Source: Candidatus Poribacteria bacterium
Lineage (GTDB): Bacteria; Poribacteria; WGA-4E; WGA-3G
Assembly (NCBI GenBank): GCA_022821965.1
Contig: JAJECN010000051.1
Coordinates: forward strand, 1-64,000
Length of the DNA stretch: 64,000 bases
Direction: 5' to 3'
Below are positions 1 to 64,000 of this stretch, piece by piece; within the stretch, counting starts at the first letter, position 1; every line of letters begins with the position of its first letter. The notes beneath the pieces were generated by a model, which ran no database searches, was not told the DNA's origin, and saw only the letters and a list, made by a program, of their open reading frames with translations. The translations under genes and the position numbers were made by a program.

Positions 1-2
1 GG

Positions 3-119
3 CAAGATACTTATCGAAGACTTGCCATTAGCTACGATAAACTTAGAGAAACGCGTTTAGGATTTCGGTATCTCGCATATTCTATGATTAACTTTCGCAC
101 GACTTTCAACCATTCTTAG
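3..119 (+). pseudogene. IS transposase, C-terminal end (cut by window edge)
   Basis: The frame beginning at base 3 is open to a TAG at 117-119. It reads a 38-residue tail with the pattern YRRLAISYDKLRETRLGFRY, followed by LAYSMINFR. IS4/IS5-type DDE transposases typically end in a segment of the form RR(L/I)...YD(K/R)...AF..LA. The rest of the gene lies outside the window, so completeness cannot be judged, and no terminal inverted repeat was identified after the stop. This is the only transposase-like sequence seen in the window. The family call rests on a short tail and is moderate. Confidence 0.55.
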
Positions 120-129
120 CGCGTACTCG

Positions 130-1185
130 CTATGAGTTCAATTGGAGGGGAACCCATCCATCCTCGAGGTAATGCTTTAACCGCATAACCGATTCCTCTA
201 AGAAACTTTTCATCCATGGTTGCTGCATTGAATCTGGCAAGCCGCAAACCCAATTAACCAAGAAAACTGTGCGTAGTGCAGTGAACGTCTCAAATTGCCC
301 CCTATAATCCACCGGCAGTGATCGCACCTTCTGATATCCATTGAAAAAAGCAGACCATTGTGCTTGGAAATCTGGCCGGTGTCGCAAATAAGAAAGCGCT
401 GGCACACAATCGTAGAGGTAGTAACCAAATCCGCACTCGCTGAAATCAATAAAATGCACGTTTTGACCGTGAAAGAGGAAGTTGGCAGGTTGGAAATCAC
501 CATGAATCATTCCGAAAGCCTCTGAACTTTTCCCGATCTGTTCCATCTGTGAGCAAAGTTCTCGAATTGATGCGTCAAACACGGAAAGATTTCTGTCCGA
601 GAAAAAACGATCCCCGATACCGGGACGGAGAACGGATCTTTCACCAAGCAGAATCTCTTCATCCAAGTGCGGTCTATCAAAATTATCTGGCAACATAAAC
701 GTTTCAGCGTGTCGGTGGACTTTAGCGATAAATGAACCCACGCGTTCGAGTTCTCTCGGTGTTAACAGATCATGATTCCGAAAGCGACCATGGATCCAAT
801 GAAATAAGACACAGTATCTGGATTGCGGTACACCAGCAACAGATATTTCTTGAATATATGTCCCGTCAGCGGCGGGTACAGGTTCTGGGACAACCAAATT
901 CGCCTGAGTCCGCAGTGCAGATAACCATAGAAGTTCAGCTCTTATCATCTCTTCCGAAAGATTTTTTTCTGAACGAATAATTCGCAAGATAAATCGTCTT
1001 GAAACAGTAGAGTTCTCTATCTGTTGGCTGTTCTCATCCTGATCTACGCGAAAAACTGTATTGTCCGTATTTGACAAAAAGCGCAATGAGGCTTCACCAA
1101 TATCATACCGTTGGAGCGCAGCGTTTGCGAGATTCCTAAGACGTATAATCTGTCCACGCTGACTGAGACTAAAAAATGCTTTCAT
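130..1185 (-). CDS. APH-fold phosphotransferase (aminoglycoside/homoserine/choline kinase-like)
   Basis: The 351-residue product is a cytoplasmic small-molecule kinase of the APH superfamily. The catalytic loop is HGDFQPANF at residues 228-236 (Asp230 the likely base, Asn235 a Mg ligand), and the second metal-binding Asp is in IDF at 246-248. The length fits homoserine-kinase-II or spectinomycin-phosphotransferase-like members. The substrate cannot be read from sequence. The gene is divergent from a second APH-fold kinase at 1603, so the pair may share a control region. A resistance role is possible but not shown. Metabolite kinases (homoserine, choline, methylthioribose) share the same fold. 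Confidence 0.85.
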   Translation of the reverse strand: MKAFFSLSQRGQIIRLRNLANAALQRYDIGEASLRFLSNTDNTVFRVDQDENSQQIENSTVSRRFILRIIRSEKNLSEEMIRAELLWLSALRTQANLVVPEPVPAADGTYIQEISVAGVPQSRYCVLFHWIHGRFRNHDLLTPRELERVGSFIAKVHRHAETFMLPDNFDRPHLDEEILLGERSVLRPGIGDRFFSDRNLSVFDASIRELCSQMEQIGKSSEAFGMIHGDFQPANFLFHGQNVHFIDFSECGFGYYLYDCVPALSYLRHRPDFQAQWSAFFNGYQKVRSLPVDYRGQFETFTALRTVFLVNWVCGLPDSMQQPWMKSFLEESVMRLKHYLEDGWVPLQLNS

Positions 1186-1602
1186 CTATGATCCCCCAGA
1201 ATTCGAGTCTTCTTGTCTCATTTATTATAATCCGCAATTGTCCTGTACTTCAATAAATATGCATTCATTTATGAATGTCTTTTAGAATTCTTTTATTCGT
1301 AGATAAGTGTGATAAAGTTCTCAATGTTGGACTTGAACAGGACAGAACGTATTGGAGAACATGGTCAATTTCCTCTCCTACATCTTGTTTTTCCCCATCT
1401 TGTGTGGTATACTGTTGAAGGTCCAGCTTCAACGGTCTACGGCAAAATGATACTAAAGAAAGACTGATAAACATCAAAATCCCAACCAGTGGTGTTTAGT
1501 CCCATTTTTCTCGTCAAAATTAACCTTAGACTGCTCTGAAATCTTAACAACAAAGTGTTTTTTACATTATAGGGTTCACGACTATAAAGGAAACTCCCAT
1601 AG
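1186..1602. other. Divergent intergenic region, no confident gene
   Basis: This 417-base gap lies between two divergent kinase genes and must hold their promoters. No strong -35/-10 pair was picked out. The small reading frames here have no recognisable similarity. A short plus-strand run ending at a TGA near 1466 looks faintly protein-like but is too short and broken to call. Confidence 0.5.
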
Positions 1603-2685
1603 ATGGATGTCCCGTTATCGCTCATAGAGAAAAGTCTTTCGAGTTCTCTCAAGTACGAGATTCGGCTTGCAAAATGCACGAAGTTCAAGAAGAAACGCAT
1701 CTTTCGCTGTTGGGTTGCGGATGGACCGAGTTCCTTGCCGGAAGTGTTTCTTGTCAAGATGGCACGACACACTAAACGTGAATCCTACAATCCTAATCAG
1801 GATTCTGTCGAAAGCCCAGCTTGGAAACTTTTCAATGAATGGGCTGCACTTCAATTCTTGAGTCAAATTGATAGCACCCGGACATTGGCTCCCCAATTTA
1901 TCGCGGGTGATGCTATTCAAGGACTCATCGCATTTGAGTACGTGCCGAAAGCACACACCTTCAGGGATATATTGCGTAACGCTAACGCACACGAGCAAAA
2001 GCATGCACTACTTGCTCACGCTCAGACAATCGGACGTATGCATGGAGCCACCTATGGTAAGAAAAACGAATGGCTTAGTATACGTACGAGTCTTGGAACA
2101 TACCACCAAGCAGATCCAGATGCATTTGATGGGATTCTCCGATCTTTTCGCAGACTCGCGGCATTCGTTGAGCAACCCGTATCTGTCGCCGTTGAGACTG
2201 AACTGTCTGAATTAAAAGAAATGCTTTCCGATGCCGAACCTTTTTCTGCCCTCAGACACGTGGATATTGCCCCACAGAACTATCTATCGCTTAATGACGG
2301 TGTAAAACTTGTTGACTTTGAGTACAGCGATTACGGGCATTTTCTGCTTGATGCACCTTTCGGTCCCTATTCTTTTTCAGTGCGTTGGGAATGTGATGAA
2401 CGGCTGACAAGAGAAATCGAAAATGTTTATCGGACAGAACTCTCCTCTAATTTTCGCGGCGCACGCGACGATGCTATCTATTACAAGGGCGTACTGGCAG
2501 CTTGGATATATTGGTTGCTACGCCTCGGTCCCATCCCTAATAAGCGTGAGAGTGCAATCAAAGGGACTAATGCGTTAGCGCGTCGGTGTGAAGCGTTGGC
2601 ACGTCTAAGCCGCGAGATCAATTATCTGCCACGGATAGGAAGTTTATTGGAGCAGGTGGCAATCGTCCACAAAAGCCGTTCATGA
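1603..2685 (+). CDS. APH-fold phosphotransferase with HVD in place of HGD
   Basis: The 360-residue product is a second APH-superfamily kinase-like protein. The catalytic loop reads RHVDIAPQNYL, with His219, Asp221 and Asn226, and the metal-binding Asp238 sits in LVDFEYSDYGH. Thus the usual HGD is HVD, while the catalytic Asp, Asn and second Asp are kept, so activity is plausible. The stop codon overlaps the start of the next gene in an ATGA arrangement, which implies translational coupling with the methyltransferase at 2682. The substrate is unknown. A kinase/methyltransferase/HAD neighbourhood suggests small-molecule modification, but that is inference. Confidence 0.8.
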   Translation: MDVPLSLIEKSLSSSLKYEIRLAKCTKFKKKRIFRCWVADGPSSLPEVFLVKMARHTKRESYNPNQDSVESPAWKLFNEWAALQFLSQIDSTRTLAPQFIAGDAIQGLIAFEYVPKAHTFRDILRNANAHEQKHALLAHAQTIGRMHGATYGKKNEWLSIRTSLGTYHQADPDAFDGILRSFRRLAAFVEQPVSVAVETELSELKEMLSDAEPFSALRHVDIAPQNYLSLNDGVKLVDFEYSDYGHFLLDAPFGPYSFSVRWECDERLTREIENVYRTELSSNFRGARDDAIYYKGVLAAWIYWLLRLGPIPNKRESAIKGTNALARRCEALARLSREINYLPRIGSLLEQVAIVHKSRS

Positions 2686-3520
2686 AACGAAAATACTTTT
2701 ACCACGAACATCTGGCAGATTACGCCGAACTGAAGGCAAAAGGACTCCTGTCAAGGGGAGAACTTTATGGGAATCCCAATGATTTCAGAGAGTTCTCTTC
2801 CAAACCCTTTTTAATAGCGACCCTACCACGCTTAAATATAAAACCAGATGCCCAGGTCCTTGAACTCGGATGTGGAACAGGTCCAGTAGCATGTTATTTA
2901 GCGCAATTAGGCTACCGAGTGCATGGAATCGATATTATCCCTGATGCCATTGACAAAGCCAAAGCGATTGCTGCCGAACATCGTTTAGATATCCAATACA
3001 AGGTGTTAGATGTTTGTCAACTCCCACGTGTAGGTGAGAAATACGAACTCATTATTGACAGTTTTGCTCGCAAGGCATCGTTACCGATCCAGATCGAATT
3101 GCGATGTTTTCAGGTATCAAGACCCGACTTGCCAAGAATGGTTATTTTGTGATGAGTTGTTCTGTTTTTGAACCAAATCGGGAAAATCCTAACACACAAA
3201 TCATCAATAAGGCAACGGGAAAAGTTTTCACCCGCTTTGACCAAGACGCGCTTTGGGATAGCGATACAGAAACATGCTACAGTCCATTTCATCCTGATCC
3301 TTTCAGACCCGATGTCGGACCCGAAGATTATGAAGGGACGATTTGTGTGAATAATGTATGGTATATCCACAGACGGCGTTACCGGACTCCCGAGAATCTG
3401 CGTTTGGAACTCGATCGTCATGGATTCACGGTTCTTGAGCAAAGCGGCGAGGTAACCGAGAACGCTATCTGTGTCCATCGAGATGCCTGTGTTGCAATTT
3501 CTTATAACCAGCATCAATAG
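2682..3520 (+). pseudogene. Class I SAM-dependent methyltransferase, single-base frameshift
   Basis: The 5' part (2682 to about 3066) encodes a Rossmann methyltransferase with motif I VLELGCGTGP at residues 59-68 and the acidic post-motif GIDIIP. In this frame the protein derails after ELIIDSF and ends at 3152. The other frame, read from about 3062, gives CSQGIVTDPDRIAMFSGIKT and a normal C-terminal half ending at 3520. One extra T in the TTTT run at 3062-3065 would restore a continuous protein of about 279 residues. The break is therefore a one-base loss in a homopolymer, either real or an assembly error. The gene starts in an ATGA overlap with the upstream kinase. Confidence 0.85.
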
Positions 3521-3542
3521 GCATTAACATAGGAGTATAGAA

Positions 3543-4280
3543 ATGACTGTAAAGGTAGTCGTCTTCGATTTATTTGAAACACTTATCTCAGAATTCGACG
3601 CGAGGCACCCTTCAATCACCGAAGTCGCACAGACGTTACAGTTGCCTGTAGAGGACTTTCAGCGGGAATATGTGAATCATCGACCTGCACGATGTACGGG
3701 ACAATTAGACTATGCAGCGTCTCTACGGTATATCGTTGGGAAACTTGGAGGTAAATCTCCTGAAAACACTATTAAGACACTCGCTGAGTGTCGCCATTCT
3801 GCTTTTGCGAGGCATCTGCGTCGTGTAGAACCTGAAATCCTCGATATGCTCAATGAAATCACGGTTTCAGGTGTTAGACTCGGTCTCATCAGTAATACCG
3901 ATGGATCTGAAGTCTTGGATTGGGCGAATAGCCCCTTGGTACGCTTTTTTGAAGTGACGATATTTTCCCATGCGGTTGGAATGGTCAAACCTGACTCTCA
4001 CATCTATCAACACGCATGTAAGAATTTGGGCGTTGCTCCTTCAGACTGTATATTCATAGGTGATGGTAATAGTGACGAACTTCGAGGCGCAGCTCAAGTT
4101 GGGATGTTGCCGTTTTGCGCTGCGTGGTTCCTCCGTCGGCACACAGACTTGCTTGGAGAGGATGTTGTGATGCGGCGAGCGATAGGTTATCCAGTATTGT
4201 ATCATCCATCAGAAGTAACAGATTTAGTCAACGAGAAGGTTGTGCCACACACCGAAATCCAAGATAGTAACTCTGCGTAG
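3543..4280 (+). CDS. HAD-superfamily hydrolase
   Basis: The 245-residue product is a soluble haloacid-dehalogenase-fold hydrolase. Motif I is FDLFETLI with nucleophile Asp9 near the N-terminus. Motif II is LISNTDG, the motif III lysine is in GMVKPDSHIY, and motif IV is IGDGNSDELRGA. Having Phe rather than Asp two residues after the nucleophile is common in phosphatase and dehalogenase-like subgroups, so substrate is open. The ribosome-binding site AGGAG lies about 8 bases before ATG 3543. The gene follows the methyltransferase by 22 bases and is probably co-transcribed. Its last 53 bases overlap, on the other strand, the FGE-like remnant. Confidence 0.85.
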   Translation: MTVKVVVFDLFETLISEFDARHPSITEVAQTLQLPVEDFQREYVNHRPARCTGQLDYAASLRYIVGKLGGKSPENTIKTLAECRHSAFARHLRRVEPEILDMLNEITVSGVRLGLISNTDGSEVLDWANSPLVRFFEVTIFSHAVGMVKPDSHIYQHACKNLGVAPSDCIFIGDGNSDELRGAAQVGMLPFCAAWFLRRHTDLLGEDVVMRRAIGYPVLYHPSEVTDLVNEKVVPHTEIQDSNSA

Positions 4281-4545
4281 GATGCTCTCTGTTGCGGTTA
4301 CTAACGCGGATGAGGTTATCATAGTTTTCCCAACCACCACCGCGTATCACACGCTCCGATGTTATCCGTTTATAGTTCGCCAGCACCTTACCTGCTAACG
4401 GATTCTCTCGCGGACTGGAAGCGTAGAAATTCTGTAGATATTCATCAAGACACCACTCCCAAGCGTTGCCTGCCATGTCGTAAAGCCCGTAGCTATTGGG
4501 CGGAAAACTCCCAACGGGGAATGTTGTTTTTCCATCACTATTTCA
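4228..4545 (-). pseudogene. Formylglycine-generating-enzyme (SUMF1/FGE-sulfatase) domain remnant, C-terminal part
   Basis: The minus-strand frame runs from an upstream in-frame TGA near 4545 to a stop at 4228. It encodes about 105 residues typical of the end of an FGE-sulfatase domain: VGSFPPNSYGLYDMAGNAWE, then VIRGGGWENY and YYLGFRCV. The catalytic N-terminal two thirds is absent, and the frame is closed upstream by stops, so this is a decayed fragment. It overlaps the convergent 3' end of the HAD gene by 53 bases. Poribacterial genomes are rich in sulfatase and FGE-like genes (established knowledge), so the parent gene type is unsurprising. Confidence 0.8.
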
Positions 4546-5077
4546 CATATCCTTTTATTATCCTCTGTGTTATTCATACTTTCCAAAAGATATTTACGAG
4601 AACTCAATGAAAATAACCGATTAATGTAATGGTTGTTTAGTTTTTTGTTGTCAAGCAACCAATCAGGTTGAGGTATCTACATATCCTGATAATTCATTAG
4701 AAATGCTTGGTTCATTAGAAATGTACGTAAACTTTTTTAGAAATCTCTCGTTTGACAGAACATAATAACCCAAAGGTATTTATGGTGAAATATACAATTA
4801 TGTATACACCAAAAGAGGGCGAGGATACAATCCTCGCCAGCGGAGGTGGCAGGTCCCGCTTCTATTGAAATGTAAACTTATTTTCATAATTCACCATAGT
4901 TTATGGTTTATGGATGCTGATTTTTGATTAAATATTGCCGACAAGTCAAGAGGCACCTCGTAAAAAGTGTTAACGCATATAAACAATATATAAAACTAAA
5001 CGCCCCTACTTGCATAACACCCATTAGGGTTGTGCTGCACGGCATGTCTACTAACTCTAACCAATGAGGAGATTATA
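4546..5077. other. Gene-free A+T-rich stretch with one hairpin repeat
   Basis: This 530-base gap is clearly more A+T-rich than the flanking genes. It contains one compact palindrome (listed separately) and ends with the ribosome-binding site GAGGAG of the next gene. No coding frame with recognisable similarity and no RNA gene was found. It probably represents decayed sequence upstream of the broken FGE-like gene. Confidence 0.5.
4818..4838. repeat. Perfect hairpin GGCGAGGAT-ACA-ATCCTCGCC
   Basis: Nine-base perfect inverted arms flank a three-base loop. The right arm continues as CAGCGGAGG. The same core (CCTCGCC followed by AGCG) recurs at 53208-53234, and a shorter form is at 46285-46308, so this belongs to a dispersed palindrome family. 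There is no T-run after it, so it is not a classical terminator. Confidence 0.75.
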
Positions 5078-5713
5078 ATGAAATTGTTTCTTCTTTTCAC
5101 AATATTTTGTGCAATCGTGCTACTAACTACCTATATCTCACGAATCATTATCGCATCGCGAAGTAGAAGAAATCGGGAACAGGACGAATATATTAAACAA
5201 CCTATAAGGAAAATAGAAGTACTGAGACAACAGCGACGCGCAGCCCCTATATTCTTATTGGTAACCTTGCTTGCTGTTTCCGTCCATGCTGGCTGCGGCG
5301 GTGATGATGACATTATGAAAGCCAAAGTTGCCTCAGCTCCATCTCTGTCTGTATCCCCCTCAAGTGGTTCAGAGATTCACCCTGATACAGTGATTACCCT
5401 TACCTCCGACAACCAACTTACTGATGTCACAGTAAGTTTAACTGATGCAAGCACAACCCGGGTCTTAGACACTGCTCCGGTTGATTTCGTGGTAGGTCCC
5501 GATACTGCCGCTGATATTATTAATCGTATCAACGTTACCGATACCGCCCTAGTTTCCCTCAGAGGTAAAATGGTGATTGTCACCGGTCCCTTCCGCTCTG
5601 GTCCTATCTCACTGACAATTTCTTGGGCAGACGGCAGCACAATCCTTCTCTACACAGTTAAAGATTATTGTGCACCTTGCCCACCAAGCAGCTTCAACGT
5701 TCCTCTTCAATAA
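5078..5713 (+). CDS. Membrane-anchored hypothetical protein with Ig-like domain
   Basis: ATG 5078 is chosen because GAGGAG lies 8 bases upstream; the longer frame from 5030 has no such site. The 211-residue product has an N-terminal transmembrane segment (about residues 4-24), a short basic linker, then a second hydrophobic segment ending in HAGCGG at about residues 74-79, which resembles a lipobox. The rest is Thr/Ser-rich beta-strand sequence with an Ig-like look and a CAPCPP motif near the C-terminus. A transmembrane helix followed by an internal lipobox is odd: it could be a fused or mis-started lipoprotein. Function is unknown. It is likely at the cell envelope. Confidence 0.7.
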   Translation: MKLFLLFTIFCAIVLLTTYISRIIIASRSRRNREQDEYIKQPIRKIEVLRQQRRAAPIFLLVTLLAVSVHAGCGGDDDIMKAKVASAPSLSVSPSSGSEIHPDTVITLTSDNQLTDVTVSLTDASTTRVLDTAPVDFVVGPDTAADIINRINVTDTALVSLRGKMVIVTGPFRSGPISLTISWADGSTILLYTVKDYCAPCPPSSFNVPLQ

Positions 5714-5979
5714 AGGTATACATGGCATTTAATTTCTCCTAAGTCCCAAAATTACTTATGCTTTTTATTATACCACATTCCTCAAACCTTGCAACTTGGG
5801 TTATATCGGAAGTTCCCGCGTTTATCCAATGTTGATACAGGACATCGCCTTGCAGTGGATAACAAATTTTCTGATGAATCTTTGTTAGTATGGGTTATAA
5901 CCTGATGAAGGAGATTTGATTGAGTTCGCAAAATTGCTAAATACACTATGGACAAATACCGTAAAAGAAAGAGGGGACA

Positions 5980-8052
5980 ATGGAAAAAGTTGAACGTGTG
6001 CGCTGGACACGTGCACGCCTTTGGATGCTGATGTTGTTCTTAGTAACCACGCCGATTTTCGCAAATACACAAAGTCCAAGACGCACTATTCGGGCAGTAT
6101 GGGTAGAAAACCCGCCCATTATTGATGGAGATTTAACAGACACAGTTTGGCAAAATGCCGACATCGCAACCGATTTCTTCCGAGCAAAAGAGGGAGAAAT
6201 ATATCCTGCTGGATTGGACACCGAAGTTCGGGTGCTCTACGATAAAAATACACTCTATATTGGCGTGCGTTGTGAGGAACCGGACATGAAAAGCCTCCGG
6301 GAAACTCTAACGCGTCGGGATTCCCCAGTCTGGCAGAACGATTGTATCGAAGTGATGCTCGATACGTATCACGACCAGCGTAACTGCTACATTTTCGCAA
6401 TCAATACACTCGGCACACAAACGGATGAGAGGGTCGGCAATGAGAGTGTTTTTGATATGAGTTGGGATGCCAAATGGGAAGCAAAGGTAAAAAAACACCA
6501 GGACAATTGGACAGCAGAGTTTGCGATCCCGTTTCGTGAGGTTCGTTTTAATCGGCGAAATACCACGTGGGGCATCAACTTTTGGCGGGTGCGTCCGATA
6601 AATGGTCAATCGCATTCATGGGCGCGGACGGCTTTTTTCTCTCGCGTGTCGGAATACGGCGATTTAACGGGGTTGAATTTGGAGAAGGTGAAAACAGAGC
6701 AGAGACTGGGGATACTTCCATACGGCAGTTATCGTGCGCTCGTGGATCGTCCCAACGACCTTGATGGTGGCGTAGACTTGATGCTTCCAATTTCAACACA
6801 TCTGACCTCAAATGTGACGCTGAATCCAGATTTTTCGCAGTTGGAGAGTGATCCGACACAAATTAACATCTCAAGTGACCGAGAGTTGTTTCTGCCAGAA
6901 CGCCGCCCGTTTTTCAGGGAGGGTGCTGAGTTATTTGAGTTGCCATTGGATCTGTTCTATACCCGGCGCGTCCAAGAGATTGATGTGGGTGCGAAAACGA
7001 CAGGTAGGATTGGAGGTTCCAATTTCGCTGTCATCAATACCTACGGCAAAATGATTGATCGGTACGATGCGGATGCGAAAAAACAGGTGAATCTCTTAGC
7101 CGGACGGATTAATCACGATATCGGTGAACGGACTGTCATCGGCGCGATGGGGATCCATAAACACCAAGCCGATCGGGATGTCGCGCTTCTATCACTCAAC
7201 GGGCGGTTTGGATTACACCGAGACTGGACAGCAGCATCTCAGTACGCCGTTGATTGGGTTGATGGCGAGATGCATTGGGCATACCACGCCGCTACGGAAT
7301 GGATTCACGAGGGGTGGCTTAGCGAGGTTCAGCTTGAGGAGATTCAAGATGGCTTTCGTCCAAACGAAATCGGGCTTGAGGAGGAAGCGTTCCGTCGGGC
7401 GCGCGCACGGCTCAGGTACAGGCATGAGTTTCCAGCGGCGCATTTTGTAGAATCCTTTTGGGTGGATACACGCCATTTCCATCAAACCAATGCACAACGG
7501 TTGCTAAGGGAACGACTCAGCGAGGCGCGTTTCTATATTGACATCGGGCGGTTTAACTTCTTCACTTCCGGTGGACTCGGACGGCTTCGCGAGGTCGGTC
7601 AACTTTTTGATACTCAATTTATCAGAGCAGACGTTGATTATCAGGCACCCTGGGGGCAACTGTCGGTTCTTAATCGTTTCGGCACGCGCCGCGACGAGTT
7701 CAATCGGTTTACGAGTTTCTCTGGTGGGATCAACCTTTTTGACAAACTCACGATTGATCTGGACCTTGATAATTTCTTTTGGCGCGCACATCGGAATACG
7801 CTGATCTTACGGCTTCGCAGCAATTATCAATTTACGCCCAAAATCGGTTGGCGAATCTTCGTTGAACGTGTTGATGAACGGATGCAAGATGAGATCACTT
7901 ACAACTTCAATTCGATCTTCGACTACGAATTTACGCCAGAAAGCCACTTCTTCTTTGTGGTCGTCGATAGTCTGCCGGGGGATCGGGCTGTATTTGCGAA
8001 GTTGGCGTATCTTTTTGAACCGAGTCTTCCAAATTTCGCTCGATTTCATTGA
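5980..8052 (+). CDS. Secreted CBM9-like/DUF5916 outer-membrane-type protein
   Basis: The 690-residue product begins with a signal peptide (hydrophobic WMLMLFLVTTPIFA, cleavage near residue 29). A family 9 carbohydrate-binding-like domain spans about residues 36-230, with IDGDLTDTVWQNA and LYIGVRCEEPD. The DUF5916 region follows, marked by FLPERRPFFREGAELF. Its C-terminal half is rich in alternating aromatic strands, consistent with an outer-membrane barrel. Proteins of this type are common in Bacteroidota and Poribacteria and are thought to act at the cell surface; the substrate is unknown. GAGGGGAC precedes ATG 5980. It appears monocistronic. Confidence 0.85.
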   Translation: MEKVERVRWTRARLWMLMLFLVTTPIFANTQSPRRTIRAVWVENPPIIDGDLTDTVWQNADIATDFFRAKEGEIYPAGLDTEVRVLYDKNTLYIGVRCEEPDMKSLRETLTRRDSPVWQNDCIEVMLDTYHDQRNCYIFAINTLGTQTDERVGNESVFDMSWDAKWEAKVKKHQDNWTAEFAIPFREVRFNRRNTTWGINFWRVRPINGQSHSWARTAFFSRVSEYGDLTGLNLEKVKTEQRLGILPYGSYRALVDRPNDLDGGVDLMLPISTHLTSNVTLNPDFSQLESDPTQINISSDRELFLPERRPFFREGAELFELPLDLFYTRRVQEIDVGAKTTGRIGGSNFAVINTYGKMIDRYDADAKKQVNLLAGRINHDIGERTVIGAMGIHKHQADRDVALLSLNGRFGLHRDWTAASQYAVDWVDGEMHWAYHAATEWIHEGWLSEVQLEEIQDGFRPNEIGLEEEAFRRARARLRYRHEFPAAHFVESFWVDTRHFHQTNAQRLLRERLSEARFYIDIGRFNFFTSGGLGRLREVGQLFDTQFIRADVDYQAPWGQLSVLNRFGTRRDEFNRFTSFSGGINLFDKLTIDLDLDNFFWRAHRNTLILRLRSNYQFTPKIGWRIFVERVDERMQDEITYNFNSIFDYEFTPESHFFFVVVDSLPGDRAVFAKLAYLFEPSLPNFARFH

Positions 8053-8229
8053 AGGAGATTCATTTTTTATCGTAAAATCCGTAATCAATTACACACCAAC
8101 GCACTTAGGAACCCTTCCCACAACAGAGACATATAGAACTGCATCTTATACTGCATCTTATACTACCTTTCCTGACCTCGGATTCGCGAGTTCAGTTCTT
8201 CCTTTGTCTGTCAACCGATACTTCTGGTG

Positions 8230-9644
8230 TCAACTTCTGGGTTTATCTGGTAGCGTGTATTGGATCATCTGATCATTCAGAAGGTCTCGAATGACGTTAT
8301 AGAGTCGACCGGATGCTTTCTTATGTCCTAATTTTTCGGATAATTCGGATCTTGATAGTGGTCCCTCGGTGAGCAGATTCAGCACTTTCGATTCAAGATC
8401 TCCACGGAGTAGTTCTGACTGCACCTCAATCCGTTCCGGCGGTTTGGCACGCCAAATTGTTGTCTTGAAGCTACTGCTGTCGGTAAATTCGGGTTCGCGT
8501 AATTTGGCATCCCTGCACCGGCGGATTATGTCTAAAGTCCCTGTTCCCATCTCTTCAATGTATTGGGCGAGGTACAAGGATCGAGCAACCGGTTGTTGGG
8601 GACCGATGGGTGTGTGTCTCGTAACTGCTCCAGCGTCAAAGGGTATGGTAATCTGCCCGGATTCAAGATTTCAAGCCGATCGGAGAACAGCATCACCTGG
8701 ACACTGGCATTGCTGGTATAGTCGCGATGCGCTACAGCGTTGACGATGGCTTCGGTCACGACTTCTTTGGGGATCTCATAACTAACAGGTGCTCGCACGC
8801 TTTCTGCCCGCGTGCCTACCGATAGTGCTATTTTGCTGAGCACAAAGTCGACTGCCTGATCAACGAGTTGAAACGCCGTGCCTTTGTAGACCTGATAGGA
8901 TGGGATTGGTTTCGCTACCTCTGTTCCATGGAAATGTGCACACTTAACGCCCGAGGCAATTAGAAACTGCTGTGGTGTCTTACCAAATGCTAACACCGCC
9001 GCGTTCGTTGGTCGTCCACCGTTTAAGAGATTTAGGTGTCCCAGCAATACCTCAGCTGAGGTGCCTTCAGTCAACGGGAAGTCTCTCGCATTGCGTGCCG
9101 TGCGGATAAACCAATCCATCTGTTCGGAGTTGAGATCGTCCAATGATGCTTTTGAACAAGGTGACGCGTCGAAGGGCTCAGAACGGATAAGGTCTTTACT
9201 ATCAAGGTATTCAACCAACGCTGCGTAGAGTGCTGTTACTAATTCTTCCGCTGTATTGAAACGTTTCCGAATAAGTCCAGTTTGTGCTTTACGGATGAGT
9301 GCCAGTATCTTCGGGTGCCGATCATCGTTTGTGCCTTTCACGAAAATGAGACGATGAACACCAGAGGCGGTTGCCTGATCGAACTCCCGTTCTGTAGGAG
9401 ATATTCCGTCTGGATCCTCTGATCCGTAGTCGTTACCGAACAATCCGACGTAAAGATCAGACTGTTCAACCTCGTCCAGATAGAGGTTATCCGGACGGTG
9501 ATCTAATGCAGGGACATCCTCGAACAGAAAGAAATCAAAGAACTTCCGCATCAACGGGTCTGCGTGTAGGTAATCGCGTAGTGCCGCGCGTTCTTGTGCA
9601 AATTCTCTTTGAACGCTGCTGATGAAAATACGGATAGGGTTCAT
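8230..9644 (-). pseudogene. DUF4062 / RecG-like ATP-binding (HATPase_c_4) protein, frameshifted
   Basis: The gene starts at ATG 9644 (MNPIRIFISSVQREFAQERA), the usual start of DUF4062 proteins; the frame extends further upstream but only into unrelated sequence. Residues 1 to about 150 are DUF4062, with YVGLFGNDYGSEDPDG. About 230-370 is an AlbA/HATPase_c_4-like region with AVAHRDYTSNA and FSDRLEILNPGRLP. The frame then breaks near 8583-8586. The remainder, YLAQYIEEMGTGTLDIIRRC plus a C-terminal winged helix, is read in another frame to 8230. Restoring one lost copy of a GCTC tandem (four bases) would give NNRLLARSLYL, the family consensus. Such proteins are often found within type I restriction loci, and a stub of hsdM sits just upstream. 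Confidence 0.8.
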
Positions 9645-9754
9645 AATTATTGAGTATTGATTAGGTGCTGTGTTAGTCGTCTGAATCGCAGATTGCCGCA
9701 GATGACACGGATTGACGCGGATTTTAAGAATATCCCCATTTGTAACTTTGGTTG

Positions 9755-9859
9755 TAGCGTCAGGATATAATTTTTGTATTGGGAGACATCCATCCCGCCG
9801 CGGAGTTCGTTGCAGCTTTGCCACAGCGAGGCGTAGAGTTGCGATTTTTTTATTGCCAT
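9755..9859 (-). pseudogene. hsdM: hsdM 5' stub (type I DNA methyltransferase N-terminus)
   Basis: From ATG 9859 about 35 residues (MAIKKSQLYASLWQSCNELR, then GGMDVSQYKNYIL) match the very conserved start of HsdM, the methyltransferase subunit of type I restriction-modification systems. After that the frame continues into unrelated sequence and stops at 9647. The catalytic NPPF region and all the rest of the gene are missing. The stub begins 6 bases after the stop of the antitoxin gene at 9866. It marks the deletion scar of a former type I system between the toxin-antitoxin pair and the DUF4062 gene. Confidence 0.75.
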
Positions 9860-9865
9860 ATACGT

Positions 9866-10270
9866 CTATTGATGTTCTGTCGTAGTGGATTTAATGTCGG
9901 CGGATGAGTGCCCTAACTGTGCAATAGGATGTTCAGCATTCGCGGCTTCAATATTTGAATCGGTTGCTGCCAGCGGTGTGATTGAAAGCCGATATCCGAG
10001 TGCGGTGAGGATACTTATAAATGTATCAAGCCGAGGTGCCATCTCGCTGGAGAGCACCTCTAATAAATCTTCAAGTTCAATTCCAGTTTGCTCGGCAAGT
10101 GTCGGTACTCCACCTTGTGCTTCTACAACATTCCGTAATCCTACGAGGAAGAAGGGGGTGTCCCCGTCAAGTTGATATTCCTCCAAGGACACATTAAGAT
10201 AGCACTTTGCCCTTTCGGGATCAGCAAGACGCTTCATTAGGTATTCGTGCCAGTCTCCCATTTTTTTCAT
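9866..10270 (-). CDS. HigA-like / XRE-type antitoxin
   Basis: The 134-residue product resembles antitoxins partnered with RelE-type addiction killers. An N-terminal segment (MKKMGDWHEYLMKRLADPE) precedes a helix-turn-helix-like region, EAQGGVPTLAEQTGIELEDL, then APRLDTFISILTALGYRLSI, which is typical of HigA-type DNA-binding antitoxins. Its ATG (10270) overlaps the toxin stop as ATGA, so the toxin is translated first, as in HigBA systems. The C-terminal 35 residues are a low-complexity tail. The product would neutralise the toxin and repress the operon. Confidence 0.8.
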   Translation of the reverse strand: MKKMGDWHEYLMKRLADPERAKCYLNVSLEEYQLDGDTPFFLVGLRNVVEAQGGVPTLAEQTGIELEDLLEVLSSEMAPRLDTFISILTALGYRLSITPLAATDSNIEAANAEHPIAQLGHSSADIKSTTTEHQ

Positions 10271-10605
10271 GTGTTTGTCTCCTTATATTCTCGCCAATAC
10301 ATTTTTGCACGCTCAATATCCCGATTTTGCGATGACTTATCGCCGCCATAAAGCAAAAGGACGCTTGTGTTATTGATCTCCCCAAAATAGATACGATAGC
10401 CTGGACCGAAGTCTAAGATCATCTCAAATACACCGTCTCCAATGGATTTGTACTCGCCAAAATTACCGCCCCTGAGTCGGTCAAGTCGTCTTTCAATCCT
10501 ACTTTGTGTACGGGAGTCGTAAATCGATTCAAGCCATTCGATGAACGGGGCGCGCCCGTTTCGATTCCGATAATATTGTATTTCTCGCGGATGAGTATCA
10601 CGCAT
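10267..10605 (-). CDS. RelE/HigB-type toxin (addiction module killer)
   Basis: The 112-residue product has the RelE/ParE fold signature of the phage-derived Gp49-like/HigB group: IEWLESIYDSRTQSRIERRL, then GVFEMILDFGPGYRIYFGEI and LLLYGGDKSSQNRDIERAKM. The conserved GYRIYF strand and the K-x3-Q-x2-DI-x2-A tail are typical of these mRNA interferases. The gene lies 24 bases after the end of the kamA-like gene and overlaps the antitoxin by four bases. It seems intact. Toxicity is inferred from family. Confidence 0.85.
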   Translation of the reverse strand: MRDTHPREIQYYRNRNGRAPFIEWLESIYDSRTQSRIERRLDRLRGGNFGEYKSIGDGVFEMILDFGPGYRIYFGEINNTSVLLLYGGDKSSQNRDIERAKMYWREYKETNT

Positions 10606-10629
10606 TTCTAAACACTCGTCTATTGGTAT

Positions 10630-11685
10630 TTACCAATCTTCGTCAAAGAACGGTGTACTCGGATAGCTGTAGACGTTGCCTTCGTAGTTGCGGAGTTGGA
10701 TTTCATCGTCGTCAAAGGCGACGATTGGGTCAGGGATTAGCGCGATTTTTCCGCCGCCACCGGGGGCATCGACGACATAGTGTGGCACACCAAGCCCAGA
10801 TATGTGACCACGCAACGCAGCGACAATGTCTAATCCTGTCTGGACGGCTGTTCGGAAATGATCGGTGCCGACGATGAGATCGGCTTGATAGATATAGTAG
10901 GGCTTAACTCGAATCCGCAACAGTCCCTTCATGAGTTCGACCATGACATCAGGGTCGTCGTTCACCCCTTTCAGGAGGACTGCCTGATTACCGAGGGGTA
11001 TACCCGCATCTGCTAACATACCACACGCTTTTTCTGTTTCAGGTGTGATTTCGCGTGGATGGTTGAAATGGGTGTTGATATAGAAGGGGTGGTGCTGTTT
11101 CAAAATGGCACACAACTCTGGCGTGATGCGTTGCGGCAACGTTACCGGGACGCGCGAACCGATGCGAATGATTTCCAAGTGTTCAATTGCTCGGAGTCCA
11201 CCGACAATTGTATCGATTTTTTTGTCGGTCAGCATGAGTGGATCGCCACCGGAAATGATGACATCGCGAATCTCTGGGTGTGCCTGAATGTATGCAAGCC
11301 CCGTTTCAATGTTGTTATCGGAGATTGAGTGCGGGTCGCCAACTTTCCGCTTACGGGTGCAGAAGCGGCAATAGATTGGGCACATATAGTTGACATAAAA
11401 GAGTGCCCGGTCGGGGTATCGGTGTGTGACGTTCGGTACTTCGCTGTCGTCTTCTTCGTGGAGGGGGTCCTCTACACCGGTGCTAATGAGTTCCTTGGGG
11501 TCCGGGACGACCTGTTTCCAAATAGGGTCGCCGGGTTTTTCTATGAGGCTGAGATAATAGGGGTTAATACGGATCGGAAACTCTTCGTGAATGCGCCGCA
11601 TCTCATCCACATCAACATCGAATACGGCGGCGAGTTTTTCTGGCGTGTTGACAGTATCCCTAACAAGACGTTTCCACTCTTCCAT
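10630..11685 (-). CDS. KamA-family radical SAM protein (lysine 2,3-aminomutase-like)
   Basis: The 351-residue product carries the radical SAM CxxxCxxC cluster motif CPIYCRFC (Cys102, Cys106, Cys109). It also has the PLP-binding PGGGGK loop (Lys313). Both acidic residues that bind the substrate lysine in KamA are present, Asp269 in YQADLIVG and Asp306 in VVDAPGGGG, so an alpha-lysine-type substrate is plausible. The length is closer to short EpmB-like enzymes (about 340 residues) than to clostridial KamA (about 416). No epmA or efp gene is in view, so free-lysine mutase and EF-P modification cannot be separated. The gene is read through toward the toxin-antitoxin pair. Confidence 0.85.
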   Translation of the reverse strand: MEEWKRLVRDTVNTPEKLAAVFDVDVDEMRRIHEEFPIRINPYYLSLIEKPGDPIWKQVVPDPKELISTGVEDPLHEEDDSEVPNVTHRYPDRALFYVNYMCPIYCRFCTRKRKVGDPHSISDNNIETGLAYIQAHPEIRDVIISGGDPLMLTDKKIDTIVGGLRAIEHLEIIRIGSRVPVTLPQRITPELCAILKQHHPFYINTHFNHPREITPETEKACGMLADAGIPLGNQAVLLKGVNDDPDVMVELMKGLLRIRVKPYYIYQADLIVGTDHFRTAVQTGLDIVAALRGHISGLGVPHYVVDAPGGGGKIALIPDPIVAFDDDEIQLRNYEGNVYSYPSTPFFDEDW

Positions 11686-11843
11686 CGATTATGTCCATCC
11701 TTTCCAAATTTTCGCTGTTATGCGTGTTGCTCCGTCACGGTCATTTAGTTTTCTCTTTTGTAGCGTATCCTATTAGGTTGCGCTAATTAATGCACAGGCT
11801 AACAGCCTATGCTACAAGGAATTCTCCGCGTAGATGAAATGTG

Positions 11844-12374
11844 CTACGGTGCTGGCGTGTAGTTCTCAATTGTTACTTTGTTCATGACATCGCGTTCGCG
11901 TAGCGCGTCTACGACATCTATCCCTTCGATAACCTTTCCGAATGTGGTGTAGTTGCCGTCTAAATGTGCATAAGGTGTTGTATCTGAACTGATACAGATA
12001 TAGAATTGGCTTCCAGCGGAGTCGGGGTCCTGTGTCCTTGCCATAGCGACGACACCTTTTTCATGTTTCGGCATTTTTTCGAGGAGGTCTGGGTCTTGGA
12101 ATTCACCCGGAATTGTCCATCCGGGACCACCTCTACCTGTCCCTTGTGGGTCGCCCCCTTGAATAACAAAACCGGGGACATACCGATGAAAAATCACGCC
12201 ATCGTAGTACCCGGCTTCAATCAACCGAGCGAAGTTTGCAACCGTTGCTGGAGCCGCTTCGGGATAAAGTTCAATAATAATGTTTCCTTTTTCTGTTTCA
12301 ATCGTTACATAAGGTGATTGATCCGTACATGAGACGATCGCCGCGAAAAACGCGCCTATTAAGCTAAATCGCAT
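11844..12374 (-). CDS. Cyclophilin-type peptidyl-prolyl isomerase, probable lipoprotein
   Basis: The 176-residue product is a minimal bacterial cyclophilin: VTIETEKGNIIIELYPEAAP at the N-terminus, then GVIFHRYVPGFVIQGGDPQG with the catalytic Arg of FHR. It also has GGPGWTIPGEF, VAMART and AGSQFYI, so the active site is complete. The N-terminus (MRFSLIGAFFAAIVSC) is a short hydrophobic signal with a lipobox-like Cys16, suggesting export and lipid anchoring, where it would assist folding of envelope proteins. It stands alone on the minus strand. Confidence 0.9.
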   Translation of the reverse strand: MRFSLIGAFFAAIVSCTDQSPYVTIETEKGNIIIELYPEAAPATVANFARLIEAGYYDGVIFHRYVPGFVIQGGDPQGTGRGGPGWTIPGEFQDPDLLEKMPKHEKGVVAMARTQDPDSAGSQFYICISSDTTPYAHLDGNYTTFGKVIEGIDVVDALRERDVMNKVTIENYTPAP

Positions 12375-12753
12375 AGTTTTTGGTGTGAAAATTTGAGAGT
12401 CTTCACGAATTCCTTTTTTGGTTTATCTTCATGTCGCAAGGTTTACGCGAAATTCATTCTATTCAGAAAATTAGCAACGTAAGCCTTGTCTGGGTTGTAT
12501 CAGAAGTCTCTGATGAGCGTCCACATTTATACATAAATGCATCAATGAGGCTTTCGGTGAAAGTAAAAGTTGGTATACATTATACACTTATTTGTGCGTG
12601 AAGTCAAGCAAAATTTTGAAGGTGTTTGCTTCGGTTCTCTGTAAACCTCGCGTTTTTTGAGGAAGAATAACACGAAATGTTTCTGATAGCAGGTCGATTC
12701 ACCTTGACGCTGCGAAGTTGGACATGGTACCCTATTATTAGGAGGTGGTTGCA
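12375..12753. other. Divergent intergenic region before disA
   Basis: This 379-base gap separates the divergent cyclophilin and disA genes. It must carry both promoters; TTGACG at 12704-12709 with TACCCT 18 bases later is a weak candidate for disA. The ribosome-binding site GGAGGT of disA is at 12741-12746. No coding frame or structured RNA was recognised. Confidence 0.45.
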
Positions 12754-13869
12754 GTGCAAAACATCTCAATGGAAAATCAGAAGACGCGCGAACTGTTTGC
12801 GACGCTGAAGCTGCTGTCGCCCGGGACCTATCTGAGGGAAGGCATTGACTATATCATCCAAGCCAAAACTGGGGGACTCATCGTCATTGGTGATACGGCA
12901 GAGATTCTGGAGTTGACAGAAGGTGGCTTCCGGATTAACTGCCCGTATACGCCGACCCGCTTATATGAGTTGTCAAAAATGGATGGAGCGATTGTCCTTT
13001 CTGAAGATATAAAACGCATCGTGCGTGCCAATGTGACGCTGCGGACAAGTCCATCTATCCCTTCAAGTGAAACCGGACTTCGCCATCGCTCGGCGGATAA
13101 ATTTGCGAGAGAGACTGAGCATATCGTGCTCGCTGTGTCGCAGAGTCGGAATACCCTTACCTTGTATCTCAAGAATCAGCACTATATGTTCCGAGAACGT
13201 ACCACATTGCTTTCCGGAGCGAACCAAACGATGCTTGCCCTTACGCAGCACCTCAAAGCACTGAAAAACGCCGTTGCGATTCTCAATTGGGCAGAATTGA
13301 ATGGAAATGTCTCCTTGGTAGATGTCGTCACTGCTATCCAGTTGTGTGAGCGGGTGCGTCGCGCTGAACAGGAATTGCACCGCTACAGAATCGAATTGGG
13401 GACGCAGGCGCAATCGCTACAACATATTCCCGAACTCACCACTGAGATTGAGAGCGGTTTTCTGATTACAAAAGATTATCATCACGAAAGTCAGCACGGT
13501 GAATCTGAAGCGTTTGAAAAAATCTTGGAATTTGACGCGGATAGTCTCGCGAGTCCGCATAATATTAGTGAGGCTTTAGGGTATCCGAGTGATATTGGGA
13601 ACACTTTCGATGATCTCGAACCACGCGGCTACCGGATGCTGAGTCAGGTGCCTTGTATGCCATTCGATACTATTGAAAATATCGTTCACAGATTCAAAAC
13701 GTTGGATGGAATCTGCACAGCTGCTGTTGGTGAACTGCAGGCAGTTGATGGGGTAGGAAAGACGAGGGCATCGGCTATTAAAGATGTCCTTGCACAAATG
13801 AAAACAACGACTACGCAACCTCACGTACTTGATTTGCCTGTATTGAATTTTGAACAAAGTGTGGGGTAG
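12754..13869 (+). CDS. disA: DNA integrity scanning diadenylate cyclase
   Basis: DisA makes the second messenger c-di-AMP from two ATP and slows when it meets branched DNA. GTG 12754 is chosen because GGAGGT ends seven bases upstream; the alternative GTG at 12745 overlaps that site. The 371-residue product has the diadenylate cyclase domain first, with KMDGAIVLS (DGA at 77-79) and the TGLRHRSAD motif (RHR at 110-112). A helical linker follows, then a C-terminal helix-hairpin-helix region with LQAVDGVGKTRASAIKDVL. Length and motif order match bacterial DisA. It is followed 103 bases later by an envelope protein gene. Confidence 0.93.
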   Translation: MQNISMENQKTRELFATLKLLSPGTYLREGIDYIIQAKTGGLIVIGDTAEILELTEGGFRINCPYTPTRLYELSKMDGAIVLSEDIKRIVRANVTLRTSPSIPSSETGLRHRSADKFARETEHIVLAVSQSRNTLTLYLKNQHYMFRERTTLLSGANQTMLALTQHLKALKNAVAILNWAELNGNVSLVDVVTAIQLCERVRRAEQELHRYRIELGTQAQSLQHIPELTTEIESGFLITKDYHHESQHGESEAFEKILEFDADSLASPHNISEALGYPSDIGNTFDDLEPRGYRMLSQVPCMPFDTIENIVHRFKTLDGICTAAVGELQAVDGVGKTRASAIKDVLAQMKTTTTQPHVLDLPVLNFEQSVG

Positions 13870-13972
13870 GAAAACCCAAGACCTACCTCTACAGGCTGAG
13901 TGACCTATTAGAGAGAAAAGAAAACTTAAACGAGAACCCTATACACAAAAACATGTAATAAGGAGTCAGAAA

Positions 13973-15292
13973 ATGAAATGGTCCGTCGCTTTATCGCGGA
14001 AGAACAACATCGCCCTGAGTTTATTCATTGGGTTGATTCTCGCTTCGTTGGGTTTAGCAGGATGTGGCGGGAAACTCGGAAAGATTGAAACATCAACGGT
14101 TGACACGGCAATTGTGAATGCGGAGGCAGCTATTGCAGCGGCACAGGACGCTGATGCTCCCTCGCTTGCGTCTGATCTGTTTGAATCCGCAAAAACCAAC
14201 CTTGAAGCTGCGAAAACGGCTCTTACTGAGGAAAGAGGGGACGATGCCCTCCGTCTCGCATATCAAGCGACTGTTGATGCGAGACTTGCCCAAATGAATT
14301 CCGTCAACGTTACAATGAATTCGGAATTGAACGCTTCCATACTTCAGAAAGAGGCTGAGGCGAAAGACCTCCGCCATACGCTCCATCATAAAGAGACGGA
14401 ACTCGCAGGCGTTCAATCCTTGATTCAGGACATTCAGAAAGACGAAAAGCAGCTGAAACAAGCGGTTCACGACCTACAGAACGAGAACCGTGAACTGGGA
14501 AATACACGGGCAGCCTACGGAAAACAGGTGGCGCAGCTCTCTGAGACTTTAGCAGAAATTCAGGCACGTGCGCAACAGGCAGAAACTGAGATTCGCAATT
14601 ACGGTAGAGAGGTCGCTTCACTCCGTCGAAAGCTTGAAGTCGCTGACAGAAGGGTGAAAGAAGAGGGGTATCAGAAACGCGCTGTTGTCGCTGAGATAGA
14701 TTCTCTGAGAAAGCAACTCCGAGAACAGGCGCAAATCTACACCGAGAAACTCGGCGAGGCAAGTCAGGTGAGTTCGGATACGGAGCATGCAGAATATCTC
14801 AAGCAGAAGGCAGCAGAAGCACGCGCTTACGTTGCCAGTCAACCGGCACTTCATCCTACTAAAACAGGACGGACTTCCCTCTCTGAAGTGCAGATCGCAG
14901 CGGGTAAGACTGCCCTCGGTAATTGGGCACGGGCGTGGCATGCGAAAAACCTCAGTGCCCATCTTGCGTACTATGAACCGAGTCTTATTGCCGATAAAGT
15001 CGTGATTCGCGAGAGTAAAGAGCAGCGGAGCAAAATCGATCTGCAACAACTGGAATCTGAACTCCAGCAGATGAGTACTGGTGCTTGGAGCAAGGCAAAA
15101 ACGGACACTGAAGTTGAAGGAGAAAATGTCATCGGTATCCACCGATTGACCCAGTTGGCTACTCCAGCAGACGAAAACACTGCGGCACTCTACAACATTT
15201 GGATTCGAGAAATCTGGATGCATCAAGTCGGTAACGACTGGAGAATTCATCATGAAATCTGGCAGATCTATGAAAACGTGCCGAATTTCTAA
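13973..15292 (+). CDS. Coiled-coil lipoprotein with NTF2-like C-terminal domain
   Basis: AAGGAG precedes ATG 13973. The 439-residue product has a lipoprotein signal ending in LGLAGCGG (Cys27). Next come a DUF4398-like helical region (VNAEAAIAAAQDADA, residues about 44-110) and a long coiled coil (about 115-265). The C-terminal domain (about 310-439) reads LGNWARAWHAKNLSAHLAYY and ends with WRIHHEIWQIYENVPNF, the layout of SnoaL/NTF2-like domains. The same domain type recurs three times in the next gene. The protein probably spans the periplasm from a lipid anchor. Ligand and partners are unknown. Confidence 0.8.
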   Translation: MKWSVALSRKNNIALSLFIGLILASLGLAGCGGKLGKIETSTVDTAIVNAEAAIAAAQDADAPSLASDLFESAKTNLEAAKTALTEERGDDALRLAYQATVDARLAQMNSVNVTMNSELNASILQKEAEAKDLRHTLHHKETELAGVQSLIQDIQKDEKQLKQAVHDLQNENRELGNTRAAYGKQVAQLSETLAEIQARAQQAETEIRNYGREVASLRRKLEVADRRVKEEGYQKRAVVAEIDSLRKQLREQAQIYTEKLGEASQVSSDTEHAEYLKQKAAEARAYVASQPALHPTKTGRTSLSEVQIAAGKTALGNWARAWHAKNLSAHLAYYEPSLIADKVVIRESKEQRSKIDLQQLESELQQMSTGAWSKAKTDTEVEGENVIGIHRLTQLATPADENTAALYNIWIREIWMHQVGNDWRIHHEIWQIYENVPNF

Positions 15293-15325
15293 GCACTTAT
15301 CTCAACGAAGAACGGAGGTTAAATT

Positions 15326-16732
15326 GTGAACGACGCACAAAATCGGCAAGACAGCCAAGATAAATTCACTCTGTCCCGGAATCTGATTTGGGGTGGTGCT
15401 ATTGTAGCAATTGTTATCGCTTTTGCTTTATTCCTTGTGATCTTTATGAGCTCCAGTGAGACGCCTGCCGCCTTTATGGCGAAATGGAAAAATGCGCTCG
15501 AATCTGGGGAACTTAAGAAGTATGAATCGCTTTGGATAAAAAGTGCGCGTCAGCATCCTGATTCTGGCTATCCATATACAGCGAAACTCCTTATGGATAA
15601 CGTAAATTTTGAGGTTAACCTTGGAGGTGCCAGGCAACCCTATCGAGTGCCCCGTTATGCGAATCGTTTCCGAATCGAGGCGATTCCGGTCACTGTTATT
15701 TACCCTGGCGAAGTGCAACAGCAGTTCCGAAATCTCGTCATTGAAAAGAGAGGTCTTATTCAACAGCGGTGGAAAATTGTTATGGATGAAACAGTTGGTA
15801 GTGAGTTAACTGCTACACTGCCAACGCCTGATCCCACGCCACAGACTGGAACTGTGGAACAACCAAACAGCCCTGTGGCACCTTTGGTCATCGCATGGAA
15901 AAACGCGTTAGAGACCCAAAATGTAAAGAGTTATACTGACCTGTGGGATAAATCCTCCCGAAAACGGCGAGCCGCAAGTTTCGGACGTGCCACGGAAATG
16001 ATGTCGCAAACCCATATTATAAATATCACTGGTGCCACCTATACTGCAGTTCCGCGGCATAAAAATCGCCACGTTGTTGACCACATTCACGTAACTTTGC
16101 AAAGTGGTAGTGATATTATTGAGACGCATATCCGTACACTTACTATTGAGAAAAAGGGATTTTTCAGGCGAAATTGGAAAATCATTAACGATGAGATCGG
16201 TGTGGTATCTGATGCTATCGCATACCTGCCAGACGAATCAGGCGCGGATACTGTCTCTGGTGAAGAGTCGGGTGGTGCTTTCGATGGGAACGCACCGTTG
16301 GACACGCAGCTCAAGGTGCGACAGGTCTTAGGGAAATGGCAGGCGGCTTGGGAAGAGAAGGATCTGAAAACCTATATGTCCATCTATTCGGAAAAATCCC
16401 GAATTACCCGCGTAAACGTGCGTGATGGCAAGGAAACTAAGCGTCATCTCTCGAAAGTGCAGCTTCGCCAACAGATGCAGAAACTGAACAGAATATACGC
16501 TGAGATTCAGGTGTCTATCTCTAATTTACAGGTTAACGGGGATCGAGCAGTGGCGGATGTCAAGTTCTTGCAAAAATTCACCGGCACGCCCGCGAGCGGT
16601 AGCCGTCCTGCGTACTCTGACTATGGTACTAAAAAACTGAATCTCATGGTGGATCCGGTAGATGGACATTGGCGAATTTATTCCGAGACATGGAGTCGCT
16701 ATGAAGATGTCCCAGATTTCCCGAAGATGTAA
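15326..16732 (+). CDS. Membrane protein with three NTF2-like (SnoaL-type) repeats
   Basis: GTG 15326 follows the site GGAGG. The 468-residue product has one N-terminal transmembrane helix (about 19-41), then three homologous domains. They start at FMAKWKNALESGELKKYESL, LVIAWKNALETQNVKSYTDL and VLGKWQAAWEEKDLKTYMSI. Each ends with a W-K/R-I strand (RWKIVMDE, NWKIINDE, HWRIYSETW). Linkers are Pro/Thr- or Gly/Ser-rich. The third repeat is nearest to the C-terminal domain of the preceding lipoprotein (both end ...YE(N/D)VP(N/D)F). The two genes are 33 bases apart and likely form an operon for an envelope complex. Function is unknown. Confidence 0.8.
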   Translation: MNDAQNRQDSQDKFTLSRNLIWGGAIVAIVIAFALFLVIFMSSSETPAAFMAKWKNALESGELKKYESLWIKSARQHPDSGYPYTAKLLMDNVNFEVNLGGARQPYRVPRYANRFRIEAIPVTVIYPGEVQQQFRNLVIEKRGLIQQRWKIVMDETVGSELTATLPTPDPTPQTGTVEQPNSPVAPLVIAWKNALETQNVKSYTDLWDKSSRKRRAASFGRATEMMSQTHIINITGATYTAVPRHKNRHVVDHIHVTLQSGSDIIETHIRTLTIEKKGFFRRNWKIINDEIGVVSDAIAYLPDESGADTVSGEESGGAFDGNAPLDTQLKVRQVLGKWQAAWEEKDLKTYMSIYSEKSRITRVNVRDGKETKRHLSKVQLRQQMQKLNRIYAEIQVSISNLQVNGDRAVADVKFLQKFTGTPASGSRPAYSDYGTKKLNLMVDPVDGHWRIYSETWSRYEDVPDFPKM

Positions 16733-17044
16733 TTGTGGTTGTCGGTTATCGGTTATCGGTTATCAAGACGTAGGTTGGGTTGAGCGGTAAAGCCACAGGC
16801 ACACTTTCGCTATACACAGCGTTCCGGTCTTCAATGAACCCTTCGGGTAAATAGGTGTAGCGAAACCCAACATCCCAAACGGTATCCGTATCTAATACGT
16901 TGGGTTTCACTCGGTTTTTGGTGATTTCAGGTTTCTCTGTTCTTCTGAAAACACTGTGTTGTGTGCGATTTTTTAGTAGGTTTCCGTTCAACCCAACCTA
17001 CAGGACTGACAACTGAGAAGTGATGACTGACAACTGATAAAAAA
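16733..17044. repeat. MITE-like nested palindromic element
   Basis: The outer edges carry short tandem units: GGTTATC three times near 16744-16765, and TGACTGACAACTGATAA near 17023-17040. Inside them is a perfect 14-base inverted repeat, GTAGGTTGGGTTGA at 16770-16783 against TCAACCCAACCTAC at 16988-17001. Further inside is a perfect 10-base inverted repeat, GAAACCCAAC at 16862-16871 against GTTGGGTTTC at 16899-16908. No open frame fits the interior. The layout resembles a non-autonomous mobile element or composite repeat of about 230-300 bases. No target duplication was identified. Confidence 0.7.
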
Positions 17045-17461
17045 ATGCACACTGAATACCGAACCAAACGTAAAATTGAGTTCGCCGATACCGATATGGC
17101 GGGCATTGTCCATTTTACAAGGTTTTTTGTCTTTATGGAGACAGCGGAGCACGAGTTTCTCCGTAGTTTAGGCACGAGTGTTGCGACGGAATGGAATGGG
17201 GATAAAATCGGGTGGCCCCGGCTCGCTGCGTCTTGTGAATATCTAAGTCCGCTCCGATTTGAAGATGAGGTGGATATTCATCTTTTCGTCTCCAGAAAAG
17301 GGACAAAATCGCTCACCTACCAGTTTCACTTTACACATCAGGGAGAGGACATCGCACGTGGGCAAATCACGACGGTCTGTTGTATAACAAATCCGGGTGA
17401 AAAGCTGCGTGCGATTCCTATCCCCGATTTCATCGCCAATCAGATACACAGTGCATTGTAG
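17045..17461 (+). CDS. Hotdog-fold acyl-CoA thioesterase (YbgC/4-HBA-CoA type)
   Basis: The 138-residue product matches the 4-hydroxybenzoyl-CoA thioesterase family. The active-site segment near the N-terminus reads EFADTDMAGIVHFTRFFVFM, with the conserved D-x-D-x-x-G-I-V-H and catalytic Asp, then FLRSLG. Such enzymes hydrolyse short- or medium-chain acyl-CoA, or acyl-ACP beside the Tol-Pal system. No tol-pal genes are near, so the substrate is undetermined. ATG 17045 lies just after the repeat element. The next gene, an ABC ATPase, starts 37 bases downstream. Confidence 0.85.
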   Translation: MHTEYRTKRKIEFADTDMAGIVHFTRFFVFMETAEHEFLRSLGTSVATEWNGDKIGWPRLAASCEYLSPLRFEDEVDIHLFVSRKGTKSLTYQFHFTHQGEDIARGQITTVCCITNPGEKLRAIPIPDFIANQIHSAL

Positions 17462-17498
17462 AAGGTCTTTCCAATCCTGCCTCACAGAAGAGGAAATC

Positions 17499-18188
17499 AT
17501 GCGTCAACCCCCTACCAACATATCTATGCTTCAAGTATCCAATCTCTCTAAAGACTACGGTTCGGTTGAGGTTTTACGAGATGTTTCATTTAGTTTTACG
17601 GAGGGTGTGTCCGTCGCTATCACCGGTCCCTCCGGTTCCGGTAAAAGCACGCTTTTACATATCATCGGCACTTTAGAGAAACCTACTAACGGACAGGTTG
17701 CGATTAACGACACGGATCCGTTTGTCCTCTCTGAACCTGAATTGGCACAATATCGAAATTCCGTGATCGGATTTGTATTCCAGGACAATCACCTGCTCCC
17801 GCAATATTCTGTGCTTGAGAATGTTCTCGTGCCTACATTTGCTTTTAAACAGCAGCCTGACGCAACCGAACGAGCACATGAACTCCTAAACCGGGTCGGG
17901 CTTACGGATCGGATATCGCACCGACCTGGTGAGCTTTCAGGTGGTGAACGACAGCGCGTTGCAATCGCACGTGCGCTTATTAACCAACCGAATATTCTCC
18001 TCTGCGATGAGCCGACAGGTAACCTTGATACTGCTACGACCGAAACTATCGCCAATTTGCTCTTTGAACTACATCAAGCAGAAAAAAATATATTGATTGT
18101 CGTCACACACAATCTTACGTTCGCCTCGCGTTTTCAGCAACACCTCCAACTTGCGGATGGCACTTGCAGAGTAGATAGCGATTCATAA
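17499..18188 (+). CDS. ABC transporter ATP-binding protein (LolD/MacB-type)
   Basis: ATG 17499 is preferred over longer in-frame starts because AGAGGAAA lies just upstream and the longer N-terminus is not family-like. The 229-residue product has Walker [13 protein letters not shown]-loop VFQDNHLLP, signature [15 protein letters not shown], Walker [13 protein letters not shown] and the switch His in VVTHN. The N-L-D after Walker B is typical of the LolD/FtsE/MacB group that works with FtsX-type permeases. The 1156-residue FtsX-type permease gene starts 327 bases downstream on the same strand and is the likely partner. Confidence 0.9.
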
Positions 18189-18515
18189 TTTTTTTAACGC
18201 TACCCTTCGTATACTAAACTTTGGACAATTTTTAGGATTGCTTGCGTAATAACCAAGATGAATGAGAACCGCTCAAGCATCAATATAAGATTTCATTGAT
18301 ACACATATCGCCCCGCTGGGGCTAAGAAGGGTGGGGTGTCTGGGTTTCTATAGACATATCGCCCCGCTGGGGCTAAGAGATGTATTTTTCTACGGGTTTC
18401 TTTGCGTTTCTAAACTCGCTGAAAATACAACGTGCTTTTGGTGAGAGCAGCCCCTTCTTTTTACGGATTGACTTGAATCGCTTGTAAGTTTTCCAAACTA
18501 TAGTTCGTATAGACT
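18189..18515. other. Intergenic region with direct repeats between ABC ATPase and permease
   Basis: The 327-base gap contains two copies of a 25-base direct repeat (listed separately). No coding frame was recognised. Its length is unusual for a gap inside an ABC operon and suggests insertion of repeat sequence. Confidence 0.5.
18303..18378. repeat. Two 25-base direct repeats with CCCCGCTGGGG palindrome core
   Basis: Identical 25-base copies lie at 18303-18327 and 18354-18378, separated by 26 bases. Each contains GCCCCGCTGGGGC, a self-complementary core that could form a small hairpin, flanked by ACATATC and TAAGA. With only two copies it is not a convincing CRISPR array. It could be a duplicated regulatory or termination element. 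Confidence 0.7.
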
Positions 18516-21500
18516 ATGCGTAGATTTTTTGGGAGTTCATTCAAATACTTTTGGCAGATACACCTTACCGTTGCACTCTGTACGGCTGTGGCGACAGGTG
18601 TACTTGCTGGCGCGTTAATTGTTGGGGATTCTGTGCGTGGAAGCCTACGGAGCCTCACAACTGAACGACTTGGCACCATCCAACATGCCCTCCTCGCAGA
18701 TCACTTTTTTCAGCCTGACTTATTGGATCGACAGGATAAGGTGCCAGCGGTTTTGCTGAATGGAACAATCGTTGCGCCGCAAACGCAGACGCGGGCATCA
18801 AAGGTGAACATCCTCGGCGTAACGGAAAGTTTCTTTACGTTCTGGGATTCGGAAACCGCACCACATCTAAACAAAGCAGCTGGACAGCCCTTCAATGCGA
18901 TCGTCATTAACGAGGCACTTCAAAGTGAAGTGAACGTCCAAGTCGGCGACACGCTGCTGGTGAATATCCCGCAGATAGCTGACATCCATCCAGAGTTCAT
19001 TCTTGGTGAGCGCGATGCGTCCGAGGCTATCCAAAGCCTTCGTTTAATTGTCAGCGATATTGTTCCTTCCGAAAACGTTGGTAGATTCAGCCTGCGTGCA
19101 CATCAAAGCCTTCCTCTGAATGCCTTCATTGTCCTGCCAGTTTTACAAAAAGCACTTGGACAAGTGGGTACAGTAAATGCTTTGTTTACAAAGGAAACGA
19201 CTCCGATTTCACCTGATGAGCTGGCATTAACGCTTGAAGCACTCGGCTTGAATATTCAAGCTGATGAAACCCATTTCGATCTCCAAAGTCAAGAGTATCT
19301 CCTTAAGCCGATCCTTTCAGAGACTGCGTTGACGGTTGCAGCGAGGCACCACATTCCGACCTTTCCGACGCTCACCTATCTTGCGAATACGATTTCTGCG
19401 AATGGCAAAACCGTTCCATACTCTACAATTATTGCGCTCTCGACTGACAGCGGAACGTTTGCGGAACTTCTTGAGCAACATATAACAACAGCGGACTGGC
19501 GCGCGTATGCAGAGGCATATCAGCAAGAAGTCGAGAGACTAAAACCTGAAATCTCCGAAGAGCATAAAGAACTGGACGAAGAGGTTGACAGAATAGGAAA
19601 AGAGATCGAAACGTTAGGAAAAACGGGATCGAAACTGAGCAAAACAGAATACAAGCAACGACTTGACGAAGCCGATATTGCCTTATCAGAAGTTAAAAGT
19701 AAATTGGAAGCTTCACGTGCGCGCGGTGAGGTGGATGAAATCGTTCTAAATTCATGGACGGCAGCAGATCTTGGGGTGAAACTCGGTGACGGAATCAATA
19801 TCACATATTATCGTGTTGGGGTGGATGAAGAATACACTACAGAGACGGCATCTTTCCTTCTGAAGGGAATCCTGCCAATTGAAGGCATCGCTGCGGATAG
19901 AGGTATCATCCCGACCTTTCCTGGCATCCATGATACTGCCGATATGTCCGAATGGGAATCGCCTTTTCCAATTGATTATGCCCTTATTCGCGACAAAGAC
20001 GAGGCGTACTGGGATAAATACGGTGCGACACCGAAAGCGTTTATCTCGCTGGAAACCGGTAAGCGACTGTGGCAAAACCGATTTGGGGACCTCACAAGCA
20101 TTCGGTTGACCGCCGCACCGGACACAGACCTTCATGAGACACGCACCCTTTTTGAAACGGAGTTCCTCAAAGAAATTCAGCCAGAGGCGGTTGGATTTCA
20201 ATTCTTATCCCTTCAAGCAGATGGACTTCAAGCCTCCGCAGGGGCAACAGATTTCGGGATGCTCTTTGGCAGCCTGAGTGCCTTCATCATTATCGCGGTT
20301 GCCTTATTGGTAGGGATGCTTTTCCGTATCGGTGTAGAGCAGAGATCGCGTGAAATCGGTATCTTACAAGCCGTTGGTTACCCGCTTGTCAAGGTCCGTC
20401 GTCGTTTTCTTTATGAGGGGGGCATCATCGCTGGTATCGGTAGTGTGATAGGGTGTCTGCTCGCTGTGGGCTACGCACAACTGATGATATTTGGGCTACA
20501 AACGTGGTGGCTGCCTGCCATCGGCACGCCATTTATGGAACTTCACGCCAGTCCGTGGAGTCTACTGATCGGCGTGCTTATCTCATTGGCTGTTGTGATG
20601 ATTTCCATCCGACTGACTGTCCACAAATTGGGGAGAGCCTCCACCGTATCGCTCCTCGCCGGTGGCACTGATTTTGTTGATGAAACGACAACTGATAGAG
20701 CCAAGACTCGGAAAAGGGGATATCTGCCGTTGCTGTTCTCTTTGATTGGAATAGGCATAGGTATATGGGTGGGGCATCCTATCTTTCGTTTACTGTGTGT
20801 GGCACTCGCTGTTATTAGTATAGGATGGGTGCTATTTGATAGATGGTTAAAATCACAGAATGTGCCTAAACAACTGAGCAGGGCGCGGTTTGCCATTAGA
20901 AACGCGGCGCGACAGCCCGGGCGGAGTACAACCTGCGTTACGACAATCAGTATCGCGTGCTGCATCATCGTCGCAGTGGGTGCGAATCGACACGATGCAC
21001 CGCCAAAAACGGAATACGCTTTTGTTGCTGAGTCGGCACTTCCATTACACCACCGCCTCAATACACCGGATGGCAGGTTTGAACTCGGTTTTTCTGAGAG
21101 TGCCTCCGAGCTGCTCAGCGCGTCAGAAATAATTCCGTTTCGTGTACTGCCGGGTGAAGATGTGAGCTGCCTCAACCTCTATCAGCCTCAGAAACCTCAG
21201 ATTTTAGGTGCCTCTGATGCCATGTTAGACGAATTCCCTTGGCGTAAACTCAAACGAGAGGTCAGTAAAATCGGTAGGGCACTTGCTATCGGAGACGAGA
21301 AGTCGCTTCGTTGGATTTTACACCATGACCCAAACGAAGATTTTCTCATCCAAGATGCGTTTGGAAAGGTGCTTCGCCTTGAACTTGAGACGGTTGAAAA
21401 CAGCCTTTTCCAAAGCCAACTGATTATCTCTGAGTCTAACTTCACGAAATACTTTCCGAGCCAAAGCGGTTACCAGTTTTTCCTTATCAAAACGCCGCCA

Positions 21501-21986
21501 ACATTGCGGGAAGAGACCGCACAGATTTTAGAGAAAACATTGGGTGATTACGGTTTCGATCTCACATCGGCAGCGGCGCGGTTGGCAAGTTATCGGGCGG
21601 TTGAAAATACTTATATCTCCACTTTCCAGAGCCTCGGCGGTTTAGGCGTGCTGCTCGGTACCTTCGGGTTGGCACTGGTTTTCTTTAGAAATATCATTGA
21701 GCGTCGCAGAGAATTGGCGACCCTACGCGCCTTCGGTTTCCAACGACAACTCCTGTCTCGGATGCTCTTTGTTGAAAGCTGCTTTCTTCTCGCTATAGGG
21801 ATGTTCATCGGAATTGTCGCTGGGTTGGCTTCAATTCTCGCTTCGCAGGGACATCTCCCTTCCTTTCCGTGGTTTTCCCTCACAATTACCTTGCTTTTCA
21901 TCTTCGGTTTTGGTATAATTGCAAATGCTGTTGCTGTTGCTATGGCACTCCGAAGTCCGCTCCTGTCAACGCTTAAATCGGAATAA
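18516..21986 (+). CDS. Large FtsX-family ABC permease with two FtsX domains
   Basis: The 1156-residue product has an N-terminal transmembrane segment (about 15-38, TVALCTAVATGVLAGALIVG). A very large extracytoplasmic domain (about 40-585) follows, including a charged coiled coil near 345-400. The first FtsX core is near 590-735 (FIIIAVALLVGMLFRIGVEQ, then REIGILQAVGY). The second is near 1030-1150 (RRRELATLRAFGFQRQLLSR and hydrophobic helices to the end). It is organised like MacB/LolCE-type permeases of the DUF214 type, which extract or move lipids and lipoproteins or export substrates by mechanotransmission. The ATPase at 17499 is the likely partner. Confidence 0.85.
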   Translation: MRRFFGSSFKYFWQIHLTVALCTAVATGVLAGALIVGDSVRGSLRSLTTERLGTIQHALLADHFFQPDLLDRQDKVPAVLLNGTIVAPQTQTRASKVNILGVTESFFTFWDSETAPHLNKAAGQPFNAIVINEALQSEVNVQVGDTLLVNIPQIADIHPEFILGERDASEAIQSLRLIVSDIVPSENVGRFSLRAHQSLPLNAFIVLPVLQKALGQVGTVNALFTKETTPISPDELALTLEALGLNIQADETHFDLQSQEYLLKPILSETALTVAARHHIPTFPTLTYLANTISANGKTVPYSTIIALSTDSGTFAELLEQHITTADWRAYAEAYQQEVERLKPEISEEHKELDEEVDRIGKEIETLGKTGSKLSKTEYKQRLDEADIALSEVKSKLEASRARGEVDEIVLNSWTAADLGVKLGDGINITYYRVGVDEEYTTETASFLLKGILPIEGIAADRGIIPTFPGIHDTADMSEWESPFPIDYALIRDKDEAYWDKYGATPKAFISLETGKRLWQNRFGDLTSIRLTAAPDTDLHETRTLFETEFLKEIQPEAVGFQFLSLQADGLQASAGATDFGMLFGSLSAFIIIAVALLVGMLFRIGVEQRSREIGILQAVGYPLVKVRRRFLYEGGIIAGIGSVIGCLLAVGYAQLMIFGLQTWWLPAIGTPFMELHASPWSLLIGVLISLAVVMISIRLTVHKLGRASTVSLLAGGTDFVDETTTDRAKTRKRGYLPLLFSLIGIGIGIWVGHPIFRLLCVALAVISIGWVLFDRWLKSQNVPKQLSRARFAIRNAARQPGRSTTCVTTISIACCIIVAVGANRHDAPPKTEYAFVAESALPLHHRLNTPDGRFELGFSESASELLSASEIIPFRVLPGEDVSCLNLYQPQKPQILGASDAMLDEFPWRKLKREVSKIGRALAIGDEKSLRWILHHDPNEDFLIQDAFGKVLRLELETVENSLFQSQLIISESNFTKYFPSQSGYQFFLIKTPPTLREETAQILEKTLGDYGFDLTSAAARLASYRAVENTYISTFQSLGGLGVLLGTFGLALVFFRNIIERRRELATLRAFGFQRQLLSRMLFVESCFLLAIGMFIGIVAGLASILASQGHLPSFPWFSLTITLLFIFGFGIIANAVAVAMALRSPLLSTLKSE

Positions 21987-22090
21987 AGCCTTTGTATATG
22001 AGGCTTTTAGCGTAGATAAACTCTTCAAGTCCGTTTCTTTGAAGTGTTAGCGGGTGGGTTTCCAATCTGGTCAGTTTTGGGGAACACGCT

Positions 22091-22696
22091 ATGTATCCTG
22101 TTACATTCAGAACTACGCCTCACATTCTTTGTGCAGCTATACTCGTTTTCTGTTTTCTGATGCAGAATGGGTGTTCCAGCGATTCCGATCCGAATACGCC
22201 AAGCGCGCTGGATCATACGGAACGCGGGTGGCGTTTCTATGAGGCAGGCGATTACCCACAAGCGTTGCTCAATTTTGAGCGGGCAATCAATTTCGATGCG
22301 GAACTTGCCGATGCACATAACGGGGTCGGATGGAGTCATCTCAGCCTATCGCTGAATCCACCGTTGGCACAGGAAGCGTTCCAAAACGCTGTCCAACTCG
22401 ACGCGTCAAATGCGGATGCGTGGGTTGGGCTTGCGAACCTACTCTACTTACGGAACAAAAATACGACTGATTTCAGGTCGGCTATCCGAGCGATTGATAA
22501 TGCCTTATTGGGGGATGCGCAATACCTCTTTCGGCATGACTATTACTCCAATGCGGAACTCTATGCGCTTAAGGCGGCTTGTTACTACTACCTCGGTGAG
22601 AATCAGTCGGCACAGCAGGAGGCTAACAAGGCACTCCAAATTGATACGACAAATAGGACTGCCATTGTCCTACAAAACTTGCTGAAAGAAGAATAG
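22091..22696 (+). CDS. TPR-repeat lipoprotein
   Basis: The 201-residue product has a lipoprotein signal (ILCAAILVFCFLMQNGC, lipid Cys at about residue 28). About four tetratricopeptide-type helical pairs follow: AGDYPQALLNFERAINFDAE, LADAHNGVGWSHLSLS, PPLAQEAFQNAVQLDASNAD, and LKAACYYYLGENQSAQQEA. TPR proteins act as protein-protein scaffolds, and this one would sit on the periplasmic face of a membrane. It follows the FtsX permease by 104 bases on the same strand and could serve that transporter. No specific partner is indicated. Confidence 0.8.
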   Translation: MYPVTFRTTPHILCAAILVFCFLMQNGCSSDSDPNTPSALDHTERGWRFYEAGDYPQALLNFERAINFDAELADAHNGVGWSHLSLSLNPPLAQEAFQNAVQLDASNADAWVGLANLLYLRNKNTTDFRSAIRAIDNALLGDAQYLFRHDYYSNAELYALKAACYYYLGENQSAQQEANKALQIDTTNRTAIVLQNLLKEE

Positions 22697-22736
22697 CGTC
22701 TAATGTCGCAAATTTTAAATCACAGGAGAACAAAAT

Positions 22737-23630
22737 ATGTCGCAAAACGTTATTACATCTACACAGTTAACCAACCTAACCCCTACCCACAGTGGTAAGG
22801 TGCGCGATCTCTATGACCTCGGAGACGAACTCCTGATTATATCTACGGATCGGATTTCCGCCTTTGATGTCGTTTTACCGAACGGTATACCGGATAAAGG
22901 CAAGGTGTTAACCGGTCTGTCCAAATTCTGGTTCAACTACACGGAATCTGTCTGTAAGAACCATCTCATTGCAACTGATGTTGAAGATTACCCGGATACG
23001 TTACACCCTGACGCCGAACTCTTAGAAGGGCGTTCCATGCTCGTCCGTAAAGCGAATCGGATCGATATTGAATGCGTGGTGCGCGGTTATCTCGCTGGGT
23101 CCGGCTGGTCCTCATATCAGAAGACAGGCGAGATCTGTGGACAGAAACTTCCAGACGGACTACGCGAATCTGAGCGACTCCCTGAACTCCTATTCACACC
23201 GACAACTAAAGCCGAACACGGTGAGCATGACGAACCGATCTCTATTGAAGAGATGAAGAACGAAGTCGGTAGCGAACTTACGGATCGCTTGATTGATGCA
23301 AGTTTCGCGCTCTTTAGAAGTGCCAGCCAGCATGCGGAAAGTACCGGTATTATCCTTTGCGATACCAAGTTTGAGTTTGGGCAGCTCAATGGCGACCTGA
23401 TTCTCATTGATGAAGTCTTTACGCCAGACTCGTCCCGCTTCTGGCCCGCAGAGCTTTACGAACCGGGTAAACCGCAGCAGAGTTTCGATAAACAGTTCGT
23501 ACGGGACTATCTTTCCGAAATCGGTTGGAACAAAGAACCCCCCGCACCTGAATTACCAGAGACGGTCATCTCCAAAACGAGCGAGAAGTATCGCGAGGCG
23601 TATCGCCTCATTGTCGGCGAAGAGCTATAG
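22737..23630 (+). CDS. purC: SAICAR synthetase, purine biosynthesis
   Basis: PurC joins CAIR with aspartate, using ATP, to form SAICAR. The 297-residue product has the classic features: SGKVRDLYDLGDELLIISTD, RISAFDVVLPNGIPDKG, a VRGYLAGSGW segment, and the C-terminal substrate region LILIDEVFTPDSSRFWP. The length fits the longer, yeast Ade1-like PurC class (about 300 residues) rather than the about 240-residue E. coli type. CAGGAG precedes ATG 22737. It is followed 33 bases later by a CoA transferase gene, which is unrelated in pathway. Confidence 0.95.
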   Translation: MSQNVITSTQLTNLTPTHSGKVRDLYDLGDELLIISTDRISAFDVVLPNGIPDKGKVLTGLSKFWFNYTESVCKNHLIATDVEDYPDTLHPDAELLEGRSMLVRKANRIDIECVVRGYLAGSGWSSYQKTGEICGQKLPDGLRESERLPELLFTPTTKAEHGEHDEPISIEEMKNEVGSELTDRLIDASFALFRSASQHAESTGIILCDTKFEFGQLNGDLILIDEVFTPDSSRFWPAELYEPGKPQQSFDKQFVRDYLSEIGWNKEPPAPELPETVISKTSEKYREAYRLIVGEEL

Positions 23631-23663
23631 CGTCAAACTTCCGTTGGACAGAGGAGATGAGAG

Positions 23664-24851
23664 ATGGCAAGCCCACTTGACGGTATAAAGGTTTTGGATC
23701 TCACGCGGGTTCTCGCGGGTCCGTATGCGACGATGCTTCTTGGTGATCTTGGGGCAGAGGTCATCAAGATTGAGCAACCCGGTACAGGGGATGAATCTCG
23801 TAATTTTGGTCCCTTTAAAAACGGGTTCAGCCTCTACTTCATGAGTGTGAATCGTGGGAAGCGGAGCGTGACACTCAACCTTAAAACTGATCGTGGACGT
23901 GCCATCTTCAAGCAGTTGTTGAAACAGACTGACATTCTCGTTGAGAATTTTCGTCCGGGAACGATGAAGAATTTGGGCTTGGATTACGAGACGCTGAAAT
24001 CCGAGCATCCGTCGCTCATTTATGCAGCGTGCTCCGGCTTTGGGCATACCGGTCCCTATGCGCAGCAAGGGGCTTATGACATGATTATCCAAGGCATAGG
24101 CGGTATTATCAGCATTACGGGTGAACCGGAGGGACCGCCGGTGCGTGTCGGTACCTCTATCAGTGACATCACTGCTGCCCTTTTCACGACGATTGGTATC
24201 CTCTCCGCCCTGCACCACCGTAATCAAACAGGCAAAGGGCAATTCATTGATGTTGCTATGTTGGACAGTCTCGTTGCTGTTTTGGAAAACGCTGTTGTCC
24301 GTTATTTCGCTACTGGTGAGGCACCTAAACCTCTCGGAGCCAGACATCCGGCAATTACGCCGTTTGAAGCGTTCGCGTCCGCGGATGGACACGTTATTAT
24401 TGCACTCGGAAACGATACGCTCTGGGCTAAGTTCTGCGAACATGTAGACCGGCAGGAACTTATCTCAGACGAGCGGTTCCGGACGAACGCGGACCGAACA
24501 GAAAATCATAGTGAATTGTTCCCTATTCTCTCGGATATCATGTCTCAACGGACGACCAACGATTGGATTGACGCACTCGGAAACATCGGTGTGCCGTGCG
24601 GTCCCATCAATACGATGGATAAGGTTGTCAGTCACCCACAGGTGCAGGCACGCGAGATGATTACACGTGTCGCACACCAGATCACGGGAGACGTGGAGGT
24701 GCCGGGGGTGCCGATTAAACTTTCAGAAACGCCCGGAAATGTAGACGCACCTGCCCCCAGTCTCGGTGAACATACAACTGAGATTCTAACCGATGTGTTA
24801 AAAATGTCTCCAGACGAAGTAGCAAAGTTAAAACAAGACGGTGTTGTCTAA
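23664..24851 (+). CDS. CaiB/BaiF-type CoA transferase
   Basis: The 395-residue product is a class III CoA transferase, which moves CoA between carboxylic acids through an aspartyl-CoA thioester. It has the family start LDGIKVLDLTRVLAGPYATM, the GDLGAEVIKIEQP loop, FRPGTMKNLGLDY, and the segment VGTSISDITAALF whose Asp168 aligns with the catalytic Asp169 of formyl-CoA transferase. GAGGAG precedes ATG 23664. The acid substrate cannot be read. Carnitine, oxalate, succinate-type and bile acid enzymes share this architecture. Confidence 0.9.
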   Translation: MASPLDGIKVLDLTRVLAGPYATMLLGDLGAEVIKIEQPGTGDESRNFGPFKNGFSLYFMSVNRGKRSVTLNLKTDRGRAIFKQLLKQTDILVENFRPGTMKNLGLDYETLKSEHPSLIYAACSGFGHTGPYAQQGAYDMIIQGIGGIISITGEPEGPPVRVGTSISDITAALFTTIGILSALHHRNQTGKGQFIDVAMLDSLVAVLENAVVRYFATGEAPKPLGARHPAITPFEAFASADGHVIIALGNDTLWAKFCEHVDRQELISDERFRTNADRTENHSELFPILSDIMSQRTTNDWIDALGNIGVPCGPINTMDKVVSHPQVQAREMITRVAHQITGDVEVPGVPIKLSETPGNVDAPAPSLGEHTTEILTDVLKMSPDEVAKLKQDGVV

Positions 24852-24949
24852 GTGAATGGCACTATCTGGTAGGCTTGCTTTGTAAGCGCGCCGATGGAAT
24901 ACTGATAACTGACAGCCGACAGCCGACAACTACTCACAAAGGAGTTCGC

Positions 24950-27214
24950 ATGTCAAACAAAACCGCAGAAGTATTACATGGGACAACCGCTTTGACGTTA
25001 GAGGGTGATCTTGCCGCGCAGATGGTCGAAGTTCTCGACGGTTATGTTACCGACGCGGTGGCACGTTCCGTTGAAAAACGGGAAACTCTGTGGCATCGCG
25101 ATTATAGTTCTCACGAGGCGTATACTGAATCTGTCGAACCGAACCGCGCACGGCTTAGGAAACAGATCGGATGCCTCGATCCGCGTCTGCCAATTGAGGA
25201 CCTCGCTTACGTTGCTACAACCACATCCGCCGCGCAGATCACAGAAGATGAAAATTACACCGTATCTCGCGTGCGTTGGCAGGTTTTCGATGAGGTGGAA
25301 GGTGAAGGGCTTTTGTTGGAACCGAGGCACAACGTCCCTATTGTTGCTCAAGTCGTCGCCTTGCCCGATGCTGATTGGGCACCGGAGATGATAGCTGGCG
25401 TAACAGATGAATTGCCACCGAGTGCCCAGTTTGCGAGGCGTTTGGCAAGAGCGGGATGTCGCGTCGTTGTTCCGCTCCTTATTAACCGCGAGGATACCTA
25501 TTCCGGCAATTCAATCATCAGTAGGATGACGAACCAACCACATCGCGAATTCATCTACCGGATGGCGTATCAACTTGGAAGGCATATCATCGGGTATGAG
25601 GTGCAGAAGGTGTCGTCGTTGGTGGACTGGATGGCTTCTACTGAAGCACCGATAGGTGTTATCGGCTACGGTGAAGGTGGGTTGATTGCGCTCCATAGTG
25701 CAGCGGTTGATACACGAATTCAAGCGGCAGCTGTCAGTGGATATTTCCAATCGCGGCAAGAGGTCTGGCGAGAACCGATCTATCGAAACGTTTGGGGACT
25801 GCTGCACGAATTTGGCGATGCTGAAATTGCGAGCCTTATTGCGCCACGTCCGTTAATTATAGAGGGAAGTGTTGGACCTGAAGTTGCAGGTCCGCCACCG
25901 GTTGGTAATGGGCGCGGCGGCGCGGCACCCGGGCAACTTGTGTCACCCCCCGCCGATTCCGTTGAGGCGGAATTCAGTCGCGCACACGATTTTTATCATC
26001 AACTCGGCAGTGAAGATGCCTTGCGCCTCGTCTCTCCTAACGATGGATCGCCGGGTTCTGAAGAAACTTTAACCGCGTTTCTTACGGGACTCGGTGTTGA
26101 GAATGCGCGCATTGACGGTTACCATCTTCTTTCTTCTCCCAGCGTTGACGATTTTGATTACGAGGCGAGGCAGAAGCGGCAGTTTACACAGTTGGTGAAT
26201 CTGACACAACGTTTCCTGCGGGAAGCGGCATCGCGGCGACAACAATTTTTTTGGGAGAAAACCGATACCTCTTCGCTCGCAAATTGGGAGGAGACGTGTA
26301 CGGATGCTAAAGCCTATTTCTGGGACGAAGTCATCGGCAGGTGTCCAGCCCCCGATGTGCCTGCGAATCCGAGAACAAGGCTCATTTATGATGAACCCCG
26401 CTGGAAAGGTTATGAGGTCGTGCTTGATGTGTGGGACGGTGTTTTCGCCTACGGTATCTTGCTTCTCCCAAACGATCTTCAGCCGGGTGAACAGCGTCCT
26501 GTCGTTGTCTGTCAGCACGGTTTGGAGGGTAGACCACAAGATACGGCGGATCCGGGAATAGAGTCGGTTTATTACTCTTACGCCGCGAGTTTGGCGGATA
26601 GAGGGTTTATCACCTACGCACCGCAGAATCCCTATATCGGTCAAGATGCCTTCCGTGTCATTCAACGCAAAGCGAATCCGATAAAATGGTCGCTCTTTTC
26701 GTTGATTATCCGTCAGCATGAACGCACACTTGATTGGCTTGCGGAACAGCCTTTCGTTGATGCTGATCGGATTGGGTTTTATGGGTTATCCTACGGTGGT
26801 AAAACGGCGATGCGTGTTCCCGCTGTGCTTGAACGCTATGCTTGTTCCATCTGTTCGGCTGATTTCAACGAGTGGATCGTCAAAAATGCGACGTTTGATT
26901 CCAACTACAGTTATATGTTTACGGGTGAATACGAGATGCCGGAGTTCGATTTGGGAAACACATTCAACTACGGTGAGATGGCAGGATTGATTGCGCCGCG
27001 TCCGTTCATGGTGGAACGTGGACATGACGACGGTGTCGCGCCCGATGAATGGGTGGCACATGAATTCGCTGTCGTCCGGCGACTTTACGTTCGGTTGGGT
27101 ATCGCTGATAGAACAGAAATTGAATTCTTTGATGGCGGACACCAGATTAATTCTGATCGGACCTTCCGCTTCCTACATCGGCACCTCGATTGGCCTGAAC
27201 CTTCTTCTCCATAG
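24950..27214 (+). CDS. Two-lobed alpha/beta hydrolase, first lobe catalytically degenerate
   Basis: ATG 24950 is chosen for the site AAAGGAG. The 754-residue product seems to hold two alpha/beta-hydrolase-like lobes. The C-terminal lobe has an intact nucleophile elbow, GLSYGG (Ser614), an acidic segment GHDDGVAPDEW and a His in DGGHQIN (His731), as in dienelactone-hydrolase or acetylxylan-esterase-like families. The N-terminal lobe has VIGYGEGGLIALHS at about 236-249, where the nucleophile Ser is Gly. IAPRPLIIEGS and IAPRPFMVERG recur in the two lobes, supporting an internal duplication. There is no signal peptide. Substrate is unknown. Confidence 0.8.
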   Translation: MSNKTAEVLHGTTALTLEGDLAAQMVEVLDGYVTDAVARSVEKRETLWHRDYSSHEAYTESVEPNRARLRKQIGCLDPRLPIEDLAYVATTTSAAQITEDENYTVSRVRWQVFDEVEGEGLLLEPRHNVPIVAQVVALPDADWAPEMIAGVTDELPPSAQFARRLARAGCRVVVPLLINREDTYSGNSIISRMTNQPHREFIYRMAYQLGRHIIGYEVQKVSSLVDWMASTEAPIGVIGYGEGGLIALHSAAVDTRIQAAAVSGYFQSRQEVWREPIYRNVWGLLHEFGDAEIASLIAPRPLIIEGSVGPEVAGPPPVGNGRGGAAPGQLVSPPADSVEAEFSRAHDFYHQLGSEDALRLVSPNDGSPGSEETLTAFLTGLGVENARIDGYHLLSSPSVDDFDYEARQKRQFTQLVNLTQRFLREAASRRQQFFWEKTDTSSLANWEETCTDAKAYFWDEVIGRCPAPDVPANPRTRLIYDEPRWKGYEVVLDVWDGVFAYGILLLPNDLQPGEQRPVVVCQHGLEGRPQDTADPGIESVYYSYAASLADRGFITYAPQNPYIGQDAFRVIQRKANPIKWSLFSLIIRQHERTLDWLAEQPFVDADRIGFYGLSYGGKTAMRVPAVLERYACSICSADFNEWIVKNATFDSNYSYMFTGEYEMPEFDLGNTFNYGEMAGLIAPRPFMVERGHDDGVAPDEWVAHEFAVVRRLYVRLGIADRTEIEFFDGGHQINSDRTFRFLHRHLDWPEPSSP

Positions 27215-27232
27215 TAGGATTTCCCCAAGTCT

Positions 27233-27260
27233 GGTAGCGCGGTTAGAAACCGCACCTACC
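27233..27260. repeat. Palindrome GGTAGCGCGGTT-AGA-AACCGCACCTACC
   Basis: The arms are near-perfect inverted repeats around AGA, with a small mismatch. The same design (CGGTT-AGG-AAACCG flanked by CCTACC) occurs at 39473-39515, and GCGG/ACCGCACC variants are at 39278-39300 and 39551-39571. It lies between the hydrolase and the THUMP methyltransferase genes and is likely a dispersed repeat of this genome. Confidence 0.65.
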
Positions 27261-27296
27261 AACGTATAAACGTTTAGCACATCGAAAAGGAAAGAA

Positions 27297-28349
27297 ATGC
27301 TTTATTCCATCATCGTCAGTGCAGGATTAGAGAACATCGCACGCGAGGAGTTGTCAGCGCGTTTTGCGGACACAGGACATCTGAAAATCCTGGAACGTAA
27401 ACCGCAGCGCATCCTCTTCCAATATGCGGGTAACCCGCGTGAGCTGCTATCTCTGCGAACAGCCGAACATCTCTTTCTTATTCTAAAGCGGATACCGAAG
27501 ATGACACGCTCGCGCAGTTCGTTGGCAGTGTTGAGTGGTTCGCTCAAACGTCTGAGTTTCAAGGAGGGGTTCGAGTGCTGTCGGCAGGTGGGTATCAATG
27601 TGCGGAAACGGATGCCGTTTCGGGTAACGAGTCGGTTGTCTGGGAAACGCAACTTCCGCCGTCTCGATCTGCAGCGGGTGATTGAGCGCGCCTTATCGGA
27701 GCGCGGGTGGTATTTGGCATCAACTAAGGCAGCACTGGATGTCTGGGCAGAGGTGCATGGCGACGATGGTTATATTAGTATCAAACTTTCCTCAAACGAT
27801 ATGGCGCAGCGTCCGTATAAACAGGCGCATATCCCTGCATCCCTCAAACCGACGTTGGCGTATAGTATGGTGCGCCTTTCAAAACCCCATCCGGACGATG
27901 TCTTTTTAGATGCTATGTGTGGTGCTGGAACGATTCTTTTGGAACGTGCGCTTATGGGTCGCTACCGTTATCTCATCGGTGGTGATGTCTCTACAGAGGC
28001 GTTAGATGCTACTGTGACGAATTTCGGTAGGAAACATCAACCGCGTCAATTTTTCCATTGGGATGCACGCACCTTACCCCTACAACCGAACACAGTTGAT
28101 AAAATCGTCTGTAATCTTCCATTCGGTGAGACTATCAGAAACATTCCTCAGTTGACGAATCTATATCGGCACTGCCTTAAGGAGTATGCGCGCGTCCTGA
28201 AACCGAGGGGGAGGATGGTGCTGCTCACCTCACAACGTACACTTCTCGATGACGAATTGGAACAACTGCGTTTTCTTAGTGTTCGGCAACGGTTGACAGT
28301 CGATGTCCGTGGAAAACAAGCATGGATATATGTCATCCATTTTGCGTAG
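27297..28349 (+). CDS. THUMP-domain RNA guanine-N2 methyltransferase (Trm14/TrmN-like)
   Basis: The 350-residue product has an N-terminal ferredoxin-like plus THUMP region (about 1-160). A Rossmann methyltransferase domain follows, with motif I FLDAMCGAGTILLERAL, then GGDVSTEAL and the catalytic tetrad-like NLPFGE, in the N/D-P-P-Y/F position used for exocyclic amino methylation. This order (THUMP then UPF0020 domain) is that of tRNA m2G6 methyltransferases and RlmL-type rRNA enzymes. The length is closer to the tRNA group. The target base is inferred only. GGAAAG precedes ATG 27297. Confidence 0.85.
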   Translation: MLYSIIVSAGLENIAREELSARFADTGHLKILERKPQRILFQYAGNPRELLSLRTAEHLFLILKRIPKMTRSRSSLAVLSGSLKRLSFKEGFECCRQVGINVRKRMPFRVTSRLSGKRNFRRLDLQRVIERALSERGWYLASTKAALDVWAEVHGDDGYISIKLSSNDMAQRPYKQAHIPASLKPTLAYSMVRLSKPHPDDVFLDAMCGAGTILLERALMGRYRYLIGGDVSTEALDATVTNFGRKHQPRQFFHWDARTLPLQPNTVDKIVCNLPFGETIRNIPQLTNLYRHCLKEYARVLKPRGRMVLLTSQRTLLDDELEQLRFLSVRQRLTVDVRGKQAWIYVIHFA

Positions 28350-28351
28350 CA

Positions 28352-28436
28352 TGACTGGTTGTCGGCTGTCAGCGGTCAGCAGTCAGTAAATGCCTTTTGA
28401 TCCCGCCTACCGACTGCCGATTGCTGACGGCTATTA
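28352..28436. repeat. Inverted array of TGTCAG-like units between convergent genes
   Basis: Left units read GGTTGTCGGCTGTCAGCGGT then CAGCAGTCAGTA. The right side reads as their approximate reverse complement (ACCGACTGCCGATTGCTGAC). The arms could fold into one imperfect stem between the convergent genes ending at 28349 and 28437. Similar 6-7-base units occur at 16733-17044, 24903-24930, 40958-41042 and 43727-43755. Confidence 0.6.
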
Positions 28437-29522
28437 TTAAATCTCCGGTACTCTTACTGCCACCTCTTTACCGGCTGCATGCGAACGGAAAATACCATCC
28501 ATAATCACGTTCGTGAGGAGGACACCCTCCGGTGGTATCGGCGATTGTGCGTCTGCCTTAACTGCCTCACGGAATGCGATCATCTGTGCCGCCCAGTTAT
28601 CAGATTGTGGGAATCCTGAGAACTGGATCGTTGTCATTCCTTCCGGTGGGTTCGGTTCTGCTGTTAATCCTTCTGCTTCGACGAACTTCTTGAGCTCACC
28701 ATCATACGCATCGGCATAAATAACCGGTCCACTCAACGCGAAACCCGCTTTCGTCCCAAGATGGAAGTTGCCTCCGAGCGAGTCCTGATGCACTGCCCAA
28801 GAGATTTTGAACACCATCACACCACCATTTTCAAACCGGACCCACGCTGCACCGAACTCTTCAACATCCATGATGTCCTTAAATCTCGGATCTTGCTGGG
28901 AGATATAATCCTCGGTGATAGCGGAGACCCGCACGGGTTTCGGATACCCCATCGCATACAGCGAAGCGTGCATATTGTAGACACCGATATCAACGGTTGC
29001 ACCGGCACCCGCCGTCTTTTTGTAGATGAACGTATGTCCCGGATTCCCGCGCCGCCTGCAGCCTGCAGATTCGGAGTAATAAATATCACCGAATAATCCG
29101 GCATCGAACGCTTTTCTTATAAATTGGAGTCTCGGATCAAACGTGGGATTAAGACCGATTTGTAAGATCTTGCCTGATGCCTTCGCTGCGCGCACCATTG
29201 CGGTCGCATCGGGGAGTGTCGCCGCCATCGGTTTTTCGCAGAGGACGTGTTTACCGGCATTCAGTGCAGCGACTGTTGGTCGCCGATGTCCCTGATTGTA
29301 AGTGCAAACACTCACTCCATCGAGTTCGTCCATTTCGAGCATTTTGTTGTAACTTGAAAAAGCATGCTTTCTGGGGACCCCCCACTCGTCAGCGGCTTGG
29401 TTCGCCTTACTTTTGATGATGTCACACACCGCGACGATTTCAAAGCCGCCTACCTTCTCATAAGTGCTCCGGTGCGCACGCGAAATGCCGCCTGTACCAA
29501 TAATACCAACCTTGACAGTCAT
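28437..29522 (-). CDS. Gfo/Idh/MocA-family oxidoreductase (paralogue 1)
   Basis: The 361-residue product is an NAD(P)-dependent sugar or cyclitol dehydrogenase-like enzyme. It has an N-terminal Rossmann fold with GIIGTGGISRAH and the signature CEKPMAATLPDA carrying the conserved EKP lysine. The C-terminal domain includes GGVMVFKISWAVHQDS. It is adjacent to a second copy of identical length (29573-30658), with most residues shared, e.g. both contain VGGFEIVAVCDIIKSKAN. This is a recent tandem duplication. The substrate is unknown; family members act on inositols, sugar acids and aminated sugars. The gene is downstream of its paralogue, 50 bases apart, probably co-transcribed. Confidence 0.9.
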   Translation of the reverse strand: MTVKVGIIGTGGISRAHRSTYEKVGGFEIVAVCDIIKSKANQAADEWGVPRKHAFSSYNKMLEMDELDGVSVCTYNQGHRRPTVAALNAGKHVLCEKPMAATLPDATAMVRAAKASGKILQIGLNPTFDPRLQFIRKAFDAGLFGDIYYSESAGCRRRGNPGHTFIYKKTAGAGATVDIGVYNMHASLYAMGYPKPVRVSAITEDYISQQDPRFKDIMDVEEFGAAWVRFENGGVMVFKISWAVHQDSLGGNFHLGTKAGFALSGPVIYADAYDGELKKFVEAEGLTAEPNPPEGMTTIQFSGFPQSDNWAAQMIAFREAVKADAQSPIPPEGVLLTNVIMDGIFRSHAAGKEVAVRVPEI

Positions 29523-29572
29523 AATGTTCCTCTCTTCATAATAAATTCTGTATGGAAATAGACGCTATTGCC

Positions 29573-30658
29573 TTAAATCTCCGGCACTCTCACCGCAACC
29601 TCTTTCCCCGCTTCATGTGATCGGAAAATGCCGTCCATAATCACATTTGTGAGCAGTACGCCCTCTGGCGGTATCGGTGATGGTGCATCCGCCTTAACTG
29701 CCTCACGGAATGCTGTCATCTGTGCTTGCCAGACATTGACCTCAGGAAACCCGGAGAACCGAATCGTCGTCATCCCTTCCGGTGGGTTCGGCTCTGCTGT
29801 CAATCCTTCCGATTTTACCAGTTTCTTGAGTTCATCTGTATAGGCATCGGCATAGACGACTGGACCATCTAAGGAGATACCCATCTCTTTACCGAGACAG
29901 AAACTGGGACCGAGCGAATCCTGATGAATCGCCCAGGATATCTTGAACACCATTACGCCACCATTTTCAAAACGCACCCATGCGACACCAAACTCTTCAA
30001 CATCCATAATCCCCCGAAATTGTGGATCTTGCTGCGAGATGTAATCCTCGGTGATCGCAGATACCCGCACGGGTTTCGGATACCCCATCGCATATAGCGA
30101 GTTGTGCATATTATAGACACCGATGTCTACGATTGCACCGGCACCTGCCGTCTTTTTGTAGATGAACGTGCGAGCCGGATTTCCGCGTCGTCTGCCTCCT
30201 GAGGATTCGGAGTAGTAGATGTCGCCGAGCAATCCTTCGTCAATCACCTTCTTCGCGAATTGGAGTCCTGGATTAAACGTGCTGTGGATACCGATCTGCA
30301 GGATTTTGCCTGACGCTTTCGCTGCGCGCACCATTGCGGTCGCATCTGGGAGCGTTGCTGCCATCGGCTTCTCACAGAAGACGTGTTTGCCAGCATTCAA
30401 CGCTGCGACTGTTGGTCGCCTGTGTCCTTGGTTGTAGGTGCAGACACTCACTGTGTCAATTTCGTCCATTTCAAGCATCTTGTTGTAACTGGTGAAGACA
30501 TTCTTTCTGGGGACACCCCACTGGTTGGCAGCTTCATTTGCCTTGCTTTTGATGATGTCGCACACCGCGACGATCTCGAAACCGCCTACTTGTGTGTAAG
30601 CTCGCTGATGCGCACGTGAAATACCACCTGTACCCACAATACCGACTCGGATTGTCAT
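29573..30658 (-). CDS. Gfo/Idh/MocA-family oxidoreductase (paralogue 2)
   Basis: The 361-residue product is the upstream member of the tandem pair. It shows the same motifs: GIVGTGGISRAH in the nucleotide-binding fold, CEKPMAATLPDA, and FIYKKTAGAGAIVDIGVYNM including the Asp of the catalytic region. Differences from paralogue 1 cluster in the middle (HSTFNPGLQFAKKVIDEGLL versus NPTFDPRLQFIRKAFDAGLF) and in the substrate-facing stretch around residues 255-300, consistent with some divergence in specificity. AGGAG precedes its ATG. The duplicate pair is conserved in length, so both copies appear functional. Confidence 0.9.
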   Translation of the reverse strand: MTIRVGIVGTGGISRAHQRAYTQVGGFEIVAVCDIIKSKANEAANQWGVPRKNVFTSYNKMLEMDEIDTVSVCTYNQGHRRPTVAALNAGKHVFCEKPMAATLPDATAMVRAAKASGKILQIGIHSTFNPGLQFAKKVIDEGLLGDIYYSESSGGRRRGNPARTFIYKKTAGAGAIVDIGVYNMHNSLYAMGYPKPVRVSAITEDYISQQDPQFRGIMDVEEFGVAWVRFENGGVMVFKISWAIHQDSLGPSFCLGKEMGISLDGPVVYADAYTDELKKLVKSEGLTAEPNPPEGMTTIRFSGFPEVNVWQAQMTAFREAVKADAPSPIPPEGVLLTNVIMDGIFRSHEAGKEVAVRVPEI

Positions 30659-30785
30659 ATTGCTATCTCCTCATGCGTAGAATAGAATTGCCATAAAAGT
30701 TTAGACGAAATCGGTTTGTAATGCAAGCGGAAAATGTGATATACTTCAATGTACATATTTATACGATGGCAGAAAGGAGGACATT

Positions 30786-31505
30786 ATGGGTATTAATAGA
30801 GATAAAAAGCGGTTCTCACAAGTGCAGACACCACAAAATATGCTGCGCAACCTGAAACCTGAACACCTATTTAAGCAACTGTATAATGATTTGCAAAAAG
30901 CGAGCCAAGCACAGTTGGGGTGGCAGTGGCTGTTGCCATTGTGTTCAGCTGATGCCCATCACTTGCAATCCTTGCAAGTTCCTGCTACCGACGAACAGGG
31001 AGATTTTGATGATTTGGTGGTAAGTCTTGTGATGGTGCTCATCGATTCTTTGAATGAAGAATCACTGAGAACATTGATTCCTTGTGGGAAACGGGAGGCG
31101 TTTAAAAATAAAAATAGCATTACCCTGCTTGAAGCTGCCTTGTATTTGAATGGTTTTGAAGGTGCTGATGTTCACATCGCCTTTTTACGGAAACTTCAAA
31201 GCTTTCGGGCAAGTGGGAGTAAGTATCAGAAAGGACGAAACTATTTAAACATAGCGAAGCATTTTGACTTTGAAAATCAGGATCTACGGGATGTTTTTGC
31301 CAATATCCTAAACAGTGCCTCAGATACACTGGATTACTTCATTGCTCTTGTGAATAGTGCGCGGATCCGTGAAATCATCAAAAAAAACCATAGAGAAGCG
31401 GCCGATGCTATTCTTAGGGAGATGATTGGGATGGCGGAATCCAACCGGACTGATGGCTCTGTCAACCACGATGATGTCATCTATGAATTGGAAACAAAAC
31501 TATGA
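30786..31505 (+). CDS. Uncharacterised 239-residue protein, candidate antitoxin of adjacent PIN toxin
   Basis: AAAGGAGG lies 7 bases before ATG 30786. The protein is all-helical in appearance. I do not recognise a named domain with certainty. The segment VHIAFLRKLQSFRASGSKYQ, then KGRNYLNIAKHF, resembles C-terminal helical regions found in some HEPN-like proteins, though no R-x4-6-H motif is evident. The C-terminal end, NHDDVIYELETKL, looks like the short acidic-amphipathic tails by which antitoxins cap PIN toxins. The gene overlaps the PIN toxin by four bases (ATGA). It is much larger than a usual VapB (70-90 residues), so this would be an atypical antitoxin or an effector partner. Confidence 0.65.
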   Translation: MGINRDKKRFSQVQTPQNMLRNLKPEHLFKQLYNDLQKASQAQLGWQWLLPLCSADAHHLQSLQVPATDEQGDFDDLVVSLVMVLIDSLNEESLRTLIPCGKREAFKNKNSITLLEAALYLNGFEGADVHIAFLRKLQSFRASGSKYQKGRNYLNIAKHFDFENQDLRDVFANILNSASDTLDYFIALVNSARIREIIKKNHREAADAILREMIGMAESNRTDGSVNHDDVIYELETKL

Positions 31506-31912
31506 TTTTTGTTGATACCGGCGCATGGATCGCGATCTCTAACCCGAAGGATCAACATCATCGTGAAGCTACATCGATTTACAACGACTTGCGTGACCGA
31601 GAAATCCAACTTTTAACCACTGACTACGTGATTGATGAGACCTTAACGCGCCTCAGGTATGACGAAAATCACCGCATGGCAGTTTTGTTCTTAAGGCATA
31701 TTGAACATCTTGAAAAGGCAACTGATCTCACCGTTGTAATCGTTGATGACGACCTATTTTTGAAAGCAAAGGTGCTTTTTTGTGAGTATGATTCGGCACG
31801 CTTATCTTTTACGGATTGCACGAGTTTTGTGGTGTGCGGGGAGAATCACATTCTTGAGGCTTTTGCCTTTGATCAGCATTTCCCAATAATGGGAATTAAC
31901 TTGCGCCGATAA
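31502..31912 (+). CDS. PIN-domain toxin (VapC-like ribonuclease)
   Basis: The 136-residue product is a PIN-fold nuclease. The four acidic active-site residues are visible: Asp5 in IFVDTGAWIA, Glu46 in VIDETLTRL, Asp105 in LSFTDCTSFV and Asp124 in FAFDQHF. This DxTGAWIA start, with DQHF near the end, is typical of VapC-like toxins. Its ATG lies in the stop of the 239-residue gene, so the two are translated together, in the usual antitoxin-first order. VapC enzymes cut tRNA or rRNA. The target here is unknown. Confidence 0.88.
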   Translation: MIFVDTGAWIAISNPKDQHHREATSIYNDLRDREIQLLTTDYVIDETLTRLRYDENHRMAVLFLRHIEHLEKATDLTVVIVDDDLFLKAKVLFCEYDSARLSFTDCTSFVVCGENHILEAFAFDQHFPIMGINLRR

Positions 31913-32047
31913 TCTGCCTTGCTTTCCACTATTGCTTCATCTGTTATTCTGTTTTCCTTCTAAATTAAACCTGAATTTTGGACAATTTTGGCGATATTTA
32001 TGTGGTCTTCTCATGCATATCTTGTGAACCATTGGAACCATGCCAGA

Positions 32048-33001
32048 CTATCGCTTCAAAATTTCCTCACGATGCCATGCCAATGCTTCTTGAGCAGGAT
32101 AGAGTGCATCATGCTCAGGCAATAATATTGATTTATCGCGCAAAGTAGTTAGCATCCATTCTGTTGGTCCACGCTCCGACATAAGTTCGGAAACAATCAC
32201 TTCATAGGTCTTGTCCAAGGAAATCAAACCCGCGTCAAAAGCCCAGTGATGCAGTTTGCAAAGAGAGATTCCATTCCGTACATCATCATTTTTTGAGATA
32301 TTAAATGGAATGATGTGGGCAGCCTCCGTTACACTTTCTCCATCCATTGTAACAATACGCAACTGGCAGACTGCACAGGTATAATCGTACATTCCCATGA
32401 TGGCTTGGCGAAAACCTGCTTTACGAATTCGCTTTTTTGTTTCTTTGGGTTCTATTAGCTTTTGTGATGCAAACGTGTGTTCAACTTGTTGAAGAAGTTT
32501 TTGTCGATACTCGCTAATTTGCTCCGTTTCTGTAAGGAGATTTTCAATTTCTTGCTTGGAATCTGGAAGGTGGGCGCGAATAAGTGTTTGACGAATTACT
32601 TCTCGATTATGCGAATCTGTAAGTAAAATAAAAAGTTCATCATCCAAACTCGCATAGGCAACCACTTCACGAACACGAGAAGCTGTCTTAAGTTGAGAAG
32701 CAACACGCAATGCTGTTTCATATCCAGAATTTGCGTGGAGGTGCCAGAATCCCTCGCTTTTTAAGTGGAAAAATGGCATAGCGATGTTAGGTTTCCGATC
32801 CGTTACCTTAGTCCAATATTTCAGGAAAGCCTCCGCTAAATCAGGGGAAAGGACGATTCTGTTTTCAGGAATCTGTCCTTGTTCAATTAGTTCAATAACT
32901 GCTAACAACAAAAGGGGTTTATTAGGTGCTGCCCCGCGTGCTTTGTCTATTCGCAATTTTTCCATTTTCTGGACATATTTTTGTAGAATATTATTGGGCA
33001 T
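32048..33001 (-). CDS. McrA-like HNH endonuclease with probable sulfur-binding domain (SBD-HNH)
   Basis: The 317-residue product has two parts. The N-terminal part (about 8-90) reads GAAPNKPLLLLAVIELIEQG and later MPFFHLKSEGFWHL. This is the pattern (a-P-h-K-P-L-L-L-L ... P-F-x-x-L-x-x-D/E-G-x-W) of the SBD domain of ScoMcrA-type enzymes that bind phosphorothioated DNA. The C-terminal part is a zinc HNH nuclease: YDYTCAVCQLR, EAAHIIPF, NGISLCKLHHWAFDAGLISL, with Cys pairs and both His. Such proteins act as type IV-like, modification-dependent restriction enzymes. It is convergent with the PIN module. No dnd genes are in the window. Confidence 0.78.
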   Translation of the reverse strand: MPNNILQKYVQKMEKLRIDKARGAAPNKPLLLLAVIELIEQGQIPENRIVLSPDLAEAFLKYWTKVTDRKPNIAMPFFHLKSEGFWHLHANSGYETALRVASQLKTASRVREVVAYASLDDELFILLTDSHNREVIRQTLIRAHLPDSKQEIENLLTETEQISEYRQKLLQQVEHTFASQKLIEPKETKKRIRKAGFRQAIMGMYDYTCAVCQLRIVTMDGESVTEAAHIIPFNISKNDDVRNGISLCKLHHWAFDAGLISLDKTYEVIVSELMSERGPTEWMLTTLRDKSILLPEHDALYPAQEALAWHREEILKR

Positions 33002-33131
33002 CTTTCGTATCCCTTTGGAAGTTTATACATAGATAGTTTTAGTCTGTAGTCTAATATGCTTTCATGAAAATGTCAATTTTTGTTTGAAAAATTTCTCCAG
33101 AACGAAATTTTACGACCCAATTAAATTTTTC

Positions 33132-33160
33132 TTAACATTTCCATCTAAACATGTTATCCT
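33132..33160 (+). promoter_or_regulatory. Possible sigma70-type promoter for the secreted protein gene
   Basis: TTAACA at 33132-33137 and TATCCT at 33155-33160 are 17 bases apart, about 70 bases before ATG 33233, in A+T-rich sequence. The match is moderate and untested. Confidence 0.4.
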
Positions 33161-33232
33161 ATATGCATAGATGATGAAGGTTTAGTAACGTCAAAAAATT
33201 AATGTGAAACTGAAAACGAGGAGAATAGGAAA

Positions 33233-34027
33233 ATGAAAAAGGTATTTTGTTTTGCTTGTGTGCTAGTGCTAATTTTCACGGGGCACACATTTGCGCAGGA
33301 TGTCGCTGTCTTTTATGACGCGGCTGTCGAGAATGGGGGTGGCTTAGCCGTTCCAAATCCGAAGCAGTTAGCAGAAATGATAGTTGAGGAACTGGAGTCG
33401 AAAAAACTAACTGCTGAAATTGTGGATAGCGACGAGTTAGCTGAGTATATGAAGGCGAACCCGAAGGGGATCTATATCATCACGCAAGGGAATACCCCTG
33501 GCACGATATTTAAGAAAGAAGGTAAGAAAGACCTTGTTTATACTTGGCTAAGAGAGGGCGGGATCGGCGGCTTCATCGGCGATTACGCGTTCTACTATTA
33601 TTGGGATAAGGGGGCACGTGTTACTGCTGCAGGTGCCGGACAGCAAAGTGTGTTTGGTGCCACAATCACAAACGGCACAGTTTCGCAAGTTAGCCCGACG
33701 GATCTTGGGAAAGAACTCATCCCTTCTCTCAAGAAGTGGAGTTCCAATCGTGCATCAGGTCTCGCTGTTTTGAAGGGGAACGATTTTGAGTACGAAAGTT
33801 ATGCCGACGACGGTGTAAACGCGGATCCAATCGCTTACCGCACGAAAGACATGGAGGGGTGGTTTATCAACTTCCATACTTCATGTTGTGGAACCGCCAT
33901 ACCTCCAAACCCTCAGATCGCTACGGAATACGCGGAACTCATTTCCAATCGTTTTGCGACTGCAAAAGCCGTAGATCCATCAGGTAAGATTAGCGTTGTA
34001 TGGGGTCGGCTAAAATCAGTGCGTTAG
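33233..34027 (+). CDS. Secreted hypothetical protein
   Basis: The 264-residue product has a clear Sec signal peptide (MKKVFCFACVLVLIFTGHTFA, cleavage after residue 21). The mature part begins as an alpha/beta fold with VAVFYDAAVENGG, GIYIITQGNTPGTIFKKEG and LREGGIGGFIGDYAFYYYWD. This loosely recalls ThuA or class I glutamine-amidotransferase-like folds but without a recognisable catalytic triad. A CC pair occurs at TSCCGTAIPP. Function is unknown. It has its own upstream promoter candidate and a strong terminator just downstream, so it is probably monocistronic. Confidence 0.75.
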   Translation: MKKVFCFACVLVLIFTGHTFAQDVAVFYDAAVENGGGLAVPNPKQLAEMIVEELESKKLTAEIVDSDELAEYMKANPKGIYIITQGNTPGTIFKKEGKKDLVYTWLREGGIGGFIGDYAFYYYWDKGARVTAAGAGQQSVFGATITNGTVSQVSPTDLGKELIPSLKKWSSNRASGLAVLKGNDFEYESYADDGVNADPIAYRTKDMEGWFINFHTSCCGTAIPPNPQIATEYAELISNRFATAKAVDPSGKISVVWGRLKSVR

Positions 34028-34042
34028 TACTCCGTAACCTTC

Positions 34043-34090
34043 CGCTCTTATATTCTTGCCCTTGTGGTGAGGATATAAGAGCGTTTTTTT
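34043..34090 (+). terminator. Rho-independent terminator
   Basis: An 11-base perfect stem (CGCTCTTATAT at 34043-34053, ATATAAGAGCG at 34073-34083) is followed directly by seven T at 34084-34090, 16 bases after the stop of the secreted protein gene. The loop is 19 bases. Confidence 0.88.
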
Positions 34091-34099
34091 ATGTATGCC

Positions 34100-34220
34100 A
34101 GGACTTACGCAATTTTGACTGTAACCGGTTCTGTTAGATGCGATTTTTCGGAGAACACAGCGTTCTGGTGTCACAAACTAAAAGTTTATGCTACAAAAGA
34201 GCAGCATGCGTAAGTCCTAT
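34100..34220. mobile_element. MITE-like element with 12-base terminal inverted repeats
   Basis: AGGACTTACGCA at 34100-34111 and its exact reverse complement TGCGTAAGTCCT at 34209-34220 bound a 121-base non-coding segment. TATGC occurs one base outside each end, a possible imperfect target duplication. No transposase is inside, so it would be non-autonomous. It lies in the gap between the terminator and the next promoter. Confidence 0.65.
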
Positions 34221-34355
34221 ATGCGTAGCATCTTGAAGAATGGGAGACCAAGTCGAAAATCGGAGAAGTCGTGACGCGGAGATCACTCCGACTGTGGTAT
34301 GTCGGGATTCGGAAATCCCTCCTACAGGAGAATTGAATGCCTCTGACAAGGATTC
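34221..34355. other. Non-coding gap upstream of the 34410 operon
   Basis: Together with the terminator and MITE-like element this completes the 382-base gap 34028-34409. It includes a short imperfect palindrome (GGGATTCGGAAATCCC near 34303-34318). No gene is seen. Confidence 0.5.
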
Positions 34356-34385
34356 TTGACAAGCTTCTCGTAAATTCGGTATAAT
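34356..34385 (+). promoter_or_regulatory. Strong sigma70-type promoter
   Basis: Consensus TTGACA at 34356-34361 and consensus TATAAT at 34380-34385 are spaced by 18 bases, 25 bases before the TTG start at 34410. It should drive the DHH-like gene and the coupled PQQ propeller gene. Confidence 0.8.
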
Positions 34386-34409
34386 AGATAGGCGTGGGAG
34401 GAGTGTGCT

Positions 34410-34883
34410 TTGAAACAGATTATCACACACGTAGACCCTGATCTTGATGCTATCGTCAGCGCATGGATCGCCCAAGATTTTCTCTTCCAAGAGAATGAAT
34501 CGGAGGTACTGTTTGTGAGTCGAAAAGTGCCCAAAAGACTTATGTTACATGCCGACTGTGTGGTAGATGTTGGGAACACATATTCTCCTGAGAATTACCG
34601 GTTCGATCACAAGCCTCCGGCATTTCAGAACAGAAATAGCACCTGTGCGACGCGGCTCATCTGGGAATATCTGATCGATATCGGTGTTGATGTTGCACAT
34701 CTTGAACCTTTGGTCCAGATAACATATCAAGGTGATACACACCGGAATTCGGAGGCACTCAAACAGAGCCGAATTGATGGACCACATGCCGAATTAGTGA
34801 GACTAAAAACGGAACATAAAGAGACAACAGAGGTCTATCGACAGATGGTTCTCTGGCTGAGGAGTTATTCAAAAAACTTATGA
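34410..34883 (+). CDS. DHH-like phosphoesterase-fold small protein
   Basis: The start is TTG 34410, supported by GGGAGGAG a few bases upstream and by the promoter 25 bases before. The 157-residue product begins ITHVDPDLDAIVSAW, matching the first metal-binding motif of DHH phosphoesterases (H-x-x-P-D-x-D-A). It continues with VVDVG (second Asp) and YRFDHKPP, a DHK/DHH-like third motif. It is far shorter than RecJ, NrnA or PPase II and lacks a DHHA1 domain, so it would be a half-size relative, possibly nearer to MYG1-like proteins. The stop overlaps the next gene by four bases. Function is unknown; a hydrolase of small phosphorylated compounds is a guess. Confidence 0.65.
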   Translation: MKQIITHVDPDLDAIVSAWIAQDFLFQENESEVLFVSRKVPKRLMLHADCVVDVGNTYSPENYRFDHKPPAFQNRNSTCATRLIWEYLIDIGVDVAHLEPLVQITYQGDTHRNSEALKQSRIDGPHAELVRLKTEHKETTEVYRQMVLWLRSYSKNL

Positions 34884-36190
34884 AGCAGCTTACATGCTTA
34901 TTTATTGCCCTATTTGCTATAATAGTCGTGCAGGCGCACTTCGCAACTGCCGATGAATGGCACCAGTGGCGCGGTGAAAACCGAGAAGGTGTTTGGAAAG
35001 AAACGGGTATCATTGAAAAATTTGAAAGCGAAGAGATTCCGCTTCGTTGGCGCGTCCCTATCGGCAGTGGTTATAGCGGCCCGAGTGTTGCTGATGGACG
35101 TGTGTATGTCACAGACAGGCTCACAAAGCCGAAACAGGTTGAGCGTGTTCACTGCTTCGATTGGGAAACAGGCGAATCAATCTGGTCTTATACCTACGAT
35201 TGCGTGTATACAATCGACTATACGGCGGGACCGCGTGCAAATGTTACCATTCATGATGGACTCGCTTATGCGTTAGGTGCGATGGGACATCTACACTGTT
35301 TCGATGCTACTACCGGTGAAGTTGTATGGAAAAGAGATCTCAATGCTGAATATGATATTCACATGCCTATTTGGGGCATCGCGTGCGCGCCTATTGTTGA
35401 GGGTGAAAACTTGATCGTTCAAATCGGCGGGAAGCCAAATGCCTGTATCGTTGCATTCGATCGGAAAACCGGCGAAGAAAAGTGGAAAGCATTGGACGAT
35501 AACGCCTCTTATTCGGCACCGATTGTCATTACGCAAGCGGGCAAACGCGTCCTTGTGTGTTGGACGGGTGCTAACATCGCCGCGCTTGACCCACAAACAG
35601 GAAAAGTACATTGGCTCTATGCGTTCCCACCAGAAAGTTTTGAGATCGCTATTGCTACACCTATTTTTGATGGTAATGAATTGTTCGTCACAGAATTCCG
35701 TCAAGGATCCCTTCTCCTCAAGCTGCCATCGGATACGTTGACGGCAGAACTCGGCTGGCACCGTAAGGGAAAAAACGAACAGAACACCGATGCGCTTCAG
35801 ACGACAATGGCAACACCTGTCCGTTTGGGGGATTACATCTACGGTGTCGATAGTTATGGCGAACTCCGCTGTCTCGACGCAGGAAATGGGGATCGGATTT
35901 GGGAAGATCTTTCAGCTGTTCGGAAGGCACGCTGGAGCAACATCCATTTCGTCAGGCATCCCGTATCATCGGATAACAGGGTTTGGATGTTCAACGAACA
36001 AGGCGAATTGCTTATCACAGAACTTTCTCCCGAAGGACTTAACATTATCAGTCGTGCCAAGTTAATCGAACCGACGCGCGACCAACTGAACCGAAGGGGC
36101 GGCGTTACGTGGGCGCATCCTGCGTTTGCCTATAAACACGTCTTCGCACGAAACGACAATGAACTCGTTTGTGCCAATTTAGAAAAATAG
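34880..36190 (+). CDS. Secreted PQQ-like beta-propeller protein
   Basis: The 436-residue product has a signal peptide (LTCLFIALFAIIVVQAHFATA, ending near residue 24). WHQWRGENREGVW follows, the standard opening of PQQ-binding-like WD40 proteins in Planctomycetes and Poribacteria. Blade repeats have the A-(L/F)D-x-x-T-G-E/K-x-x-W pattern: CFDATTGEVVWKRDL, AFDRKTGEEKWKA, ALDPQTGKVHWLY, CLDAGNGDRIWED. These are structural propellers. Whether PQQ is bound is unknown. It overlaps the DHH-like gene (ATGA), a striking cytoplasmic/exported pairing. A second propeller is at 39604. Confidence 0.87.
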   Translation: MKQLTCLFIALFAIIVVQAHFATADEWHQWRGENREGVWKETGIIEKFESEEIPLRWRVPIGSGYSGPSVADGRVYVTDRLTKPKQVERVHCFDWETGESIWSYTYDCVYTIDYTAGPRANVTIHDGLAYALGAMGHLHCFDATTGEVVWKRDLNAEYDIHMPIWGIACAPIVEGENLIVQIGGKPNACIVAFDRKTGEEKWKALDDNASYSAPIVITQAGKRVLVCWTGANIAALDPQTGKVHWLYAFPPESFEIAIATPIFDGNELFVTEFRQGSLLLKLPSDTLTAELGWHRKGKNEQNTDALQTTMATPVRLGDYIYGVDSYGELRCLDAGNGDRIWEDLSAVRKARWSNIHFVRHPVSSDNRVWMFNEQGELLITELSPEGLNIISRAKLIEPTRDQLNRRGGVTWAHPAFAYKHVFARNDNELVCANLEK

Positions 36191-36249
36191 TCGAAAAAGA
36201 ACGTTAAATCCGAAACCATACTAACCGAACTGCGAGGAATAATTAAAAT

Positions 36250-39243
36250 ATGGAAACGACTCGGACACCAGAGGTGAACTTACGCCCTGGCGAAGAACTT
36301 CACGGTTTTGAGGTAAAATCCGTCACACCGATTGACGAATTGCGATCAGTAAACATTGAATTAACACATCAGCATAGCGGGGCACGCCTGCTACATCTCT
36401 ATACAAACGACACGGAAAATCTTTTCTCTATTAATTTCCCAACCCCGCCATCGGATGATACCGGTGTACCGCATATCCTTGAGCACGCGGTTTTGGCAGG
36501 CTCACACAAATTTCCGGTTAAAGAACCCTTTTTTGAAATGATTAAGATGAGCATGGCGACATTTATTAACGCCATGACGAGTGCTGATTTTACCTGCTAT
36601 CCGGTATCAAGCAACGTTAAAAAGGATCTCTTCAACTTAGCGGAAGTCTACTTTGACGCGGTCTTCCATCCCTTATTGACGGAAAATACCTTCAAGCGTG
36701 AAGGACATCACCTCGCACCCGTCGATCCAGAGGATCCCACCGGCGATTTAAAGATAACAGGTATCGTCTATAACGAGATGAAAGGGGCATTCTCGGATCC
36801 TGAGGCTCGTTTATACCGGTCGATGATTTGTCAACTCCTTCCCGATACGCTTTATGCCTACGAATCGGGCGGTGATCCAGATGCCATCCCGGATTTGACT
36901 TATGAGCAGCTCAAAGGGTTCCATGAAACCTATTATCATCCGAGCAACGGTTATTTTGTCCTTTACGGTGACATTCCAACGAGCGATTATCTCGCCTTTC
37001 TCGCTGATAAGTTGGATAGGATCCCCCAAAACGCTGCAAGTGCTGCCCTGCGCCCCTTGCGCCCGGAAGTTACGCACCAACCGAAGTGGGACGCTCCACG
37101 AATTGTAACGGGTACCTACCCTGTTGGGGCGGATGAACCGCTTACAGAAAAGACGTATCTCATGCTCAGTTGGATCATCGGGGATGCGACCAACCCAGAA
37201 GAGGTTGTCTTGGGTCGAATCTTGAGTCTCATTCTGCTTGGCAACGAAGCTGCACCTCTCCGTAAGGCGATTATCGATTCCAAACTCGGTACCGACATCG
37301 TCTTTTCTGGTGCGAGTTCTATTGGACCCGCAGCGACCTTTTACATCGCACTCAAGGGGAGTGAAGCGGATCGCGTTGAAGCGTTTACGCAGCTGGTCAA
37401 CGATACCCTAACACAGATTGCGGATTCAGAGATTGATAGCGAAAAAGTGGAAGCAGCATTTCAACAAGCGACCTATCACTATCAAGAAGTCGCATCAATG
37501 TTCCCGCTCCGCATGCTCTACCGTGTTATTGAAGGCTGGATATATGAAAAAGATCCCGACACCTTCCTGAAGATGGGAGAAAGCCTCACTGATGTCCGTG
37601 AGCAGTGGCTGGAAAATCCATCAATTTTCAACGAATTAATCCGGGAAAGATTTATTGAGAACCCGCATCGCTTGACGAATATCCTCTCTCCTGATCGTGA
37701 CATGCAGTCAAAAACGGATGCTGAACTCGTTGAACGGATGAAGGAGACACGGTCCCAATTGACGGATGAAGAAGTCGAGCGAATTGCCGTTGATGCTGCT
37801 GAACTTGAACGTCTTAATGGCGTACCGAATTCACCGGAAGCACTTGCGAATCTGCCACAACTCCAAGTCAGTGATCTCCCTGAAAAACCGAAACATATTC
37901 CCACAACGGTTGAAAATATCGGTGGACAGGTTCTGCTCCGCAACGATGTTTTCGCTAACGGTGTCAACTATCTCGCGCTAAGCTTCGATTTGCAGGGGTT
38001 GCCAGAGCATCTCTGGACGTATCTACCCAGATATGCCGAGGCTATTAGCAAACTCGGTGCTGCTGATATGAATTACGAAGAAATGGCACAACGAACATCG
38101 GCGGTCACCGGTGGGATTGGATGTTCACCGGGGTTTTCTACACACGCGCTTGATCCGAATCGTTTCATGCAGAGCATGTCCTTTCACCTGAAAGCACTCG
38201 ATGGTAAAATGGACGCTGCGTTGGATGTCCTGCACGATCTACTTTTCGCTGTGAATCCACGCGATACGGAACGCCTTCGGGACGTGATGGTCCAAGCTGT
38301 TGCGGAATACCAAACAGAGATGATTCACGACGGCTCAAGTACCGCAATTCATCACGCTTCACGTGGACTCTCATCGAACGCGCATCTCGCTGAGCTCATC
38401 TATGGTCTGCCACAACTCCGCAATAGCGAAACCCTCCTTAACAATTTTGACGAACTTAACGCCGAGCTTATGGGTCATATAGAAGGGATTCGCGATTTCC
38501 TGTTAGCACGTGGACGGGTGACCGTCAGCTTCACCGGTTCCGATTCTGCTTTTGACACAACGCGAACCAAGCTTAGTGAATGGCTTGACGCGATGCGGGA
38601 CGAACCTGTTAATTCAGTGCCAATCGCGTTCCAGCAGTTTGAGACACCACCGCGAGAGGGATTAGCTGGTCCCATTCAGATTGCGCACTGTGCACACGTA
38701 ATGCCGGCACCGCACTACTCCCATCCGGATTCGACGCTGCTGACGATTGGAGCACATCTCATCCGGCTCGATTACATACTGAGTGAAATCCGCTTTAAGG
38801 GCAACGCTTATGGTGCGCGGTTCAGCTATAGTCCTTATGAATCAGTCCTCTGCCAATCCTCATTTCGCGACCCACACGTTGCACGCACGATCAACGTTTT
38901 CGAGCAGACTGTTAACTATGTTAAACAGGTAGAATGGACACAGACAGACATAGACCGCGCGATTATCGCTACGGCAAAAGATGGTGAGAGACCGATCCGT
39001 CCAAGTTTCGCAGCAAGAGAGGCACTGAGTCAACATCTTGTTGGTCAGACGCGCGAGATGCGAGAGGAACGCTACGCACAACTCCGACGTGCCACGCCTG
39101 CTGAGGTGAAGCGTGCATTGCTCCAACTCTTGGAGGAAAATGGAGATAAAGCCGCGGTCTGTGCCGTTTCAAGTCGTGAAAAACTGGAAGCCGCTAACAA
39201 CGAATTGGCGCGACCTCTTACTATTGAGGACATTTTAAACTAA
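36250..39243 (+). CDS. M16C (presequence protease/insulinase-type) zinc metallopeptidase
   Basis: The 997-residue product is a full-length PreP/Cym1-type protease. The inverted zinc site HILEH lies at 75-79 (His75, Glu78, His79), and the third ligand region is YNEMKGAFSDPEARLYRS further on. Four M16 domains are joined by a helical hinge, as expected at this size. The second half has degenerate catalytic positions, as is normal. There is no signal peptide, so it is likely cytoplasmic or periplasm-independent peptide clearance. It starts 59 bases after the PQQ gene on the same strand. Confidence 0.93.
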   Translation: METTRTPEVNLRPGEELHGFEVKSVTPIDELRSVNIELTHQHSGARLLHLYTNDTENLFSINFPTPPSDDTGVPHILEHAVLAGSHKFPVKEPFFEMIKMSMATFINAMTSADFTCYPVSSNVKKDLFNLAEVYFDAVFHPLLTENTFKREGHHLAPVDPEDPTGDLKITGIVYNEMKGAFSDPEARLYRSMICQLLPDTLYAYESGGDPDAIPDLTYEQLKGFHETYYHPSNGYFVLYGDIPTSDYLAFLADKLDRIPQNAASAALRPLRPEVTHQPKWDAPRIVTGTYPVGADEPLTEKTYLMLSWIIGDATNPEEVVLGRILSLILLGNEAAPLRKAIIDSKLGTDIVFSGASSIGPAATFYIALKGSEADRVEAFTQLVNDTLTQIADSEIDSEKVEAAFQQATYHYQEVASMFPLRMLYRVIEGWIYEKDPDTFLKMGESLTDVREQWLENPSIFNELIRERFIENPHRLTNILSPDRDMQSKTDAELVERMKETRSQLTDEEVERIAVDAAELERLNGVPNSPEALANLPQLQVSDLPEKPKHIPTTVENIGGQVLLRNDVFANGVNYLALSFDLQGLPEHLWTYLPRYAEAISKLGAADMNYEEMAQRTSAVTGGIGCSPGFSTHALDPNRFMQSMSFHLKALDGKMDAALDVLHDLLFAVNPRDTERLRDVMVQAVAEYQTEMIHDGSSTAIHHASRGLSSNAHLAELIYGLPQLRNSETLLNNFDELNAELMGHIEGIRDFLLARGRVTVSFTGSDSAFDTTRTKLSEWLDAMRDEPVNSVPIAFQQFETPPREGLAGPIQIAHCAHVMPAPHYSHPDSTLLTIGAHLIRLDYILSEIRFKGNAYGARFSYSPYESVLCQSSFRDPHVARTINVFEQTVNYVKQVEWTQTDIDRAIIATAKDGERPIRPSFAAREALSQHLVGQTREMREERYAQLRRATPAEVKRALLQLLEENGDKAAVCAVSSREKLEAANNELARPLTIEDILN

Positions 39244-39603
39244 ACATGTTTAGGCACGCATGCCTTTCCTCGGTAGATGCGGTTCCTCACCGCACCCATA
39301 GGTGTCAATTTGGGGAGTTTTCGAGGTATTTTGTAGGAATGTCTCTACAAATGCTGCAGAAACACCCAAGCAAAAACCCCCTACGGGGCTTAGGTTTTTT
39401 GGTCACACGCTGCTATAAACATTGCGTCCCTACGGGACTGAAGAGGTTTTTGAGGTCTTCAAGGTTTCCGCGTAGGATCCGGTTCGGTTAGGAAACCGAA
39501 CCTACCGGACTAGGTCTGCGACGGTTGTTTTTTCTAAAATTGACAGTTATGTTGTGGTTCCTCACCGCACCACCTTTACGATAAAAAATGAAAGGAATGA
39601 AAG
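39244..39603. repeat. Intergenic repeat cluster (several palindromes)
   Basis: This 360-base gap carries at least four palindromes. GCGGTTCCTCACCGCACC lies near 39280-39297. AAACCCCCTACGGGGCTTAGG lies near 39376-39396 and is followed by six T (39394-39401), a possible terminator for the protease gene. CCGGTTCGGTT-AGG-AAACCGAACCTACCGG lies near 39479-39508. A second GGTTCCTCACCGCACC is near 39553-39571. They resemble the 27233 hairpin. No coding frame is evident. It looks like a docking site for dispersed repeats. Confidence 0.65.
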
Positions 39604-40953
39604 ATGAAAAGAATTGCAATTTTGACGATTTGTATCTTTGCTTTAGCATCGATTGCAGCGACAGCATCACAACCGGTTGGGTTTGAGAAAAACTGGCATC
39701 ATTGGCGAGGCCCGCATGCTACGGGTGCTGCTGTCGATGCCAACCCTCCGACGACATGGAGTGAAACTGAAAACATCCGCTGGAAAGTGGCTATTCCCGG
39801 CACCGGACATGCCGCACCAATTATCTGGGAAGACAAAATCTTTATCCAGACTGCTATTAAGGGTGAAGTTGCTAAACAGGAACCCGAAGACTCAGATGAC
39901 GATAATCCATTCGGTGGCTTCTTTCAACAAAGACGTGGACGGAACGCAATTGAAAACGCTTATAAGTTCGATCTTCTTGCTCTCAATCGAAACGATGGAA
40001 GCATCTTGTGGCAAAAGACGCTCCGAGAAATCCAACCGCATGAAGGAACGCACGGGGATGCTACTTTCGCCTCAAACTCACCGGTTACCGATGGTGAGTA
40101 CATCTATGCCTATTTCGGTTCACGTGGACTTTACTGCGTGGATATGATGGGCAATGTGAAGTGGGAAAAAGACATCGGCACAATGTATAAGAGAAACACA
40201 TTCGGTGAAGGTAGTTCGCCTGTCCTTCATGGAAACACGCTTGTTATTGTGCAAGACCACGAAGGTGATTCCTTTATTACCGCGCTTGACAAGCGGACTG
40301 GGGATGTGCTCTGGAAAACGGATCGCGATGAAAGAACGACTTGGTCTTCTCCTATTGTTGTTGAAAACGATGGAAAACCACAGGTAATTACGACAGGTAC
40401 GAATCGTGTTCGTAGTTACGATTTGGAGACTGGAAAACTGTTATGGGATGGCGACGGCTTGACTGCTAACAGTATCCCTTCACCTGTTGCTGCTGAAGGG
40501 TTTGTCTATCTTATGAGTGGTTTTCGTGGTAGTGAGTTTAAGGCAGTTTACCTTGCTAAGGCAGATGGTGATATTACCGATTCTGGAGCAATTGCCTGGG
40601 AATACAACCGAGATACACCTTATGTGCCATCGCCGCTCCTCTATAAGGATACAATCTATTTCTTGAAAGACAACAAAGGTATCCTCTCCGCCTTCAATAT
40701 CAAAACGGGAGAGGCAAGCTATGGACCTGAGCGGTTACAAGGTGTTTCGGGAGTCTATGCGTCCATTGTTGGAGCAGGGAATCGCGTCTACATCGCTGGA
40801 CGAAACGGCACAGTGAACGTTGTTGAACACGGTCCGTATTTTAAAGTCTTAGCGGAAAACAAACTGGACGATAGTTTCAACGCATCGCCTGCTATTGTGG
40901 GTTCCGAGTTATATCTCCGTGGCGGTCAGTATCTTTACTGCATTGCGGAGTAA
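39604..40953 (+). CDS. Secreted PQQ-like beta-propeller protein (second copy)
   Basis: The 449-residue product has a signal peptide (AILTICIFALASIAATA, cleaved near residue 21), then NWHHWRGPHATGAA, the family opening. Blades show ALNRNDGSILWQKTL, ALDKRTGDVLWKTD, SYDLETGKLLWDGD and AFNIKTGEASYGPE. An acidic insert (EPEDSDDDNPFGGFFQQRRG, about 98-117) lies between early blades, a common feature of this group. It is related to, but not a recent duplicate of, the 34880 gene. Such proteins often occur beside sulfatases or in exported complexes. A role in assembly or ligand binding is unproven. Confidence 0.87.
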   Translation: MKRIAILTICIFALASIAATASQPVGFEKNWHHWRGPHATGAAVDANPPTTWSETENIRWKVAIPGTGHAAPIIWEDKIFIQTAIKGEVAKQEPEDSDDDNPFGGFFQQRRGRNAIENAYKFDLLALNRNDGSILWQKTLREIQPHEGTHGDATFASNSPVTDGEYIYAYFGSRGLYCVDMMGNVKWEKDIGTMYKRNTFGEGSSPVLHGNTLVIVQDHEGDSFITALDKRTGDVLWKTDRDERTTWSSPIVVENDGKPQVITTGTNRVRSYDLETGKLLWDGDGLTANSIPSPVAAEGFVYLMSGFRGSEFKAVYLAKADGDITDSGAIAWEYNRDTPYVPSPLLYKDTIYFLKDNKGILSAFNIKTGEASYGPERLQGVSGVYASIVGAGNRVYIAGRNGTVNVVEHGPYFKVLAENKLDDSFNASPAIVGSELYLRGGQYLYCIAE

Positions 40954-40957
40954 TTAG

Positions 40958-41042
40958 TCATCAGTCGTCAGTTGTCAGTTATCAGTTACAAGAGAACTTT
41001 GGTAAATGAAAATCTCTTAACTGATGACTGACAACTGACAGT
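40958..41042. repeat. Inverted array of GTCAGTT/AACTGAC units between convergent genes
   Basis: Left arm: CATCAGTCGTCAGTTGTCAG then TTATCAGTTA. Right arm: TTAACTGATGACTGACAACT then GACAGTC. The arms pair over about 25 bases with few mismatches and enclose about 30 bases. The position, between stops at 40953 and 41050 of convergent genes, suits a bidirectional terminator, but there is no T-run. The unit family also occurs at 16733-17044, 24903-24930, 28352-28436 and 43727-43755. Confidence 0.7.
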
Positions 41043-41049
41043 CAATTCC

Positions 41050-41796
41050 CTAATACGTTGCTCTTCCGCCGCTGACATCGTAGCACTGCCCTGTCACAAA
41101 ACTTGCCTCATCCGATGCTAAGAAATTCACGACAGCAGCAACTTCCTCTGGTTTCCCAACGCGTCCCAATGGAATCTTACCCACCATATAATCGATGGTT
41201 GATTGCGCCATACCTTCCAATATCGGCGTTTCGATGACCGCTGGAGATACTGCATTCACGCGGATATTATAGTCCGTTACCTCTTTCGCCAGCGCTTTCG
41301 TTAGGCAGATGACACCTGCTTTAGAAACGGAATATGGGATGAGCGTCGGATTACCCTCCTTGCCAGCGATCGAGGCGATGTTCACAATCCTGCCGTAGTC
41401 CTGTGCGATCATAGGAGCGATCACTGCTTTACAGCAGAGAAAAACACCCGTCAGGTTCACACCTATCACGGTGTCCCAATCTGCCTCTTCTAAGTCCGTC
41501 AATGGAAGCGTGCGCCCTGCAATCCCCGCATTGTTGACGAGAATGTCAACACGACCAAAGGTGGAAATAATTTTTTCGACAGCAGCGTTGACATCGGTGA
41601 ATACCGAAACATCTGCCTGAACGGGTAGTGCTTTGCGTCCAGTAGATTCAATCTCCTGCGTGACCGCTTCAGCTGCTGCCGCGTTTAAATCCATGATAGC
41701 GACATTCGCGCCTGCGTTCGCGAGTCTGATCGCAATCGCTTTACCAATACCTTGTCCCGCGCCTGTCACAATCGCAATTTTATCCGTTAGATTCAT
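41050..41796 (-). CDS. Short-chain dehydrogenase/reductase (FabG-like)
   Basis: ATG 41796 is chosen because AGGAGGG lies 7 bases upstream. The 248-residue product is a classical SDR: cofactor loop VTGAGQGIGKAIA, VNNAGIAG, the active-site YSVSKAG (Tyr and Lys), preceded by the catalytic Ser in NIASIAGKEG. The C-terminal PLGRVGKPEEVA and VTGQCYDVSGG are typical of 3-oxoacyl-ACP reductase-like SDRs. Its start lies inside the end of the probable selenoprotein gene (17-base overlap), so the two are translationally linked. The substrate is unknown; the partner suggests a redox or detoxification role. Confidence 0.9.
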   Translation of the reverse strand: MNLTDKIAIVTGAGQGIGKAIAIRLANAGANVAIMDLNAAAAEAVTQEIESTGRKALPVQADVSVFTDVNAAVEKIISTFGRVDILVNNAGIAGRTLPLTDLEEADWDTVIGVNLTGVFLCCKAVIAPMIAQDYGRIVNIASIAGKEGNPTLIPYSVSKAGVICLTKALAKEVTDYNIRVNAVSPAVIETPILEGMAQSTIDYMVGKIPLGRVGKPEEVAAVVNFLASDEASFVTGQCYDVSGGRATY

Positions 41797-42352
41797 TAAA
41801 ATCCCTCCTGAGTTCCAAAAAATCGTCCAATTCAACGCCGAACGCGTCCGCTATCCGATTGATGTAGCTGAAAAAGCCAACGACCTCCACGATGGCGAAG
41901 AGTGCTTCGTCAGTGAGTCCGTAGCTGCGGAGGTGTTCGAGGTCTGCTGGTGTAACAGTCGATGCCGCTTTTGTTACTTTAACGGCAAATTCAAGGATCG
42001 CTTTTGTGGTTTCGTCAATATCAGCGTTGTGAAAATCCGTCACAATCTGTGCAATTTGCGCATCTGTGAATTGTGCCCGCAATTCATCGGCGTGTGCGAT
42101 TATTCAGTAGTGGCATTCGTTCACTTTCGAGACAACAGTGGCGATCATTTCACGTTGCATTCGGCTCAGCGGAGAGTTCTCGTCAAACATTATCGCTATG
42201 TAGAGTTCAATGAAGGGGCGCATGCTTTTTGGGCGGACACTGAGAAGTTTGACGATATTGTAAACTTGTCCCGCCCGCGCAAGTGCAGCGTCGTATTCCT
42301 CTTTCACAATGCCGGTTGCTTCGGCTTCATCTACAGTGCGAATCCATGCCAT
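41780..42352 (-). CDS. AhpD-like peroxidase-related protein with in-frame TGA (probable selenoprotein)
   Basis: The 5' frame (ATG 42352, SD GGAGAG, 1 base after the preceding stop) runs 82 codons to TGA at 42104-42106. The same frame then continues unbroken for 107 codons to 41780. Both parts together are one carboxymuconolactone-decarboxylase/AhpD-type protein of 190 residues. It has PLSRMQREMIATVVSKVNEC before the TGA and AHADELRAQ, KVTKAASTVTPADLEHLRSY and GFFSYINRIADAFGVELDDF after it. Homologues have the redox motif CxxC at this point (...EC-x-Y-C...). Here Cys80-His-Tyr is followed by TGA, giving C-x-x-U if read as selenocysteine 83. A SECIS-like hairpin follows. The alternative is a nonsense-split pseudogene. 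Confidence 0.78.
42067..42086 (-). promoter_or_regulatory. Candidate bacterial SECIS hairpin
   Basis: Downstream of the TGA on the coding strand, TGAATTG (42086-42080) and CAATTCA (42073-42067) form a perfect 7-base stem with loop CGGGCA. The loop begins 24 bases after the TGA and has G in its second position. Known bacterial SECIS elements lie about 16-37 bases after the codon and carry a conserved loop G (family knowledge). The energy was not computed. Confidence 0.65.
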
Positions 42353-42353
42353 T

Positions 42354-43583
42354 TTACTCTCCAATCACCACGCCGTATTCACCGACAACCGCGCCTTTGT
42401 GTCCTGTCTGGTAGTGTAGGTGTCTTTCGCCGACGATAGGTTGTGTGCTTTGTACTTCCACTGTGCCGCGAACTTTCCCCATCGCGTCTTCATCCATATC
42501 TGAACAGTGAAACGGCTTAATTTGGCGGTGCACCTGCCGCTTAATCTCACCTTGTCGGTTGCGGACGATGACGTTAACAAAGGCATCTGCTTCTCCAACG
42601 TTAAGGAATCGGAACCAGTCCCTTGCGCTACCTGCAATTTCTGGGAAAAAGAGTCGGATTCCGACTTGTCCACCCTCCACCGATGCGCCGGGTAGGTCAA
42701 TAATAGCTGTCCCACTGTGCATGTGTCGTTCCGCAACAACCGGTTGATCGCTGCGTACCTCTACAGAGGATTTCACTTTAATATCATCTATGGGCGGTGT
42801 CCAGCACTGAAAAGGTCTCAGTCCGTCGAATTTTTTTGTCCATGTCGCTTGGGCGTTGTCATCTTTACGAGCGATCATCGTTACTTCTGATTCTTCTCTT
42901 CCGACGTTGACGATTACAACCCAATCTTGCCATACGGGGCCGACCTCCGGCAAAAAGAGAGTACGAGGAGCATCCGCGATCACTTGTCCAAATTGCCCGA
43001 CGGATGTCTTTCCGCCTTGATAGTGGAGATGGCGTTCCCCGACAATGGGTTGTGAACTTTGCATCTCAACGGTGCCAGTGACGTTTCCCATAACACCTTC
43101 ATTGAGGTCCCAACAGCAGAGCGGATCGATAACATGGTGTCGCTGCCTGAGTACATCACCGTTCCTGTTTCGGACGGTGATGTTGACGTGCGCGTCCGCT
43201 TCACCTACATTTAGAACACGAAACCAATCGTGGGCACCAGAAACGAGCTCTGGGAAGAAGAGCCGCTGTCCGACTGTTCCATATTCTTCAGCTGCACCGA
43301 TAAAATCAAGCACATTCGTGTCCTTGTGCATGTGTCGTTCCGCCACAATCGGTTGGTCGGCACTGAACTGCACTGAGGAATTCTCTTTAATCTCTTCAAC
43401 GTTCGGTATCCAGGACTCAAAAGAACTGATTGTTTTTTCCGCTGACCAAGTTGGTTGTCCGTTATTGGCACGCCTCGCTATTGCAGTTACACGGGTCTCT
43501 TCAGGCCCTACGTTCGTAACTTGGACCCAGTCTTGCCATTGGGGTCCCACTTCTGGAAAATAAAGGGTTGTTGCTCCTGGCAT
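42354..43583 (-). CDS. Four-repeat beta-sandwich protein of unknown function
   Basis: The 409-residue product consists almost wholly of four related units of about 100 residues, arranged as two tandem pairs. Odd units begin LYFPEVGPQWQDWVQVTNVG / LFLPEVGPVWQDWVVIVNVG. Even units begin LFFPELVSGAHDWFRVLNVG / LFFPEIAGSARDWFRFLNVG. Each ends (S/A)-x-Q-P-I/V-V-A/G-E-R-H-(M/L)-H. The (F/L)PE...DW...NVG...QPIVAERHMHY pattern resembles repeat domains of secreted actinobacterial and Chloroflexi wall proteins (QPIVAERPMYF), but there is no signal peptide here. The His-rich ends could bind metal (inference). It is first in a tight operon with the probable selenoprotein and the SDR. Confidence 0.75.
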   Translation of the reverse strand: MPGATTLYFPEVGPQWQDWVQVTNVGPEETRVTAIARRANNGQPTWSAEKTISSFESWIPNVEEIKENSSVQFSADQPIVAERHMHKDTNVLDFIGAAEEYGTVGQRLFFPELVSGAHDWFRVLNVGEADAHVNITVRNRNGDVLRQRHHVIDPLCCWDLNEGVMGNVTGTVEMQSSQPIVGERHLHYQGGKTSVGQFGQVIADAPRTLFLPEVGPVWQDWVVIVNVGREESEVTMIARKDDNAQATWTKKFDGLRPFQCWTPPIDDIKVKSSVEVRSDQPVVAERHMHSGTAIIDLPGASVEGGQVGIRLFFPEIAGSARDWFRFLNVGEADAFVNVIVRNRQGEIKRQVHRQIKPFHCSDMDEDAMGKVRGTVEVQSTQPIVGERHLHYQTGHKGAVVGEYGVVIGE

Positions 43584-43900
43584 TTGTGTCTCCTATTTAA
43601 AACGTTTTCTATTACGATGCATACTCGCAACATGTGATTACGAGAAATTAAGAACGTCGTGATGAAGATTACTGTTACTATTTTAACTTGCATTTATTTA
43701 AATTTTCCACTACAATTTCAGAGGTCTTCAGTTTTCAGCCATCAGTCGTCAGTAATTGTGGTTAGAAACCCCTTCCACAAGTGTTGCAGCAGCACCATAA
43801 ATGCTCTTAGTTTGCACTTAACATTGGGAAAATTGTTTGCTTTACAGAAATTTTAAGCCTACATATCGCTAAATGACTTTCATAATTTGAGGAGAAGACA
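43584..43900. other. Divergent intergenic region
   Basis: This 317-base gap lies between the four-repeat gene (minus) and phhB (plus). It contains one short run of the CAGTCGTCAG-type repeat near 43727-43755 and is A+T-rich. Both promoters should be here, but none stands out. No gene is seen. Confidence 0.5.
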
Positions 43901-44188
43901 ATGGCAGCGAAAAAACTTTCAGATGCTGAAGTTCAGGACAACCTTGAACAACTCAACGGTTGGACAGTGGAAAACGGTAAACTACATAAAGAATATCAGT
44001 TTGATACATTTGTTACAGCGTTCGGTTTTATGACACAACTCGCCTTAATCGCGGAATCCATGAATCATCACCCTGAATGGTTCAACGTCTATAACCGTGT
44101 GACAATTGATTTAATGACGCACGATGCTGGTGGCATCAGCGAATTAGATTTTCAATGGGCAAAGCACGCGGATTCAATTAGCGGTTAA
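43901..44188 (+). CDS. phhB: Pterin-4a-carbinolamine dehydratase
   Basis: The 95-residue product dehydrates 4a-hydroxytetrahydrobiopterin, recycling the pterin cofactor of aromatic amino acid hydroxylases, or serves in molybdopterin or related pterin metabolism. The family signature is complete: the AESMNHHPEWFNVYNRVTID stretch followed by LMTHDAGGISELD holds the paired His, the Pro-Glu-Trp and the T-H. Length (about 95-110) is normal. GAGGAG precedes ATG 43901. No phenylalanine hydroxylase is in the window. The next gene starts 37 bases later. Confidence 0.92.
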   Translation: MAAKKLSDAEVQDNLEQLNGWTVENGKLHKEYQFDTFVTAFGFMTQLALIAESMNHHPEWFNVYNRVTIDLMTHDAGGISELDFQWAKHADSISG

Positions 44189-44225
44189 ACCGGTTTTCTG
44201 TAAATAACCCGCATTGGAGAGACGC

Positions 44226-45164
44226 ATGAAAGTCCTAATTGGAAGTAGACAGGTGCCAGAGATTGAAAGGATGCTGTCGGATGCCCCACCGGGTGTTGAG
44301 GTACACTTTTTACCACAAGGTGAATCCTTACGTGAACATATTGCTGATGTTGACATTTTGTTTGGACACCTTGGCGAGGATGCAATACCGGAAGCGAATG
44401 CGCTGCGTTGGGTGCACCAACCACACGCTGGTGTTGAAGGTTTTATGTATCCTGCTTTCAAAGCGAGTGATGTTATACTCACCAACTGTCGCGGCTTGTA
44501 CGGCACCCAGATTGCTGAACACGCTTTCGCCTTACTTTTGTCCATCACCCGGCGGATTCCTGACCAATTGGAATTTATGAAGACAAAGCATTGGGAGCGC
44601 GTTCCGTGTGTTGAACTGGCGGGTATGACAATGGGTATCCTTGGATTGGGTGGCATCGGACGGGCGATTGCAGCACGCGCACAGGCGTTTGAATTTAATA
44701 TCATCGCTGCTGATATAGAACCGATTGACAAACCTGATACCGTATCAGAACTCTTCGGTTTGGATGAATTGATGGCGTTTCTTGCGAAGTCAAACATCCT
44801 TATGGTATGTTGTCCGAGCACGCCTGAAACACATAAGCTCCTATCATACGCCCAGTTCAATCAGATGCCTGATGATAGTTACGTTGTGAATGTCAGTCGT
44901 GGCAAGGTTATTGACGAAGAGGCTTTGGTAGAGGCACTTCAGGGTGCGAAATTAGCGGGTGCTGGATTAGACGTAACGTATACGGAACCGTGTCCACCGG
45001 AAAGTCCACTGTGGGAACAGCAGAACGTGATTTTAACTTCGCACAGCGCAGGTTCTTCGCAGCACATTCGGAAACGCGCCATGCAACTCTTTATTGATAA
45101 TTTACATCGTTACGTGGAAGGTAAGCCTTTAGTCAACGTCGTTGATAAACAGAAGGGATACTAA
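44226..45164 (+). CDS. D-2-hydroxyacid dehydrogenase
   Basis: ATG 44226 has GGAGAG upstream; a TTG at 44214 is less likely. The 312-residue product has the NAD-binding motif GLGGIG at 140-145. The catalytic Arg is in VNVSRGKVIDEEALVEAL, the Glu in VTYTEPCPPESPLWE and the His in ILTSHSAGSS. This is the standard fold of glyoxylate/hydroxypyruvate and phosphoglycerate dehydrogenase relatives; the substrate is open. It is followed after 25 bases by a Gfo/Idh/MocA gene, suggesting a small operon for a sugar or hydroxyacid pathway. Confidence 0.9.
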   Translation: MKVLIGSRQVPEIERMLSDAPPGVEVHFLPQGESLREHIADVDILFGHLGEDAIPEANALRWVHQPHAGVEGFMYPAFKASDVILTNCRGLYGTQIAEHAFALLLSITRRIPDQLEFMKTKHWERVPCVELAGMTMGILGLGGIGRAIAARAQAFEFNIIAADIEPIDKPDTVSELFGLDELMAFLAKSNILMVCCPSTPETHKLLSYAQFNQMPDDSYVVNVSRGKVIDEEALVEALQGAKLAGAGLDVTYTEPCPPESPLWEQQNVILTSHSAGSSQHIRKRAMQLFIDNLHRYVEGKPLVNVVDKQKGY

Positions 45165-45189
45165 ATCACAACACAGAAATGGAGAGAAA

Positions 45190-46263
45190 ATGAGTCAGAA
45201 AACATATCGCGCCGCTGCCATCGGACATACCGGTGCCGGCAACTTTGGACATGGACTCCATACCCCATATAAAGATATAGAGAACGTCGAATTTATCGCT
45301 GTCTCTGATCCAGATGAGGCTGGCAGGGAGAAGGCAGCGGCAGAGGCGGGTGCTTTACGCAGTTACGCCGATTATCGGGATATGCTTAAAAAGGAGACGC
45401 TTGATATTGTGAGCGTTTGTCCGCGCTGGACATCAGAACATGTTGATATGGTAACCGCTTGTCTTGAAGCGGGATGCAGCGTCTATTCCGAGAAACCGAT
45501 GACGAGTACGCTCGCGGACGGTGATAAAATCGTTGAGACAGCGAAAACACACGGTTTAAAGGTTGCAGTGGCGCATCAGGCGGTCTACCTTCCTGCGACG
45601 CACGCCATCAAGCAGATGCTTGACGATGGAAAGATTGGGACTATTCAAGCCATCTACGCCAGTGGTAAGCAGGATCATCGCGGTGGCGGTGAGGATATGA
45701 TTGTCCTCGGCACCCACATTTTTAATATGATGCGTTTCTACGTCGGTGATGTCGCGTGGATGCAGTCGCACGTCACAACAAACGGCAAAGAGATTGCGTA
45801 CGGTGATGACCATAAACCGACAGAACCTGTGGGAGCCGTCGCGGGGGATTCCATCAACAGTTACTTCGCTTTCAAAAGCGGTGTTTCCGGATTTTTCGAG
45901 TCTCGGAGAGATCAGGCTGGCTCAGGCAGATACGGTATGGAGATCGTCGGTAGTGAAGGCATTTTCTCGCTTCGCGGTGATGTCGCAAATCGCTTGATGA
46001 TCTACCCGTATCCGGTGCTGGTGCCTGCAAATCCAGAGCAGCAGTGGGAGGCGATGGATTTAGACCAAACGCCTTTCTCCAGCGGCAATGAACTCGCTAT
46101 TCGAGATCTCATCGACGCGATTGAGAATGACCGGAAACCGATTTCTGCTGCTGAAGACGCTGTCGCTGCATTAGAGATGATTCTCGGTGCTTACGAATCT
46201 CAATTGTCTGGCGGACGTGTCCCGTTCCCGATTGCGAACCGTGAGCATCCGTTAAGCAGATAA
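45190..46263 (+). CDS. Gfo/Idh/MocA-family oxidoreductase (divergent member)
   Basis: ATG 45190 follows GGAGAG; an earlier in-frame start lies within the previous gene. The 357-residue product has the family signature CSVYSEKPMTSTLADGDKIV (EKP lysine) and a C-terminal GVSGFFESRRDQAG. The nucleotide loop reads AIGHTGAGNFGHG, where the usual GxGxxG is altered by a His/Thr start, as in some subgroups. It is not close to the twins at 28437-30658. A strong hairpin terminator follows. Substrate is unknown, likely shared with the preceding dehydrogenase. Confidence 0.87.
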   Translation: MSQKTYRAAAIGHTGAGNFGHGLHTPYKDIENVEFIAVSDPDEAGREKAAAEAGALRSYADYRDMLKKETLDIVSVCPRWTSEHVDMVTACLEAGCSVYSEKPMTSTLADGDKIVETAKTHGLKVAVAHQAVYLPATHAIKQMLDDGKIGTIQAIYASGKQDHRGGGEDMIVLGTHIFNMMRFYVGDVAWMQSHVTTNGKEIAYGDDHKPTEPVGAVAGDSINSYFAFKSGVSGFFESRRDQAGSGRYGMEIVGSEGIFSLRGDVANRLMIYPYPVLVPANPEQQWEAMDLDQTPFSSGNELAIRDLIDAIENDRKPISAAEDAVAALEMILGAYESQLSGGRVPFPIANREHPLSR

Positions 46264-46284
46264 AATATAGAACCGATATATGTT

Positions 46285-46315
46285 TGGCGAGGTCTCCGTG
46301 CCTCGCCATTTTTTT
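46285..46315 (+). terminator. Rho-independent terminator
   Basis: TGGCGAGG at 46285-46292 pairs with CCTCGCCA at 46301-46308, followed by seven T at 46309-46315. It lies 22 bases after the stop of the oxidoreductase gene, and its T-run abuts the stop of the convergent kinase gene. The stem resembles the dispersed GGCGAGG palindromes. Confidence 0.85.
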
Positions 46316-47030
46316 ATGCAGGTATCGTCTTCCGAACACCATTTTCATAGCGGACCTGATAATCGGTATCCGGCACGTCCATTGCCCGGACAGCAAGTTC
46401 GCCGAATGTAATCAGCGGTTCAGAAAGTAGTAGCAGTTCATCGAGCGATTCGGTCGGTGTTTTGTCCGTTGTGTCCAGCACAATTTTGCGTCCACTCTGT
46501 GTAAACAGGGATTTGTCAATCTCCTCCTGAAACAGGCGATTAAGCGTTGGAATATCGGCTTCCTTGATAATTTGGTATTCGTGAGGATCTGTTTTCATCC
46601 TTCTCTTAATTGCCTCGTCACTGGCGGTGACGTGGATCATCACGACATCCGGCAATCGCGCTTCGATAACCTGCGCTTCATAGCCGCGTTGCGCATTGAT
46701 GTGATACCTGGGGTAATACGTGCTTTCTGGGTCATCCCCATAGAAGGACGAATAAACCAACTCCTCAATGTGCCACCCTGCGATCATAGTATTCGGATAA
46801 TTTTTTATCACCTCAACGTGATACTGAAGCTGCATCCGTTGCATCCGCTCCTTCACGTCGTCCGGGAAATGGATGTACGCTGCTCTTGATTCCGGGCTCA
46901 GCGTCGAATCTGGGATCGTAAAGTGATCATCCACGTGAACCCTTAGTTTTCGGTGCTGGTAATAGTTAGTCATCAGATCGACTAATGTTGATTTTCCAGC
47001 ATATTCGATACCGACAAAAATACATCTCAT
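46314..47030 (-). CDS. P-loop nucleoside/nucleotide-type kinase (thymidylate-kinase-like)
   Basis: The 238-residue product begins MRCIFVGIEYAGKSTLVDLM, a Walker A loop (GIEYAGKST) of the deoxynucleoside/thymidylate kinase group, where most members have GxxGxGKS/T. A DDHF(T) acidic pair at about 34-37 and a lid-like region with RRMKTDPHEYQ follow. The sequence is not close enough to Tmk to claim thymidylate. Kinases acting on nucleosides, shikimate or signalling molecules share these features. It is alone on the minus strand, convergent with the upstream oxidoreductase. Confidence 0.7.
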   Translation of the reverse strand: MRCIFVGIEYAGKSTLVDLMTNYYQHRKLRVHVDDHFTIPDSTLSPESRAAYIHFPDDVKERMQRMQLQYHVEVIKNYPNTMIAGWHIEELVYSSFYGDDPESTYYPRYHINAQRGYEAQVIEARLPDVVMIHVTASDEAIKRRMKTDPHEYQIIKEADIPTLNRLFQEEIDKSLFTQSGRKIVLDTTDKTPTESLDELLLLSEPLITFGELAVRAMDVPDTDYQVRYENGVRKTIPA

Positions 47031-47141
47031 AAAAAAGACCTCGCTATTAAATCAATGAATGGACAACTTATCACACGCTATTGTTATATCTATCACAGAA
47101 TTGGAAAAATGTCAAATACCTATTCCAATTTTTCGGTCGTC

Positions 47142-47170
47142 TTGACAATCGGACATTTGCAAGGTATAAT
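47142..47170 (+). promoter_or_regulatory. Consensus sigma70-type promoter
   Basis: TTGACA at 47142-47147 and TATAAT at 47165-47170 are both perfect, with 17-base spacing. They lie 39 bases before the antitoxin-like gene at 47209. This is the strongest promoter match found in the window. Confidence 0.88.
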
Positions 47171-47208
47171 AACTTTAATCTGAACGGCTTTAACACAAGG
47201 AGGCACGG

Positions 47209-47511
47209 ATGGAAAAAACTCAGACCGTCAAAATCCAATATACGGACTTCTTAGAGACCTATACTGCCCATATCCAGAAAAATGGAGATGGTTGGATCGG
47301 ATGGATACCCGAAGTTCCCGAGGTGAACTGTGAAGAACAGACACGGGAAAAGTTGCTAAAAACTCTTAAGAACCAACTTCATGAAATCTTAGTCGTTGAG
47401 TGGGAAGCATGGTGTGAACAGTTTGAGGAAGATGTGAACGCTGGACGATTGGACCCGCTTTTTGACAAAGCCCTTGAGGATTTGCGGGCGGGCAGGTGTA
47501 AAGATCTATAA
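47209..47511 (+). CDS. Antitoxin-like small protein (copy 1)
   Basis: AAGGAGG precedes ATG 47209. The 100-residue product reads YTDFLETYTAHIQKNGDGWI, then GWIPEVPEVNCEEQTREKLL. This HicB-like half (a beta-strand core with WIGWIPEVP) is followed by a helical, acidic tail (EAWCEQFEEDVNAGRLDPLF and KALEDLRAGRCKDL). The tail is the typical toxin-binding end of RelE-partner antitoxins. The stop overlaps the toxin start by about 14 bases. It is a close paralogue of the gene at 47808. The pair is driven by the consensus promoter at 47142. Confidence 0.75.
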   Translation: MEKTQTVKIQYTDFLETYTAHIQKNGDGWIGWIPEVPEVNCEEQTREKLLKTLKNQLHEILVVEWEAWCEQFEEDVNAGRLDPLFDKALEDLRAGRCKDL

Positions 47512-47764
47512 AACTACTCCTGAATTTTGGGCATCTTATAGAAACCTTCCGCGTGAGATTCAACAACTTGCCGACAAAAGTTTTGAATTGCTGCAGCGAG
47601 ATCCGAGGCATCCAGCCCTGCATTTCAAAAAAGTTGGTAATCGTTGGTCTGCGCGAATTAGTAAGAATTATCGCGCTTTGGCTCGCTAAGAAGATGGCTT
47701 GTTTGTCTGGATCTGGATCGGAAAGCATGACGAGTACATTCGGCAGATCCGATCCGCCTTTTAA
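47498..47764 (+). pseudogene. RelE/ParE-like toxin broken by an in-frame TAA
   Basis: The toxin probably starts at GTG 47498, inside the end of the antitoxin gene: VKIYKTTPEFWASYRNLPRE, later HPALHFKKVGNRWSARISKN and YRALAR. This is the pattern of small RelE-like mRNA interferases of the cytotoxic-translational-repressor type. At 47687-47689 a TAA stops translation. In the same frame the normal family ending follows: EDGLFVWIWIGKHDEYIRQI, then RSAF and a true stop at 47762-47764. One base change would restore about 88 residues. Loss of the last 25 residues, including the conserved HDEY strand, likely inactivates the toxin. Confidence 0.82.
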
Positions 47765-47807
47765 TAAGTCGTGAGATTGAGATTTTATTCAACCCAAGGA
47801 GACAAAC

Positions 47808-48143
47808 ATGGAAAAAATTCAGACTGTCGAAATCTACGATGCGGAATACGAAACAACCTATACTGCCAAGATTCAAAAAAATGGTGATCGATGGATAGGT
47901 TGGATACAGGAACACCCGAAGGTGAAATGTGAGGAAGGGACACAAGAAGCATTGCTAAAGACCCTTGAGAAGACGCTTTATGAAACTTTAGAGGCGGACT
48001 GGGAAGCGTGGGATAAGCAGATAGAAGAAGACGCTAAAACAGGTAAACTTGATAAACTTAATGAAAAAGCCCTTGAGGACTTGCGAGCAGGTAGGTGTAA
48101 AGATCTATTCTCAATCATTGGAACAAAAACGCAATCATCTTAA
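47808..48143 (+). CDS. Antitoxin-like small protein (copy 2, toxin partner missing)
   Basis: AAGGAG precedes ATG 47808. The 111-residue product is a paralogue of the 47209 gene: MEKIQTVEIYDAEYETTYTA versus MEKTQTVKIQYTDFLETYTA, and both carry KALEDLRAGRCKDL. Where copy 1 ends and its toxin begins, copy 2 instead runs on into FSIIGTKTQSS, and no toxin follows before dusB at 48162. It therefore looks like a duplicated toxin-antitoxin unit that has lost its toxin gene. It may act as a solitary antitoxin. Confidence 0.75.
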   Translation: MEKIQTVEIYDAEYETTYTAKIQKNGDRWIGWIQEHPKVKCEEGTQEALLKTLEKTLYETLEADWEAWDKQIEEDAKTGKLDKLNEKALEDLRAGRCKDLFSIIGTKTQSS

Positions 48144-48161
48144 CCCTAAAATATTCATCAA

Positions 48162-49154
48162 ATGTTAACAATCGGCAACCTAAACATTCCAGATTTCCCG
48201 CTTCTGCTCGCACCGATGGAAGATGTGAGCGATCCGCCTTTCCGCGCCGTCTGCAAAGAGAACGGTGCGGATATTATGTACACGGAATTCATTTCCTCTG
48301 AAGCACTTATTCGTGATGCTGCGCCGAGTGTTGCTAAATTGGACATTTTTGAAGCGGAAAGACCCATCGGTATCCAAATCTTTGGGCACGACATCGACTC
48401 TATGCGCGCCTCTGTCGAGATCACCGAAAAGGTGCAACCTAACATCATCGACATTAACTATGGGTGTCCTGTCAAGAAGGTTACGTGCAAAGGGGCAGGT
48501 GCGGGTATCCTGCAAGACATACCGAAGATGGTGAAAATGACTGCCGAAATGGTCAAAGCCACGCAGTTGCCCGTCACCGTCAAAACCCGTCTCGGTTGGG
48601 ACGATAAAACGAAGTACATTGTTGAGGTTGCGGAACGGTTACAGGATGTCGGTATACAGGCTATCGCTATTCACGGCAGAACCCGCCGACAGATGTATAA
48701 AGGAGATGCCGATTGGACGCTCATCGGTAGGATTAAGGATAATCCGCGTATGACGATCCCTGTCTTCGGCAACGGTGATGTCGATAGTCCACAGAAAGCA
48801 GCAGATATGCGGCAGCAATACGGTGTTGACGGCATTATGATTGGGCGCGCCGCGATCGGTTATCCGTGGATTTTCAACGAGATAAAACACTATTTCGCAA
48901 CCGGTGAATCGCTTCCACCGCCCTCCATAGATGAACGCATCAAGGTTTTTAGAAAACACCTCGACTTTTCCATTAAATGGAAAGGATTAAAACTCGGTCT
49001 CGTTGAGATGCGTCGGCACTATAGCAACTATTTTAAGGGCATCCCGCACGTCAAACCCTTTCGCTATCGTCTCGTCACATGTGATAGTTACGACGGTGTT
49101 TTAGGCATTGTATCGGAACTCCGGACGCATGCCCTAACGTTAGGTTTCTCGTAG
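48162..49154 (+). CDS. dusB: tRNA-dihydrouridine synthase (DusB-type)
   Basis: The 330-residue FMN enzyme reduces uridines in tRNA D-loops with NADPH. It has the TIM-barrel opening LLLAPMEDVSDPPFRAVCKE, the catalytic Cys102 in INYGCPVKKV, VTVKTRLGWDD, AIHGRTRRQMYKGDADW and GNGDVDSPQKAADM, GRAAIGYPWIF. The length and the GCP-V/A-K-KV motif fit the DusB group rather than DusA or DusC. There is an 18-base gap from the antitoxin gene, with no obvious ribosome-binding site. It may be co-transcribed with the antitoxin-like gene. Confidence 0.9.
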   Translation: MLTIGNLNIPDFPLLLAPMEDVSDPPFRAVCKENGADIMYTEFISSEALIRDAAPSVAKLDIFEAERPIGIQIFGHDIDSMRASVEITEKVQPNIIDINYGCPVKKVTCKGAGAGILQDIPKMVKMTAEMVKATQLPVTVKTRLGWDDKTKYIVEVAERLQDVGIQAIAIHGRTRRQMYKGDADWTLIGRIKDNPRMTIPVFGNGDVDSPQKAADMRQQYGVDGIMIGRAAIGYPWIFNEIKHYFATGESLPPPSIDERIKVFRKHLDFSIKWKGLKLGLVEMRRHYSNYFKGIPHVKPFRYRLVTCDSYDGVLGIVSELRTHALTLGFS

Positions 49155-49184
49155 GAATAAGATTCCGGGAGACTGAAAAAACAC

Positions 49185-49213
49185 TTGACTTGAAAACCAC
49201 ATAATATTATCAT
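49185..49213 (+). promoter_or_regulatory. Sigma70-type promoter for dapF-dapA
   Basis: TTGACT at 49185-49190 and TATCAT at 49208-49213 have 17-base spacing, 36 bases before ATG 49250. One mismatch occurs in each box. Confidence 0.7.
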
Positions 49214-49249
49214 ACACTAAAACTATATCTCCGCAGTAAAGGACCTGGA

Positions 49250-50074
49250 ATGGAAAAAATACCCTTTATGAAACTCAGTGGTGCGGGTAACGATTTCGTC
49301 ATCATTAATAATCTGGCGGAAATCGTTGATAGCACCGATAAAGATTTTGTCAAAAAACTCTGCCAACGTCGTATGTCGGTTGGGGCTGATGGTGTTCTGC
49401 TCGTCGAAAGAGCAGATGATGTCGATTTTCGCATGCGCTACTTCAACGCCGATGGTGGTGAAGTGGAGACCTGTGGAAACGGGGCACGTTGTATCTCTAA
49501 GTTCGCTTATCTGAATGGAATCGCGTCTGAAAAAATGCGGTTTCTGACGAACGCTGGAATTTATGAATCCGAGATAGTGGGTACGAACGTTAAAGTCCGT
49601 ATGAGCGATCCGACGGACATTCGGCTCAATGTCCCACTCCAGTTAGACGATGGGATGCACACCGTTGGGTTCGCGAACAGCGGCGTACCGCACGTCGTTT
49701 TCTTTGTAGAGGACTTGGAAGGCACAGAGGTCTTTGACTTGGGACAACAGACGCGCTATCACGACGATTTCAAACCCGATGGCACCAACGCTAATTTTAT
49801 CCGTGTTCAGTCATCGGGATTAATTGACATCCGAACGTATGAACGTGGCGTTGAAGATGAGACGCTCGCTTGTGGCACGGGGTCGATCGCTTCCGCTATT
49901 GTCGCTGCGACATTGGGAAAAGTCGTATCTCCTGTTTCTGTCAAAACAGCGAGTGGCGTGATTCTTAAAATCCATTTTGACGTAGAAAACGGAGAAGCTC
50001 AGAACGTCTACCTCGAAGGGGATGCTCGCGTTATCTACGTCGGTGAACTCACAACAGACGCATGGGATTATTAA
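49250..50074 (+). CDS. dapF: Diaminopimelate epimerase
   Basis: DapF interconverts LL- and meso-diaminopimelate for lysine and peptidoglycan synthesis. The 274-residue product has both catalytic cysteines, Cys75 in EVETCGNGARC and Cys208 in LACGTGS, plus SGAGNDFVIIN near the start and DGTNANFIRV. Length is typical. It has its own promoter candidate and is followed 52 bases later by dapA, so the pair forms a short lysine/DAP operon, in line with a peptidoglycan-containing envelope. Confidence 0.95.
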   Translation: MEKIPFMKLSGAGNDFVIINNLAEIVDSTDKDFVKKLCQRRMSVGADGVLLVERADDVDFRMRYFNADGGEVETCGNGARCISKFAYLNGIASEKMRFLTNAGIYESEIVGTNVKVRMSDPTDIRLNVPLQLDDGMHTVGFANSGVPHVVFFVEDLEGTEVFDLGQQTRYHDDFKPDGTNANFIRVQSSGLIDIRTYERGVEDETLACGTGSIASAIVAATLGKVVSPVSVKTASGVILKIHFDVENGEAQNVYLEGDARVIYVGELTTDAWDY

Positions 50075-50126
50075 TTAAAAGTAGCAGGCACACGCTGCTG
50101 TGCTGTAGCCAGCAAGGAGGGTTTAC

Positions 50127-51002
50127 ATGTTTCAAGGCTCTTATGTTGCACTCGTCACACCATTTAAGGACGATGAATCGCTTGACGAAGCGAAACTCAA
50201 GGAACTGATTCAATTTCAGCTTGACGGCGGCACACACGGCATCGTCCCGTGTGGCACAACAGGTGAATCTCCTGCGCTGTCTGAGGCTGAACACGATAGG
50301 GTGATAGAACTCACTGTCGAAACTGTGAATGGGCAGGTGCCTATTATTGCTGGCACGGGTTCCAATTCAACGACACGCACCTTGCGCGCTACAGAACACG
50401 CTAAAGCCGCCGGTGCGGATGCTGCCCTGATTGTCACGCCCTATTACAACAAACCGACCCAAGAAGGGTTATATGCCCACTACATGAAAATCGCCGACAC
50501 GGTGGACATCCCGATCGTTGTCTACAATGTGCCGGGACGTTGCGGGACCGACATCCTTTCGCCTACTATCGCAAGGCTTGCAGAACATCCGAACATTGTC
50601 GCGCTCAAGGAAGCGACTGGCGAACTCAAACGCGCCAGTGAAGTTGTTAACTTGTGTCCCGATGATTTCGTCGTACTCTCTGGTGATGATGTCAACACGC
50701 TGCCGATTATGGCTGTTGGTGGTAAAGGTGTTATTTCAGTTGTGGCGAACATCGCACCCGCAGATGTTGCGGAGATGTGTAATGCTTTCCATGCGGGGAA
50801 TCTTGAACTCACTCAAAAACTTCATTATAAAACGTTGCCATTGGCGGTCGATCTTTTTATTGAAACGAACCCGATTCCTGCGAAAACTGCGCTCCAGCTG
50901 ATGGGCAAACTCAACGGGAAATTGCGATTGCCGCTCGCACCGATGGTTCCTGCGAACCTTGAATCCTTGCGGAATACGCTTTCGGAAACAGGTTTGATTT
51001 AA
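50127..51002 (+). CDS. dapA: 4-hydroxy-tetrahydrodipicolinate synthase
   Basis: DapA condenses pyruvate with aspartate semialdehyde, the first step of the DAP branch. The 291-residue TIM barrel shows GTTGESPAL, the catalytic Tyr133 in VVYNVPGRCGTD and the Schiff-base Lys161 in VALKEATGE, then FVVLSGDD and GGKGVISV. AAGGAGG precedes ATG 50127. Together with the upstream dapF it completes two non-adjacent steps of one pathway. The other dap genes are not in the window. Confidence 0.95.
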   Translation: MFQGSYVALVTPFKDDESLDEAKLKELIQFQLDGGTHGIVPCGTTGESPALSEAEHDRVIELTVETVNGQVPIIAGTGSNSTTRTLRATEHAKAAGADAALIVTPYYNKPTQEGLYAHYMKIADTVDIPIVVYNVPGRCGTDILSPTIARLAEHPNIVALKEATGELKRASEVVNLCPDDFVVLSGDDVNTLPIMAVGGKGVISVVANIAPADVAEMCNAFHAGNLELTQKLHYKTLPLAVDLFIETNPIPAKTALQLMGKLNGKLRLPLAPMVPANLESLRNTLSETGLI

Positions 51003-51126
51003 TCTGCGTCAGATCCTAAAAAGCCTTTGGATGCTTAAATTTGTCTGGGGTACTGTGTCCCGAACAAATTTGAGTATCTATAAAGATGTACGCGCCTCAG
51101 ACATAAACCTTTAGAAGAATCGCAGC

Positions 51127-51375
51127 ATGAATCGCAGTGAAGCCTTGCTACATAAGGCGCGACGAAATCCGAATGGCTTGAAATTCAGAGAATTTGAAAG
51201 ACTTATGCGTCGGTGTGGTTGGGCACAGCACCGCCAACGAGGGAGTCACCGAACTTGGTACTCGCCGGAGGGATATAGGATCATTGTTCAACCTGAACAC
51301 TCCATGGCAAAGGGCTACCAAGTTCGACAATTTCTCAGACAATATAACGAGGAAGCAGGAAATGAAAAAGAATAA
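51127..51375 (+). CDS. hicA: HicA-type toxin
   Basis: The 82-residue product has the HicA dsRNA-binding-like fold: LKFREFERLMRRCGWAQHRQ, then RGSHRTWYSPEGYRIIVQPE. It includes the catalytic-type His in GSHRTW, and ends VRQFLRQYNEEAG. HicA toxins are mRNA interferases. It is slightly longer than most (about 60-80). It overlaps the hicB start by 14 bases, the usual hicAB order. Confidence 0.88.
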   Translation: MNRSEALLHKARRNPNGLKFREFERLMRRCGWAQHRQRGSHRTWYSPEGYRIIVQPEHSMAKGYQVRQFLRQYNEEAGNEKE

Positions 51376-51769
51376 TCACGACGATTTCGATGGATTCATG
51401 ATCAACGTGTTTTTTGATGAAGATGGGGATTATCTTGCCCATCTCGTGGAGCTCCCTAATGTTTCCGCTTTCGGTGCGACCCCCTCCGAGGCATTAGATG
51501 AATTGAAAATCGCCTGGGAGTTGATGAAAGAATGTTATCAAGCAGATGGCGAACCTCTCCCACAAGTCCCCTCAAGGGAAGATTATGAAGGTCCACGCAA
51601 CGTCCCGGTTGATGCAAAACTCTATCACGCTCTGGTAGATGAAGCGGCGAAAGCCGGTATGAGCCTTTACGCGCTGGTGGCACATAAACTGTCCGAACCA
51701 ACACCAACTAATGGCAGCAGGAGCCACTTGTCAAGCAAACTCAACTCAAAATCCCTATCCAAGCCGTAG
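51362..51769 (+). CDS. hicB: HicB-type antitoxin
   Basis: ATG 51362 is selected because it sits inside the end of hicA, the normal hicAB coupling, although the frame is open further upstream. The 135-residue product has the partial RNase H-like fold FMINVFFDEDGDYLAHLVEL, then PNVSAFGATPSEALDELKIA. Its C-terminal ribbon-helix-helix-type segment is VPVDAKLYHALVDEAAKAGM. It would neutralise HicA and repress the operon. A Ser/Lys-rich tail of about 20 residues is unusual. Confidence 0.88.
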   Translation: MKKNNHDDFDGFMINVFFDEDGDYLAHLVELPNVSAFGATPSEALDELKIAWELMKECYQADGEPLPQVPSREDYEGPRNVPVDAKLYHALVDEAAKAGMSLYALVAHKLSEPTPTNGSRSHLSSKLNSKSLSKP

Positions 51770-51847
51770 AACAATTGGTTTTGTGCAATCTAACAAATCG
51801 GTATCCTTTCGGGCATGGTAAACCGAGAGGCGTGAAAAGTTTACTGC

Positions 51848-53167
51848 TTACCGCTGATACGCTGCTGGCAACAGTCGATGCACTGTGTCAATCACCAGCT
51901 GTTCAACGCCGGGGGCGAACCGAGTGGGCGGACCGAAATAGAGCATCGCACCACCCCCTTCATAACCACCTTCGGCTAACACGCGTTCCGATGGAATATA
52001 GCACGGAAAAGCGTTTGCGTATGCACCTACCCACAGTCTTTCAACATCTAATTCGCTCTTCAGACGCAGTGAATAATCGACAACGACTTCACTGGCAAGG
52101 AAAACAACGCCGAGTTCATCGCCGAACCTCCACGCCTGGACCGGATAGGAGAGTTCCGTTTGTATCGGTTGTCCTTTCTGTAAGCGTTCGAGGTGTTTTT
52201 GGGCGTGATAGGCATCCGATCCACCTTCCGCAACACGTGTCTCCCATTCTTCACGGGTCGGCAGTGTATCAAACGGCAAATTCACCCGCTCAAACGCACC
52301 CGTTGGAGCTTTAGAGAGTGGCTTAGCATCTCTCTTCAGCATCCGTTGGATTTCCTCTGAAAGTGCTTCTCCGTGTGCTTTCGCATACGCGAGGCGAGTA
52401 CTGAAAACCTCCTCTTCCCCATCTGGCATCGGCATCATCCGCGATTCCGGGTTCGCATCGGCACCACACCCGATTGTGATTAAAGCGGTGACACCGGGAA
52501 GTGCATTTTGGATCGCATCTTGTGCGTAGCCTGCCCAGTCGCCGCAGATATGGTTATCTGTGCCAGCCAACGTGGTGCAGTGGCAGGCATAACTCGCCCA
52601 AACAGCGCGCAATGTGCCGTCTAAATCCCTAACTTGCATACACGGCAGTGAGTGATCCACCGGTCCACCCTCGGTTCGCCGATTTTTGGCGAATCCGAGC
52701 TCCCCGATGTCCCATGTCAACTGTGCTGGTTCTCGGTTTGCGAGTGCTTCCAGTGCGACAGCTTCCATCCAGTCGGTAAGTTGCTCGGTGTACCGATCAA
52801 TCGTTTCCTGTTGTTCCGGCGGTATATCTGAACTAAATAGAAAAGGTGCGGCGTTTGTGAGACAGGGCGCGCTATGCGTGTGTGTGAAACACGCTGCAAA
52901 GTGGGCGCGGGAGATCCCTGTTTTCTGCTTGATTCGGCGCGACACCTCTTCGGTTAATTCATCGGGTAAACCGCAATTTTCAACTGTCACTAAAACAACC
53001 GGTTCATCTGTATCATTGCCGATAGCGAGTGCCTTCGACCATATTGGTTGGATAATACCGTCGGATTCTGTGCGGCGACTCCCATAACCACTAAGCCGAA
53101 TCGGATAGTCTGGTGTAATATCCACTTCGGCGACACCAACCTGAATAACACTATTTTTATCTGCCAT
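51848..53167 (-). CDS. Neutral/alkaline ceramidase-like N-terminal domain protein
   Basis: GGAGG precedes ATG 53167. The 439-residue product begins IQVGVAEVDITPDYPIRLSG and carries ACFTHTHSAPCL, CHCTTLAGTDNHICGDW and LITIGCGADANPESR, all features of the neutral ceramidase N-terminal domain (zinc His residues in THTHS and in the CHCTT segment). The C-terminal lobe of true ceramidases is absent and there is no signal peptide, so this belongs to the short, environmental Planctomycete/Poribacteria-type family. True ceramidase activity is unproven; an amidase-like role is possible. Confidence 0.87.
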   Translation of the reverse strand: MADKNSVIQVGVAEVDITPDYPIRLSGYGSRRTESDGIIQPIWSKALAIGNDTDEPVVLVTVENCGLPDELTEEVSRRIKQKTGISRAHFAACFTHTHSAPCLTNAAPFLFSSDIPPEQQETIDRYTEQLTDWMEAVALEALANREPAQLTWDIGELGFAKNRRTEGGPVDHSLPCMQVRDLDGTLRAVWASYACHCTTLAGTDNHICGDWAGYAQDAIQNALPGVTALITIGCGADANPESRMMPMPDGEEEVFSTRLAYAKAHGEALSEEIQRMLKRDAKPLSKAPTGAFERVNLPFDTLPTREEWETRVAEGGSDAYHAQKHLERLQKGQPIQTELSYPVQAWRFGDELGVVFLASEVVVDYSLRLKSELDVERLWVGAYANAFPCYIPSERVLAEGGYEGGGAMLYFGPPTRFAPGVEQLVIDTVHRLLPAAYQR

Positions 53168-53207
53168 ACTGAATTACCTCCCCGATAGGACTTACTGTCT
53201 ATATACC

Positions 53208-53234
53208 GCTGGTGAGGTTTCAAACCTCGCCAGC
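53208..53234. repeat. Palindrome GCTGGTGAGGTTT-C-AAACCTCGCCAGC
   Basis: Two 13-base arms have one mismatch and share their core with the hairpins at 4818-4838 and 46285-46308. It lies between the ceramidase-like and outer-membrane protein genes. There is no T-run. Confidence 0.7.
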
Positions 53235-53258
53235 GAGGATGTGCAAATCCTGTTTGAG

Positions 53259-54422
53259 TTAGAATCGTAGGGTGAATGCGAATAGGTGTTTGTTTGAATC
53301 ATAAGTGAAAATTTCAACGTTTGTCGTGTATTCCAAATATGTGGTGCCAAGCCTCAACCCAACACCAATAGAGGAACGGAGCTCTGAATTTACTCGTCCT
53401 ATACCAACTCGAAGTGCCACAGTTTTAGGAATTGCTCCTGTCCACGTTTTATGTAATTCACCACCAATAGCAAAACTAATTCCTTTCTGTCCGGTGTCTC
53501 GCCAAATATCTGTCGCCACTGTAATCCATCGCAGAGGTTCATAGGCGACACCGATACCGAATCGGAATGGAAAGGGTTCCACCAAGTCGGCACGTAGGAC
53601 GTTCTCAAAAAGGATACCTATTTGCAACGGTGGATTTGTCTGTGCTGCGTCGAACCAAACCTCTCTTTGAAAACCGAGATCCAATTCCAATCGACTGACT
53701 GTTCTTTCAAGCGTCGGCTGCCGTTTGTGGACAATCTCCCGAACCCGATCACCGAATTGCAATTCATCAATGATTGCCTCAATCAGTTCTTCGGGTATCT
53801 CTACGTCTACCTCAGGTCCGTGACGTGCTGCCAAATTTAAGGTTGAGATCGTTGTGCCTCGGTCTACGGCTTGCCGCACCCATTTCAGACGGGCACCCGC
53901 TGCTGATTTTTTGAATTTGTGACTGAATCCTGCTATCCAGGTCCCTTCTTGGAGTAGGTTGTAATCTGTGAATAGATCCGTTGTGGCAGTAAACTGACGC
54001 GCGTTCCGGTTATATTCGGCATGCGTTCTGTCAAATGTGAAGTTCGCAAAATTCGTGGATCTCGCGGCATAGCCGACACTCATACCCCATTTACCGAACG
54101 CAGACGAATAATAGAACGCCGGTGAAAAGTCAATGTTGGCTTCAGCGATGAATTGTGCAGTTTCGTGTTTCGGTAATTCTGTCCAATGGATATTCTCAGC
54201 AGCAATGCCGAGCGCGAGGTTGTGGTGTTTAACAGATACCAGCGCGGCGGGGTTCCCAAATATACCCGCATCATCTGCAAACATTGCGATACGGGTGCCG
54301 CCCATTCCAGCAATGCGAAGCATCTCGTTTGCAGTGCTGGATGATGGCATAATCGCGGCTAAGATACAAAATACCCAAAAAGTGGTGAGGGACTGACATC
54401 TCGTTCTATTGTGAATCCACAC
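53259..54422 (-). CDS. Outer-membrane beta-barrel protein (PorV/PorQ- or UPF0164-like)
   Basis: The 387-residue product has a signal peptide (LTTFWVFCILAAIMPSSSTA, cleaved near residue 32). LRIAGMGGTRIAMFADDAGI then FGNPAAL follows, the standard opening of PorV/PorQ-like and UPF0164 barrels. Many amphipathic strands follow, and the C-terminus ends in HLFAFTLRF, a typical terminal aromatic of barrel proteins. PorV-type proteins assist type IX secretion, but no such system is in the window, so that is only a possible role. Its start overlaps the upstream ABC ATPase gene by 17 bases. Confidence 0.78.
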   Translation of the reverse strand: MWIHNRTRCQSLTTFWVFCILAAIMPSSSTANEMLRIAGMGGTRIAMFADDAGIFGNPAALVSVKHHNLALGIAAENIHWTELPKHETAQFIAEANIDFSPAFYYSSAFGKWGMSVGYAARSTNFANFTFDRTHAEYNRNARQFTATTDLFTDYNLLQEGTWIAGFSHKFKKSAAGARLKWVRQAVDRGTTISTLNLAARHGPEVDVEIPEELIEAIIDELQFGDRVREIVHKRQPTLERTVSRLELDLGFQREVWFDAAQTNPPLQIGILFENVLRADLVEPFPFRFGIGVAYEPLRWITVATDIWRDTGQKGISFAIGGELHKTWTGAIPKTVALRVGIGRVNSELRSSIGVGLRLGTTYLEYTTNVEIFTYDSNKHLFAFTLRF

Positions 54423-55329
54423 TCATCACCTCAGCGAAAATGTCCTCCAGTGAATGTTTCACCTCACGCAACTGACGGAGCTGGACCCGGGTATCGTAAG
54501 CGAGTTTGAAGAAGAATTTTGTATCTGTTTGTGCCTGACTGTCGGACGTAACCCGGAGGCGTTTATCCGGATGTAGTTCAACCTGATAGTTGTGGCGTTC
54601 TAAAGCAGCGATGTAAGATTCGCTGTCCCCGACAATCTTCAGATCAAACAACCGTCCTTTGTTCTCTTTGAGTGCCTCTATCTGTCCTTGAATGGCAACG
54701 CTGCCGTGCGAGAGGGCAATGATCTCTTGGCATGCGAACTCTACATCGGGAAGTAGATGCGAAGACAAAATCACATTGATGCCCTTATCCGTTGCGATGT
54801 CTTTGACGAGTTCCAGCATCTCCTCTCTACCGCTGGTGTCCATGCCGTTTGTTGGTTCGTCAAGGAGTAGCAACTTTGGATCGTGTGCCAGTGCCTGTGC
54901 TAACTTCACGCGCTGTTTCATGCCAACCGAGTAGCCGTCTATGGTCCGGTAACGCTCTTCATCCAAACCGACATAATAGAGCACTTCATGTGCGCGTTGT
55001 AGCGCATCGCGCTTCGGCATTCCACAGAGTTCGCCTGCGTAAGAGACAAGCTGAACGGCGTTCATCCCCTGAATCAAACATTCATCCTCCGGCATATACC
55101 CGATCTGTTTCCGAATCTCTAATGGATCTGTTTGCACATCCACTCCAAACACAGCGGCTGTCCCTTGATTCGGTTGAACGAAACCGAGCAGCGTTTTTAG
55201 CAAGGTGCTTTTTCCCGCACCATTAGGTCCCAGTAAACCGACAGCACCACCTTGAACTTCTAATGAGAGGTTATCCAGAGCAGTCGTTGTACCAAAAGAG
55301 AGTGTGACGTTCTTTATTTCAATCAGCAT
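54406..55329 (-). CDS. ABC transporter ATP-binding protein (ABC-2/CcmA-type)
   Basis: The 307-residue product has Walker A GLLGPNGAGKSTLLKTLLGF, signature YSVGMKQRVKLAQAL, Walker B LLLLDEPTNGMD and switch His in ILSSHLLPDV, with a C-terminal extension of about 90 residues. This is the form of ABC-2-type exporters and gliding/NatA-like ATPases. No permease is adjacent; the downstream overlapping gene encodes a barrel protein. The permease is probably elsewhere. Its start is not supported by a clear ribosome-binding site. Confidence 0.87.
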   Translation of the reverse strand: MLIEIKNVTLSFGTTTALDNLSLEVQGGAVGLLGPNGAGKSTLLKTLLGFVQPNQGTAAVFGVDVQTDPLEIRKQIGYMPEDECLIQGMNAVQLVSYAGELCGMPKRDALQRAHEVLYYVGLDEERYRTIDGYSVGMKQRVKLAQALAHDPKLLLLDEPTNGMDTSGREEMLELVKDIATDKGINVILSSHLLPDVEFACQEIIALSHGSVAIQGQIEALKENKGRLFDLKIVGDSESYIAALERHNYQVELHPDKRLRVTSDSQAQTDTKFFFKLAYDTRVQLRQLREVKHSLEDIFAEVMSVDSQ

Positions 55330-55486
55330 TTTTTAGTGTAGTAGTTTGTTCCAATCTTTCCTTCTTTAAGATCAGTGGCTTTTAATGAGATGTGTGCTCT
55401 TTAATAAGCGAGTATACAATTTGCTGAGTAACTATACAAATTTAACAAAAATCCGTTTTCGGACAACGGACGAAAACGAGCGAGGC

Positions 55487-56557
55487 TTAATAGTTAAAAA
55501 ATCGTTTTAGGCGTGGACTTATCTGTGTTAAGATTTCATACGAGATTGTTCCAGCACGGTGTGCAACTTCATCAATAGTGATTTCTGCGTTCCCTTGCCT
55601 TCCGATCAGCACCACTTCATCGCCAACCGACACGTTATCTTCAGATTGGAGTTGCACCACGCTTACATCCATGCAAACCCTTCCGATAATCGGACGGCGT
55701 GCGCCACCAATCAACACCTCGCCACTGTTGGAAAGCACGCGCGGATAGCCATCGCCGTAGCCTACTTGCACCATCGCCACGCGGGTTTGTTGTGGTGCTT
55801 TATAGGTTAATCCGTAACTTACGCCTTCCCCTTCTGAGATAGTATCTATCCAACCAACACGCGTTTTCCATGTAAGTGCAGGTTTTAATTCGATAGGTTT
55901 TTCAGTCGAAGGGTAGATGCCATACAGGCTCAATCCCGGACGCACGGCATCAAAGGACGACTCAGGAACCGAAAGTGCTGCACTGTTCGCTGCGTGAATC
56001 ATTTTTCCATCAACATTTGCAAGGACAGACGAAAACCGCTTTAGCTGCACCGAAACAAAACTTTTATCCGCCTCGTCTGCAGCAGCGAAATGTGTAAACA
56101 GCCCTTCAACCTCAAGACGATGTAGTGTTTTCAGGTTGCTCAGAAACTCCATTGCTTCCGTATAACACACACCGCTCCGATTCATACCGGTATTGATGTT
56201 GACATGAACCTTTACAGGACCAACCTCATTCAATGCCTTTGCAAACTCCCAATCACCTATTGTTGGTGTCAATCCATATTCAACGATTGGTGCCACCTGT
56301 GCAGGTAAAGAACTAAACAGAACCAGAATCGGTTTGTGGATATCCGCTTGACGTAGCGCAATCCCTTCCTCAACCGTTGCGACAGCGAACATATCAGCGG
56401 TTGCGTCTAATGCCTCTGCGACACGGACCGCACCGTGCCCGTAAGCATCCGCTTTTATGACTGCTATCAACTTTTTTCCAGTATGTCCCTTGATTGCTTC
56501 AGCATTGTGTTGGATTGCTTGCAGATCAATTTCTGTGTGTGTTCGGAAATAATGCAT
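55487..56557 (-). CDS. alr: Alanine racemase
   Basis: Alr makes D-alanine for peptidoglycan. The 356-residue PLP enzyme has the cofactor lysine in VIKADAYGHGAV (Lys35) and FTHFAAADEADKSF. The catalytic-type Tyr region is GVSYGLTYKAP, followed by VGYGDGYPR and CMDVSVVQL. Length matches the family. The downstream dap-type genes are on the other strand, so it is not in an operon with them. The pot-like permease genes are upstream with 91 bases between. Confidence 0.93.
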   Translation of the reverse strand: MHYFRTHTEIDLQAIQHNAEAIKGHTGKKLIAVIKADAYGHGAVRVAEALDATADMFAVATVEEGIALRQADIHKPILVLFSSLPAQVAPIVEYGLTPTIGDWEFAKALNEVGPVKVHVNINTGMNRSGVCYTEAMEFLSNLKTLHRLEVEGLFTHFAAADEADKSFVSVQLKRFSSVLANVDGKMIHAANSAALSVPESSFDAVRPGLSLYGIYPSTEKPIELKPALTWKTRVGWIDTISEGEGVSYGLTYKAPQQTRVAMVQVGYGDGYPRVLSNSGEVLIGGARRPIIGRVCMDVSVVQLQSEDNVSVGDEVVLIGRQGNAEITIDEVAHRAGTISYEILTQISPRLKRFFNY

Positions 56558-56648
56558 GTCGTCTTTTTTACCTTACAGCGTCAACAGAAAAATTATACCA
56601 CAACCAACACAAATTTGCGAATTGTTTCATGACCCGCTGGTGGACACG

Positions 56649-57437
56649 CTATTGTGCCTCCTGCCTTTGGGAGGTTGTAGCACCGCCTTGAAACCATGAG
56701 AACAGCAAGATAAATACAATTGAGTTCGCCAATAACATCGTTGAGATCGCGTTGATTTTTGGTGTGATACCGAACTTCAGGAGCGAATAGATATGCACAG
56801 ATAGGGTTGTATAACCGACACCAGCAGTGAAGAACGTAATGACAAAGTCGTCTATGGAAAGCGTGAAGGCAAGCAACGCACCACCGATAATTCCGGGGGC
56901 GATGAGAGGGAGCGTTATCCGCCAGAACGTCTGCCACTCATTCGCCCCAAGATCGCGTGCTGCCTCTTCTAAGGTATTATCATAGCCTTGGAGGCGCGCC
57001 CGCACGACAATAGTAACGTACGCGATGTTGAAAACACTGTGTGCTATAATCACAGTGATTAAACCCAATGGGATACGGACTTGCACATAAAACGTCAATA
57101 ACGCAATCGCCAGCACGATGTCTGGAATGATAATCGGGAGGTAGAGGCACCGCACAAGGGCAGTCCGAAAACGGAACCGGTATCGCTCTATCGCGAGTGC
57201 AGCTGCCGTTCCAATAACAGTAGCGATGGCAGTGGCAACACCTGCTACCATAAGACTATTTCTACAGGCACGCCATAGTGCTTCATCTTCAAACAGTTTC
57301 GCATACCAACCGAAAGTGAATCCTTGCCAAACGGAGATCTGCTCGCCGCTGTTGAATGAGAAAACCACGACTGCTAAGATCGGAACGTAGAGGAAAAGAA
57401 AAACTAATCCTATGTTGGCTTCAAGAATCCTTCTCAT
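56649..57437 (-). CDS. potC: Spermidine/putrescine-type ABC permease PotC-like
   Basis: The 262-residue product has six predicted transmembrane segments and the EAA loop LEEAARDLGANEWQTFWRIT, as in PotC/binding-protein-dependent permeases. It follows the PotB-like gene by 27 bases on the same strand. Neither PotA (ATPase) nor PotD (binding protein) is found in the window, so the system is split or incomplete. The substrate could be polyamine, or iron or thiamine in related families. The residue pattern is closest to the polyamine group. Confidence 0.85.
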   Translation of the reverse strand: MRRILEANIGLVFLFLYVPILAVVVFSFNSGEQISVWQGFTFGWYAKLFEDEALWRACRNSLMVAGVATAIATVIGTAAALAIERYRFRFRTALVRCLYLPIIIPDIVLAIALLTFYVQVRIPLGLITVIIAHSVFNIAYVTIVVRARLQGYDNTLEEAARDLGANEWQTFWRITLPLIAPGIIGGALLAFTLSIDDFVITFFTAGVGYTTLSVHIYSLLKFGITPKINAISTMLLANSIVFILLFSWFQGGATTSQRQEAQ

Positions 57438-57464
57438 TTTTTAATTTTGCCCTAACGGAGGCGG

Positions 57465-58313
57465 TTAGGTTGACTTGGGTTCATCCTGTTGTAAAGCACG
57501 GAAGTATAGCACGGTACCGACCAGAACTATACCCATCAACATGAATGAGAGCGCGGAGCCGAAGGGCCAATCCCTCGCCGTTTTGAATTGCCGTTCAATC
57601 ACGTTACCGATATAACTCACTTTTCCACCACCGAGGAGATCAGGTGTTAGGAACGCCCCCACCGTCGGGATAAAAACCAACATGGATCCGGCGAGGATAC
57701 CGGGGAGGCTGAGCGGCACGGTTACGTGCCAAAATGCACGTCGCGGTGATGCCCCTAAATCTTGCGCGGCTTCAAGCAAGGACATATCCAATTGTTCCAA
57801 TGCTGCGTACAAGGGGAGTATCATAAAAGGTAGGTATCCGTAAACAAGTCCTATTTGCACAGCGAACGGTGTGTTCAGTAGTTCTAATGGACTCCAGTTG
57901 GGAAATATCGATCCCAAAAGGCTGTTCATGAGTCCTTCGGTGCGTAAAATCAGTATCCACGCATAAGTTCGGATAAGGAAGTTCGTCCAGAACGGAACAA
58001 CAACGAGGAGCAATAAGATGCTCCGGTGTTTCGGCTTATAGCGTGCCAGATAGTAGGCAAATGGGTAACCGAGGAGTAGACAGATGGCAGTGCAGACCAG
58101 TGCTGTCGATACCGAACGCCAAAGAATACCGAGATACAGTCCATCAAACAGGCGTTGGTAGTTTTCGATTGTGAAATTCCATCGGACTCCGCCATAAGTT
58201 CCGCGTTCTATAAAACTGTAGATAAATACCGAAACAAGCGGGAGCAGGAAGAAGCAGACAAGCCAGAATACAACGGGAAAAAGGAGTATCAAGAGGTAGT
58301 AATTACGACGCAT
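57465..58313 (-). CDS. potB: Spermidine/putrescine-type ABC permease PotB-like
   Basis: The 282-residue product has about six transmembrane segments, the opening YLLILLFPVVFWLVCFFLLP, TFW-type NFLIRTYAWILILR, and the EAA loop LLEAAQDLGASPRRAFWHVT. Its start overlaps the end of the restriction gene by 11 bases, an odd neighbour. In usual order potA would sit directly upstream. Thus a restriction gene may have replaced or displaced potA here. Confidence 0.85.
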   Translation of the reverse strand: MRRNYYLLILLFPVVFWLVCFFLLPLVSVFIYSFIERGTYGGVRWNFTIENYQRLFDGLYLGILWRSVSTALVCTAICLLLGYPFAYYLARYKPKHRSILLLLVVVPFWTNFLIRTYAWILILRTEGLMNSLLGSIFPNWSPLELLNTPFAVQIGLVYGYLPFMILPLYAALEQLDMSLLEAAQDLGASPRRAFWHVTVPLSLPGILAGSMLVFIPTVGAFLTPDLLGGGKVSYIGNVIERQFKTARDWPFGSALSFMLMGIVLVGTVLYFRALQQDEPKST

Positions 58314-61293
58314 ATTCGCTCATGAACTCTCGAAGGGTATTCTGCATATCCCATGGATCTGTGAGTTCGAGAAATGCCCATTCTCCAAACTCGCCATAGT
58401 TGTTCACAGCCGGTAACCACATATTTTTGATAGTGTTTACCTTCTGAACCTTATCTTCCCGTTCCCTGCCTGAAGTTTCAAGAATCAGATTGACGATATT
58501 ATCGCCTTTTCGGATGCAAGCGATAAAGTCTGGAACGTATTGTCGACTTGCGCCATTGTGGTCGGTGTAAGGAATTGTAAAACCCAAGTTGTGGTTTTTG
58601 ACGTAGGCGGTCACTTCATTCATCTGCTCAAGTGCCTGTGCTGTTTTCTGTTCCCATGAATCTGTATCCGCGACGACGTGTGAAATATGGCACTTATCGG
58701 GCCGCGTTTCCCACGTGGGCTGCGTCGTCTCAAAAGCGACATCCTCAGTCGATCCAGTGCGTTCTTTGTCACGGAAAATAGGTAGAAACCCTTTCGGTGA
58801 AGAATCGTTTTCGGTATCGTTTCTTTCAACTTGTTGCTCTGCCCTGAGAATTCCCTGAAAAATCCGAAATGCTGCCTTCCGCGCGATCTCGCCAATCTGA
58901 AAATACTGCGGATGCATATTGTCTTTATAGGTGACGCATTCCTTCATCCATCGGCGCGTGATATTAAGAACTTGTGGGAAGAGCCACCACTTTGCCTCAT
59001 TATCATCGTCGCGAAGGTGCCTGTCCGTTACAATATTCGCGAGATAATACTCAGTTTGCTGTTTTCGGAACCTCGTTAGATAGGGCAATTTGACCTCTTT
59101 GGTTCCCCCTGTTATATCCTCAATTTCTATGAGAGATGGAATTTCCGCGGTAGAGAGTTGATAATGCGATTCTTCAGTAAAAATTGCGTCAAGTTTATCA
59201 GGGGGGACCTGGCGGCGATATCCGGCGATGATCGGGAACGTAATTTCACACGCTGCTTTCCGTTCAGGGAGAGCTTCCACTTCTGTCACAGGGAGCGGGG
59301 GTATTGATCGACCGCTGCCTGTTGCCGGAATAAATGAGAAGGGAACGCCGTAGACTTCAGCGTATTCCGGTGGAAACGTTTCCAAAGGGACCTGTTTTCC
59401 TTTGACATCAATCGTTGTTTTTTCCACATCATGACTGGAGCGGCGTAAACCTCTGCCGACAACCTGTTCGCAGAGCAGCTGCGTGCTAAAGGCACGTACC
59501 CCCAGGATATGCGTCACCCGCTTTGCATCCCATCCTTCACTCAACATTGACACTGAGACGACGCACTTAATTTTTTCGCCGAGTTTACCTTTCTTACCGA
59601 CGGTGTTCATCACCTCACGTAATAGATCCGCATCTGTGACTTTTTCCACGTTTAGTTTGCGTTTGAACTGTTCAATCTGCGTTTGGGAGGCTTTTTTAAA
59701 CGCTCCCTTCAGTGCCTCCCCAGATTCCAGCTGCTTGCTATCAATGAGAAGTGTGTTCAACTGATCGCACCACGTGCTGTTTTCCTCATTGTTGAATATC
59801 GGAAGGTTACCTTTGACAACGACATCCTCACCATCGGGAGTCTTTTTCTCCCACCCAGCGATCCAGTCGTAAACAAGTTTGGAGACCTTTGTGTTATTGC
59901 AAACGACAATCATAACAGGCGGGGTTAACCCGTGCGGATCCTTCTGCCACAAGTCATAGGACTTTTCGTAATTGCTATAAAGACTTTGGAGTGCGGTTTC
60001 TAATTCTTGTGGGAGCTGCGGTTCACCGTCAGAAGCGATTTTGCTGAGTTTCGGACGTACAGTATCCCAGAGGCGGCGGTAGATCGGATCGCCTCTCATT
60101 GTATCATCAGCTACCGGGACGCGAGGGACCTTAGCAATACCACACTCAATCGCATCAATTAACGCGAAGTCGGAGACGACCCATGGAAACAAGACACCTT
60201 CGTTGAGTTTCTTCCCACTCGGCGTAGTCGTTGAATACCCTGACCCTTTTAGAAAGAATGGTGTAGCAGATAAATCGTAAACCTGTTTTACACCGATTTT
60301 TGTTTTAACGGCTTCAATCCCATTTATCCACAATCGCGTTTCATCTTCTGTGGATGCAGAGTCCTCACCTTTTTTAGGACGGTAGCAATGATGCGCTTCA
60401 TCGTTCAGTACGATGATATTTTTCTTGTTACCGATCCCACGGCAGACGCGAACCACCATCTCTTCCGGGGTTTCCCTGAAGTTTTTCGCACCATCACCGA
60501 GGACTTTTTCACCTATTTTGCTCAATTCCTCTTTTTTACGACGTTGGAAGGCGTGATAATTGGTGATAATGATCTTTGCTTGACAGAGCGTATCATAGTC
60601 CGCACGCGGAATCAAATTCATCTTTTTATAGTCGTTTTCCGGTTTTTCAGGGTAAAGTACTTGAAGCCGATCTCTGATCGTTACGCCGGGGGTAACAATC
60701 AGAAATGCATCCGCGAAAAGTGTACTTCTCGGATGCGCGATTTTGTTCAACGTGTGATACGCAATGAGCATCGCCATCACAACGGTTTTACCGCTACCCG
60801 TTGCCATTTTAAAAGCGATGCGGAAGAGGTCTGGATTTGCTTCTTCATTTGCTTCTACAAGTTTATTGAAAAAAGAATCGTTTCGCTGTTTGTTCTCATA
60901 TTCGTTGAGGTAGATAGCAGTCTCCACGGCTTCACGTTGACAGAAATAGAGGCGCGGTTCGTTCTCCGGATTGTTCCAATGCTCAAGGAGCCGTTTTGTT
61001 GTCGGGGTTACACCGGGATAACCGCTGCTCCGCCATGCTGCCACTTGTATCCGAACGCTGTTGATAAAGGTATTCGCCTCCCGGAGATCTCGGGACGGAA
61101 GTTCAAATTGCATTTGTGCCGCCTGTGCCGCTCCCGACTGCTTTTTCGGTTTTGGGAAGGGCATGAAGTATTCACTTCTACGTCTGCCATCAGCGATCTC
61201 TTCGGTGATGCCGCGCGCATTGAATTTGAAATGCCGTTGCGGTTCCTCAAACGGACTATTGATAACTGGGTTGTCTATGGTAACTTTTGCCAT
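58303..61293 (-). CDS. Type III-like restriction endonuclease subunit (Res; BPTD_3080-like)
   Basis: The 996-residue product is an SF2 helicase-nuclease. Walker A is FKMATGSGKTVV (166-170), the DEAD-like box is LNDEAH (298-301), and motif VI is QVVGRGLRRSS. Towards the C-terminus YVPDFIACIRKGDNIVNLIL then ETSG gives the PD-(D/E)xK-type nuclease (Asp and Glu; the final residue is Gly where Lys is common). It resembles DEAD-box restriction enzymes that accompany a DNA methyltransferase. No methyltransferase gene is in view on this side of the window; it may lie past 64000. SD AGGAAG precedes ATG 61293. Confidence 0.85.
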   Translation of the reverse strand: MAKVTIDNPVINSPFEEPQRHFKFNARGITEEIADGRRRSEYFMPFPKPKKQSGAAQAAQMQFELPSRDLREANTFINSVRIQVAAWRSSGYPGVTPTTKRLLEHWNNPENEPRLYFCQREAVETAIYLNEYENKQRNDSFFNKLVEANEEANPDLFRIAFKMATGSGKTVVMAMLIAYHTLNKIAHPRSTLFADAFLIVTPGVTIRDRLQVLYPEKPENDYKKMNLIPRADYDTLCQAKIIITNYHAFQRRKKEELSKIGEKVLGDGAKNFRETPEEMVVRVCRGIGNKKNIIVLNDEAHHCYRPKKGEDSASTEDETRLWINGIEAVKTKIGVKQVYDLSATPFFLKGSGYSTTTPSGKKLNEGVLFPWVVSDFALIDAIECGIAKVPRVPVADDTMRGDPIYRRLWDTVRPKLSKIASDGEPQLPQELETALQSLYSNYEKSYDLWQKDPHGLTPPVMIVVCNNTKVSKLVYDWIAGWEKKTPDGEDVVVKGNLPIFNNEENSTWCDQLNTLLIDSKQLESGEALKGAFKKASQTQIEQFKRKLNVEKVTDADLLREVMNTVGKKGKLGEKIKCVVSVSMLSEGWDAKRVTHILGVRAFSTQLLCEQVVGRGLRRSSHDVEKTTIDVKGKQVPLETFPPEYAEVYGVPFSFIPATGSGRSIPPLPVTEVEALPERKAACEITFPIIAGYRRQVPPDKLDAIFTEESHYQLSTAEIPSLIEIEDITGGTKEVKLPYLTRFRKQQTEYYLANIVTDRHLRDDDNEAKWWLFPQVLNITRRWMKECVTYKDNMHPQYFQIGEIARKAAFRIFQGILRAEQQVERNDTENDSSPKGFLPIFRDKERTGSTEDVAFETTQPTWETRPDKCHISHVVADTDSWEQKTAQALEQMNEVTAYVKNHNLGFTIPYTDHNGASRQYVPDFIACIRKGDNIVNLILETSGREREDKVQKVNTIKNMWLPAVNNYGEFGEWAFLELTDPWDMQNTLREFMSEYAS

Positions 61294-61471
61294 GTGGATA
61301 CTTCCTATCTGTGCGCATTTTAGGTATGTCGATTCTCCAATTCAATTATGGTTGTCAAGATACGGCAGAACTCTTGGCATTCATAGATTTCTTGAATCTC
61401 AACCTCTCAGGTATATGTATATCTTTTTGCTGCGTAATATTTCCTCTGGTTAGGTTCTATTAGTTGAAGCG

Positions 61472-61987
61472 TTAGCGGCTATCCTCACAAATAGAATCAA
61501 CTCGAACACCGTGAGTTGCAAGAGCGTCACGAAATTCCTCCCAGCCCTTATCCTCTGCCTTTAGGATTGGTGCCTCTTGCCCAAAATCGCGTTGATACAC
61601 AAGCGCGACGGCAACAAATTTCCTATCCTTTTTGTGAAAGTCTTTTAGCGACGCATCATCGTTCGGAAATTCTTCAAAATCGGTGCCATTTCCCTCCAAC
61701 GGGGTAACATGTACCCTGATAACCTTTTCCTGCTCTCCTTCCCGCCACATTCTTCTCACCAACTCTTGCCAAAACCGATCTCCAAATCCACGTCCCTTTT
61801 CGTTTAGGTTGTTCCTGTACTCCTGAATTATCCGCTTTTTATCATCAAGAAGTATTCTTTCAGAACCGCTGAGAATCTCAGCGAGCCTTGCCCGACAACG
61901 GATAATGCATTTGCAGCGCGCCTGCGGTGCCGCGGCTTTCCCATTTGCAACTACCATCACATTCGTATCAATTACAACCGCGCCCAT
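61472..61987 (-). CDS. PIN-like nuclease, partner of AAA ATPase (cassette 1)
   Basis: The 171-residue product starts with GGAGG upstream. It has PIN-type acidic residues: Asp7 in VVIDTNVMVVANG, Glu56 in IIQEYRNNL, Asp121 in DRKFVAVAL and Asp146 in KAEDKGWEEF. A Cys cluster (RCKCIIRC, residues 24-31) is partly shared with the paralogue. Its ATG overlaps the stop of the ATPase gene by one base (TAATG), so it is co-translated with it. A close paralogue is at 63297. As a nuclease with a coupled ATPase it may be the effector of a defence pair (inference). Confidence 0.75.
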   Translation of the reverse strand: MGAVVIDTNVMVVANGKAAAPQARCKCIIRCRARLAEILSGSERILLDDKKRIIQEYRNNLNEKGRGFGDRFWQELVRRMWREGEQEKVIRVHVTPLEGNGTDFEEFPNDDASLKDFHKKDRKFVAVALVYQRDFGQEAPILKAEDKGWEEFRDALATHGVRVDSICEDSR

Positions 61988-63300
61988 TAATCCTCCATAT
62001 CCTGTTTTGTCATTCGTTCCGTTTGGGCATCAGTCATGGCAAACATGTCACCCATTACCTCACCAAAGAAATTGTCCGGCCAATTTTTGATATTTCCCGA
62101 TTCATCGACATCTAACCGTTCGATCGTCGAAACCCCCTCATCATTCCGACAAAAATAGAGTGCAGTTTGATCCACGGAGATCTTTTCTTCCGCGATACGC
62201 CGTTGCAACCGGGTCAGGAGGTGTTCGCTGTGGCTCTCTATTAGAATCTGAAGTCTACGTTCGGTAACAACCTCTATAAGGAGATCTGCAAGTTGGGATT
62301 GAACCTTCGGATGGAGGTGAATGCCGGGCTGTTCTAAAATTAGGGTTGACCCCTCTGGAGCATAGTAACAGAGAACCAGTACTGGTAAAAACTGCCCTAA
62401 TCCGTAGCCCATATCAACTAACGTCACCGGTGGGCTGGATGAGGTTTTCTGAATACGAACCTCATATTCTGTTGAACCTTGACTTGTCCAATCAAGCAAA
62501 AAAGAATGAGCGAGTTCCATTTCTTGGAGCCAATATGAAACCCTTTCCTCAATAGGTATCTCAGCTTCTTCATGAAAGGTTTTCAATTTACGCACGCGGG
62601 CAGAGAGGAGGGCCTCAACAGTTTGATCCCCCCACTGTCTGATGTGCCTAGGATGCCTACCTTCCCATTGGTAGCGACGTTTCGAGTGAACACGGGCAGG
62701 ACCAAGATAATAAACATGGAAAAACAGTTCTTCAAACGCCGATGAGAATTCTCTTAAAGATTTTGCAACTTCATTTGACCACGATAATAGTTCACCATAG
62801 CAGTTTTTCAGTTCCAGCGCATATCTGTGTTCCGGCTGGTTTGGGAAAAATGCAGCCCCTTCCTCACAAACTATTTCTGCAACACCCTTTGGGTCATAAC
62901 CATACATGAGTTTTTTAGTGATTAATTTTCCATTTTTAATTTGAATCATGCTATCGAAAGCAAACCGATCTATTGTCCGTTTCCAAGGAGAACCGTCCTC
63001 AGGAATTTCGTAGGCGGAGTGGGGATAAGTAAATTTGCATGCCAACTCAAATCCAAGATATGATTGGAGATGGTGTCGGTGAATCGCTTCACGGAAACTA
63101 CCAAGGTTCACAAGCGAATTTTCATCACCGAAGAAAATAAATTCATCGCTATCAACAGTCTGCTTAAGCAAAAGCAGCATTTGCAACAGGCTGCTCTTTC
63201 CAGAACTGTTTGTTCCGAAAAAGCCCGTCAACGGCGCGAGTTTCACCTCGCCGCTGTCTTCCCACGATTTGAAATTTTTCATTCTAATATGGGTAATCAT
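61987..63300 (-). CDS. AAA ATPase with DUF3696 (OLD/SMC-like), cassette 1
   Basis: The 437-residue product is an ABC/SMC-like AAA ATPase. Walker A GTNSSGKSS is at 29-37. A signature-like DMGYGLGQFLPV and Walker B TLILEQPGIHLHP follow, then the switch region ILIESHSEHLLTRLQRRI. The C-terminus, ESGNIKNWPDNFFGEVMGDM, is the DUF3696 region. Unlike canonical OLD proteins there is no TOPRIM domain. It overlaps the upstream PIN gene stop by 4 bases (63297) and the downstream PIN gene by 1 base. It belongs to a duplicated ATPase/PIN unit. Confidence 0.82.
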   Translation of the reverse strand: MITHIRMKNFKSWEDSGEVKLAPLTGFFGTNSSGKSSLLQMLLLLKQTVDSDEFIFFGDENSLVNLGSFREAIHRHHLQSYLGFELACKFTYPHSAYEIPEDGSPWKRTIDRFAFDSMIQIKNGKLITKKLMYGYDPKGVAEIVCEEGAAFFPNQPEHRYALELKNCYGELLSWSNEVAKSLREFSSAFEELFFHVYYLGPARVHSKRRYQWEGRHPRHIRQWGDQTVEALLSARVRKLKTFHEEAEIPIEERVSYWLQEMELAHSFLLDWTSQGSTEYEVRIQKTSSSPPVTLVDMGYGLGQFLPVLVLCYYAPEGSTLILEQPGIHLHPKVQSQLADLLIEVVTERRLQILIESHSEHLLTRLQRRIAEEKISVDQTALYFCRNDEGVSTIERLDVDESGNIKNWPDNFFGEVMGDMFAMTDAQTERMTKQDMED

Positions 63301-63824
63301 CTTCCTTTCCTTCCTTGGCGTGGACGCTGCATATCCTCATCACAGATGAGGTCAACGCTGACTCCGTGGTTTGCAAGCGCGGCTATAAATTGAAGCCACC
63401 CCCTATCTATTGCCAATAAGATAGTTGGGATTCGTCCATTATCGCGTTTGTGTGCCAGAGCAACGGCAATGAATTTTCTGTCATCAGGATCAAAATTGAT
63501 TAATGCCGTGTCATCAGGAAATTCTTCAAAATCTGTTCCGTTTCCAGTTAATGATGTGATATGCCCCATTGCGCAGATCTCTGGGTTTCCAAGATTTTGT
63601 AGTAACCTTTTCACAAAGAGATCACCGACTCCTTTTCGGGTGTTTGGACGCGTATTATTCTGGTACTCTCCCAAAATTCGCCTTCTGTCGTCAATAACCA
63701 CCTTTTCACGTTGGTCAATAATTTGTTGAAGTCGATCTTGACAACGATCTCTACAATCTGCCCGTTTGTCATTCGTATCATTTGCAATGACGATCACATT
63801 CGTATCTACGATAACAGCGTCCAT
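63297..63824 (-). CDS. PIN-like nuclease, partner of AAA ATPase (cassette 2)
   Basis: ATG 63824 is chosen for GGAGGG just upstream. The 175-residue product is a paralogue of the 61472 protein. It carries Asp7 in AVIVDTNVIVIAND, Glu53 in ILGEYQNNTRP, Asp115 in DPDDRKFIAVALAHKRD and Asp140 in LLAIDRGWLQF. Both paralogues also share GNGTDFEEFP(N)D(D) before the third Asp. It ends in a basic tail (RQGRKGR). The gene is 37 bases downstream of the partial ATPase gene and overlaps the next ATPase by four bases. Confidence 0.75.
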   Translation of the reverse strand: MDAVIVDTNVIVIANDTNDKRADCRDRCQDRLQQIIDQREKVVIDDRRRILGEYQNNTRPNTRKGVGDLFVKRLLQNLGNPEICAMGHITSLTGNGTDFEEFPDDTALINFDPDDRKFIAVALAHKRDNGRIPTILLAIDRGWLQFIAALANHGVSVDLICDEDMQRPRQGRKGR

Positions 63825-63861
63825 TAACCCTCCGCTCTCTTTTGACATTCCTGCTTTGCCT

Positions 63862-64000
63862 TTATCCTTTGCTTGGCGCAATATTGGTTCCTTTTATTAA
63901 TTCTGTATCACTTTTTTGACGTTCTCTTTGTGCTTCTGTCATAGCAAATAGGTCACCCATCTCGTCACCAAAAAAGTTTTCTGGCCAATTTTCAATGTTC
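63862..64000 (-). CDS. DUF3696-type AAA ATPase, C-terminal end (cassette 2, cut by window edge)
   Basis: The minus-strand frame is open from the window edge to a stop at 63862-63864. It reads NIENWPENFFGDEMGDLFAM, then TEAQRERQ, near-identical in pattern to the C-terminus of the 61987 ATPase (NIKNWPDNFFGEVMGDMFAM). The rest is outside the window. It shows that the ATPase/PIN pair is present at least twice in tandem. Confidence 0.82.
   Translation of the reverse strand, partial: NIENWPENFFGDEMGDLFAMTEAQRERQKSDTELIKGTNIAPSKG

Follow-up and report, generated by a model that had tools for sequence, protein, structure and literature searches.

Does a TGA codon in the middle of a redox enzyme gene end translation, or is it read as selenocysteine (Sec)? 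The gene in question belongs to a member of the Poribacteria, an uncultured phylum known from marine sponges, and lies in a stretch of 64,000 nucleotides, here called the window (positions 1 to 64,000 of JAJECN010000051.1, contig C8 of a 5.69-Mb genome in 62 contigs, the closest named relatives being Candidatus Poribacteria MAGs). It is located on the reverse strand at 42352..41780 and comprises 190 codons, from an ATG at 42352-42350 to a TAA at 41782-41780, with the TGA as codon 83 (42106-42104) separating 82 upstream codons from 107 downstream codons. An earlier note, made from the letters of the window and silent on the strand, had located this in-frame TGA at the second Cys of the CxxC centre of an AhpD-like protein and had proposed that it is translated as Sec with the help of an adjacent hairpin; position, frame and motif are as it described. 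An annotation by translation table 11 would break the gene into two fragments.

The read-through product scored 155.4 bits against the NCBIfam profile TIGR01926 (peroxidase-related enzyme, CMD fold; cut-off 81.8), with 174 of the 178 profile positions covered, and 42.1 against PF02627 (cut-off 23). The motif around codon 83 is N-E-C80-H-Y-U83-I-I-A-H87, in which the UGA occupies the second redox position (CHYU) and the codon of its partner Cys80 lies at 42113..42115, likewise on the reverse strand, and is invariant in the alignment. We scanned the window for in-frame TGAs that join open frames in a redox-like context and obtained 19 places including codon 83; the latter, the one place among them that was searched against profiles, matches a known redox family.

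A codon-level alignment of 61 distinct homologous sequences showed TGA (49), TGC (7) or TGT (5) at codon 83 and nothing else, so that all 61 carry either the in-frame UGA or the Cys that defines a selenoprotein position, and Cys is the sole alternative, as the earlier note had anticipated. In the 41 main-clade orthologues, no codon other than TGA83 and TGG3 is invariant, and synonymous sites are near saturation (median dS about 1). Because dN/dS is 0.104 downstream of the TGA (0.075 upstream), the segment past the 'stop' is, judged by its substitutions, a protein under purifying selection. A sequencing error is ruled out, as 41 distinct orthologues, drawn from many assemblies, share the TGA; this settles a concern that the earlier note had raised itself. 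The broader suggestion that the TGA is an ordinary stop or an assembly error and the downstream frame a relic, to which the deletion relics of the gene in close relatives and the further stops in the copy of genome G067 lend some colour, is extremely improbable and is refuted for the window copy by this recurrence, the dN/dS of about 0.10 after the TGA and the conserved, covarying stem described below.

Within the main clade of Poribacteria we found no Cys form. On a tree of 38 rows, the distribution of Sec and Cys took three changes, two of them forced by the starred branches, and at least two or three are needed; several long branches meet in this tree, the direction of change is unsafe, and we claim none. 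Elsewhere in the alignment, a second Sec clade of TIGR01926-like proteins (L091-L095), with C-x-Y-U followed by HAEFLR, is 32-37% identical to the window protein and is hosted by related genomes that belong to the same order and class. L101 (genome G112) and L103 (genome G100), two isolated Sec rows, are related AhpD-like proteins from other phyla with a TGA at the Cys position, and G100 carries a Cys form as well as the TGA form.

Translation of UGA as Sec calls for a dedicated machinery, and the selenium genes by which the earlier note had suggested checking its proposal are present in the genome: selA on contig C54 (521.8 bits), selB on C20 (348.9 bits), a tRNA-Sec with anticodon TCA (UCA; 78.1 bits) that adjoins selB on C20, and selD on C15 (359.2 bits). 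SelA, SelB, SelD and tRNA-Sec, the set we looked for in a selenoprotein-bearing genome, thus all occur here. The frame of selD (L012:1483-2526) holds one TGA, in the context KCAGUAS, which we read as Sec, and selD is itself a selenoprotein gene of a known type. Among the 118 genomes compared, completeness is 73-83% in every one that bears the TGA and has no SelB over the cut-off. The co-occurrence of selA and selB has been described for most sponge symbiont bins (PMC5649159).

UGA seldom serves as a stop in the window, where the 41 long frames end with TAA (23), TAG (15) or UGA (3), a pattern that would also be seen if UGA were reassigned genome-wide to Trp, Cys or Gly and codon 83 were a plain sense codon. 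We nevertheless reject this idea as having next to no likelihood, as UGA still terminates a 690-aa DUF5916/CBM9 protein in the window, in-frame TGA was found in none of seven nearby genes, selA and selB, the full Sec system is present, and codon 83 alternates with Cys only.

The remaining component is the SECIS element, for which the earlier note had pointed to a 7-base hairpin with loop CGGGCA from the 18th base after the TGA; this description is exact. The hairpin spans 42086-42067 on the reverse strand, with a 5' arm at 42086-42080 (UGAAUUG), the loop at 42079-42074 and a 3' arm at 42073-42067 (CAAUUCA). The published bacterial SECIS model allows 3-9 nt for the loop and 4-16 bp for the stem, and specifies a minimum free energy of at most -7.5 kcal/mol, a G in the first two loop positions that is mostly followed by G or U, and a UGA-to-loop distance of 16-37 nt (PMC13188914). 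All of these rules agree with what we found, namely a loop of 6 nt that begins C-G-G, a stem of 7 bp, a spacing of 24 nt and a fold energy of -8.8 kcal/mol. With a z of 0.16 against shuffles, the single sequence is no more stable than its shuffled versions, and an Rfam search of the region gave no match, as was to be expected of so short an element as a bacterial SECIS. As a hairpin seen in a single sequence is no proof, the case for the SECIS rests on comparison.

Across 34 distinct sequences, standard pairs make up 97.1% of the pair cells of the stem, and pairing drops to 25-40% when the stem is shifted by 1-3 columns. Compensatory changes occur at three stem pairs, with 18 cells altered on both sides (shuffled mean 4.4; none of 500 shuffles reached 18). 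At the level of codons, GAG is found with CTC (18), GAA with TTC (11) and GAC with GTC (4), and these concerted changes cost Leu/Phe/Val changes at residue 95; TTG is found with CAA (33) and CTG with CAG (4). The loop codon for Arg92 is CGG or CGT in 41 of 41 orthologues, two codons that account for 59 of 159 nearby Arg codons, and this limitation is in line with the rule that G is followed by G or U. In L117, a copy in G067 that is decaying and has acquired further stops, the stem pairs still match, though one stem codon is TAG.

The arrangement of the neighboring genes bears on a third reading, in which the UGA would be a regulated stop, the main product would be the 82-residue N-terminal half, and selenium-dependent readthrough would tune the overlapping downstream gene. 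This gene encodes a FabG-like SDR (41050..41796, reverse strand; PF13561, 233.8 bits). Its first 17 bases, from the ATG (41796) on, overlap the end of the selenoprotein gene, and its ribosome-binding site AGGAGG is contained in the last codons of the latter. On the other side, a gene for a 409-aa protein with repeated units (42354..43583, reverse strand), for which a Pfam search gave no match, is a conserved neighbor that ends one base before the selenoprotein ATG. The order of 409-aa gene, AhpD-like gene and SDR gene is found at nearly all loci with at least 74% identity and at two more with 66-67%; it was not seen at three loci of more distant orthologues (L071, L082, L083).

In six genomes (G003, G005, G015, G016, G018 and G025; G005 is a single contig) the AhpD-like gene is mostly deleted and the SDR gene is intact. 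The remnants between the 409-aa gene and the SDR gene measure 57-125 bases and fall into five length classes (57, 88, 104, 116 and 125), at least four of which have clearly different junctions. Loci with deletions of the selenoprotein gene at this place are L110-L115, L088 and L089. Every relic retains the 3' end, including the SDR ribosome-binding site, and just this end of the selenoprotein gene is kept together with the SDR gene, which, like the overlap itself, could be taken to favor a regulated stop. However, the SDR gene has a ribosome-binding site of its own and stays intact without the upstream gene, and we consider a regulatory stop very unlikely; the SDR can probably be translated independently of the selenoprotein gene.

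The same relatives bear on the suggestion of the earlier note that the two genes work as a coupled pair. The 17-base overlap and the adjacency in close relatives stand, whereas in six relatives the AhpD-like gene is gone and the SDR gene remains, and more distant orthologues lack this neighbor, so that the suggested coupling is supported only in part. As the SDR gene is intact without the AhpD-like gene, the SDR can do without the selenoprotein, and it need not be its partner despite the overlap. All six deletion genomes have retained SelB. The function of the AhpD-like gene is dispensable, since several relatives have lost the gene and still possess the Sec machinery. In the orthologues examined, the lineage never turns Sec into Cys and the whole gene is dropped instead, in several independent deletions; loss therefore goes by deletion and not by conversion to Cys in genomes that still hold SelB.

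Taken together, we are highly confident that the best overall explanation is an AhpD-like selenoprotein of the TIGR01926 family whose UGA 83 is decoded as Sec via the hairpin. The evidence for Sec at this codon, which comes from sequence comparison, is very strong, and the machinery, the Cys alternative and the SECIS covariation all support the translation through UGA that had been proposed. Judging from this conservation, SelB with Sec-tRNA(UCA), held by the hairpin, would insert Sec at codon 83, and translation would continue past the UGA to codon 190.

What the enzyme does can be approached through its active site. The proton relay of PA0269 consists of Glu36, Cys48, Tyr50, Cys51 and His55 (PMC3141380), and these residues map with equal spacing to Glu68, Cys80, Tyr82, Sec83 and His87. 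All five are invariant in 20 aligned sequences, in keeping with the relay residues of TIGR01926. The quality of the structure prediction is intermediate (mean pLDDT 75.9; about 85-96 for the core at residues 50-160 and low at both termini), and only fold-level matches were used; the nearest solved structures, by sequence as well as by fold, are 2PFX, 2PRR, 3C1L and 2OYO. AhpD-like proteins such as PA0269 have weak peroxidase activity (PMC3141380). By analogy, Sec83 would replace the second Cys of the CxxC in a helical-hairpin active site, beside Cys80 and flanked by Glu68, Tyr82 and His87. In the most likely chemistry, a redox cycle of two residues, its selenolate, activated by the Glu/Tyr/His relay, would reduce a peroxide or another oxidized substrate, upon which a selenenylsulfide between Sec83 and Cys80 would form and be opened by a thiol reductant, regenerating Sec83. 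This assignment of catalysis and substrate, drawn from AhpD and PA0269, appears moderately probable and is far less certain than the insertion of Sec.

Reductive dehalogenation is another reaction of the AhpD fold with a redox Cys centre, as in the debrominase Bmp8, which resembles a deiodinase. In the thyroid deiodinases it is Sec that performs reductive dehalogenation, and sponges are rich in brominated compounds. The same selenoprotein could thus have a natural substrate other than peroxide and act, for instance, as a Sec-dependent dehalogenase in organobromine-rich sponges. Bmp8 (6ohi) is indeed a distant relative, with a profile E-value of 2.6e-9 over residues 68-176 and a fold TM of 0.63, but it is just 17% identical to the window protein, and the relatives closest to the latter are peroxidase-related proteins (2pfx, 2prr, 3c1l), which makes a non-peroxide substrate unlikely in our judgment. 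The specific picture of an AhpD-fold enzyme of sponge-associated Poribacteria in which Sec is fixed for such a substrate, for example for the reductive dehalogenation of sponge organobromines, is to be regarded as quite doubtful.

The TIGR01926-type selenoprotein identified here has a number of known counterparts. A 2005 study of the Sargasso Sea described AhpD-like proteins with Sec in a CxxU motif; it filed the family under COG2128 and named a smaller, separate set CMD domain-containing (PMC1088965). AhpD-like 1 and 2 selenoproteins followed in the GOS data in 2008 (PMC2398784), and a 2026 catalogue has the entry 'AhpD-like protein, TIGR01926, CxxU' (PMC13188914). Our literature search found no paper describing selenoproteins, or a Sec-containing AhpD-like protein, in Poribacteria. 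The window gene shares with the published proteins the family, the CxxU motif with Sec in second place, a SECIS immediately downstream and Cys homologues; most of the published proteins are from ocean metagenomes, and the likeness is drawn from family, motif and descriptions.

Among profile families, NF041238 (alkylhydroperoxidase-related (seleno)protein, AhpD_rel_CFYUT) is a family of selenoproteins from the same superfamily that has a CxxU motif, but with 357 positions it has roughly double the length, and the alignment covers its C-terminal half only; the window protein scored 79.5 bits against a cut-off of 175, and a whole-genome search gave no NF041238 match over the cut-off. AhpD of M. 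tuberculosis (1GU9) has a like helical-hairpin CxxC active site and relay, and differs in its chain topology and in a His in place of Tyr82; against the corresponding profile TIGR00777 the window protein reached 19.1 (cut-off 191.95). The structures 2PFX, 2PRR, 3C1L, 2OYO and PA0269/2O4D have the same fold, and PA0269 shares the five relay positions; all of them have Cys at the second redox position, where the window protein has Sec. With the window gene, a phylum for which we found no such description gains a well-supported selenoprotein gene, and the comparison provides a clean case in which Sec is fixed in the AhpD-like centre across the orthologues found and the SECIS codons change in concert. 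Proteins of this kind have been on record since 2005, and the window gene encodes a further one, in Poribacteria.
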